From contig JANXAG010000007.1 of assembly GCA_025062375.1 (NCBI GenBank), positions 1-64,000 of the forward strand: a DNA stretch of 64,000 nt, in the 5' to 3' direction. Position 1 is the first letter of the stretch. Each line of letters opens with the position of its first letter. This document shows positions 1 to 64,000 of the stretch, in pieces. Made by a program: the position numbers and the translations under genes. The DNA is from Anaerolineae bacterium. GTDB lineage: Bacteria > Chloroflexota > Anaerolineae > SpSt-600. Under the pieces are notes generated by a model. It made no database searches and was not told the DNA's origin. It saw only the letters and a program-made list of their open reading frames with translations.

Positions 1-43
1 CATGCGTGCCGCTCTTGCAAACTTCGGCGGCTTTGTAATTTAA
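1..43 (+). CDS. 3' end of an upstream gene (partial)
   Basis: A reading frame open from the window edge ends with TAA at 41-43 and gives the tail [11 protein letters not shown]. The stop lies 17 bases before the next start, and the ribosome site of kbl follows directly, so this is probably the gene before kbl in the same operon. In many bacteria the partner of kbl is threonine 3-dehydrogenase, but too little is present to say so here. A second frame ending at 36-38 cannot be excluded. Confidence 0.3.
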
Positions 44-60
44 CAAATCAGGAGGCGACT

Positions 61-1241
61 ATGGGAGAAGATAGACTTGCCTGGATCGATGAAGAGATAA
101 AGGCCCTTAAGGAACAGGGCCTTTACATAAACATCCGCACAATTCAATCACCTCAGGGGGCCTGGCTTACCGTTGACGGAAAGAAAGTCCTCAACTTTTG
201 TTCCAACAACTATCTGGGATTGGCCAATCATCCCAGGCTTAAAGAAGCAGCCCGCAAAGCCCTCGAAGAATGGGGCGTTGGTCCCGCAGCCGTGCGCACC
301 ATCGCCGGGACCATGTCCCTCCACCTGGAATTGGAAGAAAAACTGGCCCGGTTCAAAGGAGCCGAGAGCGCTATATCTTTCCAGTCAGGCTTCAAAGCTA
401 ACCTCGCCACAATACCCGCTCTGGTGGGAGAGGGGGATGTAATCTTCTCCGACGAACTTAACCACGCCTCCATTATAGACGGATGCCGCCTTTCGAGGGC
501 TAAAATTGTCCGCTACAACCACTGCGACCCGGCTGATCTGGAGGCTAAAATTCGCCAGGAAGCAGGGAAATATCGCCGCGGGATAATCATAACCGATGGG
601 GTCTTCTCCATGGATGGAGACATTGCCCCGCTGCCGGAAATCGTAGAAATAGCTGAAAAATACAACCTCATGACCATGGTAGATGATGCCCATGGTGAAG
701 GAGTCCTGGGCCGGGGTGGGAGAGGCATCGTAGACCACTTCGGCTTGCATGGGCGGGTTGATGTGGAAATTGGGACCCTATCCAAAGCTTTTGGCGTGGT
801 GGGGGGATATGTAGCGGGGAAAGAAAAAGTAGTAGAGTGGCTTCGCCAGAGAGGGAGGCCTTTCCTCTTCTCCAGCGCTATGACCCCTGCTGATGTGGCA
901 GCCTGCATCGCCGCTGTTGAAATTCTGGAAGAATCCACCGAACTTGTAGATAAACTTTGGGAAAACACCCGTTACTTCAAAGCCGAAATGCGTCGTCTTG
1001 GATTTGATATCGGCCAGAGCGTAACTCCGATAACACCCGTTATGTTGGGAGAAGCGCCTCTGGCTCAAGAATTCTCCCGCCGACTCTTTGAAAATGGAGT
1101 TTTTGCCCAGGCTATCGGCTATCCTACAGTTCCTAAGGGCAAAGCCCGCATAAGAGTTATGATTTCCGCCACCCATTCCCGGGAGGATTTGGACAAAGGC
1201 CTAGAAGCCTTTGCTAGGGTGGGCAAAGAATTAGGCGTAAT

Positions 1242-1245
<4 letters not shown>
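61..1245 (+). CDS. kbl: glycine C-acetyltransferase (2-amino-3-ketobutyrate CoA ligase)
   Basis: PLP enzyme of the alpha-oxoamine synthase family, 394 residues, the usual length. It cleaves 2-amino-3-ketobutyrate with CoA to glycine and acetyl-CoA in threonine breakdown. Family motifs are clear: [13 protein letters not shown] (about 46-58), NHASIIDG with the ring-stacking His near 135, VDDAHGEG with the PLP-nitrogen Asp near 208, and GTLSKAFG with the Schiff-base Lys at about 242. The stretch [10 protein letters not shown] is typical of KBL. 8-amino-7-oxononanoate synthase (BioF) is the nearest alternative, but the N-terminal half fits KBL better and no biotin genes are nearby. The ribosome site AGGAGG lies just ahead of the ATG. 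The stop overlaps the next start as ATGA. Confidence 0.87.
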
Positions 1246-3702
<2,457 letters not shown>

Positions 3703-3760
3703 TCTGATTTCACGAAAGGGGCCAGCCTTAAAATAAATTTGCGCCAGGGCCAGAGGGGTT

Positions 3761-3788
3761 TTGCCTGGTAATAAGGGAATATTATAAT
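3761..3788 (+). promoter_or_regulatory. promoter ahead of the AmaP-like gene
   Basis: TTGCCT (3761-3766), 16 bases, then TATAAT (3783-3788). It lies 35 bases before the start of the next gene, in a 120-base gap after the glycosidase. Confidence 0.6.
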
Positions 3789-3822
3789 TTTTCTTGCAAA
3801 ACCTTCAGGGAGGTATTGGATT

Positions 3823-4377
3823 ATGAACACCTTCAACCGCATTGTAGTAGTCATTTTCCTGCTGATAAACCTCGTACTCCTGCCCGCTTTCTTCCTCTTC
3901 CCCCGCGAACTGATCGCTAACCTAAACAGCGCCCTCACAAACCTCGAACATGCTCTGGAAAAAATCCAACCCTTCGTGAGGCTCAGCGGCGGAATAGCTC
4001 TGGCGGTGCTGAGCTTTATCCTCTGCTTTCTCCTGCTCATCCTGGAACTTCGCCCCTCAAAGCCCGGCGTGGTCAGAGTAAGCAGGGCTGATAGAGGGGA
4101 AGTTCTTCTGGAGCTTGGCTCTATCGCCGGCAGGATCCAGCAGACAGTAGCTCAGATACCCAGTGTGGTGGATGTAAAGCCAGTAATCAAAAGAAAAGGA
4201 CCTGGGGTGGATGTTACCCTCAATATCACCACAACCCCTGAAGTAAATGTGCCCGAAAAAAGCGCCGAAATCTTAGAAGCGGTCAAGAGGCTGGTGGAAG
4301 GAGAAATCGGGGTAAAGCTGACTCATTTTCAGTTAAAAGTTAAGCACATAAAATCACCGATTACCGTCAAAAAGTAG
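3823..4377 (+). CDS. amaP: AmaP-like alkaline shock response membrane anchor protein
   Basis: 184 residues with two hydrophobic segments (about 8-30 and 55-78) separated by a short loop containing NLEHALEKIQ. A soluble C-terminal part follows (about 85-180) that looks like the Asp23/YloU fold: DRGEVLLELGSIAGRIQQTV, then a predicted beta-rich part VDVTLNITTTPEVNVPE. This is the architecture of AmaP, which anchors Asp23-family proteins at the membrane. No asp23 gene is next to it here. The function is inferred from architecture. The ribosome site is GGGAGG. The end overlaps the convergent lipoprotein gene by 11 bases. Confidence 0.7.
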   Translation: MNTFNRIVVVIFLLINLVLLPAFFLFPRELIANLNSALTNLEHALEKIQPFVRLSGGIALAVLSFILCFLLLILELRPSKPGVVRVSRADRGEVLLELGSIAGRIQQTVAQIPSVVDVKPVIKRKGPGVDVTLNITTTPEVNVPEKSAEILEAVKRLVEGEIGVKLTHFQLKVKHIKSPITVKK

Positions 4378-4915
4378 TTCGCCCTTTGACAGTAATAACA
4401 CCTGGGTCAAGCCTTATTTCTTCAAAGTAAACCATCAGCTTTGCCTCGGCAAGGGTTTCCGAAACGATGCGCGAAACGGTCCTCAAGGTAACCGCAGGCA
4501 AAGGCCTGTTGTTGATAAGCGCCCTGGTGAATTGAACTTTTGCCGTTCCATCTTGCACATAAAGCTGAAATTCCACCACCAGATTCAGGGCAACCGGAGC
4601 TAAGTTCACAAGAGTGGCGACAAAGATCACCTTATTCCGCTCTATCCAGATCCTTGGGTCCCTGAGAGGATGTTCTTTAAGCCTTTCCTCCAGCGTGAAA
4701 ACCAGCAAAGATGTGAGCTCAGATTCGGTAAAGGTGAGGTGAAAAGACTCTTGTTGCTGAGCTTTATTTATTTTCCCCCAGGCTCTATCAGCAAGCTCCC
4801 TTGATATTTCCACCGGGCGTGATGGGAGTTCCTGCTTCGGGCGGCCTGCGGCACAGCCGGAAAGAAAAAAGGCGATGATCACCAGCACGCTCAAGACCAA
4901 TAGTAACCTGCGCAT
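4367..4915 (-). CDS. small lipoprotein of unknown function
   Basis: 182 residues. The N-terminus is a lipoprotein signal with lipobox LSGC at about residues 18-21, so the mature protein should sit on the outer face of the membrane. The rest is soluble, with a pattern (ITESEL-like segment FTESELTSLL, then VIFVATLVN, LVVEFQLYVQDG, QFTRALIN) like lipid-binding beta-sheet folds of the DUF2993 type, where repeated amphipathic strands line a groove. I do not recognise a named family. It is convergent to the AmaP-like gene and divergent from the HlyD-type gene. Confidence 0.65.
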   Translation of the reverse strand: MRRLLLVLSVLVIIAFFLSGCAAGRPKQELPSRPVEISRELADRAWGKINKAQQQESFHLTFTESELTSLLVFTLEERLKEHPLRDPRIWIERNKVIFVATLVNLAPVALNLVVEFQLYVQDGTAKVQFTRALINNRPLPAVTLRTVSRIVSETLAEAKLMVYFEEIRLDPGVITVKGRTTF

Positions 4916-5030
4916 CCCTTAACCTCCTCGCCCAAGGTTAAGTATATTATACCACCTTTTCAGCCCCTCTAACGCAAGCCTTACCTGCAAGTGGCCTCCG
5001 GAGAGCTCCTTTAATCCCGTTCTGCTCTCT

Positions 5031-5059
5031 TTGGCAAGATAACTCTGATTATTTATAAT
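5031..5059 (+). promoter_or_regulatory. promoter of the HlyD-type gene
   Basis: TTGGCA (5031-5036), exactly 17 bases, TATAAT (5054-5059). The -10 box overlaps an upstream in-frame ATG at 5058, so that ATG cannot be in the mRNA. This fixes the start of the gene at the later ATG, 5091. Confidence 0.8.
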
Positions 5060-5090
5060 GAACTGGGATTCTAATCTTGAGGAGAAAGAG

Positions 5091-6332
5091 ATGGGTAGAG
5101 CTTTAAAGTCCTGGTTACTTATCCTTGCTGCCCTAACCTTCACTGCCGCCTGCGCTCAATTTCCAAAAGCAAGAGGGGATTTACTGGAAGCTTCAGGCAC
5201 TATTGAAGCTACAGAGATATCCGTGGCTTCGGAAATAGGAGGCAAAGTGGTGGAGGTAGCAGTTGAGGAAGGGGATGAAATTCGGAAAGGAAATCTCCTT
5301 ATACGGTTAGATGACTCCGAGGCAAGGCAGAAGGTGGCAGAAGCTGAGGCTGTTCTCAAAGAGGCCAGAGCACACCTTGAGAAAGTCCAAAGGGGTGCAA
5401 CCACCGAGGAACTGGACTTAGCTGAAGCTGCCCTCCAGCAAGCTATTGCTCGGAGGGATGCTGCCCGACGAGCATGGGAGGATGCCTCAGCGGCCCTAAA
5501 ATCGCTGCAGGAGCTAGAAGTTGAAATAGAAAAAACCAAAGCAGAGCTTATAACCGCTGAGGGGGAAATCAGAAAAGCCGAGGTTCAACTCCGTATGGCC
5601 CAAATCATGCGCGACCGCTACCAGGGCGATGGTTCTGCCCAGGGCAAAGTCCTCTACACTTCTTATTCTTACCAGGTGGAAGCAGCAAAGGCGGCTTTAG
5701 AGGCCGCTAAAGCCAAAAAATTGGCCGTTGAAATCGAACTAAAAGACCTGGAAGATAAAAAATCAAACCCCTACCCTTACCTCCTTAAAGCCCTACAAGC
5801 TGAAGGGGAATACAGACAGGCGGAAGCTCACCTCCTTTCAGCTCAGGCGGAGCTGGAGAAAGCCAGAGCTGGAGCAAGACCTGAAGAAATAGAGCTTGCC
5901 CATGCTGCCGTAAAACAGGCCGAAGCTGCGCTGGAAATAGCCCGCTATTTTCTAACCAAACACACCATACATGCCCCGGCCTCGGGTTTTGTGTCCGAAT
6001 GCGCCGTAAAGCCTGGAGAAAACCTCCTACCGGGCAAACCATTCATTACCATTGCCTCTTTGGACGAAGTAGAGCTCACCCTCTACATACCCCTTGCCAA
6101 ACTGGGGCTTATGCAACTGGGACAGGAAGTAGAAGTTAGGGTTGATTCCTTCCCCGGAGAAGTTTTCAAGGGCCAAATTGTTTACATCTCCCCCGAAGCC
6201 GAATTTACCCCTCGTTCAGTTCAAACGAAAGAGGAAAGAATCACCCAGGTTTTCAGGGTTCAGGTTAAGCTCCCCAACCCCGACCATAAACTCAAACCTG
6301 GAATGTATGCCGAGGCCATTATTCGGAGGTAA
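5091..6332 (+). CDS. HlyD-family membrane-fusion/efflux adaptor lipoprotein
   Basis: 413 residues from the ATG at 5091, chosen because GGAGAAAGAG precedes it and because the promoter -10 covers the alternative ATG at 5058. A lipoprotein-like signal comes first (LAALTFTAAC), then the biotinyl-lipoyl barrel half (ATEISVASEIGGKVVEV, followed by GDEIRKGNLLIRLDD). A long Ala/Glu/Lys coiled-coil hairpin runs from about 85 to 275. The second lipoyl half (TIHAPASGFVSECAVKPGE) follows, then a beta-barrel domain (PLAKLGLMQLGQEVEV). This is the layout of periplasmic adaptors for ABC or MFS exporters such as YbhG. No exporter ATPase or permease follows, so the partner must lie elsewhere. Confidence 0.85.
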   Translation: MGRALKSWLLILAALTFTAACAQFPKARGDLLEASGTIEATEISVASEIGGKVVEVAVEEGDEIRKGNLLIRLDDSEARQKVAEAEAVLKEARAHLEKVQRGATTEELDLAEAALQQAIARRDAARRAWEDASAALKSLQELEVEIEKTKAELITAEGEIRKAEVQLRMAQIMRDRYQGDGSAQGKVLYTSYSYQVEAAKAALEAAKAKKLAVEIELKDLEDKKSNPYPYLLKALQAEGEYRQAEAHLLSAQAELEKARAGARPEEIELAHAAVKQAEAALEIARYFLTKHTIHAPASGFVSECAVKPGENLLPGKPFITIASLDEVELTLYIPLAKLGLMQLGQEVEVRVDSFPGEVFKGQIVYISPEAEFTPRSVQTKEERITQVFRVQVKLPNPDHKLKPGMYAEAIIRR

Positions 6333-6401
6333 AACCGCATGAAAGGGGCACAACCTGCTATCCCTGGCGACCACACCTGCGAACAACCTGATATCCTCTT
6401 C

Positions 6402-6430
6402 TTGCTTTCTTATCCCGTAAGTGCTATAAT
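6402..6430 (+). promoter_or_regulatory. promoter of the winged-helix gene
   Basis: TTGCTT (6402-6407), 17 bases, TATAAT (6425-6430). The start of the winged-helix gene is 22 bases downstream, with GGAGGTGAG between. Confidence 0.7.
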
Positions 6431-6451
6431 ACCTGTGGAGGTGAGAAAATT

Positions 6452-6691
6452 ATGGAATATTCCCGGAAAGAAGTGCTTAGCAGAGTGGTCACCAGCCTTA
6501 AACAACAGGGGAAGCAGTCCATAGCCGAACTGGTCCTTTCAACTCGCTTGCCCTACGGCGTGATCCAAGAGGCAATAATCACCCTTAAGGAACGGGGCAT
6601 CGTCAAAATAGAAAGAATAATGGCCAACCCTGACCAGAACACAGAGATAGAACTACTGGAGGCTATGGACCTCATAGAACTAAATGAGTAG
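6452..6691 (+). CDS. small winged-helix DNA-binding protein
   Basis: 79 residues. A short helix (YSRKEVLSRVVTSLKQQG) is followed by the helix-turn-helix ISELVLSTRLPYGVIQEAI-like segment (about 22-42), then the wing strand RGIVKIERIM. This is the minimal wHTH fold used by MarR/PadR-type regulators and by some non-regulatory small DNA-binding proteins. No effector domain is present. The ribosome site GGAGGTGAG and a consensus promoter directly upstream support expression. It is followed five bases later by a membrane protein gene, so the two may form a pair. Confidence 0.65.
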   Translation: MEYSRKEVLSRVVTSLKQQGKQSIAELVLSTRLPYGVIQEAIITLKERGIVKIERIMANPDQNTEIELLEAMDLIELNE

Positions 6692-6696
6692 CCACA

Positions 6697-7428
6697 ATGC
6701 CGGATATTGAAACTTTATTGAGTGCTCTGATAGCCATCATCATCGCTGTTGTAGCAAGCTCAATGGAGCTTTTGAGCAAATATCAAGCCCGAAGCTTCCG
6801 TGAAATTTTTTTCTCCCCCTATTATCTTTATTTTGCCCTCCTTAATGCTCTCTTTTGCGCTCTTGTGTACTGGTCATTGCCCTATATAGGCAACATTTTA
6901 GTGCGAAGCGAGTTGCTCCTACCGCTGGAGAATCCCCTGGTGCGAGCAATTGTAGCCGGTTTGGGTTACCTGCTTATAGCGAGAACCAGCTTTTTAGATA
7001 TAACCGTGAGAGGGCAAACTGTAGGAATTGGGTTTGATGGTATTTACAGCACAGTAGCTCAGTACTTGCTTCGGCACCACGATATGCGCTTGCGAAGGAA
7101 AATGCGTGATGATTTCCTGAAAGCTTTTCACCGCTACAGAGATAAACCTCAGGTTTTCATCGGAGCCATTAAACTCCTCATGCCTCAACTGGAAATTGAG
7201 GATCGCGAAGAAGCTGAGGCCATTTTAGCCAGACTTAAAACAGGAAAAGTAAACCTTGTGGACTTCTGCTTTGGCTTGTATCTATTGCTCAGGGAATACA
7301 CTGGAGGGGCTGAAAGCGTAGAGCACCTCCTCTCTCAGGTGGAAGAAGCCATGAAGTTTGACCCCAATTACGAAAAATCCCTAAGAGATGAAATCCAATG
7401 GCTTATCGCTTCCACTGCTGAAAAGTAA
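6697..7428 (+). CDS. membrane-anchored protein of unknown function
   Basis: 243 residues. Hydrophobic segments lie at about 5-25, 42-65 and 82-100. The remaining C-terminal 130 residues are charged and helical (MRLRRKMRDDFLKAFHRYRD, then alternating E/R helices), so they should face the cytoplasm. No family is recognised. Its start follows the winged-helix gene by five bases without a strong ribosome site, which suggests translational coupling. Compartment and number of segments are read from hydrophobicity only. Confidence 0.6.
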   Translation: MPDIETLLSALIAIIIAVVASSMELLSKYQARSFREIFFSPYYLYFALLNALFCALVYWSLPYIGNILVRSELLLPLENPLVRAIVAGLGYLLIARTSFLDITVRGQTVGIGFDGIYSTVAQYLLRHHDMRLRRKMRDDFLKAFHRYRDKPQVFIGAIKLLMPQLEIEDREEAEAILARLKTGKVNLVDFCFGLYLLLREYTGGAESVEHLLSQVEEAMKFDPNYEKSLRDEIQWLIASTAEK

Positions 7429-7585
7429 CCAGACCGCTAAAAGATTCCCCAATTCCATCTCAGGAAGTTATATATTGACGCAAAAATGGTTACCTTTTCA
7501 TAAATGGATAATGACAAAATATGGGGTTGCGAGGGTGGGGCATAAAAAGTAGATCGCCAACTCATCAGGCCATATGGGTGATATT

Positions 7586-7614
7586 TTGCTTCATTTGCTT
7601 AGTTATGCTATAAT
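7586..7614 (+). promoter_or_regulatory. promoter of the liv operon
   Basis: TTGCTT (7586-7591), 17 bases, TATAAT (7609-7614), 54 bases before livK. The rest of the 239-base gap (7429-7585) is A/T-rich and shows no gene. A short inverted element, GCCACGGCGTGGC, lies in the leader at 7630-7642 and could fold or serve as an operator. Confidence 0.7.
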
Positions 7615-7667
7615 TTAAAAACAAGAATCCGCCACGGCGTGGCTAAAACCTTTTAAGGAGGAAAGCC

Positions 7668-8813
7668 ATGGGTAAAAAGCTGACTATAGTCTTAGCGCTG
7701 GTCCTTGCCCTCGCTATGGTCCTCTCCGCATGCAAGCCCAGGCCTGTTGAGCCCATTAAGATCGGTTTCGTTGGTCCTATTACCGGCAAATGGGCTTACG
7801 AAGGCGAGGGAATGCTTAAGGTCATTAAACTCCTTGCCAAACAGGTAAACGAGCAAGGAGGCCTTCTAGGCGGCCGGAAGATCGAGATTGTCCCCTGCGA
7901 TGACAAAGGCGAAGCCAGCGAAGCTGCCCTCTGCGGCGACAAGCTGGCTGCCGAGAAGGTGGTAGCAGTAATTGGAAGCTACGCCTCCACCTGCACTGAG
8001 CCCCTCTCCAAAGTCCTTAACGAAAAGAACATCCTCCAAATCACTCCTTCTTCCACCGCCACTGTTCTGACGGAGAAAGGGTATAAACAATTCTTCCGCA
8101 CTTGCTTCTTGGATGACAAGCAGGGCCTCTTCGCTGCTGAGTTCTTCATCAAGAAAGGCTGGAAGAAAGCCGCCTTCATCCACGATAACTCCACTTACGC
8201 CAAAGGCCTGGCAGAGTGGGCTAAGAAGTATTACGAGGAAAGGGGAGGGACTACAGTCCTCTTTGACGCTATAACCCAGGGCGAGCAGGACTTCACCCCC
8301 ATGCTGACTAAGATCAAAGCTGCTGCCCCCGATGTGGTCTACTTCACCGGTTACCACCCCGATGGTGGCCTCCTTCTTAAGCAAGGTTATGAGCAGGGTG
8401 TCTTCCCCAAGATTCAGTTCACCGCTGGGAACGCCTGCAATAACCCCGAATTCATTGAAATTGCGGGCAAGGAAGCAGCTGAAGGCGTTCTGGTAAGCAC
8501 CGAACCCCTGCCCGGAGATCTCCCCTATCCTGAAGCTAAGAAATTCATTGAAGACTTCAAGAAGGAATACGGGGAAGAGCCTGCCAGCATATGGTGGGTG
8601 ATGGCCGGCGACGCCTTCAAGGTCATTGTGGAAGCCATAAAGGCCACCAACTCCACTGACACCAACAAGATGGCCGAATACCTCCACACCCAATTCAAGA
8701 ACTACCCTGGCCTCACTGGCCCTATCATCGGCTTTGACGAAAAAGGCGATCGCCTTGGCACCATTCACAAGTTCTACGTCATCAAAGACGGCAAGTTTGT
8801 GCCTTACGAATAA
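7668..8813 (+). CDS. livK: branched-chain amino acid ABC transporter, substrate-binding lipoprotein
   Basis: 381 residues. The lipoprotein signal ends in LSAC (about 18-21) and is followed by the type I periplasmic-binding fold: IKIGFVGPITGKWAYEGEG near 29-47, DDKGEASEAA, GSYASTCTEPLSKVLNE, and FFRTCFLDDKQG. It matches LivJ/LivK leucine-isoleucine-valine receptors. In practice such proteins bind a range of amino acids, short amides or urea, so the substrate is not certain. It is the first gene of the complete livKHMGF set, with AAGGAGG ahead of the ATG. Two strong hairpins directly downstream probably keep its mRNA more abundant than that of the membrane parts. Confidence 0.92.
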   Translation: MGKKLTIVLALVLALAMVLSACKPRPVEPIKIGFVGPITGKWAYEGEGMLKVIKLLAKQVNEQGGLLGGRKIEIVPCDDKGEASEAALCGDKLAAEKVVAVIGSYASTCTEPLSKVLNEKNILQITPSSTATVLTEKGYKQFFRTCFLDDKQGLFAAEFFIKKGWKKAAFIHDNSTYAKGLAEWAKKYYEERGGTTVLFDAITQGEQDFTPMLTKIKAAAPDVVYFTGYHPDGGLLLKQGYEQGVFPKIQFTAGNACNNPEFIEIAGKEAAEGVLVSTEPLPGDLPYPEAKKFIEDFKKEYGEEPASIWWVMAGDAFKVIVEAIKATNSTDTNKMAEYLHTQFKNYPGLTGPIIGFDEKGDRLGTIHKFYVIKDGKFVPYE

Positions 8814-8819
8814 ATACAC

Positions 8820-8847
8820 TAAGGGGAGGGCTTAAACCCTCCCCTTA
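8820..8847 (+). terminator. stem-loop after livK (first of two)
   Basis: Eleven paired bases: AAGGGGAGGG (8821-8830) with CCCTCCCCTT (8837-8846) plus a flanking T-A pair, and a six-base loop. No T run follows, so it looks more like an mRNA-stabilising hairpin than a full terminator. Confidence 0.6.
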
Positions 8848-8870
8848 AGTTAGCAACGCAACAAATTACA

Positions 8871-8898
8871 AAGGGGGGAGAGCTTTCTCCCCCCTTTT
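8871..8898 (+). terminator. stem-loop before livH (second of two)
   Basis: AAGGGGGGAGA (8871-8881), four-base loop, TCTCCCCCCTT (8886-8896), then a short T run. It is a good intrinsic terminator or attenuator that would let only part of transcription pass into livHMGF. Confidence 0.65.
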
Positions 8899-8923
8899 AA
8901 AAGATTTTAAGTCGGGAGGGGAG

Positions 8924-9841
8924 ATGGACATATTTCTTCAGCAACTGATCAATGGGATTACCATAGGTTCCTTCTACGCCCTCATCGCCCTCGGTTACAC
9001 CATGGTCTATGGGGTTCTCAAACTGATAAATTTCGCTCACGGTGATCTCTTCATGACAGGCTCATACCTTGGCCTGACCATTATCTCCATGCTCATCGGG
9101 GCCGGATTGGGGAACCAGACTATTCTTTGGGCTCTCGCAGGGATCTTCATTATTGTTATGGTATTGGTAGCTGGGCTTGGGGTAGGAATTGAAAGGGTAG
9201 CTTATCGTCCTCTGCGCCGGGCCGGTAGGCTTGCCCCCCTGGTCTCGGCTCTGGGGGTATCCATAGCCCTCCAGAATGCTGTTATGCTTATATACGGCCC
9301 CCGCTATAGGGTCTATCCCAGAGGTATAATCCCAGCCATTTATTGGCAAATAGGGGGCTTTCAAATCAGTTTGCTCCAGGTCTTTGTCCTTTTACTTTCG
9401 TTAATCTTAATGGTTCTGCTTTATTATTTTATCCACTACACCAGACTTGGAACTGCTGTGAGGGCGACAGCCCTGGATCATGATGTTGCCAGGCTCATGG
9501 GGATCGATGTTGACACTATAGTAAGGATTATCTTTATAATAGGTCCAGCGCTCGGAGCAGCCGGCGGGATAATGGTAGGCTTGTATTACGGACGCATAAA
9601 CTTCACCCTGGGGTGGGGCTATGGTCTCAAAGCTTTCACCGCCGCTATACTGGGCGGAATTGGCAATATCCCGGGCGCTATGTTAGGAGGAATGCTCCTG
9701 GGGATCTTTGAAACCTTGGTAGCCGGCTTCATACCCCAGGGAGGTGCCTGGAAAGAAGCTATCGTCTTCTTGATATTAATCCTCATACTTATAGTCCGTC
9801 CAAGGGGTATCCTTGGTGAGAGGGTGGCGGAGAAACTTTAA
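8924..9841 (+). CDS. livH: branched-chain amino acid ABC transporter permease LivH
   Basis: 305 residues, about eight hydrophobic segments. The LivH signature is at the start: LINGITIGSFYALIALGYTM, then GVLKLINFAHGDLFM (about 26-45). The coupling-loop region TALDHDVARLMGIDVD follows near 180-195. It forms the membrane channel with LivM. It starts with ATG after GGGAGGGGAG and lies 14 bases before livM. Loss of the hairpins upstream would raise its expression relative to livK. Confidence 0.93.
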   Translation: MDIFLQQLINGITIGSFYALIALGYTMVYGVLKLINFAHGDLFMTGSYLGLTIISMLIGAGLGNQTILWALAGIFIIVMVLVAGLGVGIERVAYRPLRRAGRLAPLVSALGVSIALQNAVMLIYGPRYRVYPRGIIPAIYWQIGGFQISLLQVFVLLLSLILMVLLYYFIHYTRLGTAVRATALDHDVARLMGIDVDTIVRIIFIIGPALGAAGGIMVGLYYGRINFTLGWGYGLKAFTAAILGGIGNIPGAMLGGMLLGIFETLVAGFIPQGGAWKEAIVFLILILILIVRPRGILGERVAEKL

Positions 9842-9855
9842 GAAGGGGTGAAAGG

Positions 9856-10848
9856 ATGAAAGCTTTGTTTACTTACTTCAAAAACCTGGACCGTCGTGTC
9901 CTCTACGGGGCACTTTTAGCTATAGTTCTCCTTTTCCCCTTGGTGGTCAGAAACGATTACTGGATTTCCACCTGGGTATTGTTTGGGATATGGGTGATCC
10001 TAGGGCTTAGCCTCAACATAATTGTGGGATATGCTGGACTTTTTCAGCTCGGCCATGCGGCTTTTTGGGCAGTAGGGGCATACACCACCGCTATCCTGAA
10101 TATTTACCTAAAGGTCCCCATTCTGGTATGCCTGCCCATAAGCGCCCTCGTGGCTGCCTTCTTTGCCATCATTATCTCCAAACCCATCCTCCACCTGAGG
10201 GGCGATTACCTCTGCATAGTGACCATAGGTTTCGGGGAGATTGTGCGGCTTTTCCTCTACAATGACCCCTTCAAGATCACCGGCGGAGTCAATGGTTTAA
10301 GAGGAATTGCAAGGCCTTCCATCCTGGGGCTGGAGATAAACACCCCAACCGATTATTACTATTACGTGCTTTTCTTCGTGCTCATTACCATATTAGCGAT
10401 GCAGAGGCTTGAAAATTCAAGGTTAGGGCGAGCCTGGAACTATGTTAGGGAAGACGAAATGGCCGCTGAAGCCATGGGCATTGACACGGTGAAAGTCAAG
10501 CTTCTGGCCTTCGCTATAGGCGCAGCCTGGGCTGGAGTCGCCGGGAACATTTACGCCAGCCGATATACCGTGATCGCACCTGAAACCTTCAGCTTCTGGA
10601 ACTCGGTGGTAATGTTCTGCATAGTAGTTCTGGGAGGGACCGGTTCCATCCCTGGTGTTTTTGTGGGAACCCTGGGAATGATTGTGCTCCCTGAAATTTT
10701 AAGGCATGTTCTTTCGGCTATACTGGAGTGGCGGCTCCTTGTGTTTGGAATTGCTATGGTGATAATGATGATTTTCCGTCCTGAAGGGCTCTGGCCTCAC
10801 CGCCGCTACCGCCTTGAATTGCGCCGAGAAGAACCTACTTCTTCCTGA
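9856..10848 (+). CDS. livM: branched-chain amino acid ABC transporter permease LivM
   Basis: 330 residues with about nine hydrophobic segments. The LivM signature LSLNIIVGYAGLFQLGHAAF lies near 51-70, and the cytoplasmic coupling segment REDEMAAEAMGIDTVKVK near 197-214. It pairs with LivH. The C-terminus carries the usual FRPEGLWP. The ATG follows AAGGGGTGAAAGG, and nine bases separate the stop from the GTG codon ahead of livG. Confidence 0.93.
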   Translation: MKALFTYFKNLDRRVLYGALLAIVLLFPLVVRNDYWISTWVLFGIWVILGLSLNIIVGYAGLFQLGHAAFWAVGAYTTAILNIYLKVPILVCLPISALVAAFFAIIISKPILHLRGDYLCIVTIGFGEIVRLFLYNDPFKITGGVNGLRGIARPSILGLEINTPTDYYYYVLFFVLITILAMQRLENSRLGRAWNYVREDEMAAEAMGIDTVKVKLLAFAIGAAWAGVAGNIYASRYTVIAPETFSFWNSVVMFCIVVLGGTGSIPGVFVGTLGMIVLPEILRHVLSAILEWRLLVFGIAMVIMMIFRPEGLWPHRRYRLELRREEPTSS

Positions 10849-10863
10849 CGCCTGGAGGTGGAA

Positions 10864-11625
10864 ATGGTTCTCCTTGAAGTGAAAAATCTGACTAAAAGTT
10901 TCGGTGGGCTAATAGCTGTAAACGATTTGAGCTTTCACGTTAACGAGGGAGAGATCCTGAGCATGATAGGCCCCAACGGTGCAGGCAAAACCACCGTCTT
11001 CAACCTCATCACCGGCATCTTCCCACCTGACAGAGGGGAAATTCGCTTCAACGGCCGAAGCCTAATAGGCCTTCGCCCTCACCAAATAACTGAATTGGGG
11101 ATAGCCAGAACTTTCCAGACCATAAGGCTATTCCCAAACCTTACAGTCCTGGAAAACGTAATGGCTGGATTGCACTGTCGGACCAAGGCCGGTCTCTGGT
11201 CTTCCCTCTTCCAAACGAGAGCCCAGCGTGAGGAAGAACGCTTTATACGGGAAAAAGCTCTGGAATACATCCATTTCATGGGGCTTGGAGGATTAGAATT
11301 TGAACTGGCTAAGAACCTCCCCTACGGCCTTCAGAAACGGTTGGAGATAGCTCGTGCCCTGGCCACAAACCCCAGAATTCTCATGCTGGACGAGCCTGCT
11401 GCGGGCCTCAACGAACAGGAGACAACGGAGCTCATGGAGACTATAACCCAGCTGAAGGACAAAGGCATCACCATATTCCTCATCGAGCACGATATGAAAG
11501 TAGTTATGGGTATTTCGGAGCGGATAATAGTTCTCGATAACGGCTACAAGATAGCTGAAGGTGCCCCTGAAGAAATCCAGAACAACCCACGGGTGATTGA
11601 AGCTTACCTGGGCAAGGAGGAGTGA
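10864..11625 (+). CDS. livG: branched-chain amino acid ABC transporter ATP-binding protein LivG
   Basis: About 253 residues. The Walker A motif GPNGAGKTT lies near residue 39. The family-specific RTFQTIRLFPNLTVLENV follows, then a signature region (KNLPYGLQKRLEIARAL), Walker B ILMLDEPAAGL, and the switch His in IEHDMKVVM. I chose the ATG at 10864: the site GGAGG at 10854-10858 overlaps the GTG at 10858 but sits five bases before this ATG. The LivG signature here reads PYGLQKR in place of LSGGQ, as is common in this subfamily. Confidence 0.93.
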   Translation: MVLLEVKNLTKSFGGLIAVNDLSFHVNEGEILSMIGPNGAGKTTVFNLITGIFPPDRGEIRFNGRSLIGLRPHQITELGIARTFQTIRLFPNLTVLENVMAGLHCRTKAGLWSSLFQTRAQREEERFIREKALEYIHFMGLGGLEFELAKNLPYGLQKRLEIARALATNPRILMLDEPAAGLNEQETTELMETITQLKDKGITIFLIEHDMKVVMGISERIIVLDNGYKIAEGAPEEIQNNPRVIEAYLGKEE

Positions 11626-11627
11626 GG

Positions 11628-12344
11628 ATGCCTCTACTGGTCTTGGAGAACGTGCACACCTACTACGGGAACGTTCACGCCCTAAAAGGTATATCACTCA
11701 CGGTGGAAGAAGGAGAAATCGTAACCCTTATAGGGGCCAATGGCGCAGGCAAGACCACCACCCTGAAGACCATTTCCGGGCTTATTAAACCGAGGGAGGG
11801 CAAAATAATCTTTGATGGCCACGAACTCAACAGGATCCCGGCTCATAAGATAGTGCACATGGGAATATCCCACGCTCCTGAGGGGAGGAAAATCTTCCCA
11901 ACTCTAACGGTAGAGGAAAACTTAATGCTGGGGGCTTATAGCCTCGGGAATGACCGCAAGACCATTGAGACCAACAAGGAGCGAGTCTTCGCCCTTTTCC
12001 CCCGGCTGGCTGAGAGAAGAAAGCAACTGGCTGGCACACTTTCCGGTGGGGAGCAACAAATGCTGGCCATAGGAAGGGCTCTTATGTCCAAGCCGCGCCT
12101 GCTCCTTCTGGACGAGCCTTCTCTGGGCCTCGCTCCCATGTTAGTCAAAGCTATCTTTGAAACCATAAAGGAGATAAACCGGCAGGGGGTGACCATCCTA
12201 CTGGTGGAACAAAACGCTAAAGCTGCCCTTAAACTTGCTCATAGAGCGTACGTTCTAGAGACAGGCCGAATAGTCCTGAGCGGCTTTTCCCATGAACTTG
12301 TTCAGGACGAAAGAGTGCGAAAAGCTTATCTGGGGGAAAGGTAA
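11628..12344 (+). CDS. livF: branched-chain amino acid ABC transporter ATP-binding protein LivF
   Basis: 238 residues. Walker A GANGAGKTT, the LivF-type stretch ISHAPEGRKIFPTLTVEENL, signature LSGGEQQMLAIGRAL, Walker B LLLDEPSLGLAP, and switch region VEQNAKAAL are all present. With LivG it powers the LivHM channel. The ATG at 11628 is preferred over a GTG at 11622, because AGGAGG at 11615-11620 is too close to the GTG. The ATG lies two bases after the livG stop, so translation is probably coupled. Confidence 0.93.
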   Translation: MPLLVLENVHTYYGNVHALKGISLTVEEGEIVTLIGANGAGKTTTLKTISGLIKPREGKIIFDGHELNRIPAHKIVHMGISHAPEGRKIFPTLTVEENLMLGAYSLGNDRKTIETNKERVFALFPRLAERRKQLAGTLSGGEQQMLAIGRALMSKPRLLLLDEPSLGLAPMLVKAIFETIKEINRQGVTILLVEQNAKAALKLAHRAYVLETGRIVLSGFSHELVQDERVRKAYLGER

Positions 12345-12345
12345 C

Positions 12346-12720
12346 ATGAGCACAAGGGAAGAAATTCTTCGCAAAACTGTTGAAAGCCTCCTGGAAGACG
12401 AAAGGCTTCGCTCTAATTTCACCGATTACGAAGCAGAAGCGATTTTGGGTTGGGCAACCCGCTGGCTTGAAAAGAGAATTCTCACGGCACCGGAAGAAAA
12501 AATTGAAGAAGTAGCCCGCTGGGAAAAGGAGAGATTGAAAAACTTTATCAGTTCTCTGAACAACATGTTCCTTTACACCCGCTCCCCAACGCTGGCCCTG
12601 GCTATGGGGCTTGTGGAAAAACACCTCAATGAAGGCAGACCTTTCTCCGCAAGGGAAGTCATTGAGTGGATTACTTCATTGGCTGAGATAATATGGGAAA
12701 AAAGAGAAGGCGTCTCCTAA
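12346..12720 (+). CDS. small helical protein of unknown function
   Basis: 124 residues, mostly charged helix: TREEILRKTVESLLEDERL, then a possible hydrophobic patch FISSLNNMFLYTRS, and a C-terminal helix REVIEWITSLAEIIWE. No signal peptide, membrane segment or known motif. The ATG begins one base after the livF stop, with GGGGGAAAGG ahead of it, so it is cotranslated with the liv operon. The last 28 bases overlap the following gene in another frame. I do not recognise a family. A role linked to transport is possible only by position. Confidence 0.55.
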   Translation: MSTREEILRKTVESLLEDERLRSNFTDYEAEAILGWATRWLEKRILTAPEEKIEEVARWEKERLKNFISSLNNMFLYTRSPTLALAMGLVEKHLNEGRPFSAREVIEWITSLAEIIWEKREGVS

Positions 12721-13772
12721 GGATATATTTAGCTTTTGCCTCAATTGCCCTGCTGACGGTCTTACTTTTGCTTTTTCTTTTCCCCCTAGCCCAGGAGGAG
12801 ACAGTTCATCCCACCCCCACCCCGGGGACTGGAAATTGGTATCGTGTATACTTTACAGCACCGGGCTCAGAGCCAATAGATAAAGGGCTTGAAGATCTCA
12901 TAAAGTCGGCCAACCATTCAATCGATGTGGCCGTTTACCAATTGGACTTACCAGGAATAGTCAAAGCCCTCATAGAGGCCTCCCAAAAAGGGGTTAAAGT
13001 GCGCGTTGTTACGGATATAGACGATGTCCTTGAACATTCCAGAGAGAGGGTCTCTTTTCTGGAACTTAAACGCCACGGAATCCCGGTAGTAGGCGGAAAT
13101 ACCTCAGGCATAATGCACAATAAATTCGTTGTAGTAGATGGCCGGGCTGTCTGGACTGGTTCGTGGAATTTTACCTTGAACGATACCACTCGCTATGACA
13201 ACAATGCTATATTGATTTACTCCCCAGAACTTGCTCGCAATTATACGGTTGTCTTCAACAAGATGTTTGAGGAGAAAGAGTTTGGCCCCAAACGCAAAGC
13301 GGGAGGCACAATGCCCTATCTCATCATAAACGGTATTGCCGTGGAAAATTACTTCGCTCCAGAAGATGGGGTTGGCAAAAGGATAGCCGAGAAACTCCAA
13401 CTGGCTAAATCCTCGATCTATTTTATGGCTTTCTCTTTCACCGACGACAGGATAGGTAAGGTGTTGCGGGAAAAGGCAAAAGAGGGAGTGCTGGTTCAGG
13501 GGGTATTTGAGAAGGTAGGTTCCGAAACCAAGTTCAGCGAATTTGGAGCCCTGCTTAAAGCCGGCATTGATGTCCGTCAGGATGGCAACCCTTACCTTAT
13601 GCATCATAAGGTTTTCATAATTGACGAGAAAATCGTTATCACTGGCTCCTTTAACTTTTCAGTTAGTGCCGATGAGTTTAACGATGAAAACATCATCATC
13701 GTGGAGGATCCGGCTATAGCTAAGGCTTTCGTAGGTGAATTCCAGCGAGTATACTCAGCTGCCAGGCGGTAA
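12693..13772 (+). CDS. phospholipase D-like (HKD) protein, membrane anchored or secreted
   Basis: 359 residues. The start MGKKRRRLLRIYLAF and a hydrophobic stretch (about 10-32) form a signal anchor, followed by a short Pro-Thr spacer. Two PLD repeats follow. The first has MHNKFVVVDGRAVWTGSWNF and the second has MHHKVFIIDEKIVITGSFNF, each an HxK(x4)D core with a downstream GS-N. Both halves of the active site are therefore intact, which predicts phosphodiesterase or endonuclease activity outside the cytoplasm. Proteins of this size resemble secreted Nuc-like nucleases as well as lipases; the substrate is open. It overlaps the preceding gene by 28 bases. Confidence 0.85.
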   Translation: MGKKRRRLLRIYLAFASIALLTVLLLLFLFPLAQEETVHPTPTPGTGNWYRVYFTAPGSEPIDKGLEDLIKSANHSIDVAVYQLDLPGIVKALIEASQKGVKVRVVTDIDDVLEHSRERVSFLELKRHGIPVVGGNTSGIMHNKFVVVDGRAVWTGSWNFTLNDTTRYDNNAILIYSPELARNYTVVFNKMFEEKEFGPKRKAGGTMPYLIINGIAVENYFAPEDGVGKRIAEKLQLAKSSIYFMAFSFTDDRIGKVLREKAKEGVLVQGVFEKVGSETKFSEFGALLKAGIDVRQDGNPYLMHHKVFIIDEKIVITGSFNFSVSADEFNDENIIIVEDPAIAKAFVGEFQRVYSAARR

Positions 13773-13788
13773 AACAGGGGGAAACTAA

Positions 13789-15663
13789 ATGCCTGAAGAA
13801 GTTGATCTGGAAACTTACTGTGAGGAAATTGATTCCCTCATAAGGAGGGGAAGGAGCGACGAAGCCATCGCTGCCGCTCGCCATATTCTTTCCTTTTACC
13901 CTAAATTCATCGAAGCCTATCGCCTTCTGGGAAAAGCTTATCTTGAAAAGGGCGAGCTGGCTAACGCTGCTGATATGTTCCTCAGGGTATTAGGAGCTGA
14001 CCCGGAGGACTTTATAGCTTACGTTGGCCTAGTGGATGTTTATAGAACTGAGGATAAAATAGAGCAGGCTATTTGGTTTTTGGAAAGGGCTATAGATCTG
14101 GAACCAGCTCGCAAGGAACTGAGGAAAGAGCTGGAAACCCTTTATCGGGCGTTGGGGGTAACCGAACTTATTCCTCATTATACCCTCGCTGGACTTGCTC
14201 GCACTTATTTTAGAAGCGGGCTCCTTGAGCAAGCCGCTCAGGCTTTGAACGAGGCACTTGAGAGAGAACCCGATAGAATTGACCTCCGCATGACTCTGGC
14301 TGAAGTTCTGTGGCGGATGGGAAGACGCCTGGAGGCGGCTCAGACCTGCCTTGAAGTCCTGGATGTTTTGCCTTATTGTCTCAAGGCCAATTTAATTCTG
14401 GGCTATATTTGGAGCTCCATAAATCCGGGCGAAGCCAGAGCAAAGTTTGAGCTTGCTCAGGCCCTTGACCCATTGAACCGGAAAGCCTGGGAGCTTTTCG
14501 GCAGGGACAGCCCCCTTCAGCCCCGCCAGATTAAAGTGCCAAGGTTTGAGTTTATCATCACCCCTATAGAGCGAAAAATCCCCGCCTGGGCAGAGGCCTT
14601 GGAGACAGAGGAGGAACCACCTCTTCAACTGGAGAAGCCGGAAGAAATAGAAGAGCTTCTGGTTGGCCCTGAAGTTGAAATGGCTCCGGAGGAAATTCCC
14701 TCCAGATTTGAAGGCGAAGCAGCTCCTGCGGGGGTAGAACTTCCTCCCTGGCTTGAGGAAGAAATTTCCGAAGAAGTGCCTTTGGAAGAGCTTCCTCCTT
14801 GGCTTAGGGAAGAAGTTCCTCCCCCGGTGCGGCTTGAAGAAGAGGCTTTAGCTCCAGAAAAACCATCCCTGGAAGAAGTCCCCTCTGAAGAAGCTCCTGC
14901 GCTATTCTGGCCTGAAGGGGAAGCAGAATTTCCAGAAGAACTGCCCCCGTGGCTCAGAGAAGAGATAACCCCTGAGGAAGTCCCTCCCCCCTCCTGGCTT
15001 AAAGAAGAGGTTCCACTGAAGGAGACTCCGGCGGAAATACCTCCCTGGTTTGAAGAGGAAGCATTTCCCGAAGAAGCCCCTCTCCCATCATGGCTCGAAG
15101 AAGTTCCATCTGAGGAAGTTCCGGAACCATTGTGGCCAGAAGTAGAAAAAGCTCCGCCTGAGGAAGTCCTTGCCCCTGCTGAAGCGGAAAAGGAAGAATT
15201 TCCCGTTCTGCCAGCGGTGGAAGAGGTTCCTCCTGGGCTTGAAAAGGAAGAAATCCCTCCTTCCTGGATAGAGAGCCTCAAGCCCCTGGCAGAAAGCTTC
15301 CTGGAGGGTGAAGTAGAAATGGCCCTCGCTGCCGAAGCAGAAACGGCGGTAGAGGAATTGCCCCTTGTGGAGGAAATAAAGGTAGAGAGGCCTCCCGTTG
15401 TCAAACCTATGGGGGTTGAGGAGCTTCTTGAGACTGCCAGAGCTCGGGCTCGGGAGGGAGATTGGGAAGAAGCATTGAGGTATTACAGGAAACTTTTCCG
15501 GCACAAAAAGTATAGGGAAGAAATAAGCAGAGAACTGGAAAAGGCCTTAGAAAGAGGCGTGAAGATCCCGGCACTATTTGAGCTTCTGGGGGATATTTAC
15601 CGGGAGAAAGGCCAGCTGGACCGGGCTCTGGAGCTTTACAGGAAAGCCCTTCTCCGCTCTTAA
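13789..15663 (+). CDS. TPR protein with long acidic Pro/Glu-rich spacer
   Basis: 624 residues in three parts. Residues 1-230 contain at least five tetratricopeptide repeats (for example [19 protein letters not shown] and [18 protein letters not shown]). Residues about 260-530 are a low-complexity spacer dominated by E, P and repeated LPPWL/PSWLEEE units. Residues about 545-624 carry further TPR-like helices ([36 protein letters not shown]). TPR ends are protein-interaction platforms. The spacer repeats a short aromatic motif, P-P/S-W-L/F-E-E, roughly ten times, which suggests a multivalent ligand. No signal peptide is seen, so it is probably cytoplasmic. Confidence 0.8.
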
Positions 15664-15692
15664 TCCACCAAAGCCTCAGAGGAGGAATAACC

Positions 15693-16145
15693 ATGGAAAG
15701 GAGCCTCATCATCATAAAGCCCGATGGAGTCCAAAGAGGCTTAATAGGGGTTATTATCTCTCGCCTGGAGAACAGGGGCCTCAAAATAGTGGCGATGAAA
15801 ATGATTCAAATGGACGAGGAATTAGCCCGCCGCCACTACGCTATCCACGAAGGGAAGCCTTTCTTTGAAAAGCTAATAAACTATATAACCTCTGGCCCTG
15901 TGGTGGTGATGGTAGTAGAAGGCCCCAGAGCCATAGAAATTGTGAGAAAGACCATGGGCACCACCAACCCCGCTGATGCTTCCCCTGGCACTATCCGGGC
16001 CGATTTCGCTTTAGAAATTGGCCGAAATCTTATCCACGGTTCGGACTCCCCTGAAACGGCTGAAAAAGAAATAGAGCTTTTCTTCCACCCCTCTGAAATC
16101 CTTTCCTACCATCGCGATACGGATCGATGGATCTTTGAATCTTAG
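15693..16145 (+). CDS. ndk: nucleoside diphosphate kinase
   Basis: 150 residues, normal for the family. It transfers the gamma phosphate between nucleoside tri- and diphosphates through a phospho-His. The start [17 protein letters not shown], the Kpn-loop region [15 protein letters not shown], and the active site NLIHGSDS with His115 are all intact. The ribosome site is GAGGAGGAATAACC before ATG. It sits between the TPR protein and an acyl-CoA dehydrogenase. Confidence 0.95.
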
Positions 16146-16159
16146 GAGGAGGTCGGCAA

Positions 16160-17305
16160 ATGGATTTTGCCTTTAGCGAAGAGCAGGAAATTTTCCGCAA
16201 AAGCATCCGGGAATTCGCAGAAAAGGAGATAATGCCCAGGGCTCAAGAAATAGATCAGAAAGGTGAGTTCCCGTGGGATATCATTAAAAAAATGGCCCGT
16301 CTCGGCCTCATGGGCTTGCCTTTTCCTGAAGAGTATGGTGGATCTGGCGGGGATACCATTTCCTACGCCATAGCAGTGGAAGAAATTGCCAGAGCTTCAG
16401 GCTCGGTAGCTATAACCTTTTCGGCTCACATCTCCCTGGCCTGCGGAGCTATTTACCTCTTCGGAACCGAGGAGCAAAAAAGAAAATACCTCGTTCCTAT
16501 GGCCAAGGGAGAGAAGCTGGGGGCCTTTGGCCTCACAGAACCGGGAGCAGGAAGCGATGCCGCTGCCATCAAGACCAGGGCAATCCTTGACGGGGACGAA
16601 TGGATTATAAACGGCCAGAAGATCTTTATCACCAATGGCTCCGTGGCCGATGTAGTCGTGATAGCAGCGGTTACCGATCCAGCTAAGGGCAAAAGAGGGA
16701 TTTCCAATTTTATAGTGGAAAAGGGCACCCCTGGCTTTCGCATCGGAAGGGAAGAAGACAAGATGGGCCTCAGGGGTTCTGTAACTTCTGAATTAATCTT
16801 TGAGGATTGTCGCATTCCCAGGGAAAACCTGCTTGGGAAAGAGGGGGAAGGCTACAAACAGTTCCTCGTTACTCTCGACGGAGGAAGGATTGGCATTGGG
16901 GCGATGGCTGTGGGTCTGGGAATGGCCGCTCTGGAGACATCCGTGAAATACGCAAAGGAAAGGGTTCAGTTCGGGCAGCCTATTGCCGAATTCCAGGCCA
17001 TCCAGTGGATGCTTGCTGATATGGCCACTGAATTAGAGGCAGCCAGGCTCCTTGTATATAGAGCTGCCTGGCTCAAAGAGCAGGGGCAGCGTTTCACCAA
17101 AGAAGCTGCTATGGCTAAACTCTTCGCTTCCGAAGCAGCAGTGAGAGCATGCTACAAAGCTATCCAGATCCATGGTGGGTACGGGTACACGAAGGACTAC
17201 CCGGTAGAAAGGTTTTACCGTGATGCCAGGCTAACCACCATAGGCGAGGGGACAAGCGAAATACAACGCCTTGTGATAGCCCGATACCTCTTGGAAAGCT
17301 TTTAA
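16160..17305 (+). CDS. acyl-CoA dehydrogenase
   Basis: 381 residues, the full length of the FAD family. The FAD/substrate signatures [16 protein letters not shown] (about 123-138) and [20 protein letters not shown] (about 335-354) are present. The catalytic Glu is in GEGTSEIQR near 364, the position used by short/medium-chain and butyryl-type enzymes. It oxidises an acyl-CoA to the 2-enoyl-CoA. Chain length is not readable. No Etf or thiolase genes are next to it. GGAGGAGGT precedes the ATG. It is convergent with the NYN gene. Confidence 0.92.
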
Positions 17306-17339
17306 TCTGGCAATCGGGCATCCTCTACCAGGGGGTTCT

Positions 17340-18302
17340 TCAGTGCGGGCCGAGTTTGTTTATTAAATCCTGGATGTATTGAAGTAAGCGCAGGTCATCG
17401 CCGCGGCCGTAGAGGAGTTCAGCCGCAACGGAAGGTTTGATGGGTTCTCCCAGGTTTCGGGAAAGAATCCGAAGCAACCCCAGATCACAGTGCTTCAGCA
17501 GATCCCCGCCGGAATGGATCTCCTCTTTCAGGGAAACAACCCGATCCCACCATTGAGGCCCTTCTCGTCCAGGAGGTGTAAACTCAAAGCAATAGGTGTG
17601 AAACAACTGGTGGATAACTTCTTTGACAATAGAAAGAGGTACTTCTGGATGACGGGCCTGGTAATGTTCTATAAGCTTTTCCTCGAGCGCTTTGAGGGAA
17701 AGCCCCGGGTTCTGCCGCATCAATTTGTAGAAATTCAGGATGACCCAGGGGCGATGGGGGTTAGCGGTCATCCGAACTTTTGGAGCCAGAGCCCTTATAT
17801 ACCTATCTATCTCTCTTTCTCCTCGCACGAATTGCGGGGATGTTTCCTCCAACAGGTCATCGTAATAAACGAACTCGTCGCAGGCAGCGATGAGAGAAGC
17901 GCCACTACACCCTCTTACTCCCAGGCCGATGACGATCTTCCCCCGTCCGTGCAAATAGTGAGCTAGCTCGGTGAAATCACTGTCACCTGTGGCCAGTATG
18001 ATGTGGGTTAGGGGTAGTTCCCCAGCTGCCACGAGGTTTACTGCATCAATCGTTAACCGGATATCGGCAGCGTTTTTGCTGCGCCCGCCGACGTGGATTA
18101 ATTCAATACCCAGGGCTGAAAGTTCCTTTTGGTACTGACCGTAAGCGCTCCAATCCGCATAAGCCCGCCGAATGACAACCCGGCCCCATCTTTCAGCAAC
18201 TTTCAGGATTTTGTACCACTGAACAGGCCCGTTGAACTGCTCTTGCACACTGCGGAGCAGGTTTTCGTAATCTATAAACAGGGCTACCAGGCCTTCCCCC
18301 AT
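17340..18302 (-). CDS. NYN-domain ribonuclease-like protein with OST-HTH/LOTUS-like tail
   Basis: 320 residues. The N-terminal half is a PIN-like NYN (LabA/DUF88) domain. It has ALFIDYENLLRSV with the first acidic residues, SKNAADIRLTIDAVN with conserved Asp, and ATGDSDFTELAHYLHGRGK with the GDSDF motif. These acidic residues form the metal site of this nuclease family. The C-terminal half has the pattern of an OST-HTH/LOTUS winged helix (MRQNPGLSLKALEEKLIEHY). In the family this arrangement goes with RNA binding and turnover. The start is ATG after GAGGAGGGAG. Confidence 0.82.
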   Translation of the reverse strand: MGEGLVALFIDYENLLRSVQEQFNGPVQWYKILKVAERWGRVVIRRAYADWSAYGQYQKELSALGIELIHVGGRSKNAADIRLTIDAVNLVAAGELPLTHIILATGDSDFTELAHYLHGRGKIVIGLGVRGCSGASLIAACDEFVYYDDLLEETSPQFVRGEREIDRYIRALAPKVRMTANPHRPWVILNFYKLMRQNPGLSLKALEEKLIEHYQARHPEVPLSIVKEVIHQLFHTYCFEFTPPGREGPQWWDRVVSLKEEIHSGGDLLKHCDLGLLRILSRNLGEPIKPSVAAELLYGRGDDLRLLQYIQDLINKLGPH

Positions 18303-18367
18303 TCTCCCTCCTCAGATTAAATTTTAACACAGCCTTTTGAGAAGTGGGGGGCAAAAATGAGGGGAGT

Positions 18368-20680
18368 TTAATTTTCCTTCAAGATCACCTTGCCTGAGTA
18401 GCCATCAACCACCACGATCTGGCCATCTTTCAGGGCAGAGGTAGCTCCTCTTATTCCCGTTACTGCGGGGATGTTATATTCCCTGGCTACAATTGCTCCG
18501 TGGGATAGTTGCCCTCCAACTTCCATTATCAACCCTTTTATCCGCCCGAAAACCACCGTCCAGCCAGGGTCTATTGCTCTTACTACCAAGATATCGCCAG
18601 GGGAAACTTTACCCAATGCGGAGGGTGTTAGGACGATCCTGACAGGGCCAGAAGCTATGCCTGGGCTTACGGCTATCCCTTCCCAGTTTGTCTTCTCTTC
18701 AAGGGGTCTATCTCCTTTGAGAAAAAGAGGGTAAGCTACTGCCGGGTCTATTTTTTCCAGCTCTTCAAAAACAGCTCGTCTGGCCATGGCTAAAGCAACG
18801 GGGATAGAGCCTCCAGAGCAAATCTCTTCCAATTCATCCCAGGTAAAGAAGAAGATAAGTTGATGTTCCTGCAGTTTACCCTGTTTTTCCAGAGTTTTGC
18901 CAGCCTTCAGAGCTACCCTACGCATGAAAGCGAGGGTTTCCTGCCAGTAGAAGCGCTGTTCTTCCCTCAAGAGGGCATAAGGTCTGGCCAGCGAGAGAAG
19001 CAGGCTCAAAAGGGCTTTTCTCACGGGGTCCTTGAAGGTGGGAGCCTGGTAAATTCTTTTTGCGGGGCAGAAGGTGGATGAAGCGAGTTTGAAAATCTGC
19101 TCGGGCTCTTCGGCGAAAGTAGGCCTGTAAATATCCAGGGAGAAAGCGCGGTGTCCGTAGACTTTAATGAATTCCTTCAGCGCCTCTTCCCGGTCGGCGC
19201 TGTTCAGGGCTTTTTGAAGAGCGCGACCCATTTCTGCCGTCCTGGTGCCTATATCGGAGAGAAGAGCAGATGCGGCCGCTGAAACTTCGTCAGGCCTGAG
19301 CCAGAGCCCCAGGAAAAGCTTAAGGAGGCCGTAGCTTATATCAGCCCAGGTGAGACTCCAGCGGTGAATAGAAAGGAGGCGTCGGTTCAAAGCTTGAGCC
19401 CTTTCCATCAGAGACCATATCTGGAGCAAATTGTCGGGGGGAGTAGTATTAAGAGCCAAGTCCATGGAGTCCAGCTCGTTTCGGTGAAACAGGGTGTACC
19501 GTTTCCACAAAATGCAGTTCAAGGGTGACCAGTTTATAGGATCCCGAAAGAAGTGGCAGAGTAAGGATAGGGGGAACCGGAGGGGAAGTGAGACCCTTTT
19601 GCGAAGGTTAGAGTCTCTGTTGGGGAAATACCCTCTGGCTCCTTCTGGTAAGAGCCAGTCGGGGAATGGTCTGTATAACATCTGAAAAAGGGCCAGGTTT
19701 ACGTAGGGTCGGCCGAGGTAGAGCCGTGTGACCCTTAGTTTTTCGGGATTACGGAACCCCATGTAGCGCAGCGGGTCGCGAAAGGCCAATTCTTCTACCA
19801 AAGGCTTTATTATGCTCCAGCCCAGAGGGGATAAAGGCTCAGAAAAGCGTTCGTTGAAGAAACCACTGGTCCAGAGCTCTTCTCCCCCAGGCTCAGTAAA
19901 GAAGCGCCAGGCTCTATACCGGAGTGAGCTTTCCACTGTAAGGGGTCTTACTTGGAGGAGGAAGAACTTTCCTTCGTGGTAGCACCACTCAACATCCTGG
20001 GGGTGGCCAAAGAGCTCTTCAAGGGCCAGAGCTATCGCCGCCACTGCTTTCACTTCTTGAGGCGAGAGGACTTTTCCTTTCCCCTGAGGTTCTTCTCCTT
20101 TTTTAATTCGGTAGCGCTCCGGTTGAGCCAACCCGCTTACGAGCGCTTCTCCAGAGCCTTTTACAGCCTCAATTGTTACAATTTCTTCTCCTGTAACAGG
20201 ATCACGGGTAAAAACTACTCCTGCTTTCTCGGCAGGAACCATCCATTGAATTAAGACGGCCATTTTGCCGGGAGGTAGATTGTGGAAGGAGCGATAGGCC
20301 AGAGCCCGGGGGCTATCCAGGGAAGTCAGGCAATTTACTATGGCTTCTTCCAGATTTTCAGGCTCAACGTTCAGGAAAGAAGAAGCCTGACCGGCAAAAG
20401 AAAGCAGGGTTGAATCTTCAATTGTGGCGGAGGAACGGACAGCTAACTTGCCTGGAGGAAGATTTCGGAGAAATTTTTCAATTTCTTTCCGGAAGGTCGG
20501 CGGGAATTTGCCCTGGGTTTCCTTCAGGAGCTGAGAGGCAGAGGTAGTGAGGCAAAAGCCTGGAGGGATGGAGAAGCCTTTCCTGAGAGCCCTGGCGAGA
20601 TTGGAAGCTTTAAATCCCACCAGGGAGGGGTCCAGGCTTTCCGAATCTTCCAAACTCAGAATTAGAGGTTTTTCTTCCAT
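18368..20680 (-). CDS. PEP-synthase-like phosphotransferase (ATP-grasp plus swivelling His domain, no TIM barrel)
   Basis: 770 residues. The N-terminal PPDK/PEP synthase ATP-grasp domain has GFKASNLARALRKGFSIPPG and AVRSSATIEDS, and the segment AGVVFTRDPVTGEEIVTIEA. A long middle region of unclear fold follows, then the C-terminal phosphohistidine domain with GGQLSHGAIVAREYNIPAVT, where the His is near residue 727. The C-terminal pyruvate-binding TIM barrel of true PEP synthase is missing, so the middle region probably binds the acceptor, as in rifampin phosphotransferase. The acceptor is unknown. No ribosome site is seen: the ATG lies about a dozen bases after the T run of the rpsT terminator. 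Confidence 0.8.
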   Translation of the reverse strand: MEEKPLILSLEDSESLDPSLVGFKASNLARALRKGFSIPPGFCLTTSASQLLKETQGKFPPTFRKEIEKFLRNLPPGKLAVRSSATIEDSTLLSFAGQASSFLNVEPENLEEAIVNCLTSLDSPRALAYRSFHNLPPGKMAVLIQWMVPAEKAGVVFTRDPVTGEEIVTIEAVKGSGEALVSGLAQPERYRIKKGEEPQGKGKVLSPQEVKAVAAIALALEELFGHPQDVEWCYHEGKFFLLQVRPLTVESSLRYRAWRFFTEPGGEELWTSGFFNERFSEPLSPLGWSIIKPLVEELAFRDPLRYMGFRNPEKLRVTRLYLGRPYVNLALFQMLYRPFPDWLLPEGARGYFPNRDSNLRKRVSLPLRFPLSLLCHFFRDPINWSPLNCILWKRYTLFHRNELDSMDLALNTTPPDNLLQIWSLMERAQALNRRLLSIHRWSLTWADISYGLLKLFLGLWLRPDEVSAAASALLSDIGTRTAEMGRALQKALNSADREEALKEFIKVYGHRAFSLDIYRPTFAEEPEQIFKLASSTFCPAKRIYQAPTFKDPVRKALLSLLLSLARPYALLREEQRFYWQETLAFMRRVALKAGKTLEKQGKLQEHQLIFFFTWDELEEICSGGSIPVALAMARRAVFEELEKIDPAVAYPLFLKGDRPLEEKTNWEGIAVSPGIASGPVRIVLTPSALGKVSPGDILVVRAIDPGWTVVFGRIKGLIMEVGGQLSHGAIVAREYNIPAVTGIRGATSALKDGQIVVVDGYSGKVILKEN

Positions 20681-20683
20681 AAA

Positions 20684-20720
20684 GCAAAAAATTAGCCCCT
20701 CAGGACTCAGCCATCGGGGC
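20684..20720 (-). terminator. rpsT: terminator after rpsT
   Basis: On the minus strand GCCCC (20720-20716) pairs with GGGGC (20699-20695), followed by TAATTTTTT. The stem is short but the T run is clear. It ends very near the start of the phosphotransferase gene. Confidence 0.5.
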
Positions 20721-20744
20721 GCTTTGTGGTTCAGTATGGTAAAA

Positions 20745-21023
20745 TTAAGCGGCCGCTTTGGAAAGGTAAGAGTTGAAGAGTTTCATCAGGCGAGATTTCC
20801 GGCGCGCTGCATTGTTTTTGTGGATGATTCCTTTTTCGGCTGCTTTGTCCAGGGCACTTATAGCAAGGCGCAGAACCTCTTTTGCCTCTTCAATTTTTCC
20901 TTCAGCCAGGAGTTTTCGCGTTTTTTTAATGAACGTACGGGCCCTGGAACGGTAATACATGTTTAGCAGACGTCTTTTTCGAGCCTTCCTGAGTTCTTTC
21001 TCAGCTGACCTGGTATTGGGCAA
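20745..21023 (-). CDS. rpsT: 30S ribosomal protein S20
   Basis: 92 residues, basic and all-helical, typical S20. It starts [16 protein letters not shown], and a conserved later part reads [17 protein letters not shown] place the start at the TTG at 21023: GAGGAGG precedes it by six bases and the protein then begins exactly where S20 should. An in-frame upstream start at 21080 would add 19 residues not found in S20 and would remove this site. A TTG start for S20 is also known in E. coli, where it takes part in autoregulation. Confidence 0.93.
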
Positions 21024-21050
21024 AGCACACCTCCTCAAAGGTTTTTTTAT

Positions 21051-21080
21051 ATAATACCTTATCCTGCCAATTTTGTCCAA
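21051..21080 (-). promoter_or_regulatory. rpsT: promoter of rpsT
   Basis: On the minus strand TTGGAC (21080-21075), 18 bases, TATTAT (21056-21051), 27 bases before the TTG start. Confidence 0.55.
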
Positions 21081-21236
21081 TTACGGTTCCAGCGGGGGAT
21101 TCACAAGGCTTTTAATGCTTTTTGTTCGCCGCCATTTTGACGGAATGTAATTATATCTAACCCGGTCTGGGAAGGAGCCAGGCCTGTCCTTATTATCTCT
21201 AACGATGGTGTTCAGTAAGAGGATGCGGAGCTGGTC

Positions 21237-21800
21237 TTAATGTTCCCCAGCAACTGGCCAGCGGTAGCGGTCACCAGGGTTCACTATCAACTCACCGCTG
21301 ACTGAACCCCAGGGTGGGGGAGCATCTATGGTATAGGTGTAACGGCCAGGGTCAAGACAGTAGATGAACTCGCCTCCGGCTTGAATTTTAATGGTTTCGT
21401 TCCAATGATTCCCTATTCTGGTGAAAGTAAAGCTCAATTCCACTCCCATGAAGTTCTGAATCAGGTAGCAGCCTTTGTCAGGAGCGAGCTGCCTAACGGG
21501 GGTGGGAGATGGCGTAGGTGAAGGTTTAAGAACTCGTGTGGGAGTGAAAGTAGGCGTAGGTTTTGGAGTAGGAGTAAAAGTAGGGGTTGGTGAAGGCGTT
21601 GGAGTGGGTGTTGGGCTTGGCGTAGGTGTAAAGGTAGGCGTCGTTGTGGGTGTGAGCGTCGGTGTTGGTGTTAAAGTGGGTGTTGACGTGGCCGTAGGTG
21701 TTGGCACTAAAGGCAGTCCAGGCAGGTAGCGACATCCTGCGAGGGTTAGAAATACCAGCATAACGACGGTAGTGAAAATTAAAAATTTTGCCCTTTGCAT
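21237..21800 (-). CDS. lipoprotein with Pro-Thr spacer and C-terminal beta domain
   Basis: 187 residues from the ATG at 21800, chosen for GGAGGT four bases upstream. A lipoprotein signal (LTLAGC near 22) is followed by about 75 residues of alternating P, T and S with a near-perfect TP/TPTP rhythm, which is a cell-wall or surface spacer. The C-terminal 75 residues are a compact domain with two Cys (KGCYLIQN and IYCLDPGRY), which could form a disulphide. The domain is not recognised. The Pro-Thr spacer is encoded by short repeats and may vary in length between strains. Confidence 0.75.
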
Positions 21801-21892
21801 TTTGACCTCCTTTCCGACAGGCAGGCACAATGCCTCAGGCCTTGCTTAGGTTTTAAAATCACCGCCGGAAAGACACCGGCTGGCTGTTTACA

Positions 21893-23086
21893 TTATGGCG
21901 AACACCAAACCAGGTCTGTTTCATCAAAAGAGTCATGGGTTATTCTCCAGAATTTCCCGGTGCTCAGGGATAACAGGTAAATTTCCCGAGCAGAAAAACC
22001 TCTTCCCTCCCCAGCATAAGCGGTGAAGGCCAGCAATCTCCCATCTGGCGAAAAGACGGGTTTCTCTGCCCCGCCGGGAACCTGAGCGATCTTTTCAAGG
22101 CCACTGCCATCAGGGTTCATAAGGTAAAGTTGATGTGACCCCTCTCTGGATGAGACGAAAGCTAATTTTTGGCCATCGGGGGACCATGCTGGATGCCAGT
22201 CATAGGCCGGGTGATCTGTGAGGCGCAAGAGACCAGTCCCATCCTTCTGGATTACGAAGACATCCCAGTTTCCATCTTTGAGGGCAGCAAAAGCTATTTT
22301 CTCCCCATCGGGGGACCAGGAAGGTTGTCCAGCAAAGGTATTGCCCGAGGTGAGTTGACGGATTGTCCTTTCCTGCAAGTTATAGATGAAAAGTTCCTGG
22401 GCTTGAGCAAAGCTTGCCCTGAAAACTATGTGGTGGCCTTGGGGGTCAAAAGATGGTTCCCTACCCTGCGTGAGGAATTTAAAGCCCTGGCGATCCTTTA
22501 GCCAGATACCTTCCCCTTTTACGAAAGCCATAGCTCCCCCAGGAGCCAGAGAGAGTTCCCGCTCATCGGCGGGAGAGCTTAAGAGGAGCTCAAGCTCAGC
22601 GCCATCGGCTCTCATCCTGTAAAGGTCGTAGTTGCCTCCTGAATCGGAGGCAAAACAGAGGTATAAAGGGGGAATAACTTCAACGATTAACGGAGGCGTT
22701 TTAACTGTCTCACCTTCTGTTCCGGTAAGAAAAGCTTCAATGGTGTAAGTGCCAGGGGATGGAACTTCCCACAGAAAGGTTACAAGCCAGCGGCTGGGAT
22801 AGCGTGCCATGGATTTAGGCAAAGGCAGGATTTTGCGCCCGTTAACCCACAATTCCGCTCCCGTGAGCTCTACAGGGGGGCTTTCCACCTCCACGGTAAC
22901 AATCTGACCCGGGAAGATTATCGTCCCATCCCCCGGGGAAAGGAAACGAGCAGAAAAGGGGGAAAGCCCCCGAACTTCAGGCACTGCTTCTCTCATAGTT
23001 CTTGAAATTAAATAGATCAGCAATCCCCACTCCAGCACAACGGCGACGAAGAGGATTAATAGGAGCAAGATCCTCCTGCCTGTCAA
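21893..23086 (-). CDS. membrane-anchored TolB-like beta-propeller protein
   Basis: About 397 residues. An N-terminal signal anchor (RRILLLLILFVAVVLEWGLL) is followed by an Ig-like domain at about 45-135. A propeller of PD40/TolB repeats follows, with units such as PSWSPDGEKIAFAALKDGNWD and HPAWSPDGQKLAFVSSREGS, about five blades. Such propellers bind proteins or sugars outside the cell. The start is uncertain: the only in-frame codons near the signal are TTGs, and the one at 23086 overlaps the stop of the preceding gene as TTGA. The gene pair is therefore translationally linked. Confidence 0.75.
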   Translation of the reverse strand: MTGRRILLLLILFVAVVLEWGLLIYLISRTMREAVPEVRGLSPFSARFLSPGDGTIIFPGQIVTVEVESPPVELTGAELWVNGRKILPLPKSMARYPSRWLVTFLWEVPSPGTYTIEAFLTGTEGETVKTPPLIVEVIPPLYLCFASDSGGNYDLYRMRADGAELELLLSSPADERELSLAPGGAMAFVKGEGIWLKDRQGFKFLTQGREPSFDPQGHHIVFRASFAQAQELFIYNLQERTIRQLTSGNTFAGQPSWSPDGEKIAFAALKDGNWDVFVIQKDGTGLLRLTDHPAYDWHPAWSPDGQKLAFVSSREGSHQLYLMNPDGSGLEKIAQVPGGAEKPVFSPDGRLLAFTAYAGEGRGFSAREIYLLSLSTGKFWRITHDSFDETDLVWCSP

Positions 23087-24621
23087 GGTCTATATCCCTT
23101 GAGGCTTACTCCATCAAGATTTAAGTCCACTTCGCGCTGAGCAGTTCCCCACTTTTTCCACAGCCGGATAAAGATTGTAATGCGAGATGAAGGGGCCGTG
23201 AAGGTGATGGAATAACGGCTGAATTTCCCGGGAGAAAGCCTTGGGTAAACTTTGGGGACGGGAATATAGGTCCAGTTAGTGACGGCTCTCCAGTCGGTTC
23301 CTCCCGCCGGGTCATACCCCCACTGGATGACGTAACTATAGGGGTCTTCCGCTCCAGTTATAACCGGGTCGCCTTCAGCAGCTCGCAGGAGGGCAGCCAG
23401 GCTGAACTCGTAAATAGCTCCCGGGGTAAGGCCACCCACCACCTGATAGATGCCGGCATAGCGGTCGGGATCAGAGGCGGCACGGCAATAGGTGTGTATT
23501 TCTATGAGCTGGGAGTGGTGGCCATCCCAAACCACGGGGAACCAGGTGTCGTCATACCAGCCGTAGGAAGCATTGCCGCCGTTGTCAAACTTATGCCAGC
23601 CGAGAGCTACTCCATCAGGGCCAAAGCCCTCCTCAAAGCTTCCGTTGCGGATAAACTCATGCCATCTTCCAACGCTGACGGTGACGGAAACAGAAGATAC
23701 CTTTCCGCTGGCGTCTACGGCTTCAGCTTTGAGGACGTGAGGCCCTGGGGTTACTGGAGTCCAGAGGAACTCCCTTTCAAGAGCCAAGGGGCCAACGGCA
23801 AAGGAAACGCTGCCTACAAGGCGGGGGCCATCGTAAAGTTTCAAGGAGGTGATGCCGACGTCGTTGGAAGCCATTACTTTAACGGGCCAGGCCCTGCCAA
23901 CAGCGGGATAGGGAGGCACAGATAGAGCCACCTGCGGAGCTCTTGTATCGGCGGGGGCAGGCCCCAGGAGGCTTATCCCATCCAGGTTAACGTCCACTTC
24001 CCTGCCGGCAGTGCCCCATTTCTTCCATACCCTGATAAAAAGGGTAATCCTGGAAGATGGGGCCACAAAACTTGTGGTATACTCCAGCATTTTTCCAGGG
24101 GAGGACCTGGGATAAACCACATCCCAGGGCAATTCCACCCAGTTGGTGACAGCTCTCCAATCCGTTCCACCGGCTGGATCAAATCCCCACTGAACCCTGT
24201 AACTGTAAGGGTCCTCCAGGCCATAGATTACCGGGTCGCCGTCCTGAGCTCTTATCATACCCCTGATTTTGAGGGTGTAAGTTGCTCCCGGGACCACTGC
24301 CACTGTCTGGTAAATTCCGGCATAGCGGTCGGGGTCAGAGGCGGCACGAGAGTAAGTGTTTATCTCAATGAGCTGGGAGTGGCGACCATCCCAGACCACA
24401 GGGGGCCAGGTATCATCGTACCAGCCGTAAGTGGCGTTGCCCCCGTTATCAAACCTGTACCAGCCCAAGCCTACACCATCGGGGCCAAAGCCCTCCTCAA
24501 AGTTCCCATTGGTTATTCTTTCAGACACGGAGGAAGCAAAGGGCAGCTTGGGGAAGGTAAGGAAAGCAGCCAGACCCAGGAGGACTGAGGCGGAGAGCAG
24601 CAAAAGTGCTTTGCTTTTCAT
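23083..24621 (-). CDS. secreted protein with two copies of a ligand-binding-like module around an Ig-like domain
   Basis: 512 residues with a signal peptide (LLLSASVLLGLAAFLTF). A module of about 180 residues occurs twice, at about 35-215 and 330-512. It opens FEEGFGPDGV.LGW..FDNGG, continues YGWYDDTW.PVVWDG.HSQLIEI, and ends WKKWGTA.REVD.NLDG. The pattern resembles carbohydrate-binding-type jelly rolls, but no family is certain. A middle section (about 225-325) has Ig/cadherin-like strands (VKVMASNDVGITSLKLYDG). It is probably displayed on the surface together with the propeller protein directly downstream. AGGAGG precedes the ATG. Confidence 0.75.
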   Translation of the reverse strand: MKSKALLLLSASVLLGLAAFLTFPKLPFASSVSERITNGNFEEGFGPDGVGLGWYRFDNGGNATYGWYDDTWPPVVWDGRHSQLIEINTYSRAASDPDRYAGIYQTVAVVPGATYTLKIRGMIRAQDGDPVIYGLEDPYSYRVQWGFDPAGGTDWRAVTNWVELPWDVVYPRSSPGKMLEYTTSFVAPSSRITLFIRVWKKWGTAGREVDVNLDGISLLGPAPADTRAPQVALSVPPYPAVGRAWPVKVMASNDVGITSLKLYDGPRLVGSVSFAVGPLALEREFLWTPVTPGPHVLKAEAVDASGKVSSVSVTVSVGRWHEFIRNGSFEEGFGPDGVALGWHKFDNGGNASYGWYDDTWFPVVWDGHHSQLIEIHTYCRAASDPDRYAGIYQVVGGLTPGAIYEFSLAALLRAAEGDPVITGAEDPYSYVIQWGYDPAGGTDWRAVTNWTYIPVPKVYPRLSPGKFSRYSITFTAPSSRITIFIRLWKKWGTAQREVDLNLDGVSLKGYRP

Positions 24622-24741
24622 TTAAGCGCCTCCTTTTGCGCCTTCTAAAGCCGGTAAATGACCTTTAAAGTTTGTCTTTGCGTGGCTTTTAAATTCTGAA
24701 GTTTAAGAGGAGAAACCACGCAAGAGTGGTGAATCAAATTC

Positions 24742-24770
24742 ATTATAGCACATTAAACCCCACCCCGCAA
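24742..24770 (-). promoter_or_regulatory. promoter of the duplicated-module gene
   Basis: On the minus strand TTGCGG (24770-24765), 17 bases, TATAAT (24747-24742). The leader is about 115 bases long and holds the inverted repeat 24678-24723, a possible operator or mRNA hairpin. Confidence 0.6.
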
Positions 24771-24847
24771 TTGGGCGATGGGTCCTTAAGGTAATAACGG
24801 GTGTGCCGGTTGCTCCGCCGTCTTTCGACCAAGAAGGTTGGAAATTT

Positions 24848-24876
24848 TTGACAAAAGAAAAGCTCGTTGGTAAAAT
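24848..24876 (+). promoter_or_regulatory. proS: promoter of proS
   Basis: TTGACA (24848-24853), 17 bases, TAAAAT (24871-24876). Start of transcription is expected near 24883, giving a leader of about 180 bases. Confidence 0.75.
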
Positions 24877-24882
24877 TTAAAT

Positions 24883-25038
24883 TGACGGGAGGGGGAACGA
24901 TGAGCCGGAATGTCCCGTTGCCGTGCCCGATACCACGCCTTTATCCAGACCTCAGGTCTGGGTATGCCGGAGTGTTATTAGACTGAGGTGTGGCACGTCA
25001 GGGCCGGTCCCCAGACCTAAGGGGGGCCGGCCCTTTTT
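24883..25038 (+). promoter_or_regulatory. proS: structured proS leader ending in an intrinsic terminator (attenuator; possible T-box)
   Basis: A first helix pairs ACGGGA (24885-24890) with TCCCGT (24913-24918) around AACGATGAG. A second pairs CGTG (24922-24925) and CCACGCC (24933-24939) with GGTGTGG (24987-24993) and CACG (24994-24997). Inside it is a hairpin, CCAGACC with GGTCTGG (24945-24961). A terminator follows, GGGCCGG-T-CCCC (25001-25012) with GGGG-GG-CCGGCCC (25021-25033), then five T. CCAGACCT recurs at 25011-25018 inside the terminator, so GGTCTGG could pair there instead. Position and GATGAG suggest a T-box, but the UGGN box is not a clean match. Confidence 0.55.
25001..25038 (+). 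terminator. proS: intrinsic terminator in the proS leader
   Basis: GC stem of about 12 pairs with an eight-base loop followed by TTTTT at 25034-25038, only 25 bases before the proS start. Full transcription of proS requires it to be bypassed. Confidence 0.75.
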
Positions 25039-25062
25039 AAATCTCACGGGGAGGGAAAAAGG

Positions 25063-26490
25063 ATGAGGGAAAAACTTATTTCTCCTGCTGAGGATTTTTC
25101 CGAATGGTATGTTCAAGTTATCCAGAGGGCTGAGCTTGCCGATTATTCCCCGGTCAGAGGCTGCATGGTTATAAAACCCTACGGCTATGCCCTCTGGGAA
25201 AACATCCAGCAGAGCCTTGACCGTCGTTTTAAGGAGACAGGCCATCAGAATGCGTATTTCCCCCTCTTCATCCCCTACAGCTTTATTCAGAAAGAGAGCA
25301 AGCACATAGAAGGGTTTGCCCCTCAGCTTGCCATAGTCACCCATGGGGGAGGGAAGCAGCTGGAAGAGCCCCTGGTAGTCCGGCCCACCTCTGAAACCAT
25401 TATAGGCTACATGTATTCTCAGTGGATACGCTCTTATCGGGACTTGCCCGTCCTTATAAACCAGTGGTGCAATGTGGTTCGTTGGGAGCTCCGAACCCGT
25501 CCTTTCCTCCGCACGATGGAATTTCTCTGGCAGGAAGGCCACACTGCCCATGCTACCTACGAGGAAGCGGAAGAGGAAACCTTGAGGATGTTGAACATTT
25601 ACCGGGATTTTGCCGAGAACGACGCCGCAATTCCTGTGATCCTTGGCCGAAAGAGCGAATCGGAAAAATTCGCCGGAGCCCTCCACACTTACACTATGGA
25701 GGCCATGATGGGCAACAAGTGGGCTCTGCAGGCTGCCACTTCCCACAACCTCGGCCAGAACTTTGCCAAAGCTTTTGAAATCCGCTATCTGGACCGCAAC
25801 AATCAGCTTCAGTACTGCTGGACAACAAGCTGGGGCCTGAGCACCCGTTTTATCGGAGCTATTGTGATGGTTCACGGGGATGAGAAGGGCCTCAAGCTTC
25901 CTCCCAAGCTTGCCCCCATCCAGGTGATAATCGTGCCCATCTGGAAGAGCGATGAGGAGAAGGAAAAAGTTCTAGCCCGAATCGCAGAGCTTAAGCCTCA
26001 GCTCAGAGATTTTCGGATAAAAGTTGATGACCGGGAGGAATATACACCGGGGTGGAAATTTAACGAATGGGAGTTGAGGGGGGTACCCCTGCGGATTGAG
26101 ATAGGGCCTCGCGATGTGGAGGCGGGGCAGGTGGTCTTTGCCCGCAGGGATACCGGTGAAAAGTGGGAAGTGTCCACCGATGACCTCGGGAGTAAGGTGG
26201 GGAAGGTTCTGGAGGAAATTCATTTCAACCTTTTCCAGTTGGCTAAAAAATTCCGGGATGAAAACACCTTCCGGCTGAACGATTACGGAGAATTTAAACG
26301 CATTATAGAAAGCGATGGTGGGTTCATCATTGCTCCATGGTGCGAGGCGCCCGAGTGCGAGGAAGCAATTAAGGACGAAACAAAAGCCACCATACGGTGC
26401 ATACCCTTTGAACAGGATGGGCAGCTGGACCGCTGTGTATACTGCGGGAAGGAGACGACCCTCAAGGCCCTCTTTGCCAGGGCTTTCTAA
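25063..26490 (+). CDS. proS: prolyl-tRNA synthetase, archaeal/eukaryotic type (ProS type 3)
   Basis: 475 residues. Class II synthetase motifs are clear: motif 2 with [20 protein letters not shown] near 142-161 and motif 3 with [16 protein letters not shown] near 258-273, ahead of the anticodon-binding domain. It lacks the YbaK-like editing insertion of the standard bacterial enzyme. It has the extra C-terminal domain with Cys pairs (CEAPEC, CVYCG), as in archaeal-type ProRS. This type is found in Thermus, Chloroflexota and others. It charges tRNA-Pro such as the one at 45837. The start follows GGGGAGGGAAAAAGG. Confidence 0.93.
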
Positions 26491-27215
26491 AGCCTGGGGG
26501 CAAGGCGAGCTTTTACCAGAAGAGCACGGTCTTTGAGGATCTGGTCAACGGGGCCCACTGTCAAGACCTTGCCCGCGTTCAGGATCACAACTTTATTACA
26601 CGTTCTCTCTACAAAATCAAGGTCGTGGGAGGCGATGACTTTGGTGTGAGGCAGGGAACGCAAAAGTTCCATGAGCTCCCACCTCCCCACCGGATCTAAA
26701 TTGGCGGTGGGTTCATCCAGGACCAAGATCTCGGGAGCCATGGCCAGAACAGTGGCTATGGCTACTTTCTTTTTCTCCCCAAGGCTCAAATGGTGAGGAG
26801 AGCGGCTTTCGTAACCGGTCATTCCTACAGCTTCCAGAGCTTTCTTCACCCTCTCCGCCACTTCTTCCGGAGAAAGCCCCAGGTTCAAAGGCCCGAAGGC
26901 CACATCTTCAAAAACGGTGGGGGAGAAAAGCTGGTCGTTGGGGTCCTGAAAGACAAGGCCTACAAGCCGGCGGATCTGCCTGAGGGTTTCCTTCCGCACA
27001 GGTATGCCTTTCACCCACACGGGATCGGAACCGTTGGAAGAGTAGCCTGTGAGAATGCCGTTCAGATGCAAAAGCAGGGTGGATTTTCCCGCCCCGTTCG
27101 GCCCTACTACACCCACACTTTCCCCTTCATCAACTTCAAAGCTTACCCCTTTTAGAGCTTCAATGCCCTCTGGATACCGGTAATGCAAATCTCTGATCTC
27201 CAAAACTCTGGCCAT
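26487..27215 (-). CDS. cbiO: Co/Ni ECF transporter ATP-binding protein
   Basis: 242 residues. Walker [17 protein letters not shown] near 37-52, the Q-loop segment [20 protein letters not shown] typical of ECF ATPases, signature [16 protein letters not shown], Walker [13 protein letters not shown] and switch His in IASHDLDF. It energises CbiM/CbiQ. Only one ATPase gene is present, so it should work as a homodimer. It ends four bases into the convergent proS end. Confidence 0.92.
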
Positions 27216-27218
27216 TCT

Positions 27219-27947
27219 CTATCCTCCAAAAGCCGTCAGAATCCAGATAAACCCGAGGCAAGCGGCAGAAACTGAGCTGAAAACTAAATCTCTGAAAGAA
27301 AATTTAAGGGGATTTAGAGTCCTGACCTCTCCCTCAAAGCCCCTGGCCAGCATCGCCTGATATACCCTTTCAGCTCTTTCGTAGCTTCTTATGAAAAGGA
27401 CTCCTGCAACCCGGGCCATAGCTCTGAAAGAAGCCCACCAATTGTTACCAGCCCTCCTTGAGGCCCAGGCTCTTTCCATCCGCATGGCTTCATCCACCAC
27501 TACGAAAACGTAACGATACATGAAGGAAAGAATTTGCACAAGGGTGGAAGGGACCTTGAGCTTCTCCATGCCCTTAAGGAGAAGAGGGAAAGGGGTAGTG
27601 GCCGAAAGGAGCACCAGAATGAGGGCCGAAAGCCAGGCCTTGAACCCGATCGCCGCTCCGGCTATGAATCCCTCTTTCCCCTGCGGGATGACCCGGAAAA
27701 GAGTGACCAGAAAAACGAAAGGCACTATGATGGCAGAGCGGGTAAGGATGTAAATGAAAGGAATACGGCTCAGGAACGCAGCCACCAGGATAAGCCCAAA
27801 GGTGGCCCCGAAAGCAGGCCACGCCTTTTCCGGCGCCCCTACTATGGACAGAATGAAAGCCAGCCCCAGGACCAACTTGGTCCTGGGGTCCAGCCTGTGG
27901 ATTACGCTATCAAGGTCGCTGTATTTATCAATGAAACCGTGCTTCAT
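27219..27947 (-). CDS. cbiQ: Co/Ni ECF transporter transmembrane T component
   Basis: 242 residues with about five or six hydrophobic segments. The CbiQ opening is HRLDPRTKLVLGLAFIL. The two Ala-Arg coupling motifs that contact the ATPase appear as MRMERAWASRRAG near 155-167 and YQAMLARGFEG near 206-216. It begins four bases into the end of the preceding small gene (ATGA) and is followed three bases later by cbiO. Confidence 0.9.
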   Translation of the reverse strand: MKHGFIDKYSDLDSVIHRLDPRTKLVLGLAFILSIVGAPEKAWPAFGATFGLILVAAFLSRIPFIYILTRSAIIVPFVFLVTLFRVIPQGKEGFIAGAAIGFKAWLSALILVLLSATTPFPLLLKGMEKLKVPSTLVQILSFMYRYVFVVVDEAMRMERAWASRRAGNNWWASFRAMARVAGVLFIRSYERAERVYQAMLARGFEGEVRTLNPLKFSFRDLVFSSVSAACLGFIWILTAFGG

Positions 27948-28222
27948 GCTCTTTGCTTCATAATTCTGGCAAGGCCATAACTAAGGCCCAGGGTTATAGC
28001 AGTGCCGATGATTCCCGCGAGGATAGTTGCCAGGGCCTCATGCCCGATCCCTGGGAAAACGTAATCAGGAATTACTTTAAATAAAGGCTCCCTAGCTTTT
28101 TCCATAAAGCCCAGATCTTCAGCAACCCTTTCAAGGCCATCGGGCCAGGGCGAAGCCAGAGGGGAAAGAACGGTCAGAGCGAAGGCGATGACGATTCCCC
28201 ATATCCACCATTTCTCTTTCAT
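27944..28222 (-). CDS. PDGLE-domain small component of the Co/Ni transporter (CbiN-like)
   Basis: 92 residues with two hydrophobic segments (about 5-25 and 62-82). Between them is the signature SPWPDGLERVAEDLGF, which defines the PDGLE family. These proteins replace CbiN/NikN and assist metal uptake by CbiM. It is placed exactly as expected, between cbiM and cbiQ, with GGAGGGG before the ATG. Confidence 0.88.
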   Translation of the reverse strand: MKEKWWIWGIVIAFALTVLSPLASPWPDGLERVAEDLGFMEKAREPLFKVIPDYVFPGIGHEALATILAGIIGTAITLGLSYGLARIMKQRA

Positions 28223-28234
28223 GGTTGCCCCTCC

Positions 28235-28873
28235 TTAGATTTTCTCCAGGGCCAGCAAATCAGGCCTTGTGGCTTTAACAAAACCGAGGATGAGGGCTGT
28301 TATCAGCCCCTCACCTACACCGATGAGGGCATGAATGCCGGCCATAGCGGGGAGAGCCACCACTAGTGGAGAAGTTCCAGATATGGCCAGCTCAAGGGCG
28401 CAAGCCACTGCTGCCGCAAAAATTGAAACCCATCCGGCAACGAAACCTCCTACCGCCTCGGCAAATCCTCTGCCCTTGAGAAGTTTCAAGGTTAGTCTGT
28501 AAACGAAGTAGCCCAGGAAAACGGCGATTATCCCCATATTCAGGATGTTTGCTCCGAGGGCAGTTATTCCTCCATCCTGGAAAATCAGGGTCTGAACTAT
28601 GAGCACACAAGCCATTACCAGCAGGCCAGTCCAGGGGCCCAGGAGGATAGCAGCCAGCGCTCCTCCCACGAGGTGTCCGGAGGTTCCACCGGCTACGGGG
28701 AAATTGAGCATCTGAGCGGCAAAGATAAAAGCGGCCATCACCCCTACCATGGGCACCTGCTTTTCCCCAAGCTTCCCGGCAAGGCGCCGTAAGCTATAAG
28801 CCACTCCTCCAGCCGAAACTACATAAGTTCCAGCGGCAGTGGCAACGTTTAAAAATCCATCCGGAATATGCAT
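28235..28873 (-). CDS. cbiM: Co/Ni ECF transporter substrate-specific component
   Basis: 212 residues with about six hydrophobic segments. The N-terminus MHIPDGFLN is intact; in CbiM/NikM the amino group and His2 bind the metal, so the protein must start exactly at this ATG. A second metal-site region, [15 protein letters not shown], lies near 57-71. Cobalt versus nickel cannot be settled from sequence. cobO at 55691 shows corrinoid metabolism in the genome, which makes cobalt reasonable. The start follows GGAGGGAGGTGAG. Confidence 0.92.
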
Positions 28874-28895
28874 AACTCACCTCCCTCCGGGAAAG

Positions 28896-28949
28896 AAAAA
28901 AACCACAAAGGTTGCCAGCTTTCAAGCCGGCCTTCTAACCTTCGTGGTT
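28896..28949 (-). terminator. large terminator hairpin in the cbiM leader (also 3' of clpB)
   Basis: Minus strand: AACCACGAAGGTT (28949-28937) pairs with AACCTTTGTGGTT (28913-28901), with an inner 7-base helix GCCGGCT/AGCTGGC around TGAA. T residues follow. It lies between a consensus promoter and cbiM, so it can attenuate the transporter operon and also end clpB mRNA. Confidence 0.75.
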
Positions 28950-29004
28950 CTCTCCCGATTTAAATTTGGGCTTTAAAATCCCCTTCAGGGGCGAGCTTGC
29001 CTTA

Positions 29005-29032
29005 ATTATATCCTGCGAAATTGATTTGTCAA
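29005..29032 (-). promoter_or_regulatory. cbiM: promoter of the cbiM operon
   Basis: On the minus strand TTGACA (29032-29027), 16 bases, TATAAT (29010-29005), both perfect hexamers. It lies just after the clpB stop. The leader to cbiM is about 125 bases and contains the terminator 28896-28949. Confidence 0.75.
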
Positions 29033-29058
29033 ACTGACCTTGCCTTGAAGGAAAGCGT

Positions 29059-31647
29059 TCAGGGTTCAACAATTTTATGGAAAACCAACTTTTCCCCCTC
29101 CGCATCGACCATTAAACGGTCGCCCTCCATAAAGCGGCCCTCCAGGATGGCCTGAGCCAGGGGGTCCAGAAGGTAACGCTGGATGGCTCTTTTCAGAGGC
29201 CTGGCTCCAAACACGGGGTCGTAGCCCTTTTCGGCCAGGAAACGCCGCGCTCTATCGGTAAGTTCTATGTCCATCTTGCGCTGGGCCAAAAGTTCTTTAA
29301 TCCGGCGCATCTGTATATCCACAATCTGGAAAAGGTGGTCCAGAGTGAGGGCATGGAAGATGATGATTTCATCAATCCGGTTGAGAAATTCCGGCCGGAA
29401 GTGGCGGTCCAGTTCCTTTAGGACTTTATCTCTGGCAGCTTCAGGGCCCAGCTCCTTAATCCAATGGCTCCCTATGTTGGAGGTCATGATCACTACGGTG
29501 TTGCGGAAATCCACAGTGTGACCCTGGCCATCGGTTAGGCGGCCGTCGTCCAGAAGCTGGAGGAGGAGGTTGAAGACCTCCGGATGGGCCTTTTCAATTT
29601 CATCGAAAAGGATGACGCTGTAAGGTCTGCGGCGCACAGCCTCGGTGAGTTGCCCCCCTTCCTCATATCCCACATAGCCCGGAGGAGCGCCGATGAGCCT
29701 GGCAACGGTGTGCTTCTCCTGATACTCGCTCATGTCTATCCGCACCATGGCGTTTTCATCGTCAAAGAGGAACTCCGCCAGGGCGCGGGCGAGCTCAGTT
29801 TTGCCCACCCCAGTAGGCCCCAGGAAAAGGAAGCTACCGATGGGTCTGTTGGGGTCTTTAAGACCAGCGCGGGCGCGCCGGACAGCATTGGCCACTGCTC
29901 GCACCGCTTCTTCCTGACCAACCACTCTCTGATGGAGCCTTTCCTCCATTTTCAAAAGCTTCTCCAGCTCGCCTTCCATGAGCCTGGCCACGGGTATGCC
30001 GGTCCAGCGCGAAACCACTTCAGCGATGTCTTCCTCATCCACTTCCTCCTTGAGGAGGCGCTGGTCTTTCTGGATTTCGGCCAGGCGCTTTTCCCTCTCC
30101 TTGAGGTCCCTTTCCAGCTGGATGAGGTCACCGTAGCGAAGGCGGGCAGCTGTTTCCAGATCGGCCCGGCGTTCGGCCTGTTCAATTTCAAGCTTTACTC
30201 TTTCAATGCGTTCTTTTATTTCCCTTATAGCTTGAATGGCCTCTTTTTCCCGCTGCCACTGGGCGCGGAGAGCCGAAGCTTTTTCCTTCAGGTTGGCCAG
30301 TTCTTCTTCCAGTTTCTCCAGGCGCTTCCGAGAAGCTTCATCTGTCTCTTTGAGGAGAGCCTGGCGCTCAATTTCAAGCTGCATTATCCTACGTTCTACT
30401 TCGTCCAACTCTGCGGGCATGCTGTCAATTTCCATCCGGAGCTTGGCAGCCGCTTCGTCTATAAGGTCAATGGCCTTATCGGGCAGGAAGCGGTCGGTTA
30501 TATAACGGTGAGAGAGGACGGCTGCTGCTACCAGAGCGCTGTCTTTTATTCGGACGCCATGGTGAACTTCGTAGCGCTCCTTCAGGCCCCTGAGGATGGA
30601 AATGGTCTCTTCTACCGAGGGCTCATCTACATACACAGGCTGGAAACGCCGCTCCAGGGCCGCATCTTTCTCAATGTATTTGCGGTATTCATCAAGAGTC
30701 GTGGCACCGATGCAGTGGAGTTCTCCTCTGGCCAGCATGGGTTTCAGGAGGTTAGCAGCATCCATGGGGGCACCTTCGGCCCTGCCAGCTCCTACCACGG
30801 TGTGAATTTCATCAATGAAGAGGATGATGCGCCCGTTGGACTCGGCTATCTCTTTGAGGACAGCTTTCAGGCGCTCTTCAAATTCGCCTCTGTATTTGGC
30901 TCCAGCCAGAAGGGCTCCCATGTCCAGCTGGACCACCCTTTTATCTTTGAGGGTCTCGGGAACATCGCCCCTGGCAATGCGTTGAGCAAGCCCTTCCACA
31001 ATAGCGGTCTTTCCTACCCCTGGATCCCCCACCAGGACAGGGTTATTCTTGGTGCGTCGGGAAAGGATGTGAATTACCCGCCGTATCTCCTCATCCCTGC
31101 CTATGACGGGGTCCAGCTTGCCCTGCCTGGCCAGAGCTGTCAGGTCACGGCCATACTTTTCGAGAGCCTGGTAAGTATCCTCGGGGGTTGGAGTGGTAAC
31201 CCTCTGAGTTCCCCTTATAGTTGCCAGGGCTCTGAGGATTGAATCCTTCGTTATGCCGTAAAGGGCCAAAAGGTCGGCAACCTTGCCAGCGACTTTATCA
31301 GTGAGGGCCAGAAGCAGGTGCTCGGTGGAGATGTATTCATCGCGCATGGCCTGGGCTTCCTTCTGGGCCAGAAGCAGAACCTGATGCAGGGGTTGGGAAA
31401 TTCCAATCTGGGCGGCCGGGCCGTAGATTTTGGGCCTCCGCCTCAGCTCCTCCTCCAGTTTGAAAGCCAGGTCCTCAGGAGATTGCCCTATTTTCCTCAC
31501 AATCTCCGGCACCACGCCCCTCTCCTGCCGGAGAAGAGCGTAGAGAAGATGTTCCGGGTCTACCTGGCTATGGCGATATTCAACAGCCAGATCCTGGGCG
31601 TTGAGTATCGCTTCCTGAGCCTTTTCAGTGAACCTATCCAGCCTCAT
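29059..31647 (-). CDS. clpB: ATP-dependent disaggregase ClpB
   Basis: 862 residues. The N-terminal Clp_N domain comprises two repeats in 1-145. The first AAA+ module has Walker [14 protein letters not shown] near 206, and a long coiled-coil M-domain spans about 400-530. The second AAA+ module has [16 protein letters not shown] near 608 and ends with the ClpB-type C-domain [18 protein letters not shown]. The M-domain distinguishes it from ClpC and ClpA. It is a hexameric chaperone that unfolds aggregates with DnaK. No CIRCE element was seen upstream. The start has GAGGAGGGAAGAGGAG nearby. Confidence 0.95.
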
Positions 31648-31735
31648 TCTCCTCTTCCCTCCTCACTCAAACATTCCGCTCTTTACTGTTAATAGCTGTC
31701 AATTAGAGAGGCAATAGAGAAACGTTAGAAGGCCA

Positions 31736-31855
31736 TTAGAATACAACTTTCCCGGTCACCACTAGGAAAAGGCAACCAAGGATTAGAACGTTGAGGAACA
31801 AAAGCACCGATAGGACTAAAAGCTTGCCTGGACTGATACCACGGATAAAATCCAC
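31736..31855 (-). CDS. candidate 39-residue single-pass membrane protein
   Basis: GTG at 31855, TAA at 31736. The peptide begins MDFIRGISPGK, then has an uninterrupted hydrophobic helix of about 22 residues (LLVLSVLLFLNVLILGCLF), and ends TGKVVF. GGGAGGGG lies five bases before the GTG. Two positive residues before the helix predict N-in topology. It lies between the macroglobulin-like gene and clpB on the same strand. No family is known to me. It could also be chance, since it is short. Confidence 0.45.
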   Translation of the reverse strand: MDFIRGISPGKLLVLSVLLFLNVLILGCLFLVVTGKVVF

Positions 31856-31880
31856 AGGAACCCCTCCCTTCTATAACCAA

Positions 31881-31911
31881 GAGGGACGGGGCTTGAGGCG
31901 CCCCATCCCTC
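31881..31911 (-). terminator. hairpin after the macroglobulin-like gene
   Basis: GAGGGATGGGGC pairs with GCCCCGTCCCTC across a seven-base loop, with one G-U pair. The T-rich tail is on the plus side (TATTTTTAT), so it may act on transcripts from either strand. Confidence 0.6.
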
Positions 31912-31916
31912 TATTT

Positions 31917-34900
31917 TTATCTAATCGTGAAAATCGTACCACCGGTCCGGCCGAAGACGTGAGGGAAATACATCTCGTAAGCCACCGCCGGGAGGACCTT
32001 GAACTCACCGGGCAGTCCGGCTTTTATAAGGTAAGAGTATTCGTAGGTGCCAGGGCCGAGGTAAGTGGCAAACAGCACCAGCTTCTCATCCCGCCTATCA
32101 GCGTGGGTTGGATACCACCACCATATAGGTTCGGAATTCCCTTCTCGCCTGAGTGCTCCCTCTGTCTGGTAGAGGATTGAAACTGTCTTGAGGCTTGTGT
32201 CCACTATTTCAACACCAGCAGGGATTGGGTCTTCCACCACAAGGTGAGTCAAATACCGGGGAGCCACGATGGTCAGGTTAACCTTGATGAGTTGCCCGAC
32301 CTCAGCCCTGGTGATGGAAGGGCAAATTTCTTTCTGGCAAGAGGGGTCGGTATAGCGGCGCTGGATCACAATGCCGCGGTTGAGTTCCTCCACCTTCTCA
32401 ACCGGGACGAAATAACGCAGGAAAGCAGAGTAGTAAAGGCGTCCGGTGCCTTTCTCCTGCCCCTGAGGGGGTGATCGCCTCAAAGTCAGATTATTGAAGC
32501 CTTCGGCCCTGAGCTGGGCGGCCGGTATTTCCTTCTCAAAGACTTGCCGGATTTTCTCCGGGGAAACCTCGCCCGAAGCTATCTCTTGCCCATTGAGGCG
32601 CAGGAGGTAACGATAAGAAGCTTTAAGTTCTCCTGTGGCTTTCATATAGTCGGTAAGGCCCATGATGGCCCAGGCGGTCTCATAAGTGGAGGCCCATCGG
32701 TCCTCCTTGCGGGCAGCCATAAGCCAGCGGACCACATTGGGAAGCAATGGGTGAGCAGGCTTTATCCGAGAGAAAGCTGAAAGGACTATAGAGGTAGATC
32801 GGGTATCAGTGTTCATAGCCCAGTAAGGATTCTCAACTTCTTCCCAGTGAGCACCGGTCGCATCCATGATAGCCTGCCCAAGGATTTCATCAAGCAAAGT
32901 ATCAATAGGTAGGGTTTCTGCTGGGGACAGGATGTGGAGAGCCATCGCCAGGAAAGCTTTCCCGTAATGGCCTAACCCCACGTTCTTCCTTTCCCGATAT
33001 AGAGCCATACAGCGGCTCACGTCCCCCTCGCCATAACGGGCTAATACGTAAAGGGCAAAGGCCTGGATATCGGCTCTGGCAGACTCATGCTCGTTAGCAA
33101 CGTAGAGGTTCTCCTTGATGAAAAGAGCTGCCCTCTTCATCACTTTCTGATCCACGACGAAGCCAGCATCCCTGGCCTCTACAAGGCCTAAAAGGACGTA
33201 AGAGGTTAGGTTCAGACTGCTACTATCGAATCCCCACCATCCCCAACCGCCATCGTAATTCTGGCGCGCATAGATCCTCTGAAGCCCCACTCCCACCATC
33301 TGGGCAAGCTTAGCCTTGAGCTCTTCATCCTCTATGCCGAGTTCTTTGAGAGCTCTGTAGGTGAAGACGTTGGGCAGGAATTTGGAGACTATTTGCTCTA
33401 TACATTCGTAGGGGAAATGCTCAAGATAAGTAAGGCCTCCCTGTATGGCTGCTGCCAGGGAAGGTTCAAGCTTAACCACAAGCTTGCTCAAGGCTGTATC
33501 CATGACTTGAGGAAGACGGATGAGCTCAATCCTTTCTCCGTCCTCTTCCAGAACGCCGGCGGTGGAAACCACTTCGGGGGTGGAGTAATGGTGAACGGGG
33601 AGAGTCATCTCCACTGCGTCGGAGAACTGGCCTCCGGAAGCCCGCATGGTGACCACAGCCTTTCCCACTCCGGGAACTTTAACCTTCCACCGGATCAGAG
33701 CTTTGTCATAGGGCGGGATGGACACAGTGGAGGAAGAATTACCCTGAACCTCCAGGCCTGTGGCCTCCAAGGATACCTTAACCTCCAGGGATTGAGAGGT
33801 GTTGTTGTGGACCGTGGCCCCGATTTCGGCCTGGTCTCCTGTGGTAAAGAAACGAGGAAGAAGAGGCCTGATGAGGAGATCCTTGGAAACGACTATGTCT
33901 TTCTGGCTTTCTCCCATGAGCTCGCTGGTGGTTACTCCTTTAGCATCCATCCGCCAAGTGGTAAGGTTATCGGGAAGCTTGACCTTGATGCGGGCATAAC
34001 CGTTGGAGTCAGTCTGGAGGGAAGCGACCCAATAAGCGGTATCAAGAAACTCGCGGCGGATGAGGGCGAACTCCCCAGGCCCGCCTCCCCCACCTTTGCC
34101 CCTGGGAGGCAAGAGGCGTTCAGCAGCAACGGCAAGGCTCGCGCTTGTATGCACCCCCACAGGCCTCTCCTGCCAGAAACTCTGGATCAAAGAAGGCGGT
34201 TTCGCTGCCAAAGCTAAGACCGCTTTGTCCACTAAAGCCAGGGAAAGCTCAGTTTCAACGCCCCTACCCCGGGGATCGGTTACCCTCACCTCGAAGTTCA
34301 CCACCTCCCCAGGCCCCGCCTTCTCGCGGTCGGGTGTTATCTGGACCTTGAGAAGCTTGCTTTCGGGCGAGACCGAAAGGTTAAGGTAACCGGTGCGGTA
34401 AAGTTCAAGGCTTTCATCTCCGGCTTCGCCTCGCAACAGGAGCACCGAAACATAAACGTTGGGAGCGTGTTTTTCGCTCAGAGGAATATCAACAGTGAAA
34501 CCACCTGGGGTCACGGTGAGAACTCTGTGCTCCATTATCCTTCCTCTTTCCAGCGTGAGGAGAGCATTTACTGGTTTTGGATAAGGAGAAGGGATGAGAA
34601 TACGGGCGGTATCGCCAGGCCGATATTCCTTTTTATCTGGAATAAGGTCTATCTTCAGCTCCTGCGTCCGTGGCCAGCTTACGTATTCACGAGAGCTTAC
34701 CCATAGGTAGGTGGCAGAGCGGATCTCATTCCCCAGACGGTCTCTTACGTAAGCAGTGATTTTGTAAGTTCCACCTTCATCCGGGATAAACTCCACCACT
34801 CCTTGGCCCCTCTCGTTCAGTTTAACCGTGGTGGTGAGCACCGGAGTGTCTTCAACTTTGGTGACCCAGCGGAAGGTTCCGTCCTCCTGTTCTTCCTGAA

Positions 34901-37736
34901 CGCTGTACCAGCGATGTTTGGAGACTACCACATTTACAGAGGCAGGCAGGCCATCCCTTTCAGGCGTTTTCACCGTTACAATGTCCACCTGCTGCTTCTT
35001 CCCAGCTTCTCCAACCCAGGAGCGTGGGGAAAGGCCAATGTAAAACTCGCCCCTGTGAACGGTTACGAAGGCTTGAGAAGCCACTTCTCTGCCGTCCACA
35101 TCCACCACCCTTACATCAATGGTGAAGAACTGAGAGAGCTTTTTGGTAGATATATCGGCCGGGATGGTGAAGGAAAACAGCCCCTGCGCATCGGTCTTCC
35201 CCTCGCCCGAGGCTATGTTTTCCCCATAGGGGCCATACCTTTCCTCTCCCCACTCGTAATCGGTGAAACTGTAATAGGGGTAATCGGGGTGATAGAAGTA
35301 ATAGTCCTGGCTCATAACAGACCAGTAGACCCGGGCTTCCTTGACCGGCTGACCGAAGTAGTAAATGGCTGAGATAGTGACAGTGATGTTTTCGCCGTGT
35401 ATGTAGTTTTCCTTGTCGGTCTTGAGGGAAACCTCAAACTCAGGCTTGCGGTACTCAGCAACCTGGAAGAAGCTCTCGGTCACTTCCCCCCCGATGGAAG
35501 CCTCAATCCGGTATTGGCCCAGGGAGGCTTCATCCCCGAGAGTGAGATCGCCGCTTATAGTGCCGTAAGGGCTCAGAACCTTTTCCTCTTCCTGGATAAG
35601 CTTCCCTTCAGCATCGTAAATCCTCACAAAGACCTTTTCTACGGGAGGCGGAAGCTCGTAGGCAGCATCGTTATCCAACCTGAACACTCCTTTGTAATGC
35701 ACCACTTGACCTGGCCTGTAAATCGGGCGATCGGTATAAAGGAAGGCAGCGTATCGCTTCGGTTCCAGGGAGACACTTAAACCGAACTCCCACGGGTTGA
35801 GGCCCGCATTCCACTCATTGGAAACTACCCCGAAAATCCCCTCGCCATAGGCGAAAGCGACGATATTACTCCAGGGATCAAACAACTTTTCAGCAAACTC
35901 TATCGTGGCGACCCCATCCTGGCCAGTGATTCCTTCACCGAGGAAAGCCTCGGGTGTCCTGAGTTTAACCTTGACTGAAGGTAGAGGCTTGGCCGTTTTA
36001 TAGTCCGTAACCCATACTAAGGCACCGGATGAGGAATATTTGAGCACAAGACCGGCATTGATCAGAGCGAAATACTGCTTGGGGACGTATCCATATTCCG
36101 CTGTTTCGGGGGTCTGGACCCTGAGCAGGTAAAGGCCAGGGGGAAGAGGGGAACCATCTTTTGCCCTGAGAGGAACAGTTATTCCTTCAGTCTTATTGAG
36201 GGGAGGCGAAACCCGCTGAGACCAGAAATTGATGAGAGAAGCCCGCTTCAGTGAGAAAAACTGGCTTTCAGACCCCTCTTCACCCACCCGATAGCGGTTT
36301 ACAAACATTTCCTCGTCCAATTGATAAAGGTAGAAATCAAGGCGAGAAACATTCACGTAGAAAACCCTGGCGTAAAGCTCTTTAGCCTCAGTGGCATCGT
36401 AGATGATATCGCCAGCTGTGGCAAAATAGACAGCCGGGTCGAGGGCTCTCGTAGTGAAAGTGAAAACGTAATCTTCCTCTATAGCACTGCCATATAGGTC
36501 CGTTACGCCCTTCTTGATGGTAACAGTGTAGAGGGTTGACGGCTCCAGGCTAACACTTAAGTAGAAAGCATTGTCAAATTCGTTCCACCAGGTATAGACA
36601 TCGGTAATGGTAGGGGTTATGACATACCTTCCAGCCAGGGTTTTAGGGTCTATAGGCGCATTAAAGTAGATAGTGATGCCCCAGAGATCAGCATCCTTCG
36701 CTCCATCGTGCGGACGGGTATAGGAAATAGCGGGATAGGGGACGGTCTCAAAGGACCACTGGAATGGGGATAAAAGGGTTCCCCCTAAGGCTGAGGCAGC
36801 CTCTTTCTCAATCTGGACCTGGTATTTTGTTCCGTATGCCAGTTTGCGGGCTGGGGTAAAGATGAGGGTATAATCATCTTCCCAGCGGAAAGAACCTGAC
36901 ACCTTCTGCCCCTTTTCCACATCTATCAGCGAAAAATTCTCCTCCACCGATGAGCGCAGGGCCGGAGCGTTAAAGGTTACCGTTATTGGCGCCGTTAGAG
37001 GAACATTGTGACCTGTGGGGCCTGAACTTTTGACATAGAAAGGCTCCGTGGTGAAACTCCAGGAGTAATCTTTTTCCAGGGCATTGCCTGAAGTATCCTT
37101 GAGACCAGCTTTCACTGTAACAGTATAAGAAGTTCCTGGAGCGAAAACTGGATCTGGCTTGAAAATAAATACTGAGGTATTGAGCCAGTAACCTCTTCCT
37201 TTCACTGGGGGCTGGATTTCCAGGGGCTGAGGGAGGTCCTTTTGCTCCTCTATGGCGCTGAGGGGGACTATGGGCCGGTTGAAGACCAGGGAAATAGAGC
37301 GGTTAACCTCCACATCTATGGAATCGGGAGCGGGCTGAACGGCTGAGACCTCAAGGTAACCGACCGATAGAAAAGAAAACTCCAGAGGCCGGTAAAGGGG
37401 TAAACCGGCAGTGTTTCTGGCTTCCACCCCGACCTTAACCTTGTAGGTGGTATCCCTGGCCCATCCCTCTTCAGGACGGAAAATCAGGGTATTCTTGCTC
37501 CAGGATATGTTGCCTTTGACCTGTGGGGTTATAGAAAAAGCTTTTTCCACCGAACTTCTGTCCATCGGCTGGTTAAAGGTTATGGTGATAGGTGTATCCA
37601 CTTTTACCTCTTCCCCTTCGGCTGGGGAGAAAGAGAGGACGGCGGGTGGCTCTGGTGGGGCCTTTGGGGCACACGCCCCGCTTATGGCCAGAGAGAGTAG
37701 GGTTAATAAAGAAAAAAACCTGAAAATTTTGAGCAT
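31917..37736 (-). CDS. alpha-2-macroglobulin-family lipoprotein with thioester motif
   Basis: 1939 residues from the ATG at 37736, where the protein opens with a lipoprotein signal (LAISGAC). Residues about 40-450 carry four Big_5-type Ig-like repeats (for example TPITITFNQPMDRSSVE and SISLVFNRPIVPLS). Macroglobulin domains follow, including YTDRPIYRPGQVVHYKGVFR near 685, then the A2M region (PDNLTTWRMDAKG). The thioester domain has YECIEQ, with Cys1445 and Gln1448, so the covalent trap is intact. Bacterial homologues are envelope protease traps, usually next to a pbpC gene; none is present here. E. coli YfhM is about 1650 residues, so the Big_5 repeats account for the extra length. Confidence 0.88.
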   Translation of the reverse strand: MLKIFRFFSLLTLLSLAISGACAPKAPPEPPAVLSFSPAEGEEVKVDTPITITFNQPMDRSSVEKAFSITPQVKGNISWSKNTLIFRPEEGWARDTTYKVKVGVEARNTAGLPLYRPLEFSFLSVGYLEVSAVQPAPDSIDVEVNRSISLVFNRPIVPLSAIEEQKDLPQPLEIQPPVKGRGYWLNTSVFIFKPDPVFAPGTSYTVTVKAGLKDTSGNALEKDYSWSFTTEPFYVKSSGPTGHNVPLTAPITVTFNAPALRSSVEENFSLIDVEKGQKVSGSFRWEDDYTLIFTPARKLAYGTKYQVQIEKEAASALGGTLLSPFQWSFETVPYPAISYTRPHDGAKDADLWGITIYFNAPIDPKTLAGRYVITPTITDVYTWWNEFDNAFYLSVSLEPSTLYTVTIKKGVTDLYGSAIEEDYVFTFTTRALDPAVYFATAGDIIYDATEAKELYARVFYVNVSRLDFYLYQLDEEMFVNRYRVGEEGSESQFFSLKRASLINFWSQRVSPPLNKTEGITVPLRAKDGSPLPPGLYLLRVQTPETAEYGYVPKQYFALINAGLVLKYSSSGALVWVTDYKTAKPLPSVKVKLRTPEAFLGEGITGQDGVATIEFAEKLFDPWSNIVAFAYGEGIFGVVSNEWNAGLNPWEFGLSVSLEPKRYAAFLYTDRPIYRPGQVVHYKGVFRLDNDAAYELPPPVEKVFVRIYDAEGKLIQEEEKVLSPYGTISGDLTLGDEASLGQYRIEASIGGEVTESFFQVAEYRKPEFEVSLKTDKENYIHGENITVTISAIYYFGQPVKEARVYWSVMSQDYYFYHPDYPYYSFTDYEWGEERYGPYGENIASGEGKTDAQGLFSFTIPADISTKKLSQFFTIDVRVVDVDGREVASQAFVTVHRGEFYIGLSPRSWVGEAGKKQQVDIVTVKTPERDGLPASVNVVVSKHRWYSVQEEQEDGTFRWVTKVEDTPVLTTTVKLNERGQGVVEFIPDEGGTYKITAYVRDRLGNEIRSATYLWVSSREYVSWPRTQELKIDLIPDKKEYRPGDTARILIPSPYPKPVNALLTLERGRIMEHRVLTVTPGGFTVDIPLSEKHAPNVYVSVLLLRGEAGDESLELYRTGYLNLSVSPESKLLKVQITPDREKAGPGEVVNFEVRVTDPRGRGVETELSLALVDKAVLALAAKPPSLIQSFWQERPVGVHTSASLAVAAERLLPPRGKGGGGGPGEFALIRREFLDTAYWVASLQTDSNGYARIKVKLPDNLTTWRMDAKGVTTSELMGESQKDIVVSKDLLIRPLLPRFFTTGDQAEIGATVHNNTSQSLEVKVSLEATGLEVQGNSSSTVSIPPYDKALIRWKVKVPGVGKAVVTMRASGGQFSDAVEMTLPVHHYSTPEVVSTAGVLEEDGERIELIRLPQVMDTALSKLVVKLEPSLAAAIQGGLTYLEHFPYECIEQIVSKFLPNVFTYRALKELGIEDEELKAKLAQMVGVGLQRIYARQNYDGGWGWWGFDSSSLNLTSYVLLGLVEARDAGFVVDQKVMKRAALFIKENLYVANEHESARADIQAFALYVLARYGEGDVSRCMALYRERKNVGLGHYGKAFLAMALHILSPAETLPIDTLLDEILGQAIMDATGAHWEEVENPYWAMNTDTRSTSIVLSAFSRIKPAHPLLPNVVRWLMAARKEDRWASTYETAWAIMGLTDYMKATGELKASYRYLLRLNGQEIASGEVSPEKIRQVFEKEIPAAQLRAEGFNNLTLRRSPPQGQEKGTGRLYYSAFLRYFVPVEKVEELNRGIVIQRRYTDPSCQKEICPSITRAEVGQLIKVNLTIVAPRYLTHLVVEDPIPAGVEIVDTSLKTVSILYQTEGALRREGNSEPIWWWYPTHADRRDEKLVLFATYLGPGTYEYSYLIKAGLPGEFKVLPAVAYEMYFPHVFGRTGGTIFTIR

Positions 37737-37799
37737 GACAGCGACCCCTTTTTGAATTTTAAACCATAACATTGACGCAACAACTCGACTCCGAGTTCC

Positions 37800-37828
37800 A
37801 TGATATCACTTTCTGCAATTTTTAGCAA
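37800..37828 (-). promoter_or_regulatory. promoter of the macroglobulin-like gene
   Basis: On the minus strand TTGCTA (37828-37823), 17 bases, TATCAT (37805-37800), about 64 bases before the start. Confidence 0.45.
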
Positions 37829-37864
37829 ACCTCAACAAAAAGGGAACGAGCAGCCGCCTCCTGC

Positions 37865-37986
37865 ATCCTGCCCACGAGTGGGACCCAGAACCCCGGCAAA
37901 CCTTATGCCCACGAGGGTGGGAAAAATCGGGGGGGTGGAGGGGGGCGAAAGCCCCCATCCTGGGGGACTTTGGGGGTGCCCCCACA
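37865..37986. repeat. GC-rich palindromic cluster (REP-like)
   Basis: Several adjacent inverted repeats: CCCAC-GA-GTGGG near 37871-37882, CCCAC-GAG-GGTGGG near 37908-37921, GGGGGC-GAAA-GCCCCC (37941-37956), CCCCC-ATCCT-GGGGG (37952-37966) and GGGGG-TG-CCCCC (37972-37983). The last three overlap and are mutually exclusive. It begins ten bases after the end of the nfo gene and may also end that seven-gene operon. Confidence 0.6.
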
Positions 37987-37995
37987 TTCTTTCCT

Positions 37996-38838
37996 TCAAA
38001 CCTGGCGAAGACTTTCCCACGTCCTCTGCAAAAGAAGCGCATCCTCCTCAAGGTTCGGACTTTCGCAGATAACAAGGCCTTTAACCCCGTAGTCTATAAG
38101 GGCTTGGAGCAACTCCTCATACCGGAAATCCGATTCTTTAAGGTTGAGATGCTCCTTCTCCCCCTTGGGGCCATAGTCAATCCCCGAAATATGGATATGC
38201 ATATCCGCTAAAGCTTCTGGGCCAAGTTCATCCCTTATGAATTTGAGGACCGAGGCAAATTCCCTGTGGGAATTGAGTTTACCACCTGAGCGGGCATGGA
38301 GATGAGCGAAATCAATGCAGGGAGCTAACCCAGATATTTCTTTGCTAAGGGATATAATTTCCTCTAAAGAGCCAAACTGAGAAGGTTTCCCCGTAGTCTC
38401 AGGCCGAAGCACCACTTCAACCCCTTCCGAATTCAAAATTTCCCTCACCTCCAAAATCTGCTCCCGGACCTTTTTCATCACCTCGCGGGGGCTATCGTTA
38501 TGATAAAAAGCAGGATGAAAGACAACGTTGCGGGCACCACATAGCCATCCAACCCTGGCAGCAGCTAAAAGCCTCTTCTTGCTGGCTTCAAGTTTTTCCC
38601 TCTCAGGAGAGTTAAGATTAATGTAGTAGGGGGCATGAACGCTCAGAATAACCCCGAGAGAGGAAGCAGTGGCTCTCACCAGCCTGGCTGCCTCTTCCCC
38701 CATACTCACCCGCTGGACAAATTCCAGCTCCATACATCCAAGTCCGAGCTCCTTTATCCTCTTCACACCTTTCTCGCTGGAAGGAGGTTTGGGAGTACTC
38801 AGAGGAACTCCGGCTGTCCCAAACAGCAATTCGGTCAT
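37996..38838 (-). CDS. nfo: endonuclease IV-type apurinic/apyrimidinic endonuclease
   Basis: 280 residues from the ATG at 38838, preceded by GGAGG and overlapping the ybeY stop as ATGA. TIM-barrel of the AP endonuclease 2 family. Residues at the three-zinc positions are present: HAPYYINL, FHPAFY, PETTGK, CIDFAHLHARSGG, DMHIHISG, GEKEH and CESPNLE. It should cut DNA 5' to abasic sites in base-excision repair. Some xylose-isomerase-like barrels share this fold, but the full metal set favours endonuclease IV. Last gene of the pncA operon. Confidence 0.82.
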   Translation of the reverse strand: MTELLFGTAGVPLSTPKPPSSEKGVKRIKELGLGCMELEFVQRVSMGEEAARLVRATASSLGVILSVHAPYYINLNSPEREKLEASKKRLLAAARVGWLCGARNVVFHPAFYHNDSPREVMKKVREQILEVREILNSEGVEVVLRPETTGKPSQFGSLEEIISLSKEISGLAPCIDFAHLHARSGGKLNSHREFASVLKFIRDELGPEALADMHIHISGIDYGPKGEKEHLNLKESDFRYEELLQALIDYGVKGLVICESPNLEEDALLLQRTWESLRQV

Positions 38839-39299
38839 AGCTTTTCCTCCGTAAATATTTCTCTTATCGCCTCCTGTCTGGCCCACATCTTTACCCTTTC
38901 TCCTTCATCGTCATCCCTGTAGCCCAGGAGGTGAAGCACGCCGTGGATCACCAGAGTTATCAACTCCTCCATAAAAGAATGGCCCAGCTCCCTTGCCTGT
39001 TCTTCGGCCCTCTGCCAGGATATTACAACATCCCCCAGATAATCCTTAGCTTCCGGAGCCGTAACGAACTCGCTTTCCCCTTCAGTGTAAAATGCCAGCA
39101 CATCGGTGGGCTCATCTACTCCCTTGAAACGGGCATTGAGGCGAGCTATTTCTTCATCTCCGGTTATCAGGATAGTGAGCTTACCTTTATCCTTCCCTTC
39201 ATGGCGGAGGACGAAGGCAGCAGCCTGGGCGAGCTTCTTTAAATCTTTTTTCCTTAGAGGAGGAGGGAGCTCTCCTGGAAGTACTTCAACCTTTGCCAT
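38835..39299 (-). CDS. ybeY: endoribonuclease YbeY (rRNA maturation), variant zinc motif
   Basis: 154 residues. YbeY trims 16S rRNA 3' ends and takes part in ribosome quality control. The fold and the central motifs are clear: LNARFKGVDEPTDVLAFY and YLGDVVIS, then HGVLHLLGY. In most YbeY proteins the zinc site is H-x3-H-x5-H (HGxLHLLGYDH). Here the third ligand position reads Asp (HGVLHLLGYRDD). Asp can serve as the third ligand in related metal sites, so the protein may still be active. The start has GAGGAAGG and overlaps the end of pgpH by 14 bases. Confidence 0.88.
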   Translation of the reverse strand: MAKVEVLPGELPPPLRKKDLKKLAQAAAFVLRHEGKDKGKLTILITGDEEIARLNARFKGVDEPTDVLAFYTEGESEFVTAPEAKDYLGDVVISWQRAEEQARELGHSFMEELITLVIHGVLHLLGYRDDDEGERVKMWARQEAIREIFTEEKL

Positions 39300-41328
39300 C
39301 GCCTTCCTCTTGCTCCGGATACTGGATTCGGGGGTGGAATACTCCCTGAAGGGCGGTTATGAAGGTTTTGCGGATCTCCTCAATCTCCTTTAAAGTGAGC
39401 CCGCTCTCATCCAACTCCCCTTTATCCAGCTTATCCTTTATCACTCTACGCACAATCTTTTCAACCTCCTCGGGGGAAGAGGGCCTGGCGGCTCTTACGG
39501 CTGCTTCACAGGAATCGGCCAGCATAACAATGGCTGTTTCCCTGGTGCGAGGGCGTGGCCCTGGATACCGAAAACAAGAGTCGTCCCCTACGCTTCCGTT
39601 CTGACGCTTGCATTCTTCATGGTAAAAATACGGAGTTATATCGGTCCCGTGGTGCTGGGCGATAAAGTCCTGAATTTGCTGGGGCAGGCGATACTTCCGG
39701 GCCAGGTCCAGCCCATCCTTTACATGGCTTACTATTATCCGAGCACTGGTGCGAGGGTCAAGAGAGCGGTGGGCGTTAACTCCATTCATCTGATTTTCGA
39801 CGAAAAAATACGGATGGAGGCTCTTGCCCACATCGTGATAATAGGCTCCAACCCTGGTCAAAAGAGCGTTGGCTCCGATATTCTCGGCAGCCTGTTCAGC
39901 TATATTGGCCACCAAGAGACTGTGATGGTAGGTCCCAGGGGCTCTGAGGAGGAGAAGCCGGAGCAAAGGGTGAGTTGGGCGTGAGAGTTCCACAAGGTGC
40001 AGTGGGGTAATGGACCCTAAAAAGCTTCCCAGGACAAAAGAGCTCCCCAGGGTCAGAACAACGGAAATAATCCCATTGATAAATGCAATTCCTCCTAGGA
40101 AAGCCATCTCTGTGGGGTTGGGGTTCCCCCAAGGCAAGCGAAAGGCCAGTATTGTCCCGAACCCTCCGAAGCTGGAGGCCAAACCGGCATGGAGGTAAAG
40201 GTTGAGCCTGTCACCTTTTCCCAGCATCAGCAGGAAAAGGGAAGAGCTTGCTAACCAGTAAGATACAAGTTCCAGCGACACCCCAGCCATATAGCCGGAA
40301 AGGATGGAAAGGACCAGAGTTCCAGCCATGGCCAAGCCTTTACCGGCTGTCAAGAAAAGAAGAGCAGCACAAGAAGCAACAGGCAAAAGGTAGGGCAAAA
40401 AACCCTGACCTGAGGAAATGAATTTTGCTAAAGTTAAAAAGGATGCAAAGATCAGGAGTAAAGGAGTCCGAGAGTTTGAAAGGTAAAAGGCCAGCCCTAC
40501 AGTAGCGGTGCTGGCTAAAGCAAAAGCCCCCAGGAATTTATAGAAACAAAAGGAAGGTTTATTCAACCCCAGAGCTTCCATTGCCTCCAGCTCCAGAGGC
40601 CCCACCACACTTCCCGCTCTTGTGATCACCTCGCCCTTTTCAACAGAACGGATTACGGGTTTCACCGCTTCTCGCGCAAGCTTTTTAGCCTCCTCGGTCT
40701 TTTCATAATTGATAAAGGAGTTCGGGGAAACGAGGCTCCCGGCTATGCTGGCTACCACCTTTGCTTCTTCCTCGCTCAAATCCCAGCTTACCATTGCCGG
40801 TATAGCCCGTCTCACTTCAAGGAGGCGGTCCTGCCGAATCTCACTCCGCATAGCTCTCTCCAAAACCGAAAGAATCTCTCCCGATACCATTTCCCAGCGG
40901 GGTTCGGGGATAGAGAGCAGTGCAGATATGATCTCTTCAGTAAGAGTTATTCCCTCCATTGAGGCCAGCCAGAGCTTTTTCTCCTCTGGGGTCCCGTATG
41001 GATCTGAGCGAACAGCCTCTACGAAATTGATCACGGCCGTAGCCTTTGCGAGTTGCCTCCGGGCGATGGAGGGATCTGGAGGGTCGTAAATCTCCTCAAC
41101 AGAGGCTTCTGCCTGAGCTCTGGCTTTCTCCGTCAGAACCTGGCTCACGTAGGAAAGCTTTCTCGGGGAACGGATATCGTAGGGGCTCACATCTCCAAGT
41201 TTGAGGTTTACCGCCCGGGCGCCTGGCTCCCAGGTGAGGATTAAGGTTATGAGAATAGCAAAGGAGAAGAAAAGCAAAATAGTGCCAACTTTTCTGGCCA
41301 GTTCAGGCCAGAATAATTTGCCTTCCAT
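39286..41328 (-). CDS. pgpH: 7TM-HD cyclic-di-AMP phosphodiesterase PgpH
   Basis: 680 residues. A first hydrophobic helix (about 15-35) is followed by an extracellular domain (7TMR-HDED, about 40-270). Seven transmembrane segments lie at about 275-460, and a cytoplasmic HD domain has YHHSLLVANIAEQAAENIG and YYHDVGKSLHPYFF. This is the layout of PgpH, which hydrolyses cyclic di-AMP to pApA. A second-messenger role is from family knowledge. In Firmicutes pgpH is also typically next to ybeY, as here. The start lies six bases after the yqeY stop. Confidence 0.88.
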   Translation of the reverse strand: MEGKLFWPELARKVGTILLFFSFAILITLILTWEPGARAVNLKLGDVSPYDIRSPRKLSYVSQVLTEKARAQAEASVEEIYDPPDPSIARRQLAKATAVINFVEAVRSDPYGTPEEKKLWLASMEGITLTEEIISALLSIPEPRWEMVSGEILSVLERAMRSEIRQDRLLEVRRAIPAMVSWDLSEEEAKVVASIAGSLVSPNSFINYEKTEEAKKLAREAVKPVIRSVEKGEVITRAGSVVGPLELEAMEALGLNKPSFCFYKFLGAFALASTATVGLAFYLSNSRTPLLLIFASFLTLAKFISSGQGFLPYLLPVASCAALLFLTAGKGLAMAGTLVLSILSGYMAGVSLELVSYWLASSSLFLLMLGKGDRLNLYLHAGLASSFGGFGTILAFRLPWGNPNPTEMAFLGGIAFINGIISVVLTLGSSFVLGSFLGSITPLHLVELSRPTHPLLRLLLLRAPGTYHHSLLVANIAEQAAENIGANALLTRVGAYYHDVGKSLHPYFFVENQMNGVNAHRSLDPRTSARIIVSHVKDGLDLARKYRLPQQIQDFIAQHHGTDITPYFYHEECKRQNGSVGDDSCFRYPGPRPRTRETAIVMLADSCEAAVRAARPSSPEEVEKIVRRVIKDKLDKGELDESGLTLKEIEEIRKTFITALQGVFHPRIQYPEQEEGDGKG

Positions 41329-41334
41329 AGCTTT

Positions 41335-41784
41335 TTAAAGGCTTGCCAGCAACTCCTGAACGATTTGACTGACAAGGCTTCCATCGGCCCGGCCCCTGAC
41401 CCTGGGCATCAAGACTTTCATAACTTGTCCCAGCTGGCGGGGACTGGTGGCCCCTACCTCTTCTATGGCCTGGCGGGCCATTTCCATTATCTCCTCTCGG
41501 GAGAGGGGCCTGGGGAGGTAAGCTTCAAGAACAGCTAACTCTTCCTTTTCCTGAAGGGCCAGGTCTTCCCTACCGCCCCGGGAAAATTCCTCAATGGCTT
41601 CCCGGCGTTTCCTGGCCTCATCAGCGATGACGGCTATGATTTCATCTTCGGTTAATTCCCGCATTTTATCCACTTCAGCCCTGCGAATAGCAGTCTTAAG
41701 CATCCTGAGGGCCGCGAGCTTCCTTTCGTCCTTGCTCCTCATAGCCTCTTTTAATTCCTGGTCAATTTTTTCTTTTAAGCCCAT
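41335..41784 (-). CDS. yqeY: YqeY/GatB-tail domain protein
   Basis: 149 residues, all-helical GatB_Yqey domain. It starts KEKIDQELKEAMRSKDERKL, continues MLKTAIRRAEVDK, and ends TSPRQLGQVMKVLMPRVRGRADG. The same C-terminal tRNA-binding fold occurs at the end of GatB, which is encoded eight bases upstream. Such proteins are thought to act on tRNA amidation or tRNA handling, but no reaction is established. The neighbour makes that link stronger. Confidence 0.9.
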   Translation of the reverse strand: MGLKEKIDQELKEAMRSKDERKLAALRMLKTAIRRAEVDKMRELTEDEIIAVIADEARKRREAIEEFSRGGREDLALQEKEELAVLEAYLPRPLSREEIMEMARQAIEEVGATSPRQLGQVMKVLMPRVRGRADGSLVSQIVQELLASL

Positions 41785-41792
41785 TTCCCCTC

Positions 41793-43232
41793 CTAACGGT
41801 TTTTAAGCTGATCCAGCTTCTCCTTCAGAAGCCTGGAAGCGAGGGCGGGATCCGCTCGTCCGCCAGTGGCTTTCATCACTTGGCCCATGAAGAAACCAAA
41901 GGTGGACTCTTTTCCCCCAAGGTACCTCTCCAGAGCGTCCGGGTTGGCTCTAATGACCTCTTCTATCACTTTCACGATAGAAGCTTCGTCGGAAATAAGG
42001 GCGAGGCCTTTCCTGTCCACAATGGTTTCCGGGTCCTCTCCTGTGTTGAACATCTCCCTCAGCACCGCCTTAGCTGTGTTCTGGTTTATAACCCCTCTAT
42101 CTACCATATTTATGAGCCTAACGAGGCTCTCGGGAGAGAATTTAAGGGAGTCAAAAGTGGTATTTGTCTCCCCAAGAAGCCGGAAAATTTCCCCCGTTAC
42201 CCAATGCACGAGTTTGCGGGGATTGGGATAGAGGGCAACGGAAGCTTCAAAGAAATCAGCTGCTTCTTTCTCAGCGGTGAGAATACGGGCTTCGGCAGGG
42301 GATAGGCCATACTGCTTCTGAAAACGTTCGCTTCTGGCATCAGGTAACTCCGGAAGAGAAGCTTTAATCTCCTCCACCCATTCTCTGTTTATCACCAAAG
42401 GGGGAAGATCAGGCTCCGGAAAATAACGGTAATCATGAGCGTACTCTTTGGTGCGCTGGATTACGGTCTTCCCTCTCTCTTCATCCCAGCCTACAGTAAT
42501 CTGTTCTACTTTCTCGCCCCGCTCCAGGAGTTTTTTCTGCCTTTCAATCTCGTATTCAAGAGCCTGTTTAACAAATCGGAAGGAATTTATATTCTTGATT
42601 TCCACCCTGGTCCCGAGTTCTGTGGAGCCTTTGGGCCTTAAAGAGACGTTGGCTTCACAGCGCATCGCCCCCTTTTCCATATCAGCTGTGGAGACCCCGA
42701 GGTAGCGGAGGATATTGCGTAACTTGACAAGGTATTGCCTCGCCTCCTCCGGCGAGCGGATATCGGGCTCGGTGACTATCTCCATGAGAGGCACACCTGC
42801 CCTGTTAAAATCTATGAGGGTGTAATCCCCCAGATGGAAAAGCTTGGCAGTATCTTCCTCCAGGTGAACCCTCCGGATCCTGATGCGCCGGACCTGGCCG
42901 TCTGCTTCCACCTCAAGCCAGCCGTTAAAGCAAAGAGGAAGGTCATACTGGGAAATCTGATAGCCTTTCGGAAGATCGGGATAAAAGTAGTTTTTGCGGT
43001 CAAATTTTGCAAATTCGGCAATCTGGCAGTGGAGGGCAAGGCCTGTCATTATGGTATATTCCACAGCCTTTCGGTTGATAACCGGCAAAGTCCCAGGCAT
43101 ACCGAGACACACAGGACACACCAGGGTGTTAGGCTCAGCTCCAAAGGTTTCAGCACTGCACGAACAGAACATTTTGGACCTGGTAAGGAGCTGGACGTGG
43201 ACTTCCATCCCTATAACAGCTTCATATTCCAT
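41793..43232 (-). CDS. gatB: Asp-tRNA(Asn)/Glu-tRNA(Gln) amidotransferase subunit B
   Basis: 479 residues, full length. Signatures: [20 protein letters not shown] with the zinc Cys pair region (CSC...CPVCLG), [15 protein letters not shown] near 150-164, and [13 protein letters not shown] near 271-283. It activates and amidates mischarged tRNA with GatA and GatC, which are not in the window. It begins inside the end of pncB (11-base overlap), with AAAGGGGG upstream. The C-terminal helical tail matches the separate YqeY protein. Confidence 0.94.
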
Positions 43233-44238
43233 GCGATCCCCCTTTCTTTAACTCCACTTTCTTGAGCCTTGGGTTATGGGTGCGACCAGGAATGCGCCCT
43301 CTTTTAGCTCTTGGTTCACCTTCCACCTCTTTTATATCTGCGGTAAAGTCAATGGGAGGGGCACCGCTTATAGCGCTTCCTACACCGAAAGCATCCACAG
43401 GAGCTCCCGCTTCCCGGAAGAGGCGAATGCGTTCTGCATCCACACCTCCGCTCACCACAATCTTCACCCACGTAAAACCTGCCTGGTCCAACCTGGCCCT
43501 TACTTCCTTAACCAGTTCGGGAGTTACTCGGCCCCTTTCGGGAGGAGTGTCAAGGCGAACGCCCCACAGCTTTCTTCCCAAAGCCCGAGCCACCCGTAAG
43601 CTTTCTTCAGCTTCATCTTTAAAAGTATCCACCAGTGCTATACGTGGCACATCTGGAGGCATGTGGCGGTCAAAGGCCTCAATAGCCTTTACAGTATCGT
43701 TGAAAATAAGGATCATAGCATGAGGCATCGTGCCCGAAGGCTTTATTCCGGCGAGTTTGGCACCTGCGGTTGTAGCGCAGCCGGCGCAGCCTCCCACTAT
43801 GGCTGCATATTCCATTCTCGCCGCCACCTCAGGGTGAACGTGACGGGCCCCAAAGCTTATCACAGGGATATCCCCAGCAGCTTTGACGCATTCTCTGGCG
43901 GCGGTAGCCCACCCGCTCTCGTGGGCCAGAATTCCTAAGATGGCTGTCTCATACATTCCGAAGCTAAGGTAAGGAGCTATTATTCGCAGGACTACCTCCT
44001 TGGCCGCCATTTCTTCCCCCTCATCCAGGGCCCATACCTCCGCATTTTCCGGCAAAACGATGGATAAAAGCTCCAGCACTTCTTTTATTCCGCACAGGAC
44101 CCCCGGCTTATTGGGGAATATCTCCATGGTGACCACCGGGTTAAGGCCTTCGGCTTCAAGGATAGCCTTGGTGCGCAAAAAATAAACATCTGCCGTCTCC
44201 CCGGAAAGGATGGGGTGGGAGAAGGGGAATTTTCCCAT
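43222..44238 (-). CDS. pncB: nicotinate phosphoribosyltransferase
   Basis: 338 residues. Type II PRTase fold of the short NAPRTase class. Motifs: [18 protein letters not shown] near 11-28, [23 protein letters not shown] near 130-152, [13 protein letters not shown] and the phosphate site [13 protein letters not shown]. It makes nicotinate mononucleotide from nicotinate and PRPP. The short length matches the archaeal/Gram-positive forms. It is 24 bases after pncA, whose product supplies its substrate, so the two make a complete deamidating NAD salvage step. Confidence 0.9.
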
Positions 44239-44262
44239 TCTTTACTGTCCTCCAGGTTAAGA

Positions 44263-44784
44263 TTATATCACCTTAGCACCCAGGATCTTCTCCATATGTT
44301 TGAGGGCAAACTTGTGGGCTTCAGGGTCAAAACTGGCAACGCAATCCTTGCGCACTTCCACCTGATAATCACGGTTACGGGCATCGGCTACAGTATGCAT
44401 GACGCATATATCGGTGCAAACACCACATACTATGAGTTTATCGGGATTTACAGCCCGCAGACGTTCATCCAAGTCAGTATCAAAAAAGCCACTGTAACGC
44501 CGTTTGGGAATCACAACCCCTTTCTCTACGAACTCTTTAAGCTCTGGGATAATTTCCACTTCAGGAGTGCCCTTCACGCAATGAGGTGGAAACATCTGAA
44601 ACTCTTTGTCATCTGGGTCGTGGGAGTCAGCCGTGAAGAAGAGGTAAGAACCCTTTGCCAGCTCCTCTTCCAGAAGCTTTTGAACCGCCGGTATAATTTT
44701 GCGAGCCTCAGGCCCACAATAAAGAGGGAACCCTTCCTCCAGAAATCCCCTCTGCATATCCACCACTATGACAGCATTAGCCAT
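44263..44784 (-). CDS. pncA: nicotinamidase
   Basis: 173 residues, isochorismatase-like cysteine hydrolase. The catalytic triad is visible: Asp9 in VVDMQRGF, Lys94 in PKRRYSGFF, and Cys127 in GVCTDICV. The metal site of true nicotinamidases is also visible: DSHD near 53-56 and PPHCVKGT with His68. These distinguish it from other isochorismatase-like enzymes. It converts nicotinamide to nicotinate for pncB directly downstream. GGAGGT precedes the ATG. First gene of a seven-gene operon. Confidence 0.9.
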   Translation of the reverse strand: MANAVIVVDMQRGFLEEGFPLYCGPEARKIIPAVQKLLEEELAKGSYLFFTADSHDPDDKEFQMFPPHCVKGTPEVEIIPELKEFVEKGVVIPKRRYSGFFDTDLDERLRAVNPDKLIVCGVCTDICVMHTVADARNRDYQVEVRKDCVASFDPEAHKFALKHMEKILGAKVI

Positions 44785-44814
44785 ACTACACCTCCATCTG
44801 TAAAATTCATAGGA

Positions 44815-44843
44815 ATTTTAACCAAATACCAAGCTTTAGTCAA
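44815..44843 (-). promoter_or_regulatory. pncA: promoter of the pncA-nfo operon
   Basis: On the minus strand TTGACT (44843-44838), 17 bases, TAAAAT (44820-44815), about 30 bases before pncA. No other clear promoter is seen down to nfo. Confidence 0.7.
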
Positions 44844-45322
44844 AACCCGATGAGCAACTACACCATCACACATCTGGCTGGCAAATTCTGAAAACCAAGA
44901 AAGCAACCTTTAAGTTCCTTCTTCTTCTGACTCCTTATCCGCTGCACAGTGTAAACGCCGCCTTCACCCTTTCCAGCTTTTGTAACCGCACTCCTCATGG
45001 CCGAGCCCAGAACTCCCAGTCGTCCGTCCCGGCCGATTGTTGACCACAAGAACCCCCTATCCCTTACCACTACTTTAATAGAGCGAGGAAAACGGGTCCT
45101 TTGGGCCCGCCTCATTCATACCCACCTAATACATTACCAGAACTCCAGCAACCTTTGGTCGTCCTCCGAAAACATATATTTCCCACATGAACTGTGGCAG
45201 AACGGGCTTCAATCTTCTTCCCACGTCCAACAACGGTGAGCCCTCAGCCTCTCCTCAGCGAGAAAGGAGAACTTGTGTGTTACTTCTTTGGTTTTTCAAA
45301 ATTCGCCGACTAAGGAGTGCAT

Positions 45323-45790
45323 TCATGATTTGTTAGTCAGGGTGCGCCGAATGGCAGGCATAGGTTCGGGAAGGAGGAAGGCGTTGAGCAATTGCCTCTT
45401 CCCAGCGACCGCTTTTCGGTCAGGCTCGCAGGTGGGCCACCCCCTGAGCACACTCTAACTCATCCCTGCTCCCTTCAAACGATGGCCAATCACGTCTCTG
45501 CACCCACTTTTCACTGCCCCACTTCCGATTTGAATGCCCCTCTCCCGATACTCCGGATAGCGCATTTGCTCCGGTTGCTGGTGTAATAGCTCACTGCCTG
45601 ATACGCCGCCTCTCTCGCTTGGGTCACTCCTCGCCGATACCCCTCCAACCAGAGGGTTCACCCAAAGGCCTCCGGGTGGGCAAAGTCGGCCTAGAAACTC
45701 AACCTTTGAGCCCGCACCTCTCTCTGCCCGGAAGGCAAGCCGTTCAATCTGCCCAACAACTTGCTGACAAATCATGCCCTCCAGCTTCAC
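45323..45790 (-). pseudogene. decayed ISKra4-like transposase fragment
   Basis: Fragments in different minus frames, in order: ADFAHPEAFG (the acidic DFxHAxE-type motif of these transposases, followed by a stop), LEGYRRGVTQAREAAYQAVS, then YRERGIQIGSGAVKSGCRD and VIGHRLKGAGM. The IGSGAVxSxC...RLKGxGM pattern is the C-terminal signature of ISKra4-family transposases. The order and frame changes show one gene broken by stops and shifts; the 5' half is missing. I did not find terminal inverted repeats. It sits directly before the tRNA cluster. Confidence 0.72.
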
Positions 45791-45796
45791 ACCAAG

Positions 45797-45825
45797 TTGA
45801 CTGAAATGGGCATTTTGAGTATAAT
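45797..45825 (+). promoter_or_regulatory. promoter of the tRNA cluster
   Basis: TTGACT (45797-45802), 17 bases, TATAAT (45820-45825), 12 bases before tRNA-Pro. Confidence 0.75.
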
Positions 45826-45836
45826 ATATTTAGAAA

Positions 45837-45914
<78 letters not shown>

Positions 45915-45921
45915 GTTAGAT

Positions 45922-45993
45922 GCGGGAGTGGCGCAAAGGTAGCGCAACGGCCTTCCAAGCCGTGTGTTGCGGGTTCGAGTCCCGTCTCCCGCT
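45922..45993 (+). tRNA. tRNA-Gly (anticodon TCC)
   Basis: Acceptor GCGGGAG with CTCCCGC, discriminator T as in Gly tRNAs, no encoded CCA. Anticodon loop CTTCCAA gives TCC. The T loop is TTCGAGT. Confidence 0.95.
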
Positions 45994-45995
45994 TT

Positions 45996-46067
45996 GGGCC
46001 CATAGCTCAACGGTAGAGCGGCCGGCTCATAACCGGCGGGTTCCTGGTTCGAATCCAGGTGGGCCCA
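45996..46067 (+). tRNA. tRNA with CAT anticodon (elongator Met, or Ile2 if lysidine-modified)
   Basis: Acceptor GGGCCCA pairs fully with TGGGCCC, so it is not an initiator, which would lack the 1-72 pair. The anticodon stem GCCGG/CCGGC encloses CTCATAA. Elongator Met versus Ile2 cannot be settled by eye. No encoded CCA. Confidence 0.92.
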
Positions 46068-46073
46068 TTCTAA

Positions 46074-46146
46074 GGCGGCGTAGCCAAGTGGTTAAGGCAG
46101 GGGTCTGCAAAACCCCCATTCGCCGGTTCGAATCCGGCCGCCGCCT
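46074..46146 (+). tRNA. tRNA-Cys (anticodon GCA)
   Basis: Acceptor GGCGGCG with CGCCGCC, discriminator T as in tRNA-Cys. The anticodon stem of G/C pairs encloses TCTGCAAAA, giving GCA. The T loop is TTCGAAT. Last tRNA of the cluster; the next gene starts 21 bases later. Confidence 0.95.
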
Positions 46147-46167
46147 TTTAAATTTAATCTCTACTTT

Positions 46168-46908
46168 ATGAAAAACATGCCCCTTATATTGGCCGTTATA
46201 GGCTTTTTAATTGGACCTGTTCTGGTTAGGGTTGCTAATTTCCTCATCAACAAAAAAACAACTCCCTTATGTCCTTATTGCCAAACACCTTATAAGCCAC
46301 TGTTAGCTTTAAAGGGTTTAATATTACAAAGAGGCCGATGTTCTTCCTGTAGAGCTCCATACCTTATCACTTATGCTTCGGCCGAAATATTTACCCCAGC
46401 GATTTTCGTCCTCATATGGCAAAAATTTGGTTTTTCCCTTTACACCTTTTTTGCCCTCCTTTACGGAGCCTCTTTTATCATTCTTTTCCTGACGGATGTT
46501 AATTATAAAGTCATTCCCAGTTTGATAGTGCATCTAACAATAGCTCTGGCCATAATTGGGGAAACAGTAAGAGGCTCCCACTTAAGCAACCATCTCTTAG
46601 GAGGAGCTATCTCCTTTTTGCTTTTCCTGGCTTTTTATGCATTGGGGCAAGTTTACACGCGCTGGCGAGCTGTGGAAGAAGTAGCTTTCGGAATGGGAGA
46701 TGTTAAGCTGGCATTTTTAATAGGGATTATACTTGGATACCCAACCGGATTAAGAGCGCTTTTAACAGGAGTTTTAATCAATGGCGTTATAGTGTTAGCG
46801 TTAATAATCAAAGGACTTTTTAGCAAACGCTTCAATCCGCTGGCTCCATTTCCTTATGGCCCCGGCCTTATCCTTAGCTTCTTTATTTTCTGGTTATTTT
46901 TATCTTAG
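46168..46908 (+). CDS. prepilin peptidase (A24, TadV/PilD type)
   Basis: 246 residues, about eight hydrophobic segments. The cytoplasmic zinc loop has two Cys pairs (CPYC and CSSC). The two catalytic Asp are in FLTDVN near 110-115 and GMGDVK near 175-180, as in type IV prepilin peptidases. It cleaves prepilin leader peptides and may methylate the new N-terminus; the N-terminal methylase part is present. No pilin or assembly genes are nearby, so its substrates lie elsewhere. The sequence is A/T-richer than its surroundings. It overlaps the convergent gene by 26 bases. Confidence 0.88.
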   Translation: MKNMPLILAVIGFLIGPVLVRVANFLINKKTTPLCPYCQTPYKPLLALKGLILQRGRCSSCRAPYLITYASAEIFTPAIFVLIWQKFGFSLYTFFALLYGASFIILFLTDVNYKVIPSLIVHLTIALAIIGETVRGSHLSNHLLGGAISFLLFLAFYALGQVYTRWRAVEEVAFGMGDVKLAFLIGIILGYPTGLRALLTGVLINGVIVLALIIKGLFSKRFNPLAPFPYGPGLILSFFIFWLFLS

Positions 46909-49660
46909 CAATCGGTATTGCATCATTGGGAAAACGTTCTCCTCCAGCGGCCAGAGCTGGCAAACGTTCCATTGTCTGAGGGTTATAAAAACCAACATAA
47001 AGGGTATAAATCCCTTCTGATGCATCAGGGTGAACTGAGATCAAGTATTCGTCTATTATATATTCTCCCTTGACCCAGGTACTAGTAGGCCTTAAACCTC
47101 TAGCTGGTGGATTATCTTTCTGGCCCCATATTTTACCATCTTGACCCACGAGATGGGTAAAAACAGTATAATTCGCTTGTGGTTCGCCTATAGCTTGCCA
47201 GACAAGGGTTAAGAGAAAAGATTTACCAGCCTCAACTTGTAAAGCATTTAGTTTATAGCCTATAAGCTTGGCCACATTTTCCACCGTAGCTTCAGAAATG
47301 ATGATATCGGATGGTTTACGAAAGGAACGAGAGATGGGGTGAATTTTTACTTTGCCTAAAATCCACCCGAAACTTTCCCCTGTTCGTCTGTTTTTTATTT
47401 CTCCTTGGATTAAATATTTCCCAGGCTTTAAGCGCCCTGGCATTAAGAGACTAAAAGTGCTTCTTACCGGAACATTTATCCCGGCTTCTGCTGGCTTAAG
47501 GAACCCCTCACTTTGGGCTAAAACATCTCCTCGGTCGTTACGTAAATATAAACGCAGGGAAAACTCTTCATCTGTATGAGGCACCCAATAAAGAGTTAAA
47601 ATTAAAAACTGCCCTTGCAGTAATTCTTCGGGCCATCTATCAGCCCCTATCAAAGTAATTTTTGGAAAGTAAATGCCAAATTTAACAGCTGGATGAGGGA
47701 AAAACCCAGGTTCTACCTGAAATTCAGTCAATTTGATTTCAGTTTCACCCTGAATGCTAACGTTTCTGTCATAATCTGGCAAATAGAGGCTAAGCCATAA
47801 TTCATACTTTCCGGGCAATGTGCCCGGCGGTATCAAAAGACCATGGTGGTCTTTTATTAATTCCCCAGGATTCCACAAAACATAAGGGCAAGAACCGCTT
47901 TGTAGAGGACTTAACCTCTTTGCTACGAGATTGCCCTCTGAATCTTTTAAAGAAAGCACAACCAAGACTTCTGTTTCTGGCCTTTTTAATACTTCCCACT
48001 GAAATTCTAAACGGATACCCTGGCCACTTTTAAATGGAGATTTATCCATGCGAGCCTTTCTGAGGATGAGCAAGTCTTCAAAATTATATCCAAGGCCTAC
48101 GGAAATTGGTTTCTCCTGTTTGGACAAAGGCAAAAAGATCTGGATTTGCCCAGCTTTAATGGGTAATTGGTTAGCATCTTTTTCGGGAGAAAGCCAAGGT
48201 GGTAAGTATAAAGCAATAAAGGTGCTCTGAGGGAACCAAACTTTCATAACTGGAAAGGCATTCCTGTTAAGCCATTGCTCTATCTTCCCTTCTGGATCCA
48301 ATGCTGCAGGTGTATAGGGACCAAGCCACAATCGGGGATGTTTAGAAAAAATGTCCCGCAATTTTGCTTCTATTTGCTCTTCTGAAGGGAATTCCCATTC
48401 TCGTGGGATAAAACTGAGCTTTTCTGGCAATTTATAGATGGTTAGATTTTCCGAATTGAGGTAGTAATGAGCCAGAATGTCTGCCATTGGAAAGCTCAAT
48501 ACAACCGCATCTCCCGGGTAACTGTTATCAATAATAAAACGAGCGGCTTGACCGAAGGCTCCTTTAGGGAAAGTGTACACAGCTTTTAATCCATAAACGA
48601 GGTTCAGAAATAAGAGAATTCCGAAAATTATTCCCAACAATTTTTGCCTCTTGATTAACTTGCTGAAGCTTAGACTAACCAGAATAAGAAGGGCAGGTAG
48701 CACAAAGGCTAAGTGGCGCCCTCGTACCATTCCGTACAAAGGGACTAAACCTAAAATGGGAATAACTAACCAAAAGACAGATAAGGGTTGACCTATACTG
48801 ACAGATTTTAGCGCGATGAACCCTCCATATAAAACTAAAATCCATGTACTGCAAACAGCAATAATTGCCCATTGAGGTAGACTATCAAGCCGAAGTTTGG
48901 GCTCCCCTACAATAGTCAATTCAAGGGCAACTATACGGATTCGCTCCATTAGAGGTGTAGCTAACGCTGGGGCCTTAAGTTCTCTTATCAAGGTGCCTGT
49001 CAAGCTGGGGAAAGTTATTATGATTATGCTCAATAAAAGTAAGAAAGAAGTGATTATCGCCATTAGCTTGTAGCTCACATTGTAACCTTTGTGGTTTAAG
49101 TAAACAATCCACAATAAGTGAGCGATAAAAATCCACAGGAAAAAATAATGAACTAAAAATCCCAAGATAGCCACAATGATGTAAAACGCCATTCCAGCCA
49201 AAGGATTTCTTTCCGAAAAAGCCAGGAGTACCAAATTTATTACCAAACTTAGGGCTATTACAAGAGCGTACATGCGAACTTCCTGTGAAAGGGCAACAAG
49301 AGGTGAATAAAAGGTCATTAAAATTACAGTCAGTAAAGCTACTTTTTCGTCAACCAACCTTTTGAATAAAGGCCATGCTAAGGCTATGCTTAAAACTCCC
49401 CAAAACACGGAAGGGAAACGTAACAACCACTCACCCTTTCCCATCCATTTAATCCAAAAATGCAAAAAGATGTAAAACAAAGGGGGATGTTCGTATAAAG
49501 CAGTAGCGCTATATGTTAAAATTTTCTTTGGTGAAGAGAGACTGGCAATATAATAACTGGCCGCCTCGTCCACCCATAATTCAAAAGCTCCGAGTTTGTA
49601 AAGGCGTAAGGCAAAACTTATCAACAAAAAACCAAGCACAAAAAGTTTATAGCGCTTCAT
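46883..49660 (-). CDS. GT39-like (ArnT/PMT) membrane glycosyltransferase with C-terminal beta modules
   Basis: 925 residues from the ATG at 49660, after AGGA; a TTG at 49669 is possible but lacks a site. The N-terminal 410 residues have about 11 hydrophobic segments. The catalytic loop LWVDEAASYY near 30-39 carries the Asp-Glu pair, and EHPPLFYIFLHFW follows near 60-72, as in PMT_2 enzymes that use polyprenyl-phosphate sugars. The remaining part is extracytoplasmic, with three beta-sandwich repeats, the last containing TVFTHLVGQDGKIWGQ and PTSTWVKGEYIIDEY. Acceptor unknown. It is A/T-richer than most neighbours. Confidence 0.82.
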   Translation of the reverse strand: MKRYKLFVLGFLLISFALRLYKLGAFELWVDEAASYYIASLSSPKKILTYSATALYEHPPLFYIFLHFWIKWMGKGEWLLRFPSVFWGVLSIALAWPLFKRLVDEKVALLTVILMTFYSPLVALSQEVRMYALVIALSLVINLVLLAFSERNPLAGMAFYIIVAILGFLVHYFFLWIFIAHLLWIVYLNHKGYNVSYKLMAIITSFLLLLSIIIITFPSLTGTLIRELKAPALATPLMERIRIVALELTIVGEPKLRLDSLPQWAIIAVCSTWILVLYGGFIALKSVSIGQPLSVFWLVIPILGLVPLYGMVRGRHLAFVLPALLILVSLSFSKLIKRQKLLGIIFGILLFLNLVYGLKAVYTFPKGAFGQAARFIIDNSYPGDAVVLSFPMADILAHYYLNSENLTIYKLPEKLSFIPREWEFPSEEQIEAKLRDIFSKHPRLWLGPYTPAALDPEGKIEQWLNRNAFPVMKVWFPQSTFIALYLPPWLSPEKDANQLPIKAGQIQIFLPLSKQEKPISVGLGYNFEDLLILRKARMDKSPFKSGQGIRLEFQWEVLKRPETEVLVVLSLKDSEGNLVAKRLSPLQSGSCPYVLWNPGELIKDHHGLLIPPGTLPGKYELWLSLYLPDYDRNVSIQGETEIKLTEFQVEPGFFPHPAVKFGIYFPKITLIGADRWPEELLQGQFLILTLYWVPHTDEEFSLRLYLRNDRGDVLAQSEGFLKPAEAGINVPVRSTFSLLMPGRLKPGKYLIQGEIKNRRTGESFGWILGKVKIHPISRSFRKPSDIIISEATVENVAKLIGYKLNALQVEAGKSFLLTLVWQAIGEPQANYTVFTHLVGQDGKIWGQKDNPPARGLRPTSTWVKGEYIIDEYLISVHPDASEGIYTLYVGFYNPQTMERLPALAAGGERFPNDAIPIAKIKITRK

Positions 49661-49665
49661 TTCAA

Positions 49666-51888
49666 TCAATTCCTGTCTCTAATGGCGATTTCTAAAGCTT
49701 CCCCTGATTCTGCGCTGTTTAGGTTATACATGGCGAGATTCTTAAGGTCCGGCTTGAACCTATACAACCCCACCCGTATGCGCATTGGGGTTGATTGAGG
49801 TGGAAGGTGAATAAGGTGGCGGTCAGGTATTATTTCCCCAGGTTCCCAGCGGGTTGTGGGGGAAAAACTCTCCCCGGGAGGACCATCGTGTTGAGATATC
49901 TTTTGGCCTTCACGATCAAGAACGTGGACGAAAGCCGTTAGATTTTCTTCTATCGGCTTAAGGGCCATCCAATATAGGGTTGCTTCTGCCTTTTCCTTTT
50001 CTAACCTAAAATTTATTCCTAAAAGCGCTATTTTATCTTCAAAAATCACCTTTGTAGGTTTAGGGCTAACACATGTGGATTGGCGGAAATTTTGCCATCC
50101 CCAAAGGGCAAACCAGAGGATAACTAACAACGCAAGTCCAAAAAGTTGCCGGCGCAATCCCCCACGCCATAAAAGCAATAAAAGAAGCAATACCCCTGCT
50201 AAGGAGATCGCTTTCCCTATGGTTCTGGGCAACGTATCGCCAAACCATATCTTTACTTTGTGTTCTCCCGCAGGTATCGTTACCGTTATCAGGCCGAGCT
50301 CTGGGGAAGGTGTGACGGGAATTGGACGCCCATTAGCAGTTGCTCTCCATCCGGGGAACCAGAACTGGTGCCAGCGGATATAGGTCTCCTGAGAAGATTT
50401 AATAGTTAAAGTGAATTTCAGCGGGCAAACAGATTCCAGTTTTATTTCTTCAGGCCAATGATAAGATTCGGGCCACGGAGAAGGACCTTCTCGGGGCAAC
50501 CAGAACTCTTCTCTCGGAACCTTTACGGTAACCGGCAAATACTCCAGAAGCCATGGCCCTCCCCAAAGCCTAGCCCAAAGGGCTGTTTGGTAGTCGTATT
50601 GGGCCATAGAATGGAAATCCACTTCTTTTTCCCTAAGAACCGGTTTGCCTGTTTCAGGCCACGTTAGAGGTTCCCATTTTATTCCAGCAAGGGAAGTGAA
50701 GGCTAAAAACGCTAACACGAAGCTAAAAATTACTAACCTGACAGGTTTTGGAGCTCTAAGGCTTAGGAAGCTGGCCAAGGGAGCCACCAGAATGGCTCCA
50801 AAAAGCCCCACCATTGTCTGAAATCTCCAGGGGAATTGAAGAAAGGTAAGAGGTTTAAAATGGAGCCAGAGGAAGGAGGAAGCGGTAGTACTCATAAAAA
50901 CGGCAATGGCAACCGAAAAAACAGCCGTCATGAGTAAGATTTTTTTCTCTTTCGCGAAAGTGCGAAATCCAACCAGAGCTATAGTTAAGCCGCAAACTAT
51001 TAAGAAAATTTGCCAGGGGCTCAAAAGGTGCCGAGAGAGAGGGTATTTGTGAATCAATGATCTTGAAATTAATTCGAAGACAGGAAGCAGAAACTCCAAG
51101 GGCTCAGTGACTGAAGGGGCAACCTGGCCAGCTCTGATCCATTTGGTTTCGGTAAGAGCGGGGAGCCAGTAGAAGGCACTGAGGGTAAAGCCAAGGGTTG
51201 CACTGGCAGCGAGGAGAACGAAAGCTTTTATTCGACGGTAAGGTTGGGCCAGCACTGCCACTAAAGAGTAAATGAAAACAAAAGGCGCAAAAATGAAAGC
51301 CGAGAGGTTATGGGTCAGGATGAGGCCAGCTATCCCCAAGGCGAGGAAGGGCACAAGTTTCAGGGTGCTTTTTCTGGCTATTTTCTGTATAAGCAGAAGG
51401 ACTATGGGGAAGAAGACAAAGGCCAGGTGTTCCGCTAAGGCAGCTCTGATATAGGCGTTAGCTATATGGTAGGTGAAATAGGTGTAAACGGCTGCCACCC
51501 AAAGCCCCGCTTCTTCACCGAAGAGGTCCTCAGCCCAACGGTAAGCTGTAAAAGCCGCCAGGAGGAAAGATAAGCCAAAGGTGGCTTTGAGGGAATTTAT
51601 AAACCCAAGCCCAAGCCAGTGGAAAAAAACTACAAGGTAATAGCTTAGTGGGGCATAGAAATTGGTAACTGGATAGCCGTAAAAAAAACCTAGGTTTGGA
51701 AGCCACCGAGGGTATAATTCACCCCCGCGAAGAGCATAGTCCAGGTCAAAAGCCCGGAAAAGATGGTGGAATGGGTCGTGGGAGGCCCATAAACCTGGTT
51801 TAAAAAGGGGCAGAAGGGCGGGAAGGGTCAAAATTAAAAGTAAAAAAGGACCTGGAAATTTCCAGACCCTCTTAAGCCATACTTTCAT
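49666..51888 (-). CDS. large GT-C/YfhO-like membrane protein with C-terminal beta module
   Basis: 740 residues from the ATG at 51888, which overlaps the hppA stop as ATGA. About 13 hydrophobic segments lie in 1-430, with the opening loop LWASHDPFHHLFRAFDLDYAL. Two extracytoplasmic parts follow. The first resembles the YfhO tail (FWFPGWRATANGRPIPVTPS, then PAGEHKVKIWF). The second is the module shared with two other proteins here (TAFVHVLDREGQ, PTTRWEPGEIIPDRHLIHLP). Such proteins are usually polyprenyl-linked sugar transferases of envelope polymers. Substrate is unknown. The downstream gene begins six bases after its stop, so the two are coupled. Confidence 0.72.
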   Translation of the reverse strand: MKVWLKRVWKFPGPFLLLILTLPALLPLFKPGLWASHDPFHHLFRAFDLDYALRGGELYPRWLPNLGFFYGYPVTNFYAPLSYYLVVFFHWLGLGFINSLKATFGLSFLLAAFTAYRWAEDLFGEEAGLWVAAVYTYFTYHIANAYIRAALAEHLAFVFFPIVLLLIQKIARKSTLKLVPFLALGIAGLILTHNLSAFIFAPFVFIYSLVAVLAQPYRRIKAFVLLAASATLGFTLSAFYWLPALTETKWIRAGQVAPSVTEPLEFLLPVFELISRSLIHKYPLSRHLLSPWQIFLIVCGLTIALVGFRTFAKEKKILLMTAVFSVAIAVFMSTTASSFLWLHFKPLTFLQFPWRFQTMVGLFGAILVAPLASFLSLRAPKPVRLVIFSFVLAFLAFTSLAGIKWEPLTWPETGKPVLREKEVDFHSMAQYDYQTALWARLWGGPWLLEYLPVTVKVPREEFWLPREGPSPWPESYHWPEEIKLESVCPLKFTLTIKSSQETYIRWHQFWFPGWRATANGRPIPVTPSPELGLITVTIPAGEHKVKIWFGDTLPRTIGKAISLAGVLLLLLLLWRGGLRRQLFGLALLVILWFALWGWQNFRQSTCVSPKPTKVIFEDKIALLGINFRLEKEKAEATLYWMALKPIEENLTAFVHVLDREGQKISQHDGPPGESFSPTTRWEPGEIIPDRHLIHLPPQSTPMRIRVGLYRFKPDLKNLAMYNLNSAESGEALEIAIRDRN

Positions 51889-54071
51889 TCTTCTTCTGGC
51901 AGGAAGTGCGCTTCTTTCTTGCTGTACCATATAGCTATACCTACAACTATGAGGCACAGGGCCAGGAAGATGTAAATGGGCCATTTAGCCGAGGAGTGGG
52001 GAGAGTAAACCTTTACAATGATAGGGGCAATTATAACCGATACCAGGTTGACAACTTTTATCATGGGGTTGAGGGCCGGGCCTGAGGTGTCTTTGAGAGG
52101 ATCACCCACTGTATCGCCCACAACGCTGGCTTTGTGGGCTTCGGAACCTTTCCCGCCATAGAGGCCATCTTCTATTGTCTTTTTGGCATTATCCCAGGCT
52201 CCCCCAGCATTGGCCATGAAGACGGCCAGAAGCTGTCCCGTGAGGATTATGCCTGCCAGAAAGGCTCCTAAAGCCTCTTCCCTGAGGGCGAATCCAACAA
52301 TTACAGGAGAAAGGACCGCCAGAAGCCCAAGGCCTATGAGTTCGCGCTGAGCAGCCCGAGTGCAGATGGTGACAGCCTTGGCATAATCGGGTTTGATGAG
52401 GCCTTCCATGAGGCCTGGGATGCGGAACTGTCTTCGAACTTCAACTATTATTAAGGAAGCAGCCCTTGCCACCGCCCTTATTGTAAGAGAGCTGAATAAG
52501 AAGGGGATTGCTCCTCCTACAAGCAAGCCAATGAAAACTTCAGGTTTGACCACGTTTATAGCAAAGGCTTGGATTCCGGTCTCCTCGGTGAAAGACCCAA
52601 AGAGGCATACTGCTGCAATCACCGCCGACCCTATAGCAATTCCCTTTGTTATAGCCTTGGTGGTATTCCCGACAGCGTCCAGATGAGCCAGGATGTTACG
52701 GGCAGATGGTTCCAGCTGCACCATCTCACCAATACCGTTAGCATTGTCCGCTATAGGGCCGAAGGCATCCATCGATACATTGTTGCCTGTAAGAGTTAGC
52801 ATTCCTATGCCGGTGAGAGCTACACCGTAGAAAATGAGGGCCGGCTCCCCTCTAAAGATCAAAATAGAAGAGCCTATGGCAACGGCTATGACTAATATAG
52901 CCCACACTGTGCTTTCATACCCTGTGGCCAACCCCGTTAGGATAGTGGTTGCTGAGCCGGTGCGAGTAGAACGGGCTATCTCCTGCACGGGCGCAAACCT
53001 GGTGCCGGTAAAGTAATCCGTAAGGTAATTTATAACTACAGCCAGGATTATACCGGACAGAGTTGCCCAAAAGAGCCTGAGGTCATTAGCGTAGAACTTA
53101 GCCAGGAGGAAGAAACCTATTATAGAAGTGATGGCGGAAATGTTGTAGCCCCTCTTTATGGCATCCATAGCGTTCTCTTGCTCGCTGCGAGCATTGACAG
53201 CATAAGTCCCAATTATTGAGGACAGGACCCCAATGGCCCGCACCATTAGGGGGAATACAATCCATCGGTAATCGTGGAGGTTACCAAGATAGTGCATCAC
53301 TCCTATGCCCAGGATCATAGCTGAAACAATGGTAACCTCGTAAGATTCAAAGATATCAGCGGCCATCCCGGCGCAATCCCCGACGTTATCCCCCACCAGG
53401 TCTGCCACTACAGCCGCATTACGGGGGTCATCTTCCGGAACGCCCTGTTCAACTTTTCCCACAAGGTCTGCTCCAACATCGGCAGCTTTGGTGTAGATCC
53501 CGCCACCGACTCGCATGAAGAGAGCCAGCAAGGTTCCGCCGAAGCCAAAGCCCAAAAGCACATCTTTGGCGTGGATTCCATATATAAGGAATATTATGGT
53601 GCCTCCCAGAAGGCCGAGGCCGTCGGTGAGCATGCCTGTTATTGTCCCTGTGCGGTACGCTATCCGGAGTGCATCACCGAAAGATCGGCGGGCAGCTGCT
53701 GCTACCCTGACGTTCCCCTGCACAGCCATGCTCATTCCAACGTAGCCCACTGTTCCGGAGAAAGTCGCTCCAACAACGAAAGCAAGAGCTCGCCCAATGG
53801 ATATTTTCAGAGGTTCCCCAGCCAGATGGGCCGAAAAGAATAGAATTACAGCTAAAAGAACTATGAGCCAGAGGATAGTGCGAAACTGGGTATTGAGGTA
53901 AGCCTGTGCACCGCTGCGGATGGCCTCAGCCACTTCTTCCATGTCTTTTGTGCCCTTGGGCTCACGGAGGATTTGGCGTCCCAGCAAGAGGGCATACAGG
54001 AGGCCCACAATAGCTATCAGAAGAATGCTCCACACCCCGAAGATTTCGAATGCGCTGGCTCCCTCCAGCAC
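51885..54071 (-). CDS. hppA: proton-translocating membrane pyrophosphatase, K+-independent type
   Basis: 728 residues with about 16 hydrophobic segments. The substrate loop GADLVGKVEQGVPEDDPRN near 205-224 carries the catalytic acidic residues. GDNVGDCAGMAADIFESYE follows. GNTTKAITKG near 460 has Lys at the position that is Ala in K+-dependent enzymes, which marks the K+-independent H+-pumping class. It recovers energy from pyrophosphate as a proton gradient. The start is GTG after AGGAGG, with a consensus promoter just upstream. Confidence 0.94.
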   Translation of the reverse strand: MLEGASAFEIFGVWSILLIAIVGLLYALLLGRQILREPKGTKDMEEVAEAIRSGAQAYLNTQFRTILWLIVLLAVILFFSAHLAGEPLKISIGRALAFVVGATFSGTVGYVGMSMAVQGNVRVAAAARRSFGDALRIAYRTGTITGMLTDGLGLLGGTIIFLIYGIHAKDVLLGFGFGGTLLALFMRVGGGIYTKAADVGADLVGKVEQGVPEDDPRNAAVVADLVGDNVGDCAGMAADIFESYEVTIVSAMILGIGVMHYLGNLHDYRWIVFPLMVRAIGVLSSIIGTYAVNARSEQENAMDAIKRGYNISAITSIIGFFLLAKFYANDLRLFWATLSGIILAVVINYLTDYFTGTRFAPVQEIARSTRTGSATTILTGLATGYESTVWAILVIAVAIGSSILIFRGEPALIFYGVALTGIGMLTLTGNNVSMDAFGPIADNANGIGEMVQLEPSARNILAHLDAVGNTTKAITKGIAIGSAVIAAVCLFGSFTEETGIQAFAINVVKPEVFIGLLVGGAIPFLFSSLTIRAVARAASLIIVEVRRQFRIPGLMEGLIKPDYAKAVTICTRAAQRELIGLGLLAVLSPVIVGFALREEALGAFLAGIILTGQLLAVFMANAGGAWDNAKKTIEDGLYGGKGSEAHKASVVGDTVGDPLKDTSGPALNPMIKVVNLVSVIIAPIIVKVYSPHSSAKWPIYIFLALCLIVVGIAIWYSKKEAHFLPEEE

Positions 54072-54115
54072 TTTACACCTCCTAATTAAAAATTTTCGCC
54101 AAAAGGGGTAAAATT

Positions 54116-54144
54116 ATTCTAATCCTAATGCTTCATTCTGTCAA
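54116..54144 (-). promoter_or_regulatory. hppA: promoter of hppA
   Basis: On the minus strand TTGACA (54144-54139), 17 bases, TAGAAT (54121-54116), 45 bases before the GTG start. Confidence 0.7.
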
Positions 54145-54478
54145 ATGCGCCTAGTTCCTGCGCTGTGGGGAGTGCTACCAAGCGATGGCGCAATCTTGAA
54201 AAGGGCGATATCCAGCATGGCTTAGGAGATGAACCCGGTGGAGATAAGGAAAAAGTCCAATACCGCTAATGCGCCACGTCCGGGCACTCTTTTCCGGTAA
54301 TCCTCTGGTGAAAGAAGGCGTTCATGCTGGTTTGGCTGAGGGCTGTGAGGGGTGGATTGATACGGATGGCGACGGGCTTTTGGGCCCAGAATCTGCCTTG
54401 TCTTTGAAGATTAGGATAAAACTTTCCTCATGACTCAGGGGGCAAAGGGGAATTCCAGCAGCGAGCCTTCTGTATAAT

Positions 54479-54507
54479 TTGCCACGCACCAATGCCGAGC
54501 TTATAAT
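54479..54507 (+). promoter_or_regulatory. promoter of the YerB-like gene
   Basis: TTGCCA (54479-54484), 17 bases, TATAAT (54502-54507), about 87 bases before the ATG at 54595. Confidence 0.65.
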
Positions 54508-54594
54508 AAGCATAACCTTCGCTGCACTCCCTCTTTCTCCGTAGCCCTTTTATAGAAGATTACAGGGCTTTAAACCTCAACAGGAGGTGAAAGG

Positions 54595-55694
54595 ATGAAA
54601 AAGTTAGCAAGCTTTTTGGCTTTAGCGTTGTTCCTCACCTCTTGTTCTTTCTTAAGCCCGGCCCCCCCCCAACTCCCACCAAAACCCCAAAACCGATCCC
54701 AACCCAAACTTTAACTGTTGTCAAAGCAAATCTATTAAACCTAGAGACCCCCACACCGACCCCCACCCCCATTACCGAGTTCTGTCCTCTCACAGGGGAA
54801 CCAGTGGATAACCCGGAGAAAATTAACCGCAGGCCCCTGGCCGTAAAGATCGCCAACTCTCCAGAAGTAAGGCCTCAATCGGGCCTCTCTTTTGCGGATA
54901 TTGTCTTTGAGCATCTGGCTGAAGGGGGCTTGACCCGTTTTACCGCTATATTCCTCTGCAAAGAAGCTGAACGCATAGGCTCTATAAGAAGTGCCAGACT
55001 TATTGACCTGGAGATCCCTCTTTTCTACCAGGCTATTTTTGCTTACTCAGGAGCTTCGGGGGAAATAACCAGGATGCTGGATAATTGCGATTTCGCCCAG
55101 TATACTCTTTCGGAATGGCGCGGGGATCCTGGATTTTTCCGGATAAAGGAGCCAGGCAAAGCTTTTGAGCACACTCTTTTCACCAGCACCACTTCTCTCT
55201 GGAAAGTGGCGACTCAGAGAGGTATAAACCAGAAGGTGGATATAAATCACATGGTCTTTGCTAAAGATCCCCCGCCTCATGGCCTTCCGGCTAACGAAAT
55301 ATCAATCCCTTACCATCGCAAGTATTCGGATGTCTTTTACCGTTACGATCCCAGGAAAGAGGCTTACCTCCGCTTCATTGCAGGAGAGCCTCACCTCGAT
55401 GCCCTAACCGGCGAGCAGATTGCGGTGAAAAATGTGGTTATAGTTTACGTGCACCATGTGGAAACTTTAATAGTGGAAGATGTCCTAGGAGCTAAATCCG
55501 TCCAGATACAGCTATGGGGCCAGGGCAAAGCTCAGGTATGCCGGGATGGACGAGTTTACGATGCGATATGGAGCAGGCCATCCCGCCCCGACCCTCTGAA
55601 AATTCTGGATTACGGTGGGAATATATTTCCCTTTAAACCCGGGAACACTTGGTTTGAGCTCGTCCCGCTGGACATGGAGGTCAAAATTAAATGA
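54595..55694 (+). CDS. YerB/DUF3048-like lipoprotein, split by a frameshift in a run of nine C
   Basis: The ATG at 54595 follows AGGAGGTGAAAGG and begins a lipoprotein signal (MKKLASFLALALFLTSC). After G54661 come nine C, and this frame soon stops. The adjacent frame is open to 55694 and holds the mature protein: Pro-Thr spacer (PTPTKTPKPIPTQ), then a DUF3048 domain with PLAVKIANSPEVRPQSGLS and EHLAEGGLTRFTAIF, and RIGSIRSARLIDLEI. With ten C the two parts join into one lipoprotein of 366 residues. The open frame alone would start at a TTG (54642) with no ribosome site or signal. The tract may be a sequencing error, a real mutation, or a switch. Confidence 0.75.
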
Positions 55695-56218
55695 GTTTAA
55701 AAAAGGGCCTTATAGAGGTTTACACAGGCGATGGTAAAGGTAAAACAACGGCCGCTTTAGGTTTAGCCTTGAGAGCAGCAGGCCATGGCCTCAAGACCTG
55801 CATAATCCAGTTTATGAAAGGCTGGCCCAACTACGGGGAACTCAAATCAGTGGGAAATATACCCGAAATAACTCTGCGGCAGTTTGGAGGCCCCCATTTT
55901 GTGGATCGCAACAATCCCTCGCTGCAGGATATAGAAATGGCCCATGAGGCCCTGGAAGAAGCCCGCCGGGCGATGCTTTCGGGCCAGTATGACATAATAG
56001 TCCTGGATGAAATTAACGTAGCCCTGGACTTTGGCCTTTTATCGTTGGAGGAAGTAATAGCTCTTTTGGAGGAAAAGCCGGAAGGGGTTGAACTCATCCT
56101 CACAGGCCGCAATGCCCACCCCGAAATTATCAAACGGGCCCACCTTGTTACCGAGATGAAGGAGGTGAAACACCCCTATCGGGAAGGAATCGTTGCTCGC
56201 AAGGGGATTGATTATTAG
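55691..56218 (+). CDS. cobO: cob(I)yrinic acid a,c-diamide adenosyltransferase
   Basis: 175 residues. CobO/CobA/BtuR family P-loop enzyme, which adds the adenosyl group to cob(I)alamin precursors. Motifs: YTGDGKGKTTAALGLALRAAG near 11-31 holds the P-loop, then IIQFMKGWPNYGE near 38-50, VLDEINVALDFGLL near 105-118 and LILTGRNAHPEIIKRAHLVTEM. The start overlaps the preceding stop as ATGA. It may use corrinoids handled elsewhere, with metal brought by the CbiMQO system. Confidence 0.93.
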   Translation: MSLKKGLIEVYTGDGKGKTTAALGLALRAAGHGLKTCIIQFMKGWPNYGELKSVGNIPEITLRQFGGPHFVDRNNPSLQDIEMAHEALEEARRAMLSGQYDIIVLDEINVALDFGLLSLEEVIALLEEKPEGVELILTGRNAHPEIIKRAHLVTEMKEVKHPYREGIVARKGIDY

Positions 56219-56369
56219 TTCAGGGCTGAAAGAGGCAGCAGTCACCCTTTTATGGGGATACCGCCTGTGGCCTGTCAAACTTCTCATTAGAAACCTAGAA
56301 AGAGCAAGCTGTGAAGGGCCTCAGCTGGTGATTTGCCTTCTCAAGCCACTGGAAGCAATCTTCAGTTAC

Positions 56370-56398
56370 TTGGCTCGCTGGAAGTGTTGACTTATAAT
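56370..56398 (+). promoter_or_regulatory. promoter of the DHH gene
   Basis: TTGGCT (56370-56375), 17 bases, TATAAT (56393-56398), with the ATG at 56429 preceded by GAGAGGAGGGA. It sits in a 210-base gap after cobO. Confidence 0.65.
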
Positions 56399-56428
56399 AA
56401 ACTGGCTCTCTGGGAGAGGAGGGAAGAA

Positions 56429-57469
56429 ATGGATGAAAAGGTCCAGGAAGCGGTGGAAATTTTCAAAGCCTTTTTGGACCGCTGTCCTCTTTATGCTCAT
56501 ACTTTGATCATTTCCCACAGTGATGCCGATGGCGTGGGGGCCGGAGCTATAATGTACAAAACCCTGGAGCGTTTGGGTTTCAAAGACTTTTCCATCCTCA
56601 TAACGGGGAAAGGCCAGAATGCCTACACTCCATTGACTAAGAAACAAGCTACAGAATTCGCTCCTGAAAGGCTTTTTGTATTGGACCTTGGGTGCAAAGA
56701 AGAACCGGTAGTGCCGGGAGTGCCTACCCTTTTCATAGACCACCACCGCCCTTACGGGGTGCCTCCGGAAGGTGTTCTCGTTTCCAGTTACCACTGGGAT
56801 CCTATCCCTAACACCAGTCTTCTTACTTTCTGGCTTTGCCGGAGTATAGCCAATATAGAGGATCTGGATTGGGTGGCAGCAATAGGAACGTTGAGCGATC
56901 TGGGAGATAAAGCGCCCTTTGATATCGTGAGGGAGGCTAAAGAGAAATATAAAGCCAAATGGTTGAAAGAAGCTACAGCCTTGGTCAACGCTGCCCGCAG
57001 GAGCAGCTCTGGCGATGCTTCGGTGGCTCTGAGGGCAGTGCTCAAAGCTTCGCACCCCAGGGAAATTGTAGAGGGAGCAAGCCCAGAGGCTCGTTTGCTC
57101 CACAAATTTAGAGAGGAATCAAAAGCGGCTCTGGAAGAGGCTAAAAAAGCTTCCCCCAGGTTCAGGGGCAACGTGGCCTTAGTGGAAATTTCCACCCCTT
57201 GCTACGTTCACCCGCTCGTCGCTCAAATATGGCGCACTCGCCTCCCAAAATATATCGTAATCGTGGCAAACCACGGTTACATACCCGGCTACGTTGCCTT
57301 CAGCGTGCGAACTGCCGCTGATGTTAATGTGCTGGATTTCCTAGGCCAGATAGAGGTGGACGTGGCTGAGGGCTATATGGGATACGGCCACGACCAGGCT
57401 TCAAGCGGTGTGATCCCTTTTGAATCCTGGAAGATATTGATGGAAGGACTGGGATTCAGGGATGAATAG
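56429..57469 (+). CDS. DHH-family phosphoesterase (single-domain NrnA/RecJ-like)
   Basis: 346 residues from the ATG at 56429. The DHH domain shows SHSDADGVGAGAIMYKTLE near 31-49, VLDLGCKEE, FIDHHRPYG near 109-117 with the DHH motif, and AAIGTLSDLGD near 150-160. These Asp/His residues bind the two metal ions. The C-terminal third (YIVIVANHGYIPGYVAFSV, then YMGYGHDQASSG near the end) fits a DHHA1-like substrate domain, with GGH replaced by GYGH. Likely roles are nanoRNA, pAp or cyclic dinucleotide degradation. It overlaps the next gene by eight bases. Confidence 0.82.
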   Translation: MDEKVQEAVEIFKAFLDRCPLYAHTLIISHSDADGVGAGAIMYKTLERLGFKDFSILITGKGQNAYTPLTKKQATEFAPERLFVLDLGCKEEPVVPGVPTLFIDHHRPYGVPPEGVLVSSYHWDPIPNTSLLTFWLCRSIANIEDLDWVAAIGTLSDLGDKAPFDIVREAKEKYKAKWLKEATALVNAARRSSSGDASVALRAVLKASHPREIVEGASPEARLLHKFREESKAALEEAKKASPRFRGNVALVEISTPCYVHPLVAQIWRTRLPKYIVIVANHGYIPGYVAFSVRTAADVNVLDFLGQIEVDVAEGYMGYGHDQASSGVIPFESWKILMEGLGFRDE

Positions 57470-59654
57470 ACTGGATTCTAAGTTCAGACTTTCGTGGCGG
57501 GATGGGATTCACCTCTCAATGCTGGTCCTCGCAGTGTTTATTTTCTTCTGGCGAATATGGATTCCAGACCCGGCCGATAGGGCCAGGTTCAAAGCAGGGG
57601 ATTTCACCCATATCTTTTTTCCTGCGCGGTATTATGCTGCTTCCCACCTGGCAAATGGACGCCTCCCTCTCTGGAACCCTTTTGTTTCGTGTGGCTATCC
57701 CCATTTTGCTGACCCTCAGGCCGCTACTTTTTACCCCATCGCGTGGGTTACCGCTCTATTAACCAGGGGGAACCTCTCACTGGAAGCCCTCCAGTGGGAA
57801 GCCTTTTTCCATTTTCTCCTGGCTGCTTTCTTCACCTATCTTTTCGCCTTCTATCTAACGGGGAACCGGGGAGGGGCTTTCCTGGCGGCTCTTTCCTTCT
57901 CCTTTGGCGGATACCTTACAGGCTTTCCCCCTCTTCAACTTTCCATGCTGGAAGCCGATATCTGGTTGCCTGCGTCCCTTCTGACCGCCACTATCGCCAT
58001 TGACCGGAAAGCATTCCTGTGGGCAGGATTATCTGGACTCAGCCTGGCGATGGTTTTTCTAGCAGGGCGCCCGCAAGCTTATTTGGAAATTTTCATCCTA
58101 TTCCTCTCCTGGTTTTTCTACCGAGCGCACATTAAGAAGCTCACTCTGAAGGAAACTTTTGGACTCTTAACGGTAGCGCTTTTGTTCTGCGGAGGATTCG
58201 GAGCAATCCAGGCTATTCCCACTCTGGAGCTCATCAGGCTTTCAGATCGCGCAGTCATAACCTGGGAGTATGTCTCTGAAGGAGGATTTGCCTGGTGGGA
58301 ACTGATGGGAGCCGTGCTGCCCCACGTGGTGGGAAGCTACGCTTTATACCCTGGCCTCGTGGCTATCATCCTGGCAGTTTATGCAGTATGGAAGAAACAG
58401 GGGCTTTTCTGGTTCTGGATTGCCCTCGCAAGCCTTTTCTTTTCCCTTGGGGAAAACTTCGCACTTTTTTCCATCTTCTACCTGTTTCAAAAGCTAATCT
58501 TCCCCGGTTACCTACGCAATGTGGAAAGAATGGCTTTAGACTTCAACTTCGCGATAGCAATATTAGCTTCCATAGGTTTTGCAAGTTTGGAAGGAGAGGG
58601 CCACAGTTTGCGCAAGCCTTTAAGGGCTCTTTTTATAGCTTTTTCAGGAGCCTGGGTTTTAGTTTCTCTGGCAACTAAAGCTTCACCTCTCCAACCTCCT
58701 CACTACAGCTGGCTCTTGGATTCTCTGGCCTATGATTCCCTATTGCTCCTGGCAATATGGGGAGCCTTTGAGTTAGCTGGAGAGAAACTCCGCCATCTCC
58801 TTTTACCCATCATTCTTATACTGGACCTTTTCACCATAAACATGGGAAGAATTCTTGAACCGGCTCGGGGCATCCATCCTCCTTTTGATGCGGTGAAAAA
58901 GTTTGAGCCTCTCCAGACCATTCCCGGTGTGTTCCGGGTAGAAGGATACGAATCGGGCTTTGCAGACTTTGGGGTTTTCCTTGGCCTTGAAAGCATCTTC
59001 GGGATGGCCCCCCTTCAGATGGCCTGGCACAAGAGAATTATGGCTAACGTAGAAGAGATAACGCGTCTCAAGCTCATGAACGTTCACATTCTGGCCACAA
59101 AAAGGGATATTACTCACGGGGCTTTCAAGTTACTCTACGAAAAAGATGACCTTAAGTTTTACGCCTTTTTTGGCTTTAATCCCAGGGCCTATCTGGTAGA
59201 AGAAGTCCGAAGGGCCCAAAACGATGGGGAAATCGTCTCCATATTGAACTCCCCCGATTTTAACCCAAACTCAATGGCGGTTGTGCCGGCTGAGTTCCCC
59301 CACCTTCCTGAAGTTCCTCTGAAAGAAAGCGAGAGGGTAGAAATTCTGGAGCGGGGAGAGACCTTCGCCGTTTTAAGGGTCAGGGCTGAAGTTCCGAGAT
59401 TGCTGGTATACGTAGAAAGCCATTACCCTGGCTGGCAAGCAGAAGTTGATGGCCGTCCGGTTACCATTTACCGGGTGAATGGTGCCTTTCGTGGGATAAT
59501 AGTTCCTGAGGGTGAACATCTGATCTCATTCCGATATCGGCCTGTCAGCCTTTATTTAGGGGCAGGGCTGAGCTTCACGACTTTCCTGGGGCTTTTAGTC
59601 TGCTTTGTGCTCTCTTCAGGGAATAGATTTCGGAGGTTTTGGGTTAAATCTTAA
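57462..59654 (+). CDS. YfhO-like polytopic membrane protein
   Basis: 730 residues, about 13 hydrophobic segments. The early extracytoplasmic loop, GDFTHIFFPARYYAASHL and LPLWNPFVSCGYPHFAD near 46-90, is typical of the YfhO family, which also has GT-C-like topology. The C-terminus has the conserved extracytoplasmic tail VESHYPGWQAEVDGRPV and EGEHLISFRY, as in YfhO. In Firmicutes YfhO is needed for lipoteichoic acid glycosylation. By position, between a DHH gene and hpnK-hpnI, it may serve envelope glycolipid or hopanoid-lipid decoration. The substrate is not readable. Confidence 0.78.
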   Translation: MNRLDSKFRLSWRDGIHLSMLVLAVFIFFWRIWIPDPADRARFKAGDFTHIFFPARYYAASHLANGRLPLWNPFVSCGYPHFADPQAATFYPIAWVTALLTRGNLSLEALQWEAFFHFLLAAFFTYLFAFYLTGNRGGAFLAALSFSFGGYLTGFPPLQLSMLEADIWLPASLLTATIAIDRKAFLWAGLSGLSLAMVFLAGRPQAYLEIFILFLSWFFYRAHIKKLTLKETFGLLTVALLFCGGFGAIQAIPTLELIRLSDRAVITWEYVSEGGFAWWELMGAVLPHVVGSYALYPGLVAIILAVYAVWKKQGLFWFWIALASLFFSLGENFALFSIFYLFQKLIFPGYLRNVERMALDFNFAIAILASIGFASLEGEGHSLRKPLRALFIAFSGAWVLVSLATKASPLQPPHYSWLLDSLAYDSLLLLAIWGAFELAGEKLRHLLLPIILILDLFTINMGRILEPARGIHPPFDAVKKFEPLQTIPGVFRVEGYESGFADFGVFLGLESIFGMAPLQMAWHKRIMANVEEITRLKLMNVHILATKRDITHGAFKLLYEKDDLKFYAFFGFNPRAYLVEEVRRAQNDGEIVSILNSPDFNPNSMAVVPAEFPHLPEVPLKESERVEILERGETFAVLRVRAEVPRLLVYVESHYPGWQAEVDGRPVTIYRVNGAFRGIIVPEGEHLISFRYRPVSLYLGAGLSFTTFLGLLVCFVLSSGNRFRRFWVKS

Positions 59655-59667
59655 AAAGGGAGGTGAT

Positions 59668-60534
59668 ATGAACGAGCCCGGGCCATGGGTAATTTTCAAT
59701 GCCGATGATTTTGGGGATTGCTCTGAAATAAACGAAGCAATAATACGGGCGCACCGGGAGGGGGTTCTCACGAGCGCAAGCCTGATGGTGGGAGGGAAAG
59801 CTTTTGAGGAAGCCGTAAAACTTGCCTGGGAAAACCCTTCCTTGGCGGTGGGCCTCCATGTAACTCTGGCCGAAGGGTGGCCATCCCTTTCTCCCCAGGA
59901 ATTGGTGGGGCTCGCAGATGAGAAAGGTAAACTGAAAAGCGGGTCTGTAGTGGGTTTCTTAATTTTGTTTCGCAAGGATGCCCGTGAAGCCTTGTTCAGA
60001 GAAATGGAGGAGCAGTTCCGAAGGTTCCTCGCTACCGGTTTGCAGCTTTCCCATGTGGATGGTCACCTCCACCTTCACCTTCACCCTCTGATCTTCCCTG
60101 AACTCCTCCACCTGGCGGAAGAATTCGGAGCCAGTGGTATCCGTATCCCGAGAGATAACTGGAGCCTTTCGCTTAAGTTTCCCCCAAGACGATTTTTCCT
60201 CAGCACTTTCTGGGCCCTTATCTATGCTCCTCTGGTTTCCTGGGCTTCAAAGTTAGCAAAGGGAAGGTCCCTGATCGTGGTTGATAGAGTTTACGGTTTA
60301 TTTAAAAGTGGAAGCATGAGCGAGGAATACGTGGTTGGTGTATTGAAGAGTTTGCGGGGAAGCTCTGCTGAGCTTTACTTTCACCCCACCTCAGGCCCGC
60401 GCCTTGCGTCCCTTGGCCCCAATCCCGGTGACCTGGATACCCTTATGAGTCCCCGAATTCGGCAGGTTATAGAAGAAAGGGGGATACGCCTTGCCACCTA
60501 CCCTATGCTGCGGAGGGAAAGCCGTGGGCATTGA
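59668..60534 (+). CDS. hpnK: HpnK/ChbG-type deacetylase
   Basis: 288 residues from ATG 59668, after GGGAGGTGAT. YdjC/ChbG superfamily, a metal-dependent carbohydrate deacetylase: FNADDFGDCSEINEA near 9-23, GLHVTLAEGWP near 70-80, SHVDGHLHLHLHP near 128-140, and YFHPTSGP near 248. In hopanoid producers HpnK deacetylates the N-acetylglucosamine added to bacteriohopanetetrol by HpnI. The HpnI-type gene follows with an 11-base overlap, which strongly favours HpnK over ChbG. Confidence 0.85.
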   Translation: MNEPGPWVIFNADDFGDCSEINEAIIRAHREGVLTSASLMVGGKAFEEAVKLAWENPSLAVGLHVTLAEGWPSLSPQELVGLADEKGKLKSGSVVGFLILFRKDAREALFREMEEQFRRFLATGLQLSHVDGHLHLHLHPLIFPELLHLAEEFGASGIRIPRDNWSLSLKFPPRRFFLSTFWALIYAPLVSWASKLAKGRSLIVVDRVYGLFKSGSMSEEYVVGVLKSLRGSSAELYFHPTSGPRLASLGPNPGDLDTLMSPRIRQVIEERGIRLATYPMLRRESRGH

Positions 60535-61705
60535 AGCGATTTTAAGCCTTTGTATCTTTGCAAGCTGGATTTATTGGGCTGTAGCTCTTATTTCTACCTG
60601 GGCCTTCTGGCGGGAGAAGGAAGAAATAGACCCAAATTTCACCCCGCCTGTCTCCGTATTGAAACCAATAAAGGGGTTGGATTATGGAGCTTACCTCAAC
60701 TTCAAGAGCTTTTTTACCCAGGATTACCCCAGCTATGAAATCCTTTTCGGAGTTGAAAGCCCCGATGAACCGACATTGCCGGTAATAAAACGCCTCATGG
60801 AGGAATACCCTCATGTGCCAGTCAAAATCGTAATGGCTGAACCCCAAAGTGCTAACCGCAAAGCCGGAATGCTGGAAATCCTGAGCGCTCATGCCTCTAA
60901 TCCTATCCTCGTGATTTCCGATAGCGATTTTCGGGTCCCTGCAGATTACTTGAGGCGAATAGTATCGCCTCTCAAAAGGCCTGAGATAGGGCTCGTTACA
61001 AGTTTCTATCGGGGAAAAGAAGCCCTAACGACGGCGGCAAAAGTGGAAGCCCTCTACATAAGCACCAATCTTCTGCCTTCCGCATCCATAGGTCTAAGGT
61101 GGCTTAAAATGGGCTATGCGTTCGGTTCAACTATAGCTTTATGGAGCAAAACCCTGGAAGAAATAGGGGGCTTTAAGGCCTTTGCCGATTACCTTGCCGA
61201 TGATCACGAAGCGGGGGCGAGAGTCAGAGCTACCGGCAAGTTTGTTCACCTTTCCCGGTGCATCGTTGATACCACCCTTGGCCCAGTTCGCTGGCGAGAA
61301 TTGTGGTCGAGACAGCTTCGGTGGATGCGCTGTGTCCAGGTGAGCCGTCCATACCTATATCCGGAAATAGTGCTAACCTTTTCTATACCCCTTTCCCTCT
61401 TGCTCGGGTTCCTCACGGATTTCTCCTTCTTTTCCCGCGCTGTTCTGCTAATGTCTCTGGGCATCAGGCTCCTGGTAGGGTGGCTGGCTTTAGGTTTTAT
61501 GGATTACGGGGAAATGCGCAGGAACATATTGCTTCTGCCCTTAGGGGATCTTCTCCAATTCGCTCTCTGGCTCTGGAGTCCTTTTAGTCGAAAGATAGTA
61601 TGGCGTGGGGAAGAATACTGGCTAAAGAGGGATGGGCGGATAGAAAGGTTGGAAAGGAAAAAGCGTCGTATGCCTTTCTCCCTCCTATGGTGGCGTCGTC
61701 GTTAG
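60524..61705 (+). CDS. hpnI: HpnI-type glycosyltransferase (ceramide glucosyltransferase-like)
   Basis: 393 residues from the GTG at 60524, after GGAGGGA. GT21-like membrane transferase. A hydrophobic N-terminal helix is followed by PPVSVLKPIKGLD near 40-52. The metal-binding acidic motifs are ISDSDFRVPADYL near 136-148, DYLADDHEAGARVRATG near 224-240, and the QxxRW site in RQLRWMRCV near 261-269. Three or four C-terminal helices follow. HpnI transfers N-acetylglucosamine to hopanoid tetrol; ceramide-type lipids are the alternative acceptor. No squalene-hopene cyclase is in the window. The final 122 bases overlap the convergent membrane protein gene. Confidence 0.85.
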   Translation: MGIEAILSLCIFASWIYWAVALISTWAFWREKEEIDPNFTPPVSVLKPIKGLDYGAYLNFKSFFTQDYPSYEILFGVESPDEPTLPVIKRLMEEYPHVPVKIVMAEPQSANRKAGMLEILSAHASNPILVISDSDFRVPADYLRRIVSPLKRPEIGLVTSFYRGKEALTTAAKVEALYISTNLLPSASIGLRWLKMGYAFGSTIALWSKTLEEIGGFKAFADYLADDHEAGARVRATGKFVHLSRCIVDTTLGPVRWRELWSRQLRWMRCVQVSRPYLYPEIVLTFSIPLSLLLGFLTDFSFFSRAVLLMSLGIRLLVGWLALGFMDYGEMRRNILLLPLGDLLQFALWLWSPFSRKIVWRGEEYWLKRDGRIERLERKKRRMPFSLLWWRRR

Positions 61706-63518
61706 GAAGGATTATTTCACCGGCTGGGGTCGGCGCTCCTTCCCTGAAATAGTAGACAATCAGATGGACACCCTCTATCTGATCATCAGGGGCATGCAGG
61801 AAGTAATCGTCACGGATGATTTCACCCTTTCTCCAGCAGGAAGTTGGATATGCTCCCCAAACTGGGGGGTGGTCCTGCTGGAAAATTAAACCTTTATGCG
61901 CAATGCGAACTGAGATTGTATAGTCCATGGGGATAGGCTGGGTCGCCTTCCAGAAAAGACTTACTCTGAATTTGTCCCCTTCCCTGCCCGCAGCATATCC
62001 GGCCAGTTTCACCCCCGGGACTATTTCTCTCTCCACAGGTTTTACCTGAAGGCATCTTCGTAGGCACGCCTCTTTCGGGAGTTCTTCAACAGGCTGTGTC
62101 TGGAGGAGAATTAAATTTTCCCCTCCTGAAGAGGGATAAAACCCTTTCTGGCACAGATCCGGTATCAGGTGTAAAGCCTGGCGAGTCAGGTAACAGGTTT
62201 CCCCGAGACGGGCTCTTTCCAGAGCTTCTTCCACTGAAACAGGTTCAACCCTGGGCTTTTCCCCCCAGACGCTCATGAGGTACTGAAGGGCGAGGTTCTC
62301 AGGGTAAGTCCCTCCGATGCAACTTCCTGGAGCGGGGTTATCGGCTAAGATGGCCCAACCGGGGACGAGGCCTGTGGCTTCAGGCCTGCCACTCTGATCG
62401 GCCATGGGATAACTTTTGACCAAACGCCAGACGAATATAAGGGCGAGGAAAGCCCCCGTAATAGCACGAACTCCGATATAGGGACAGGTTTTAAGAAGCT
62501 GATTGGCGAAACTCACAGCTCCCAGAACTATAAGGGGGTAAAGAGGCATTATAACCTGATACCAGTTCCCGAAGCGGTCAAAGTAACAGAAGGCAAAGTA
62601 AAAGAAGGCAGTGCTGTAGAAAAGGGAGGCTTTTTTTCCTCCCAGGAATGACCACCCCGCAAGCCCCATCACCATAATTGGCCAGGTCAACTCGTTTAAG
62701 GCAAGCCAGGGGTAATTGGGGCTTGGAGGCCATAGAGTCCAGCTCATTTCGGAGCGCCCCTGAGGGGCTGTGAGAAACTCCAGGAACCAGGCGAAAGCGC
62801 TGGGCCATTCTCCCTGTCCCCTCCACTCTGGATGCTGAGCCCCCCGGATGTAGACGTAAGCGTAGCTTGAAAGAGGAAGCAAAAATGCCGCCAGGGCTTT
62901 CAGGAGAAAGCGACGGTTGCGCAGGAGAGATGGTTCTTCCTTCAGGATGAAAAAAACAATAGGAGGCAATATGAGCAGTGTTGTTACCAGATTGGCAGCG
63001 CACGTCCCAGCTACAAAAGCAATCCACAAGAGGAGTGAACGGTCCCGCTTTTCCTCCCATTTGAAGGTCAGCCAGAGAAGTAGAAGGGTCTGGAACACTG
63101 CGGATGTGTATTGCTCGGTGGTGACGGAATAGTACCAGAAGAAATAGGTCACAGCGTAGAAAGCGGTCCCCCAAAGAGCAAGGGGCCACCTCTGAGGGAA
63201 TAGGCGCAGGAGGAGGGAGTAAAAGACTAAGAGGGAAAGGATGGCCCAGAGGGTGGAGTAAAGGGAAAGGATCTGAATTGGATTGAGGGCCCACCGCAGG
63301 AGGGGGCGCAGCGAGTGGAACCAGAGCCAGCCCAGCATAGTGTAAAGGGGGTAACCAGGAGCGTTAGCGAATCGGGCTTCAACCTGAGCATACTGGTGGG
63401 TGATAAGATCACCCCCCATTAACTCATCGGGCCGAAGGCCATCATCTAGAGTTAGAAGGTAAAGGGAAAAAGCTGCCAGAAGCAGAAAGGTCCCAGCCAG
63501 CCATTTGAAAGAAAACAT
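61584..63518 (-). CDS. DUF2723-like polytopic membrane protein with C-terminal beta module
   Basis: 644 residues from the ATG at 63518, just after the stop of the upstream gene; a TTG at 63536 would overlap it. About 11 hydrophobic segments lie in 1-380. The early loop GGDLITHQYAQVEARFANAP and GYPLYTMLGW near 34-65, then YFFWYYSVTTEQY, match the DUF2723 type of GT-C-like proteins. The C-terminal extracytoplasmic part repeats the module of two other proteins here (DYTISVRIAHKGLIFQQDHP, PTSCWRKGEIIRDDYFLHAP). The last 40 codons run antisense through the end of hpnI. The ribosome site is weak. Confidence 0.75.
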   Translation of the reverse strand: MFSFKWLAGTFLLLAAFSLYLLTLDDGLRPDELMGGDLITHQYAQVEARFANAPGYPLYTMLGWLWFHSLRPLLRWALNPIQILSLYSTLWAILSLLVFYSLLLRLFPQRWPLALWGTAFYAVTYFFWYYSVTTEQYTSAVFQTLLLLWLTFKWEEKRDRSLLLWIAFVAGTCAANLVTTLLILPPIVFFILKEEPSLLRNRRFLLKALAAFLLPLSSYAYVYIRGAQHPEWRGQGEWPSAFAWFLEFLTAPQGRSEMSWTLWPPSPNYPWLALNELTWPIMVMGLAGWSFLGGKKASLFYSTAFFYFAFCYFDRFGNWYQVIMPLYPLIVLGAVSFANQLLKTCPYIGVRAITGAFLALIFVWRLVKSYPMADQSGRPEATGLVPGWAILADNPAPGSCIGGTYPENLALQYLMSVWGEKPRVEPVSVEEALERARLGETCYLTRQALHLIPDLCQKGFYPSSGGENLILLQTQPVEELPKEACLRRCLQVKPVEREIVPGVKLAGYAAGREGDKFRVSLFWKATQPIPMDYTISVRIAHKGLIFQQDHPPVWGAYPTSCWRKGEIIRDDYFLHAPDDQIEGVHLIVYYFREGAPTPAGEIILPNDDATIGGRKAYDAFSFPTFLSAHPSLASILPHAILSFD

Positions 63519-63522
63519 GGAC

Positions 63523-64000
63523 TTAGCGGTGGTCAAAGTAGATTTCGGCTGATATGCAACCTGAAGAGTCAGTTTTTACGTTGGCGTAATCAGATATACG
63601 GTTCCCAGCGGCATCGGTAAGGTAGACCTGCCAGTTTCCCGGGAGTGGTCCATCAACCTTCAGCGTGCAACCTCTGGAGCCATCTATAGGAGTAGTGGGG
63701 CCGTTGCAGACCCCCACCGGGACAAAGACTACGTTTACCCCTCCCTGAGGCTGGCCTCCCGCTCTAACGAAAACTTTAAGGTAAGCACTGCCCGCCCCCA
63801 TGCATTTTACGGATGTGAGGACATAGGGCATGGATGGAGGTGGAGGCGGTGGGACAGGGGTAGGCGTTGGCCGTGGGCGAGGCGTTGGAGTAGGAGGTAT
63901 GGTTTGCGCTACACTCAAGGCATCAATGGTTCCCCCTTCTATCCGCAGGTACTGGGCCAGCGCCCAGCCATCTTTCCCTCCGATGCAGCAAAGTTGGAGC
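63523..64000 (-). CDS. secreted-type SH3/Pro-rich protein (5' end beyond the window)
   Basis: The frame is open to the window edge, giving at least 159 residues. It begins inside an SH3-like domain (GKDGWALAQYLRIEGG), followed by a Thr-Pro-Arg-Pro spacer, then a C-terminal beta domain (YVLTSVKCMGAGSAYLKVFV, then VGVCNGPTTPIDGSRGCTLK and YFDHR at the end). Four Cys are in that domain. This is typical of surface proteins with bacterial SH3 repeats. It stops five bases before the start of the next gene, so both are probably in one mRNA. Confidence 0.7.
   Translation of the reverse strand, partial: LQLCCIGGKDGWALAQYLRIEGGTIDALSVAQTIPPTPTPRPRPTPTPVPPPPPPSMPYVLTSVKCMGAGSAYLKVFVRAGGQPQGGVNVVFVPVGVCNGPTTPIDGSRGCTLKVDGPLPGNWQVYLTDAAGNRISDYANVKTDSSGCISAEIYFDHR

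Follow-up and report, generated by a model that had tools for sequence, protein, structure and literature searches.

A predicted proline-codon attenuator before proS in an Anaerolineae genome and related leaders of operons for proline, lysine and arginine in Chloroflexota

The leader of proS in the window, the 64,000-nucleotide stretch of Anaerolineae DNA analysed here, very probably controls the gene by ribosome-mediated transcription attenuation of the trp/his type in response to proline-tRNA charging. Ribosome-mediated attenuation is a classical mechanism type, and the sensor is most likely the translating ribosome on proline codons rather than an RNA that binds tRNA directly. It is one of a large and apparently undescribed family of switches that Chloroflexota carry ahead of genes for proline, lysine and arginine, the codons matching in each case. 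A sequence-only reading of the window had guessed, with doubts of its own, at a T-box; that guess gives way to a testable mechanism.

Architecture of the proS leader

The elements of the leader, all on the + strand, are as follows (peptides with a known end are given up to the stop codon).

24848..24876, +, sigma-70-like promoter TTGACA-N17-TAAAAT with TG before the second hexamer (consensus scan, 11/12)
24887..24895, +, Shine-Dalgarno (SD) sequence GGGAGGGGG of the leader ORF (read from sequence)
24900..24986, +, leader peptide ORF MSRNVPLPCPIPRLYPDLRSGYAGVLLD (translation; peptide partly conserved in G001 and G002)
24945..24951, +, segment 2, CCAGACC, encoding P-D, 5' strand of hairpin 2:3 (fold)
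24954..24962, +, segment 3, AGGTCTGGG, encoding R-S-G, partner of segment 2 or segment 4 (near-invariant GUCUGG; covariation with segment 4)
25011..25018, +, segment 4, CCAGACCT, upper part of the 5' arm of the terminator and its loop (complementarity to and covariation with segment 3)
25000..25038, +, intrinsic terminator (segments 4:5), 13-bp stem followed by T5 (minimum-energy fold)
25063..26490, +, proS, prolyl-tRNA synthetase, family I (TIGR00408, 604 bits against a cut-off of 437)

The promoter named in the sequence-only reading is borne out, and a TTGACA-type box is also visible by eye 5' of the leaders of G001 (same genus) and G002 (same family). That reading missed the small ORF: AACGATGAG, which it likened to a T-box GA motif, corresponds to the spacer and initiation codon of this ORF, whose start is laid out as GGGAGGGGG AACG ATG. 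A purine-rich stretch likewise precedes the leader ORFs of G001, G002 and G048 (another family). Proline codons begin at 24915, 24921, 24927, 24933 and 24945, and the first four (residues 6, 8, 10 and 12) lie just 5' of the hairpin, before proS. At the position of the family stop codon (UAG/UAA), 24963-24965, the window genome reads TAT and is one base shorter than G001, and the ORF continues to TGA at 24984-24986. Because the stop after segment 3 is lost, the state of a ribosome at the stop would differ from that in most relatives, a point against attenuation, although TAT may possibly be a sequencing or assembly error of the draft genome.

The leader folds at -74.3 kcal/mol (z -3.5) and is more stable than all 200 dinucleotide shuffles, in keeping with the structured leader proposed earlier. 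Both arms of the proposed CCAGACC/GGTCTGG hairpin are present (24945-24951 and 24955-24961), as are the second copy of CCAGACCT inside the terminator (25011-25018) and the GC terminator with T5, whose 13-bp stem spans 25000-25034 in the minimum-energy fold, with the Ts after it. Two further proposed helices hold up only in part: CCACGCC/GGTGTGG occurs in the minimum-energy fold and ACGGGA/TCCCGT is complementary but absent from that fold. On visual comparison, G002 retains neither of the two but does retain GGTCTGG:CCAGACC, which is preserved throughout the family.

Under a shortage of charged Pro-tRNA, the ribosome would stall on the proline run and mask segment 2, leaving segment 3 to pair with segment 4, so that no terminator would form and proS would be transcribed. 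With enough Pro-tRNA, the ribosome would pass the proline codons to the stop region and either cover segment 3 or let 2:3 re-form; 4:5 would then form and transcription would end before proS. In the absence of translation, the 2:3 hairpin would form, followed by termination. Ribosome stalling, antitermination in the cell and a response to proline starvation are thus predicted, whereas the ORF, the match of codons to operon, the covarying alternative pairings and the terminator are established at the level of sequence. The leader combines an ORF with a ribosome-binding site, predicted to be translated and conserved as a peptide in relatives; a run of codons for the amino acid of the downstream gene (Pro here; Pro, Lys and Arg across the class); and mutually exclusive antiterminator and terminator with compensatory changes in 3:4.

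Leaders of close relatives

The leader peptides of G001 and G002 read MMLGFPLPCPIPRSFPAPGSG and MWFKQINPPCPVEPSDKPDLRSG, respectively, and the proline codons of the window, G001 and G002 leaders differ synonymously. In both relatives a terminator follows, with CCCAGACCT as its top and loop. The 5' hairpin arm has drifted in G001 while GGTCTGGG:CCCAGACC remains unbroken, so that 3:4 appears to be the conserved element. The leader before proS in G048 is built in this way too, with the peptide MGRLSSTTRFVSPNSPNPTPDCRSG and a terminator containing CCAGACCT. When 60 relatives were searched at the DNA level, the leader from the same genus alone was clearly significant; G002 followed at 0.002, and the rest were near chance. 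Scans for proline-rich ORFs covered 500 bases upstream of proS and overlooked operons in which proS is distal. Before proS in G008 and G075 (L125 and L126), proline-rich ORFs with the SD sequence GGAGG encode MRGWPFVPIPPGPRSGA and a peptide beginning MRGWPSVPIPFGPRWG; their 3' part differs and contains no clear terminator.

A leader family across the class and phylum

The pattern GGTCTGGRTAN{30,60}CCAGACCT matched 11 of 396 class genomes and, in addition to proS leaders, revealed a lysine-rich leader, MNFLTTSKSKRGGKKPDTRSG, before lysW-lysX (G149) and a proline-rich leader at the head of a MazG-like/SLOG/proS operon (G366). Matches in G332, G083 and G271 fall inside coding regions on visual inspection and were put down to chance. 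A covariance model of the 3' module, built from eight seed leaders (rows of G048 and G013 shortened), matched 130 of 396 class genomes at E<=0.05, and its sole match in the window genome is the proS leader.

Leaders and downstream genes were inspected at the best ~110 module loci. The genes after the module belong to proS operons at 30 loci, to arginine operons at 46 (argC/argB/argD and argG/argH) and to lysine operons at 24 (lysW, homocitrate synthase, homoaconitase), the other 10 being followed by unassigned sequence, often at contig ends; proS, arg or lys genes therefore follow 100 of the 110 inspected loci, with identities checked for representatives. The arginine class was found by the model although none of its members was among the seeds. 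The module also occurs in 23 genomes of the phylum that lie outside the class, and the 19 loci inspected there all have Lys-type leaders, with homocitrate synthase or homoaconitase next in nearly all. GUCUGG is near-invariant in 93 aligned leaders, and CCAGAC or CCGGAC occupies the place of segment 2 in 51 of the inspected family leaders. At the gathering threshold, no Rfam 15 family covers the leader module in the window or at 26 further family loci.

Control codons match the downstream operon

Within the 12 residues before the PDxxSG block, Arg accounts for 22% before arg genes, Lys for 33% before the homocitrate synthase class and Pro for 27% before proS. In 73 non-seed leaders, 216 residues are cognate to the operon, compared with 103.9 +/- 11.3 under permuted labels (0/20000); the permutations treat loci as unrelated, and the three classes span many families. 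Cognate codons fall mainly at codons -7 to -14 relative to the stop.

This match bears on a very improbable alternative, in which the leader peptide would act through nascent-chain or polyproline stalling, with EF-P or another factor, instead of tRNA charging, as the signal. Proline-rich peptides can stall ribosomes without starvation (for example PMC5021804). However, prolines in the window peptide are spaced P-x-P-x-P without a Pro-Pro pair, and the same cassette carries Lys or Arg codons before lysine or arginine operons, which favours cognate tRNA charging.

Control codons also indicate which amino acid an operon serves. At L263, L293 and L319, lysW-lysX-argC-type operons have the Arg-type leaders ESKRRPSGE, NRIRRARAK and KRSPREE, from which arginine synthesis is predicted for these three lysW-lysX operons; they probably serve LysW-based synthesis of arginine, not lysine.

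Covariation and ribosome-masked folding

The proposed terminator/antiterminator switch is backed by covariation among relatives. Segment 4 is complementary to segment 3 in all eight seed leaders. Two variable segment 3 positions beside GUCUGG, which played no part in choosing segment 4, are complementary to their segment 4 counterparts in 106 of 166 cases at 83 loci, against 52.0 +/- 5.5 when permuted; in a deduplicated set of 57 combinations, 62 of 114 are paired against 34.4 +/- 4.5. In the model-fitted alignment, which includes six reverse-strand matches and is biased towards structure, 95.6% of cells are paired, and double changes number 63 compared with 22.6 after shuffling.

Folding was computed at equilibrium for transcripts ending after segment 4, with the bases under a ribosome footprint held unpaired, from 18 upstream of the first A-site base to 12 downstream of it. 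Across 83 leaders, the mean probability of 3:4 is 0.34 without a ribosome and 0.80-0.95 when the A site occupies codons -14 to -7; it is zero from codon -5 on, a result of the masking itself. In the window leader, it is 0.00 without a ribosome, when 2:3 forms, 0.68 with the A site at the proline codon at 24933, 0.99-1.00 over the next three codons and 0.53 at proline 24945. At the earlier proline codons it is 0.09-0.34, a weak antiterminator at equilibrium. These values suggest that stalls near the end of the proline run would favour the antiterminator and that lack of translation would favour termination.

Relation to T-boxes and known attenuators

Direct binding of uncharged tRNA-Pro by a T-box riboswitch is highly unlikely for the window leader. 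The downstream proS and a terminator with an alternative pairing would suit it, and T-boxes (RF00230) do control synthetase genes by antitermination, including proS in other class members: a UGGU motif occurs in 6 of 86 proS upstream regions of the class, with RF00230 confirmed at L121 and L122. However, the window leader has no RF00230 match at E<=10, while the same model finds six T-boxes elsewhere in the genome, preceding ileS, thrS, pheS, a trpB-like gene, valS and serS as judged from the next ORFs. It also lacks the UGGN bulge core (UGGU for the tRNA-Pro acceptor end), and a T-box would leave the proline-rich ORF and the codon-to-operon match unexplained. With a T-box before proS in some class members and a leader peptide in others, the class offers a clear case of sensor exchange. 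That the ORF arose by chance in a constitutive leader with an ordinary terminator or RNA-stability hairpin is scarcely credible: short ORFs are common and an SD match of at least 4 bases is found in only 55 of 95 called leader ORFs, but codons match operons over ~100 loci and 3:4 covaries.

The preferred reading, attenuation by a ribosome on proline codons, has clear parallels. Like trp/his-type attenuators of Proteobacteria and Actinobacteria, the Chloroflexota leaders have an SD sequence, a short ORF with cognate codons, exclusive 2:3, 3:4 and 4:5 helices and a terminator before the genes. In contrast, they share a near-invariant 3' cassette (GUCUGG-N-UAG; CCAGAC in the terminator) across Pro, Lys and Arg, and the last part of their ORF contains segments 2 and 3. 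Leader-peptide attenuators that place a synthetase gene under codons for its own amino acid include that of pheST in gamma-proteobacteria. Others control trpS and leuS of Streptomyces (PMC1262725) and hisS of bacilli (PMC2965389); none of these four systems concerns proS, and no Rfam or sequence relation to them was found. In Salmonella, proline codons of short ORFs before mgtCBR (mgtP) and mgtA sense Pro-tRNA charging (PMC3641672), but these unrelated leaders control Mg transport and virulence genes instead of proS.

Before its bacilli case, a 2010 survey stated, leader-peptide systems had to its authors' knowledge not been shown outside Proteobacteria and Actinobacteria (PMC2965389). No description of leader-peptide attenuation of proS or in Chloroflexota was found in openly searchable full text, though Lopatovskaya et al. 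2010 (Mol Biol 44:128, cited in PMC4833913) could contain related cases. The shared cassette and its use before proS appear to be new, and ~100 unannotated leader peptides are uncovered in a phylum for which the searched literature holds no such attenuation. More tentatively, the near-invariant part (CCRGAC..GUCUGG-N-UAG, the A-poor block that follows the stop and the terminator loop with CCAGAC) might be a portable cassette that spread among operons for proline, lysine and arginine in Chloroflexota, exchanging nothing but the control codons. Its invariance would then reflect some role besides base pairing, for instance in a hairpin-stabilised pause of RNA polymerase or in binding a factor; we regard this reading as a whole as possible but somewhat doubtful.

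Variation among family leaders

At family loci, the stop is almost exclusively UAG, and a conserved A-poor block, KYKYGYTTSGGC, extends from +3 to +14 relative to it. The block lies ~11-12 bases past hairpin 2:3, a distance that matches a hairpin-stabilised pause of the polymerase. Proline leaders at L227, L240, L286, L312, L318 and other loci head proS operons with MazG-like, SLOG-family and metallophosphoesterase genes. In G168 (L226/L213), the module, with the truncated leader NQQRNSVPGERSG, precedes a transporter gene judged LysE-like by eye. Tandem module pairs with Lys codons occur at L245 and L247 (G176 and G389), ~414 and 194 bases apart. The arginine leaders L275, L279, L297-L299, L302-L304 and L310 (f35 and related) are without an in-frame stop after GGTCTGG, and some f35-type arginine leaders read RRRSQTIGLDFEVA in another frame.
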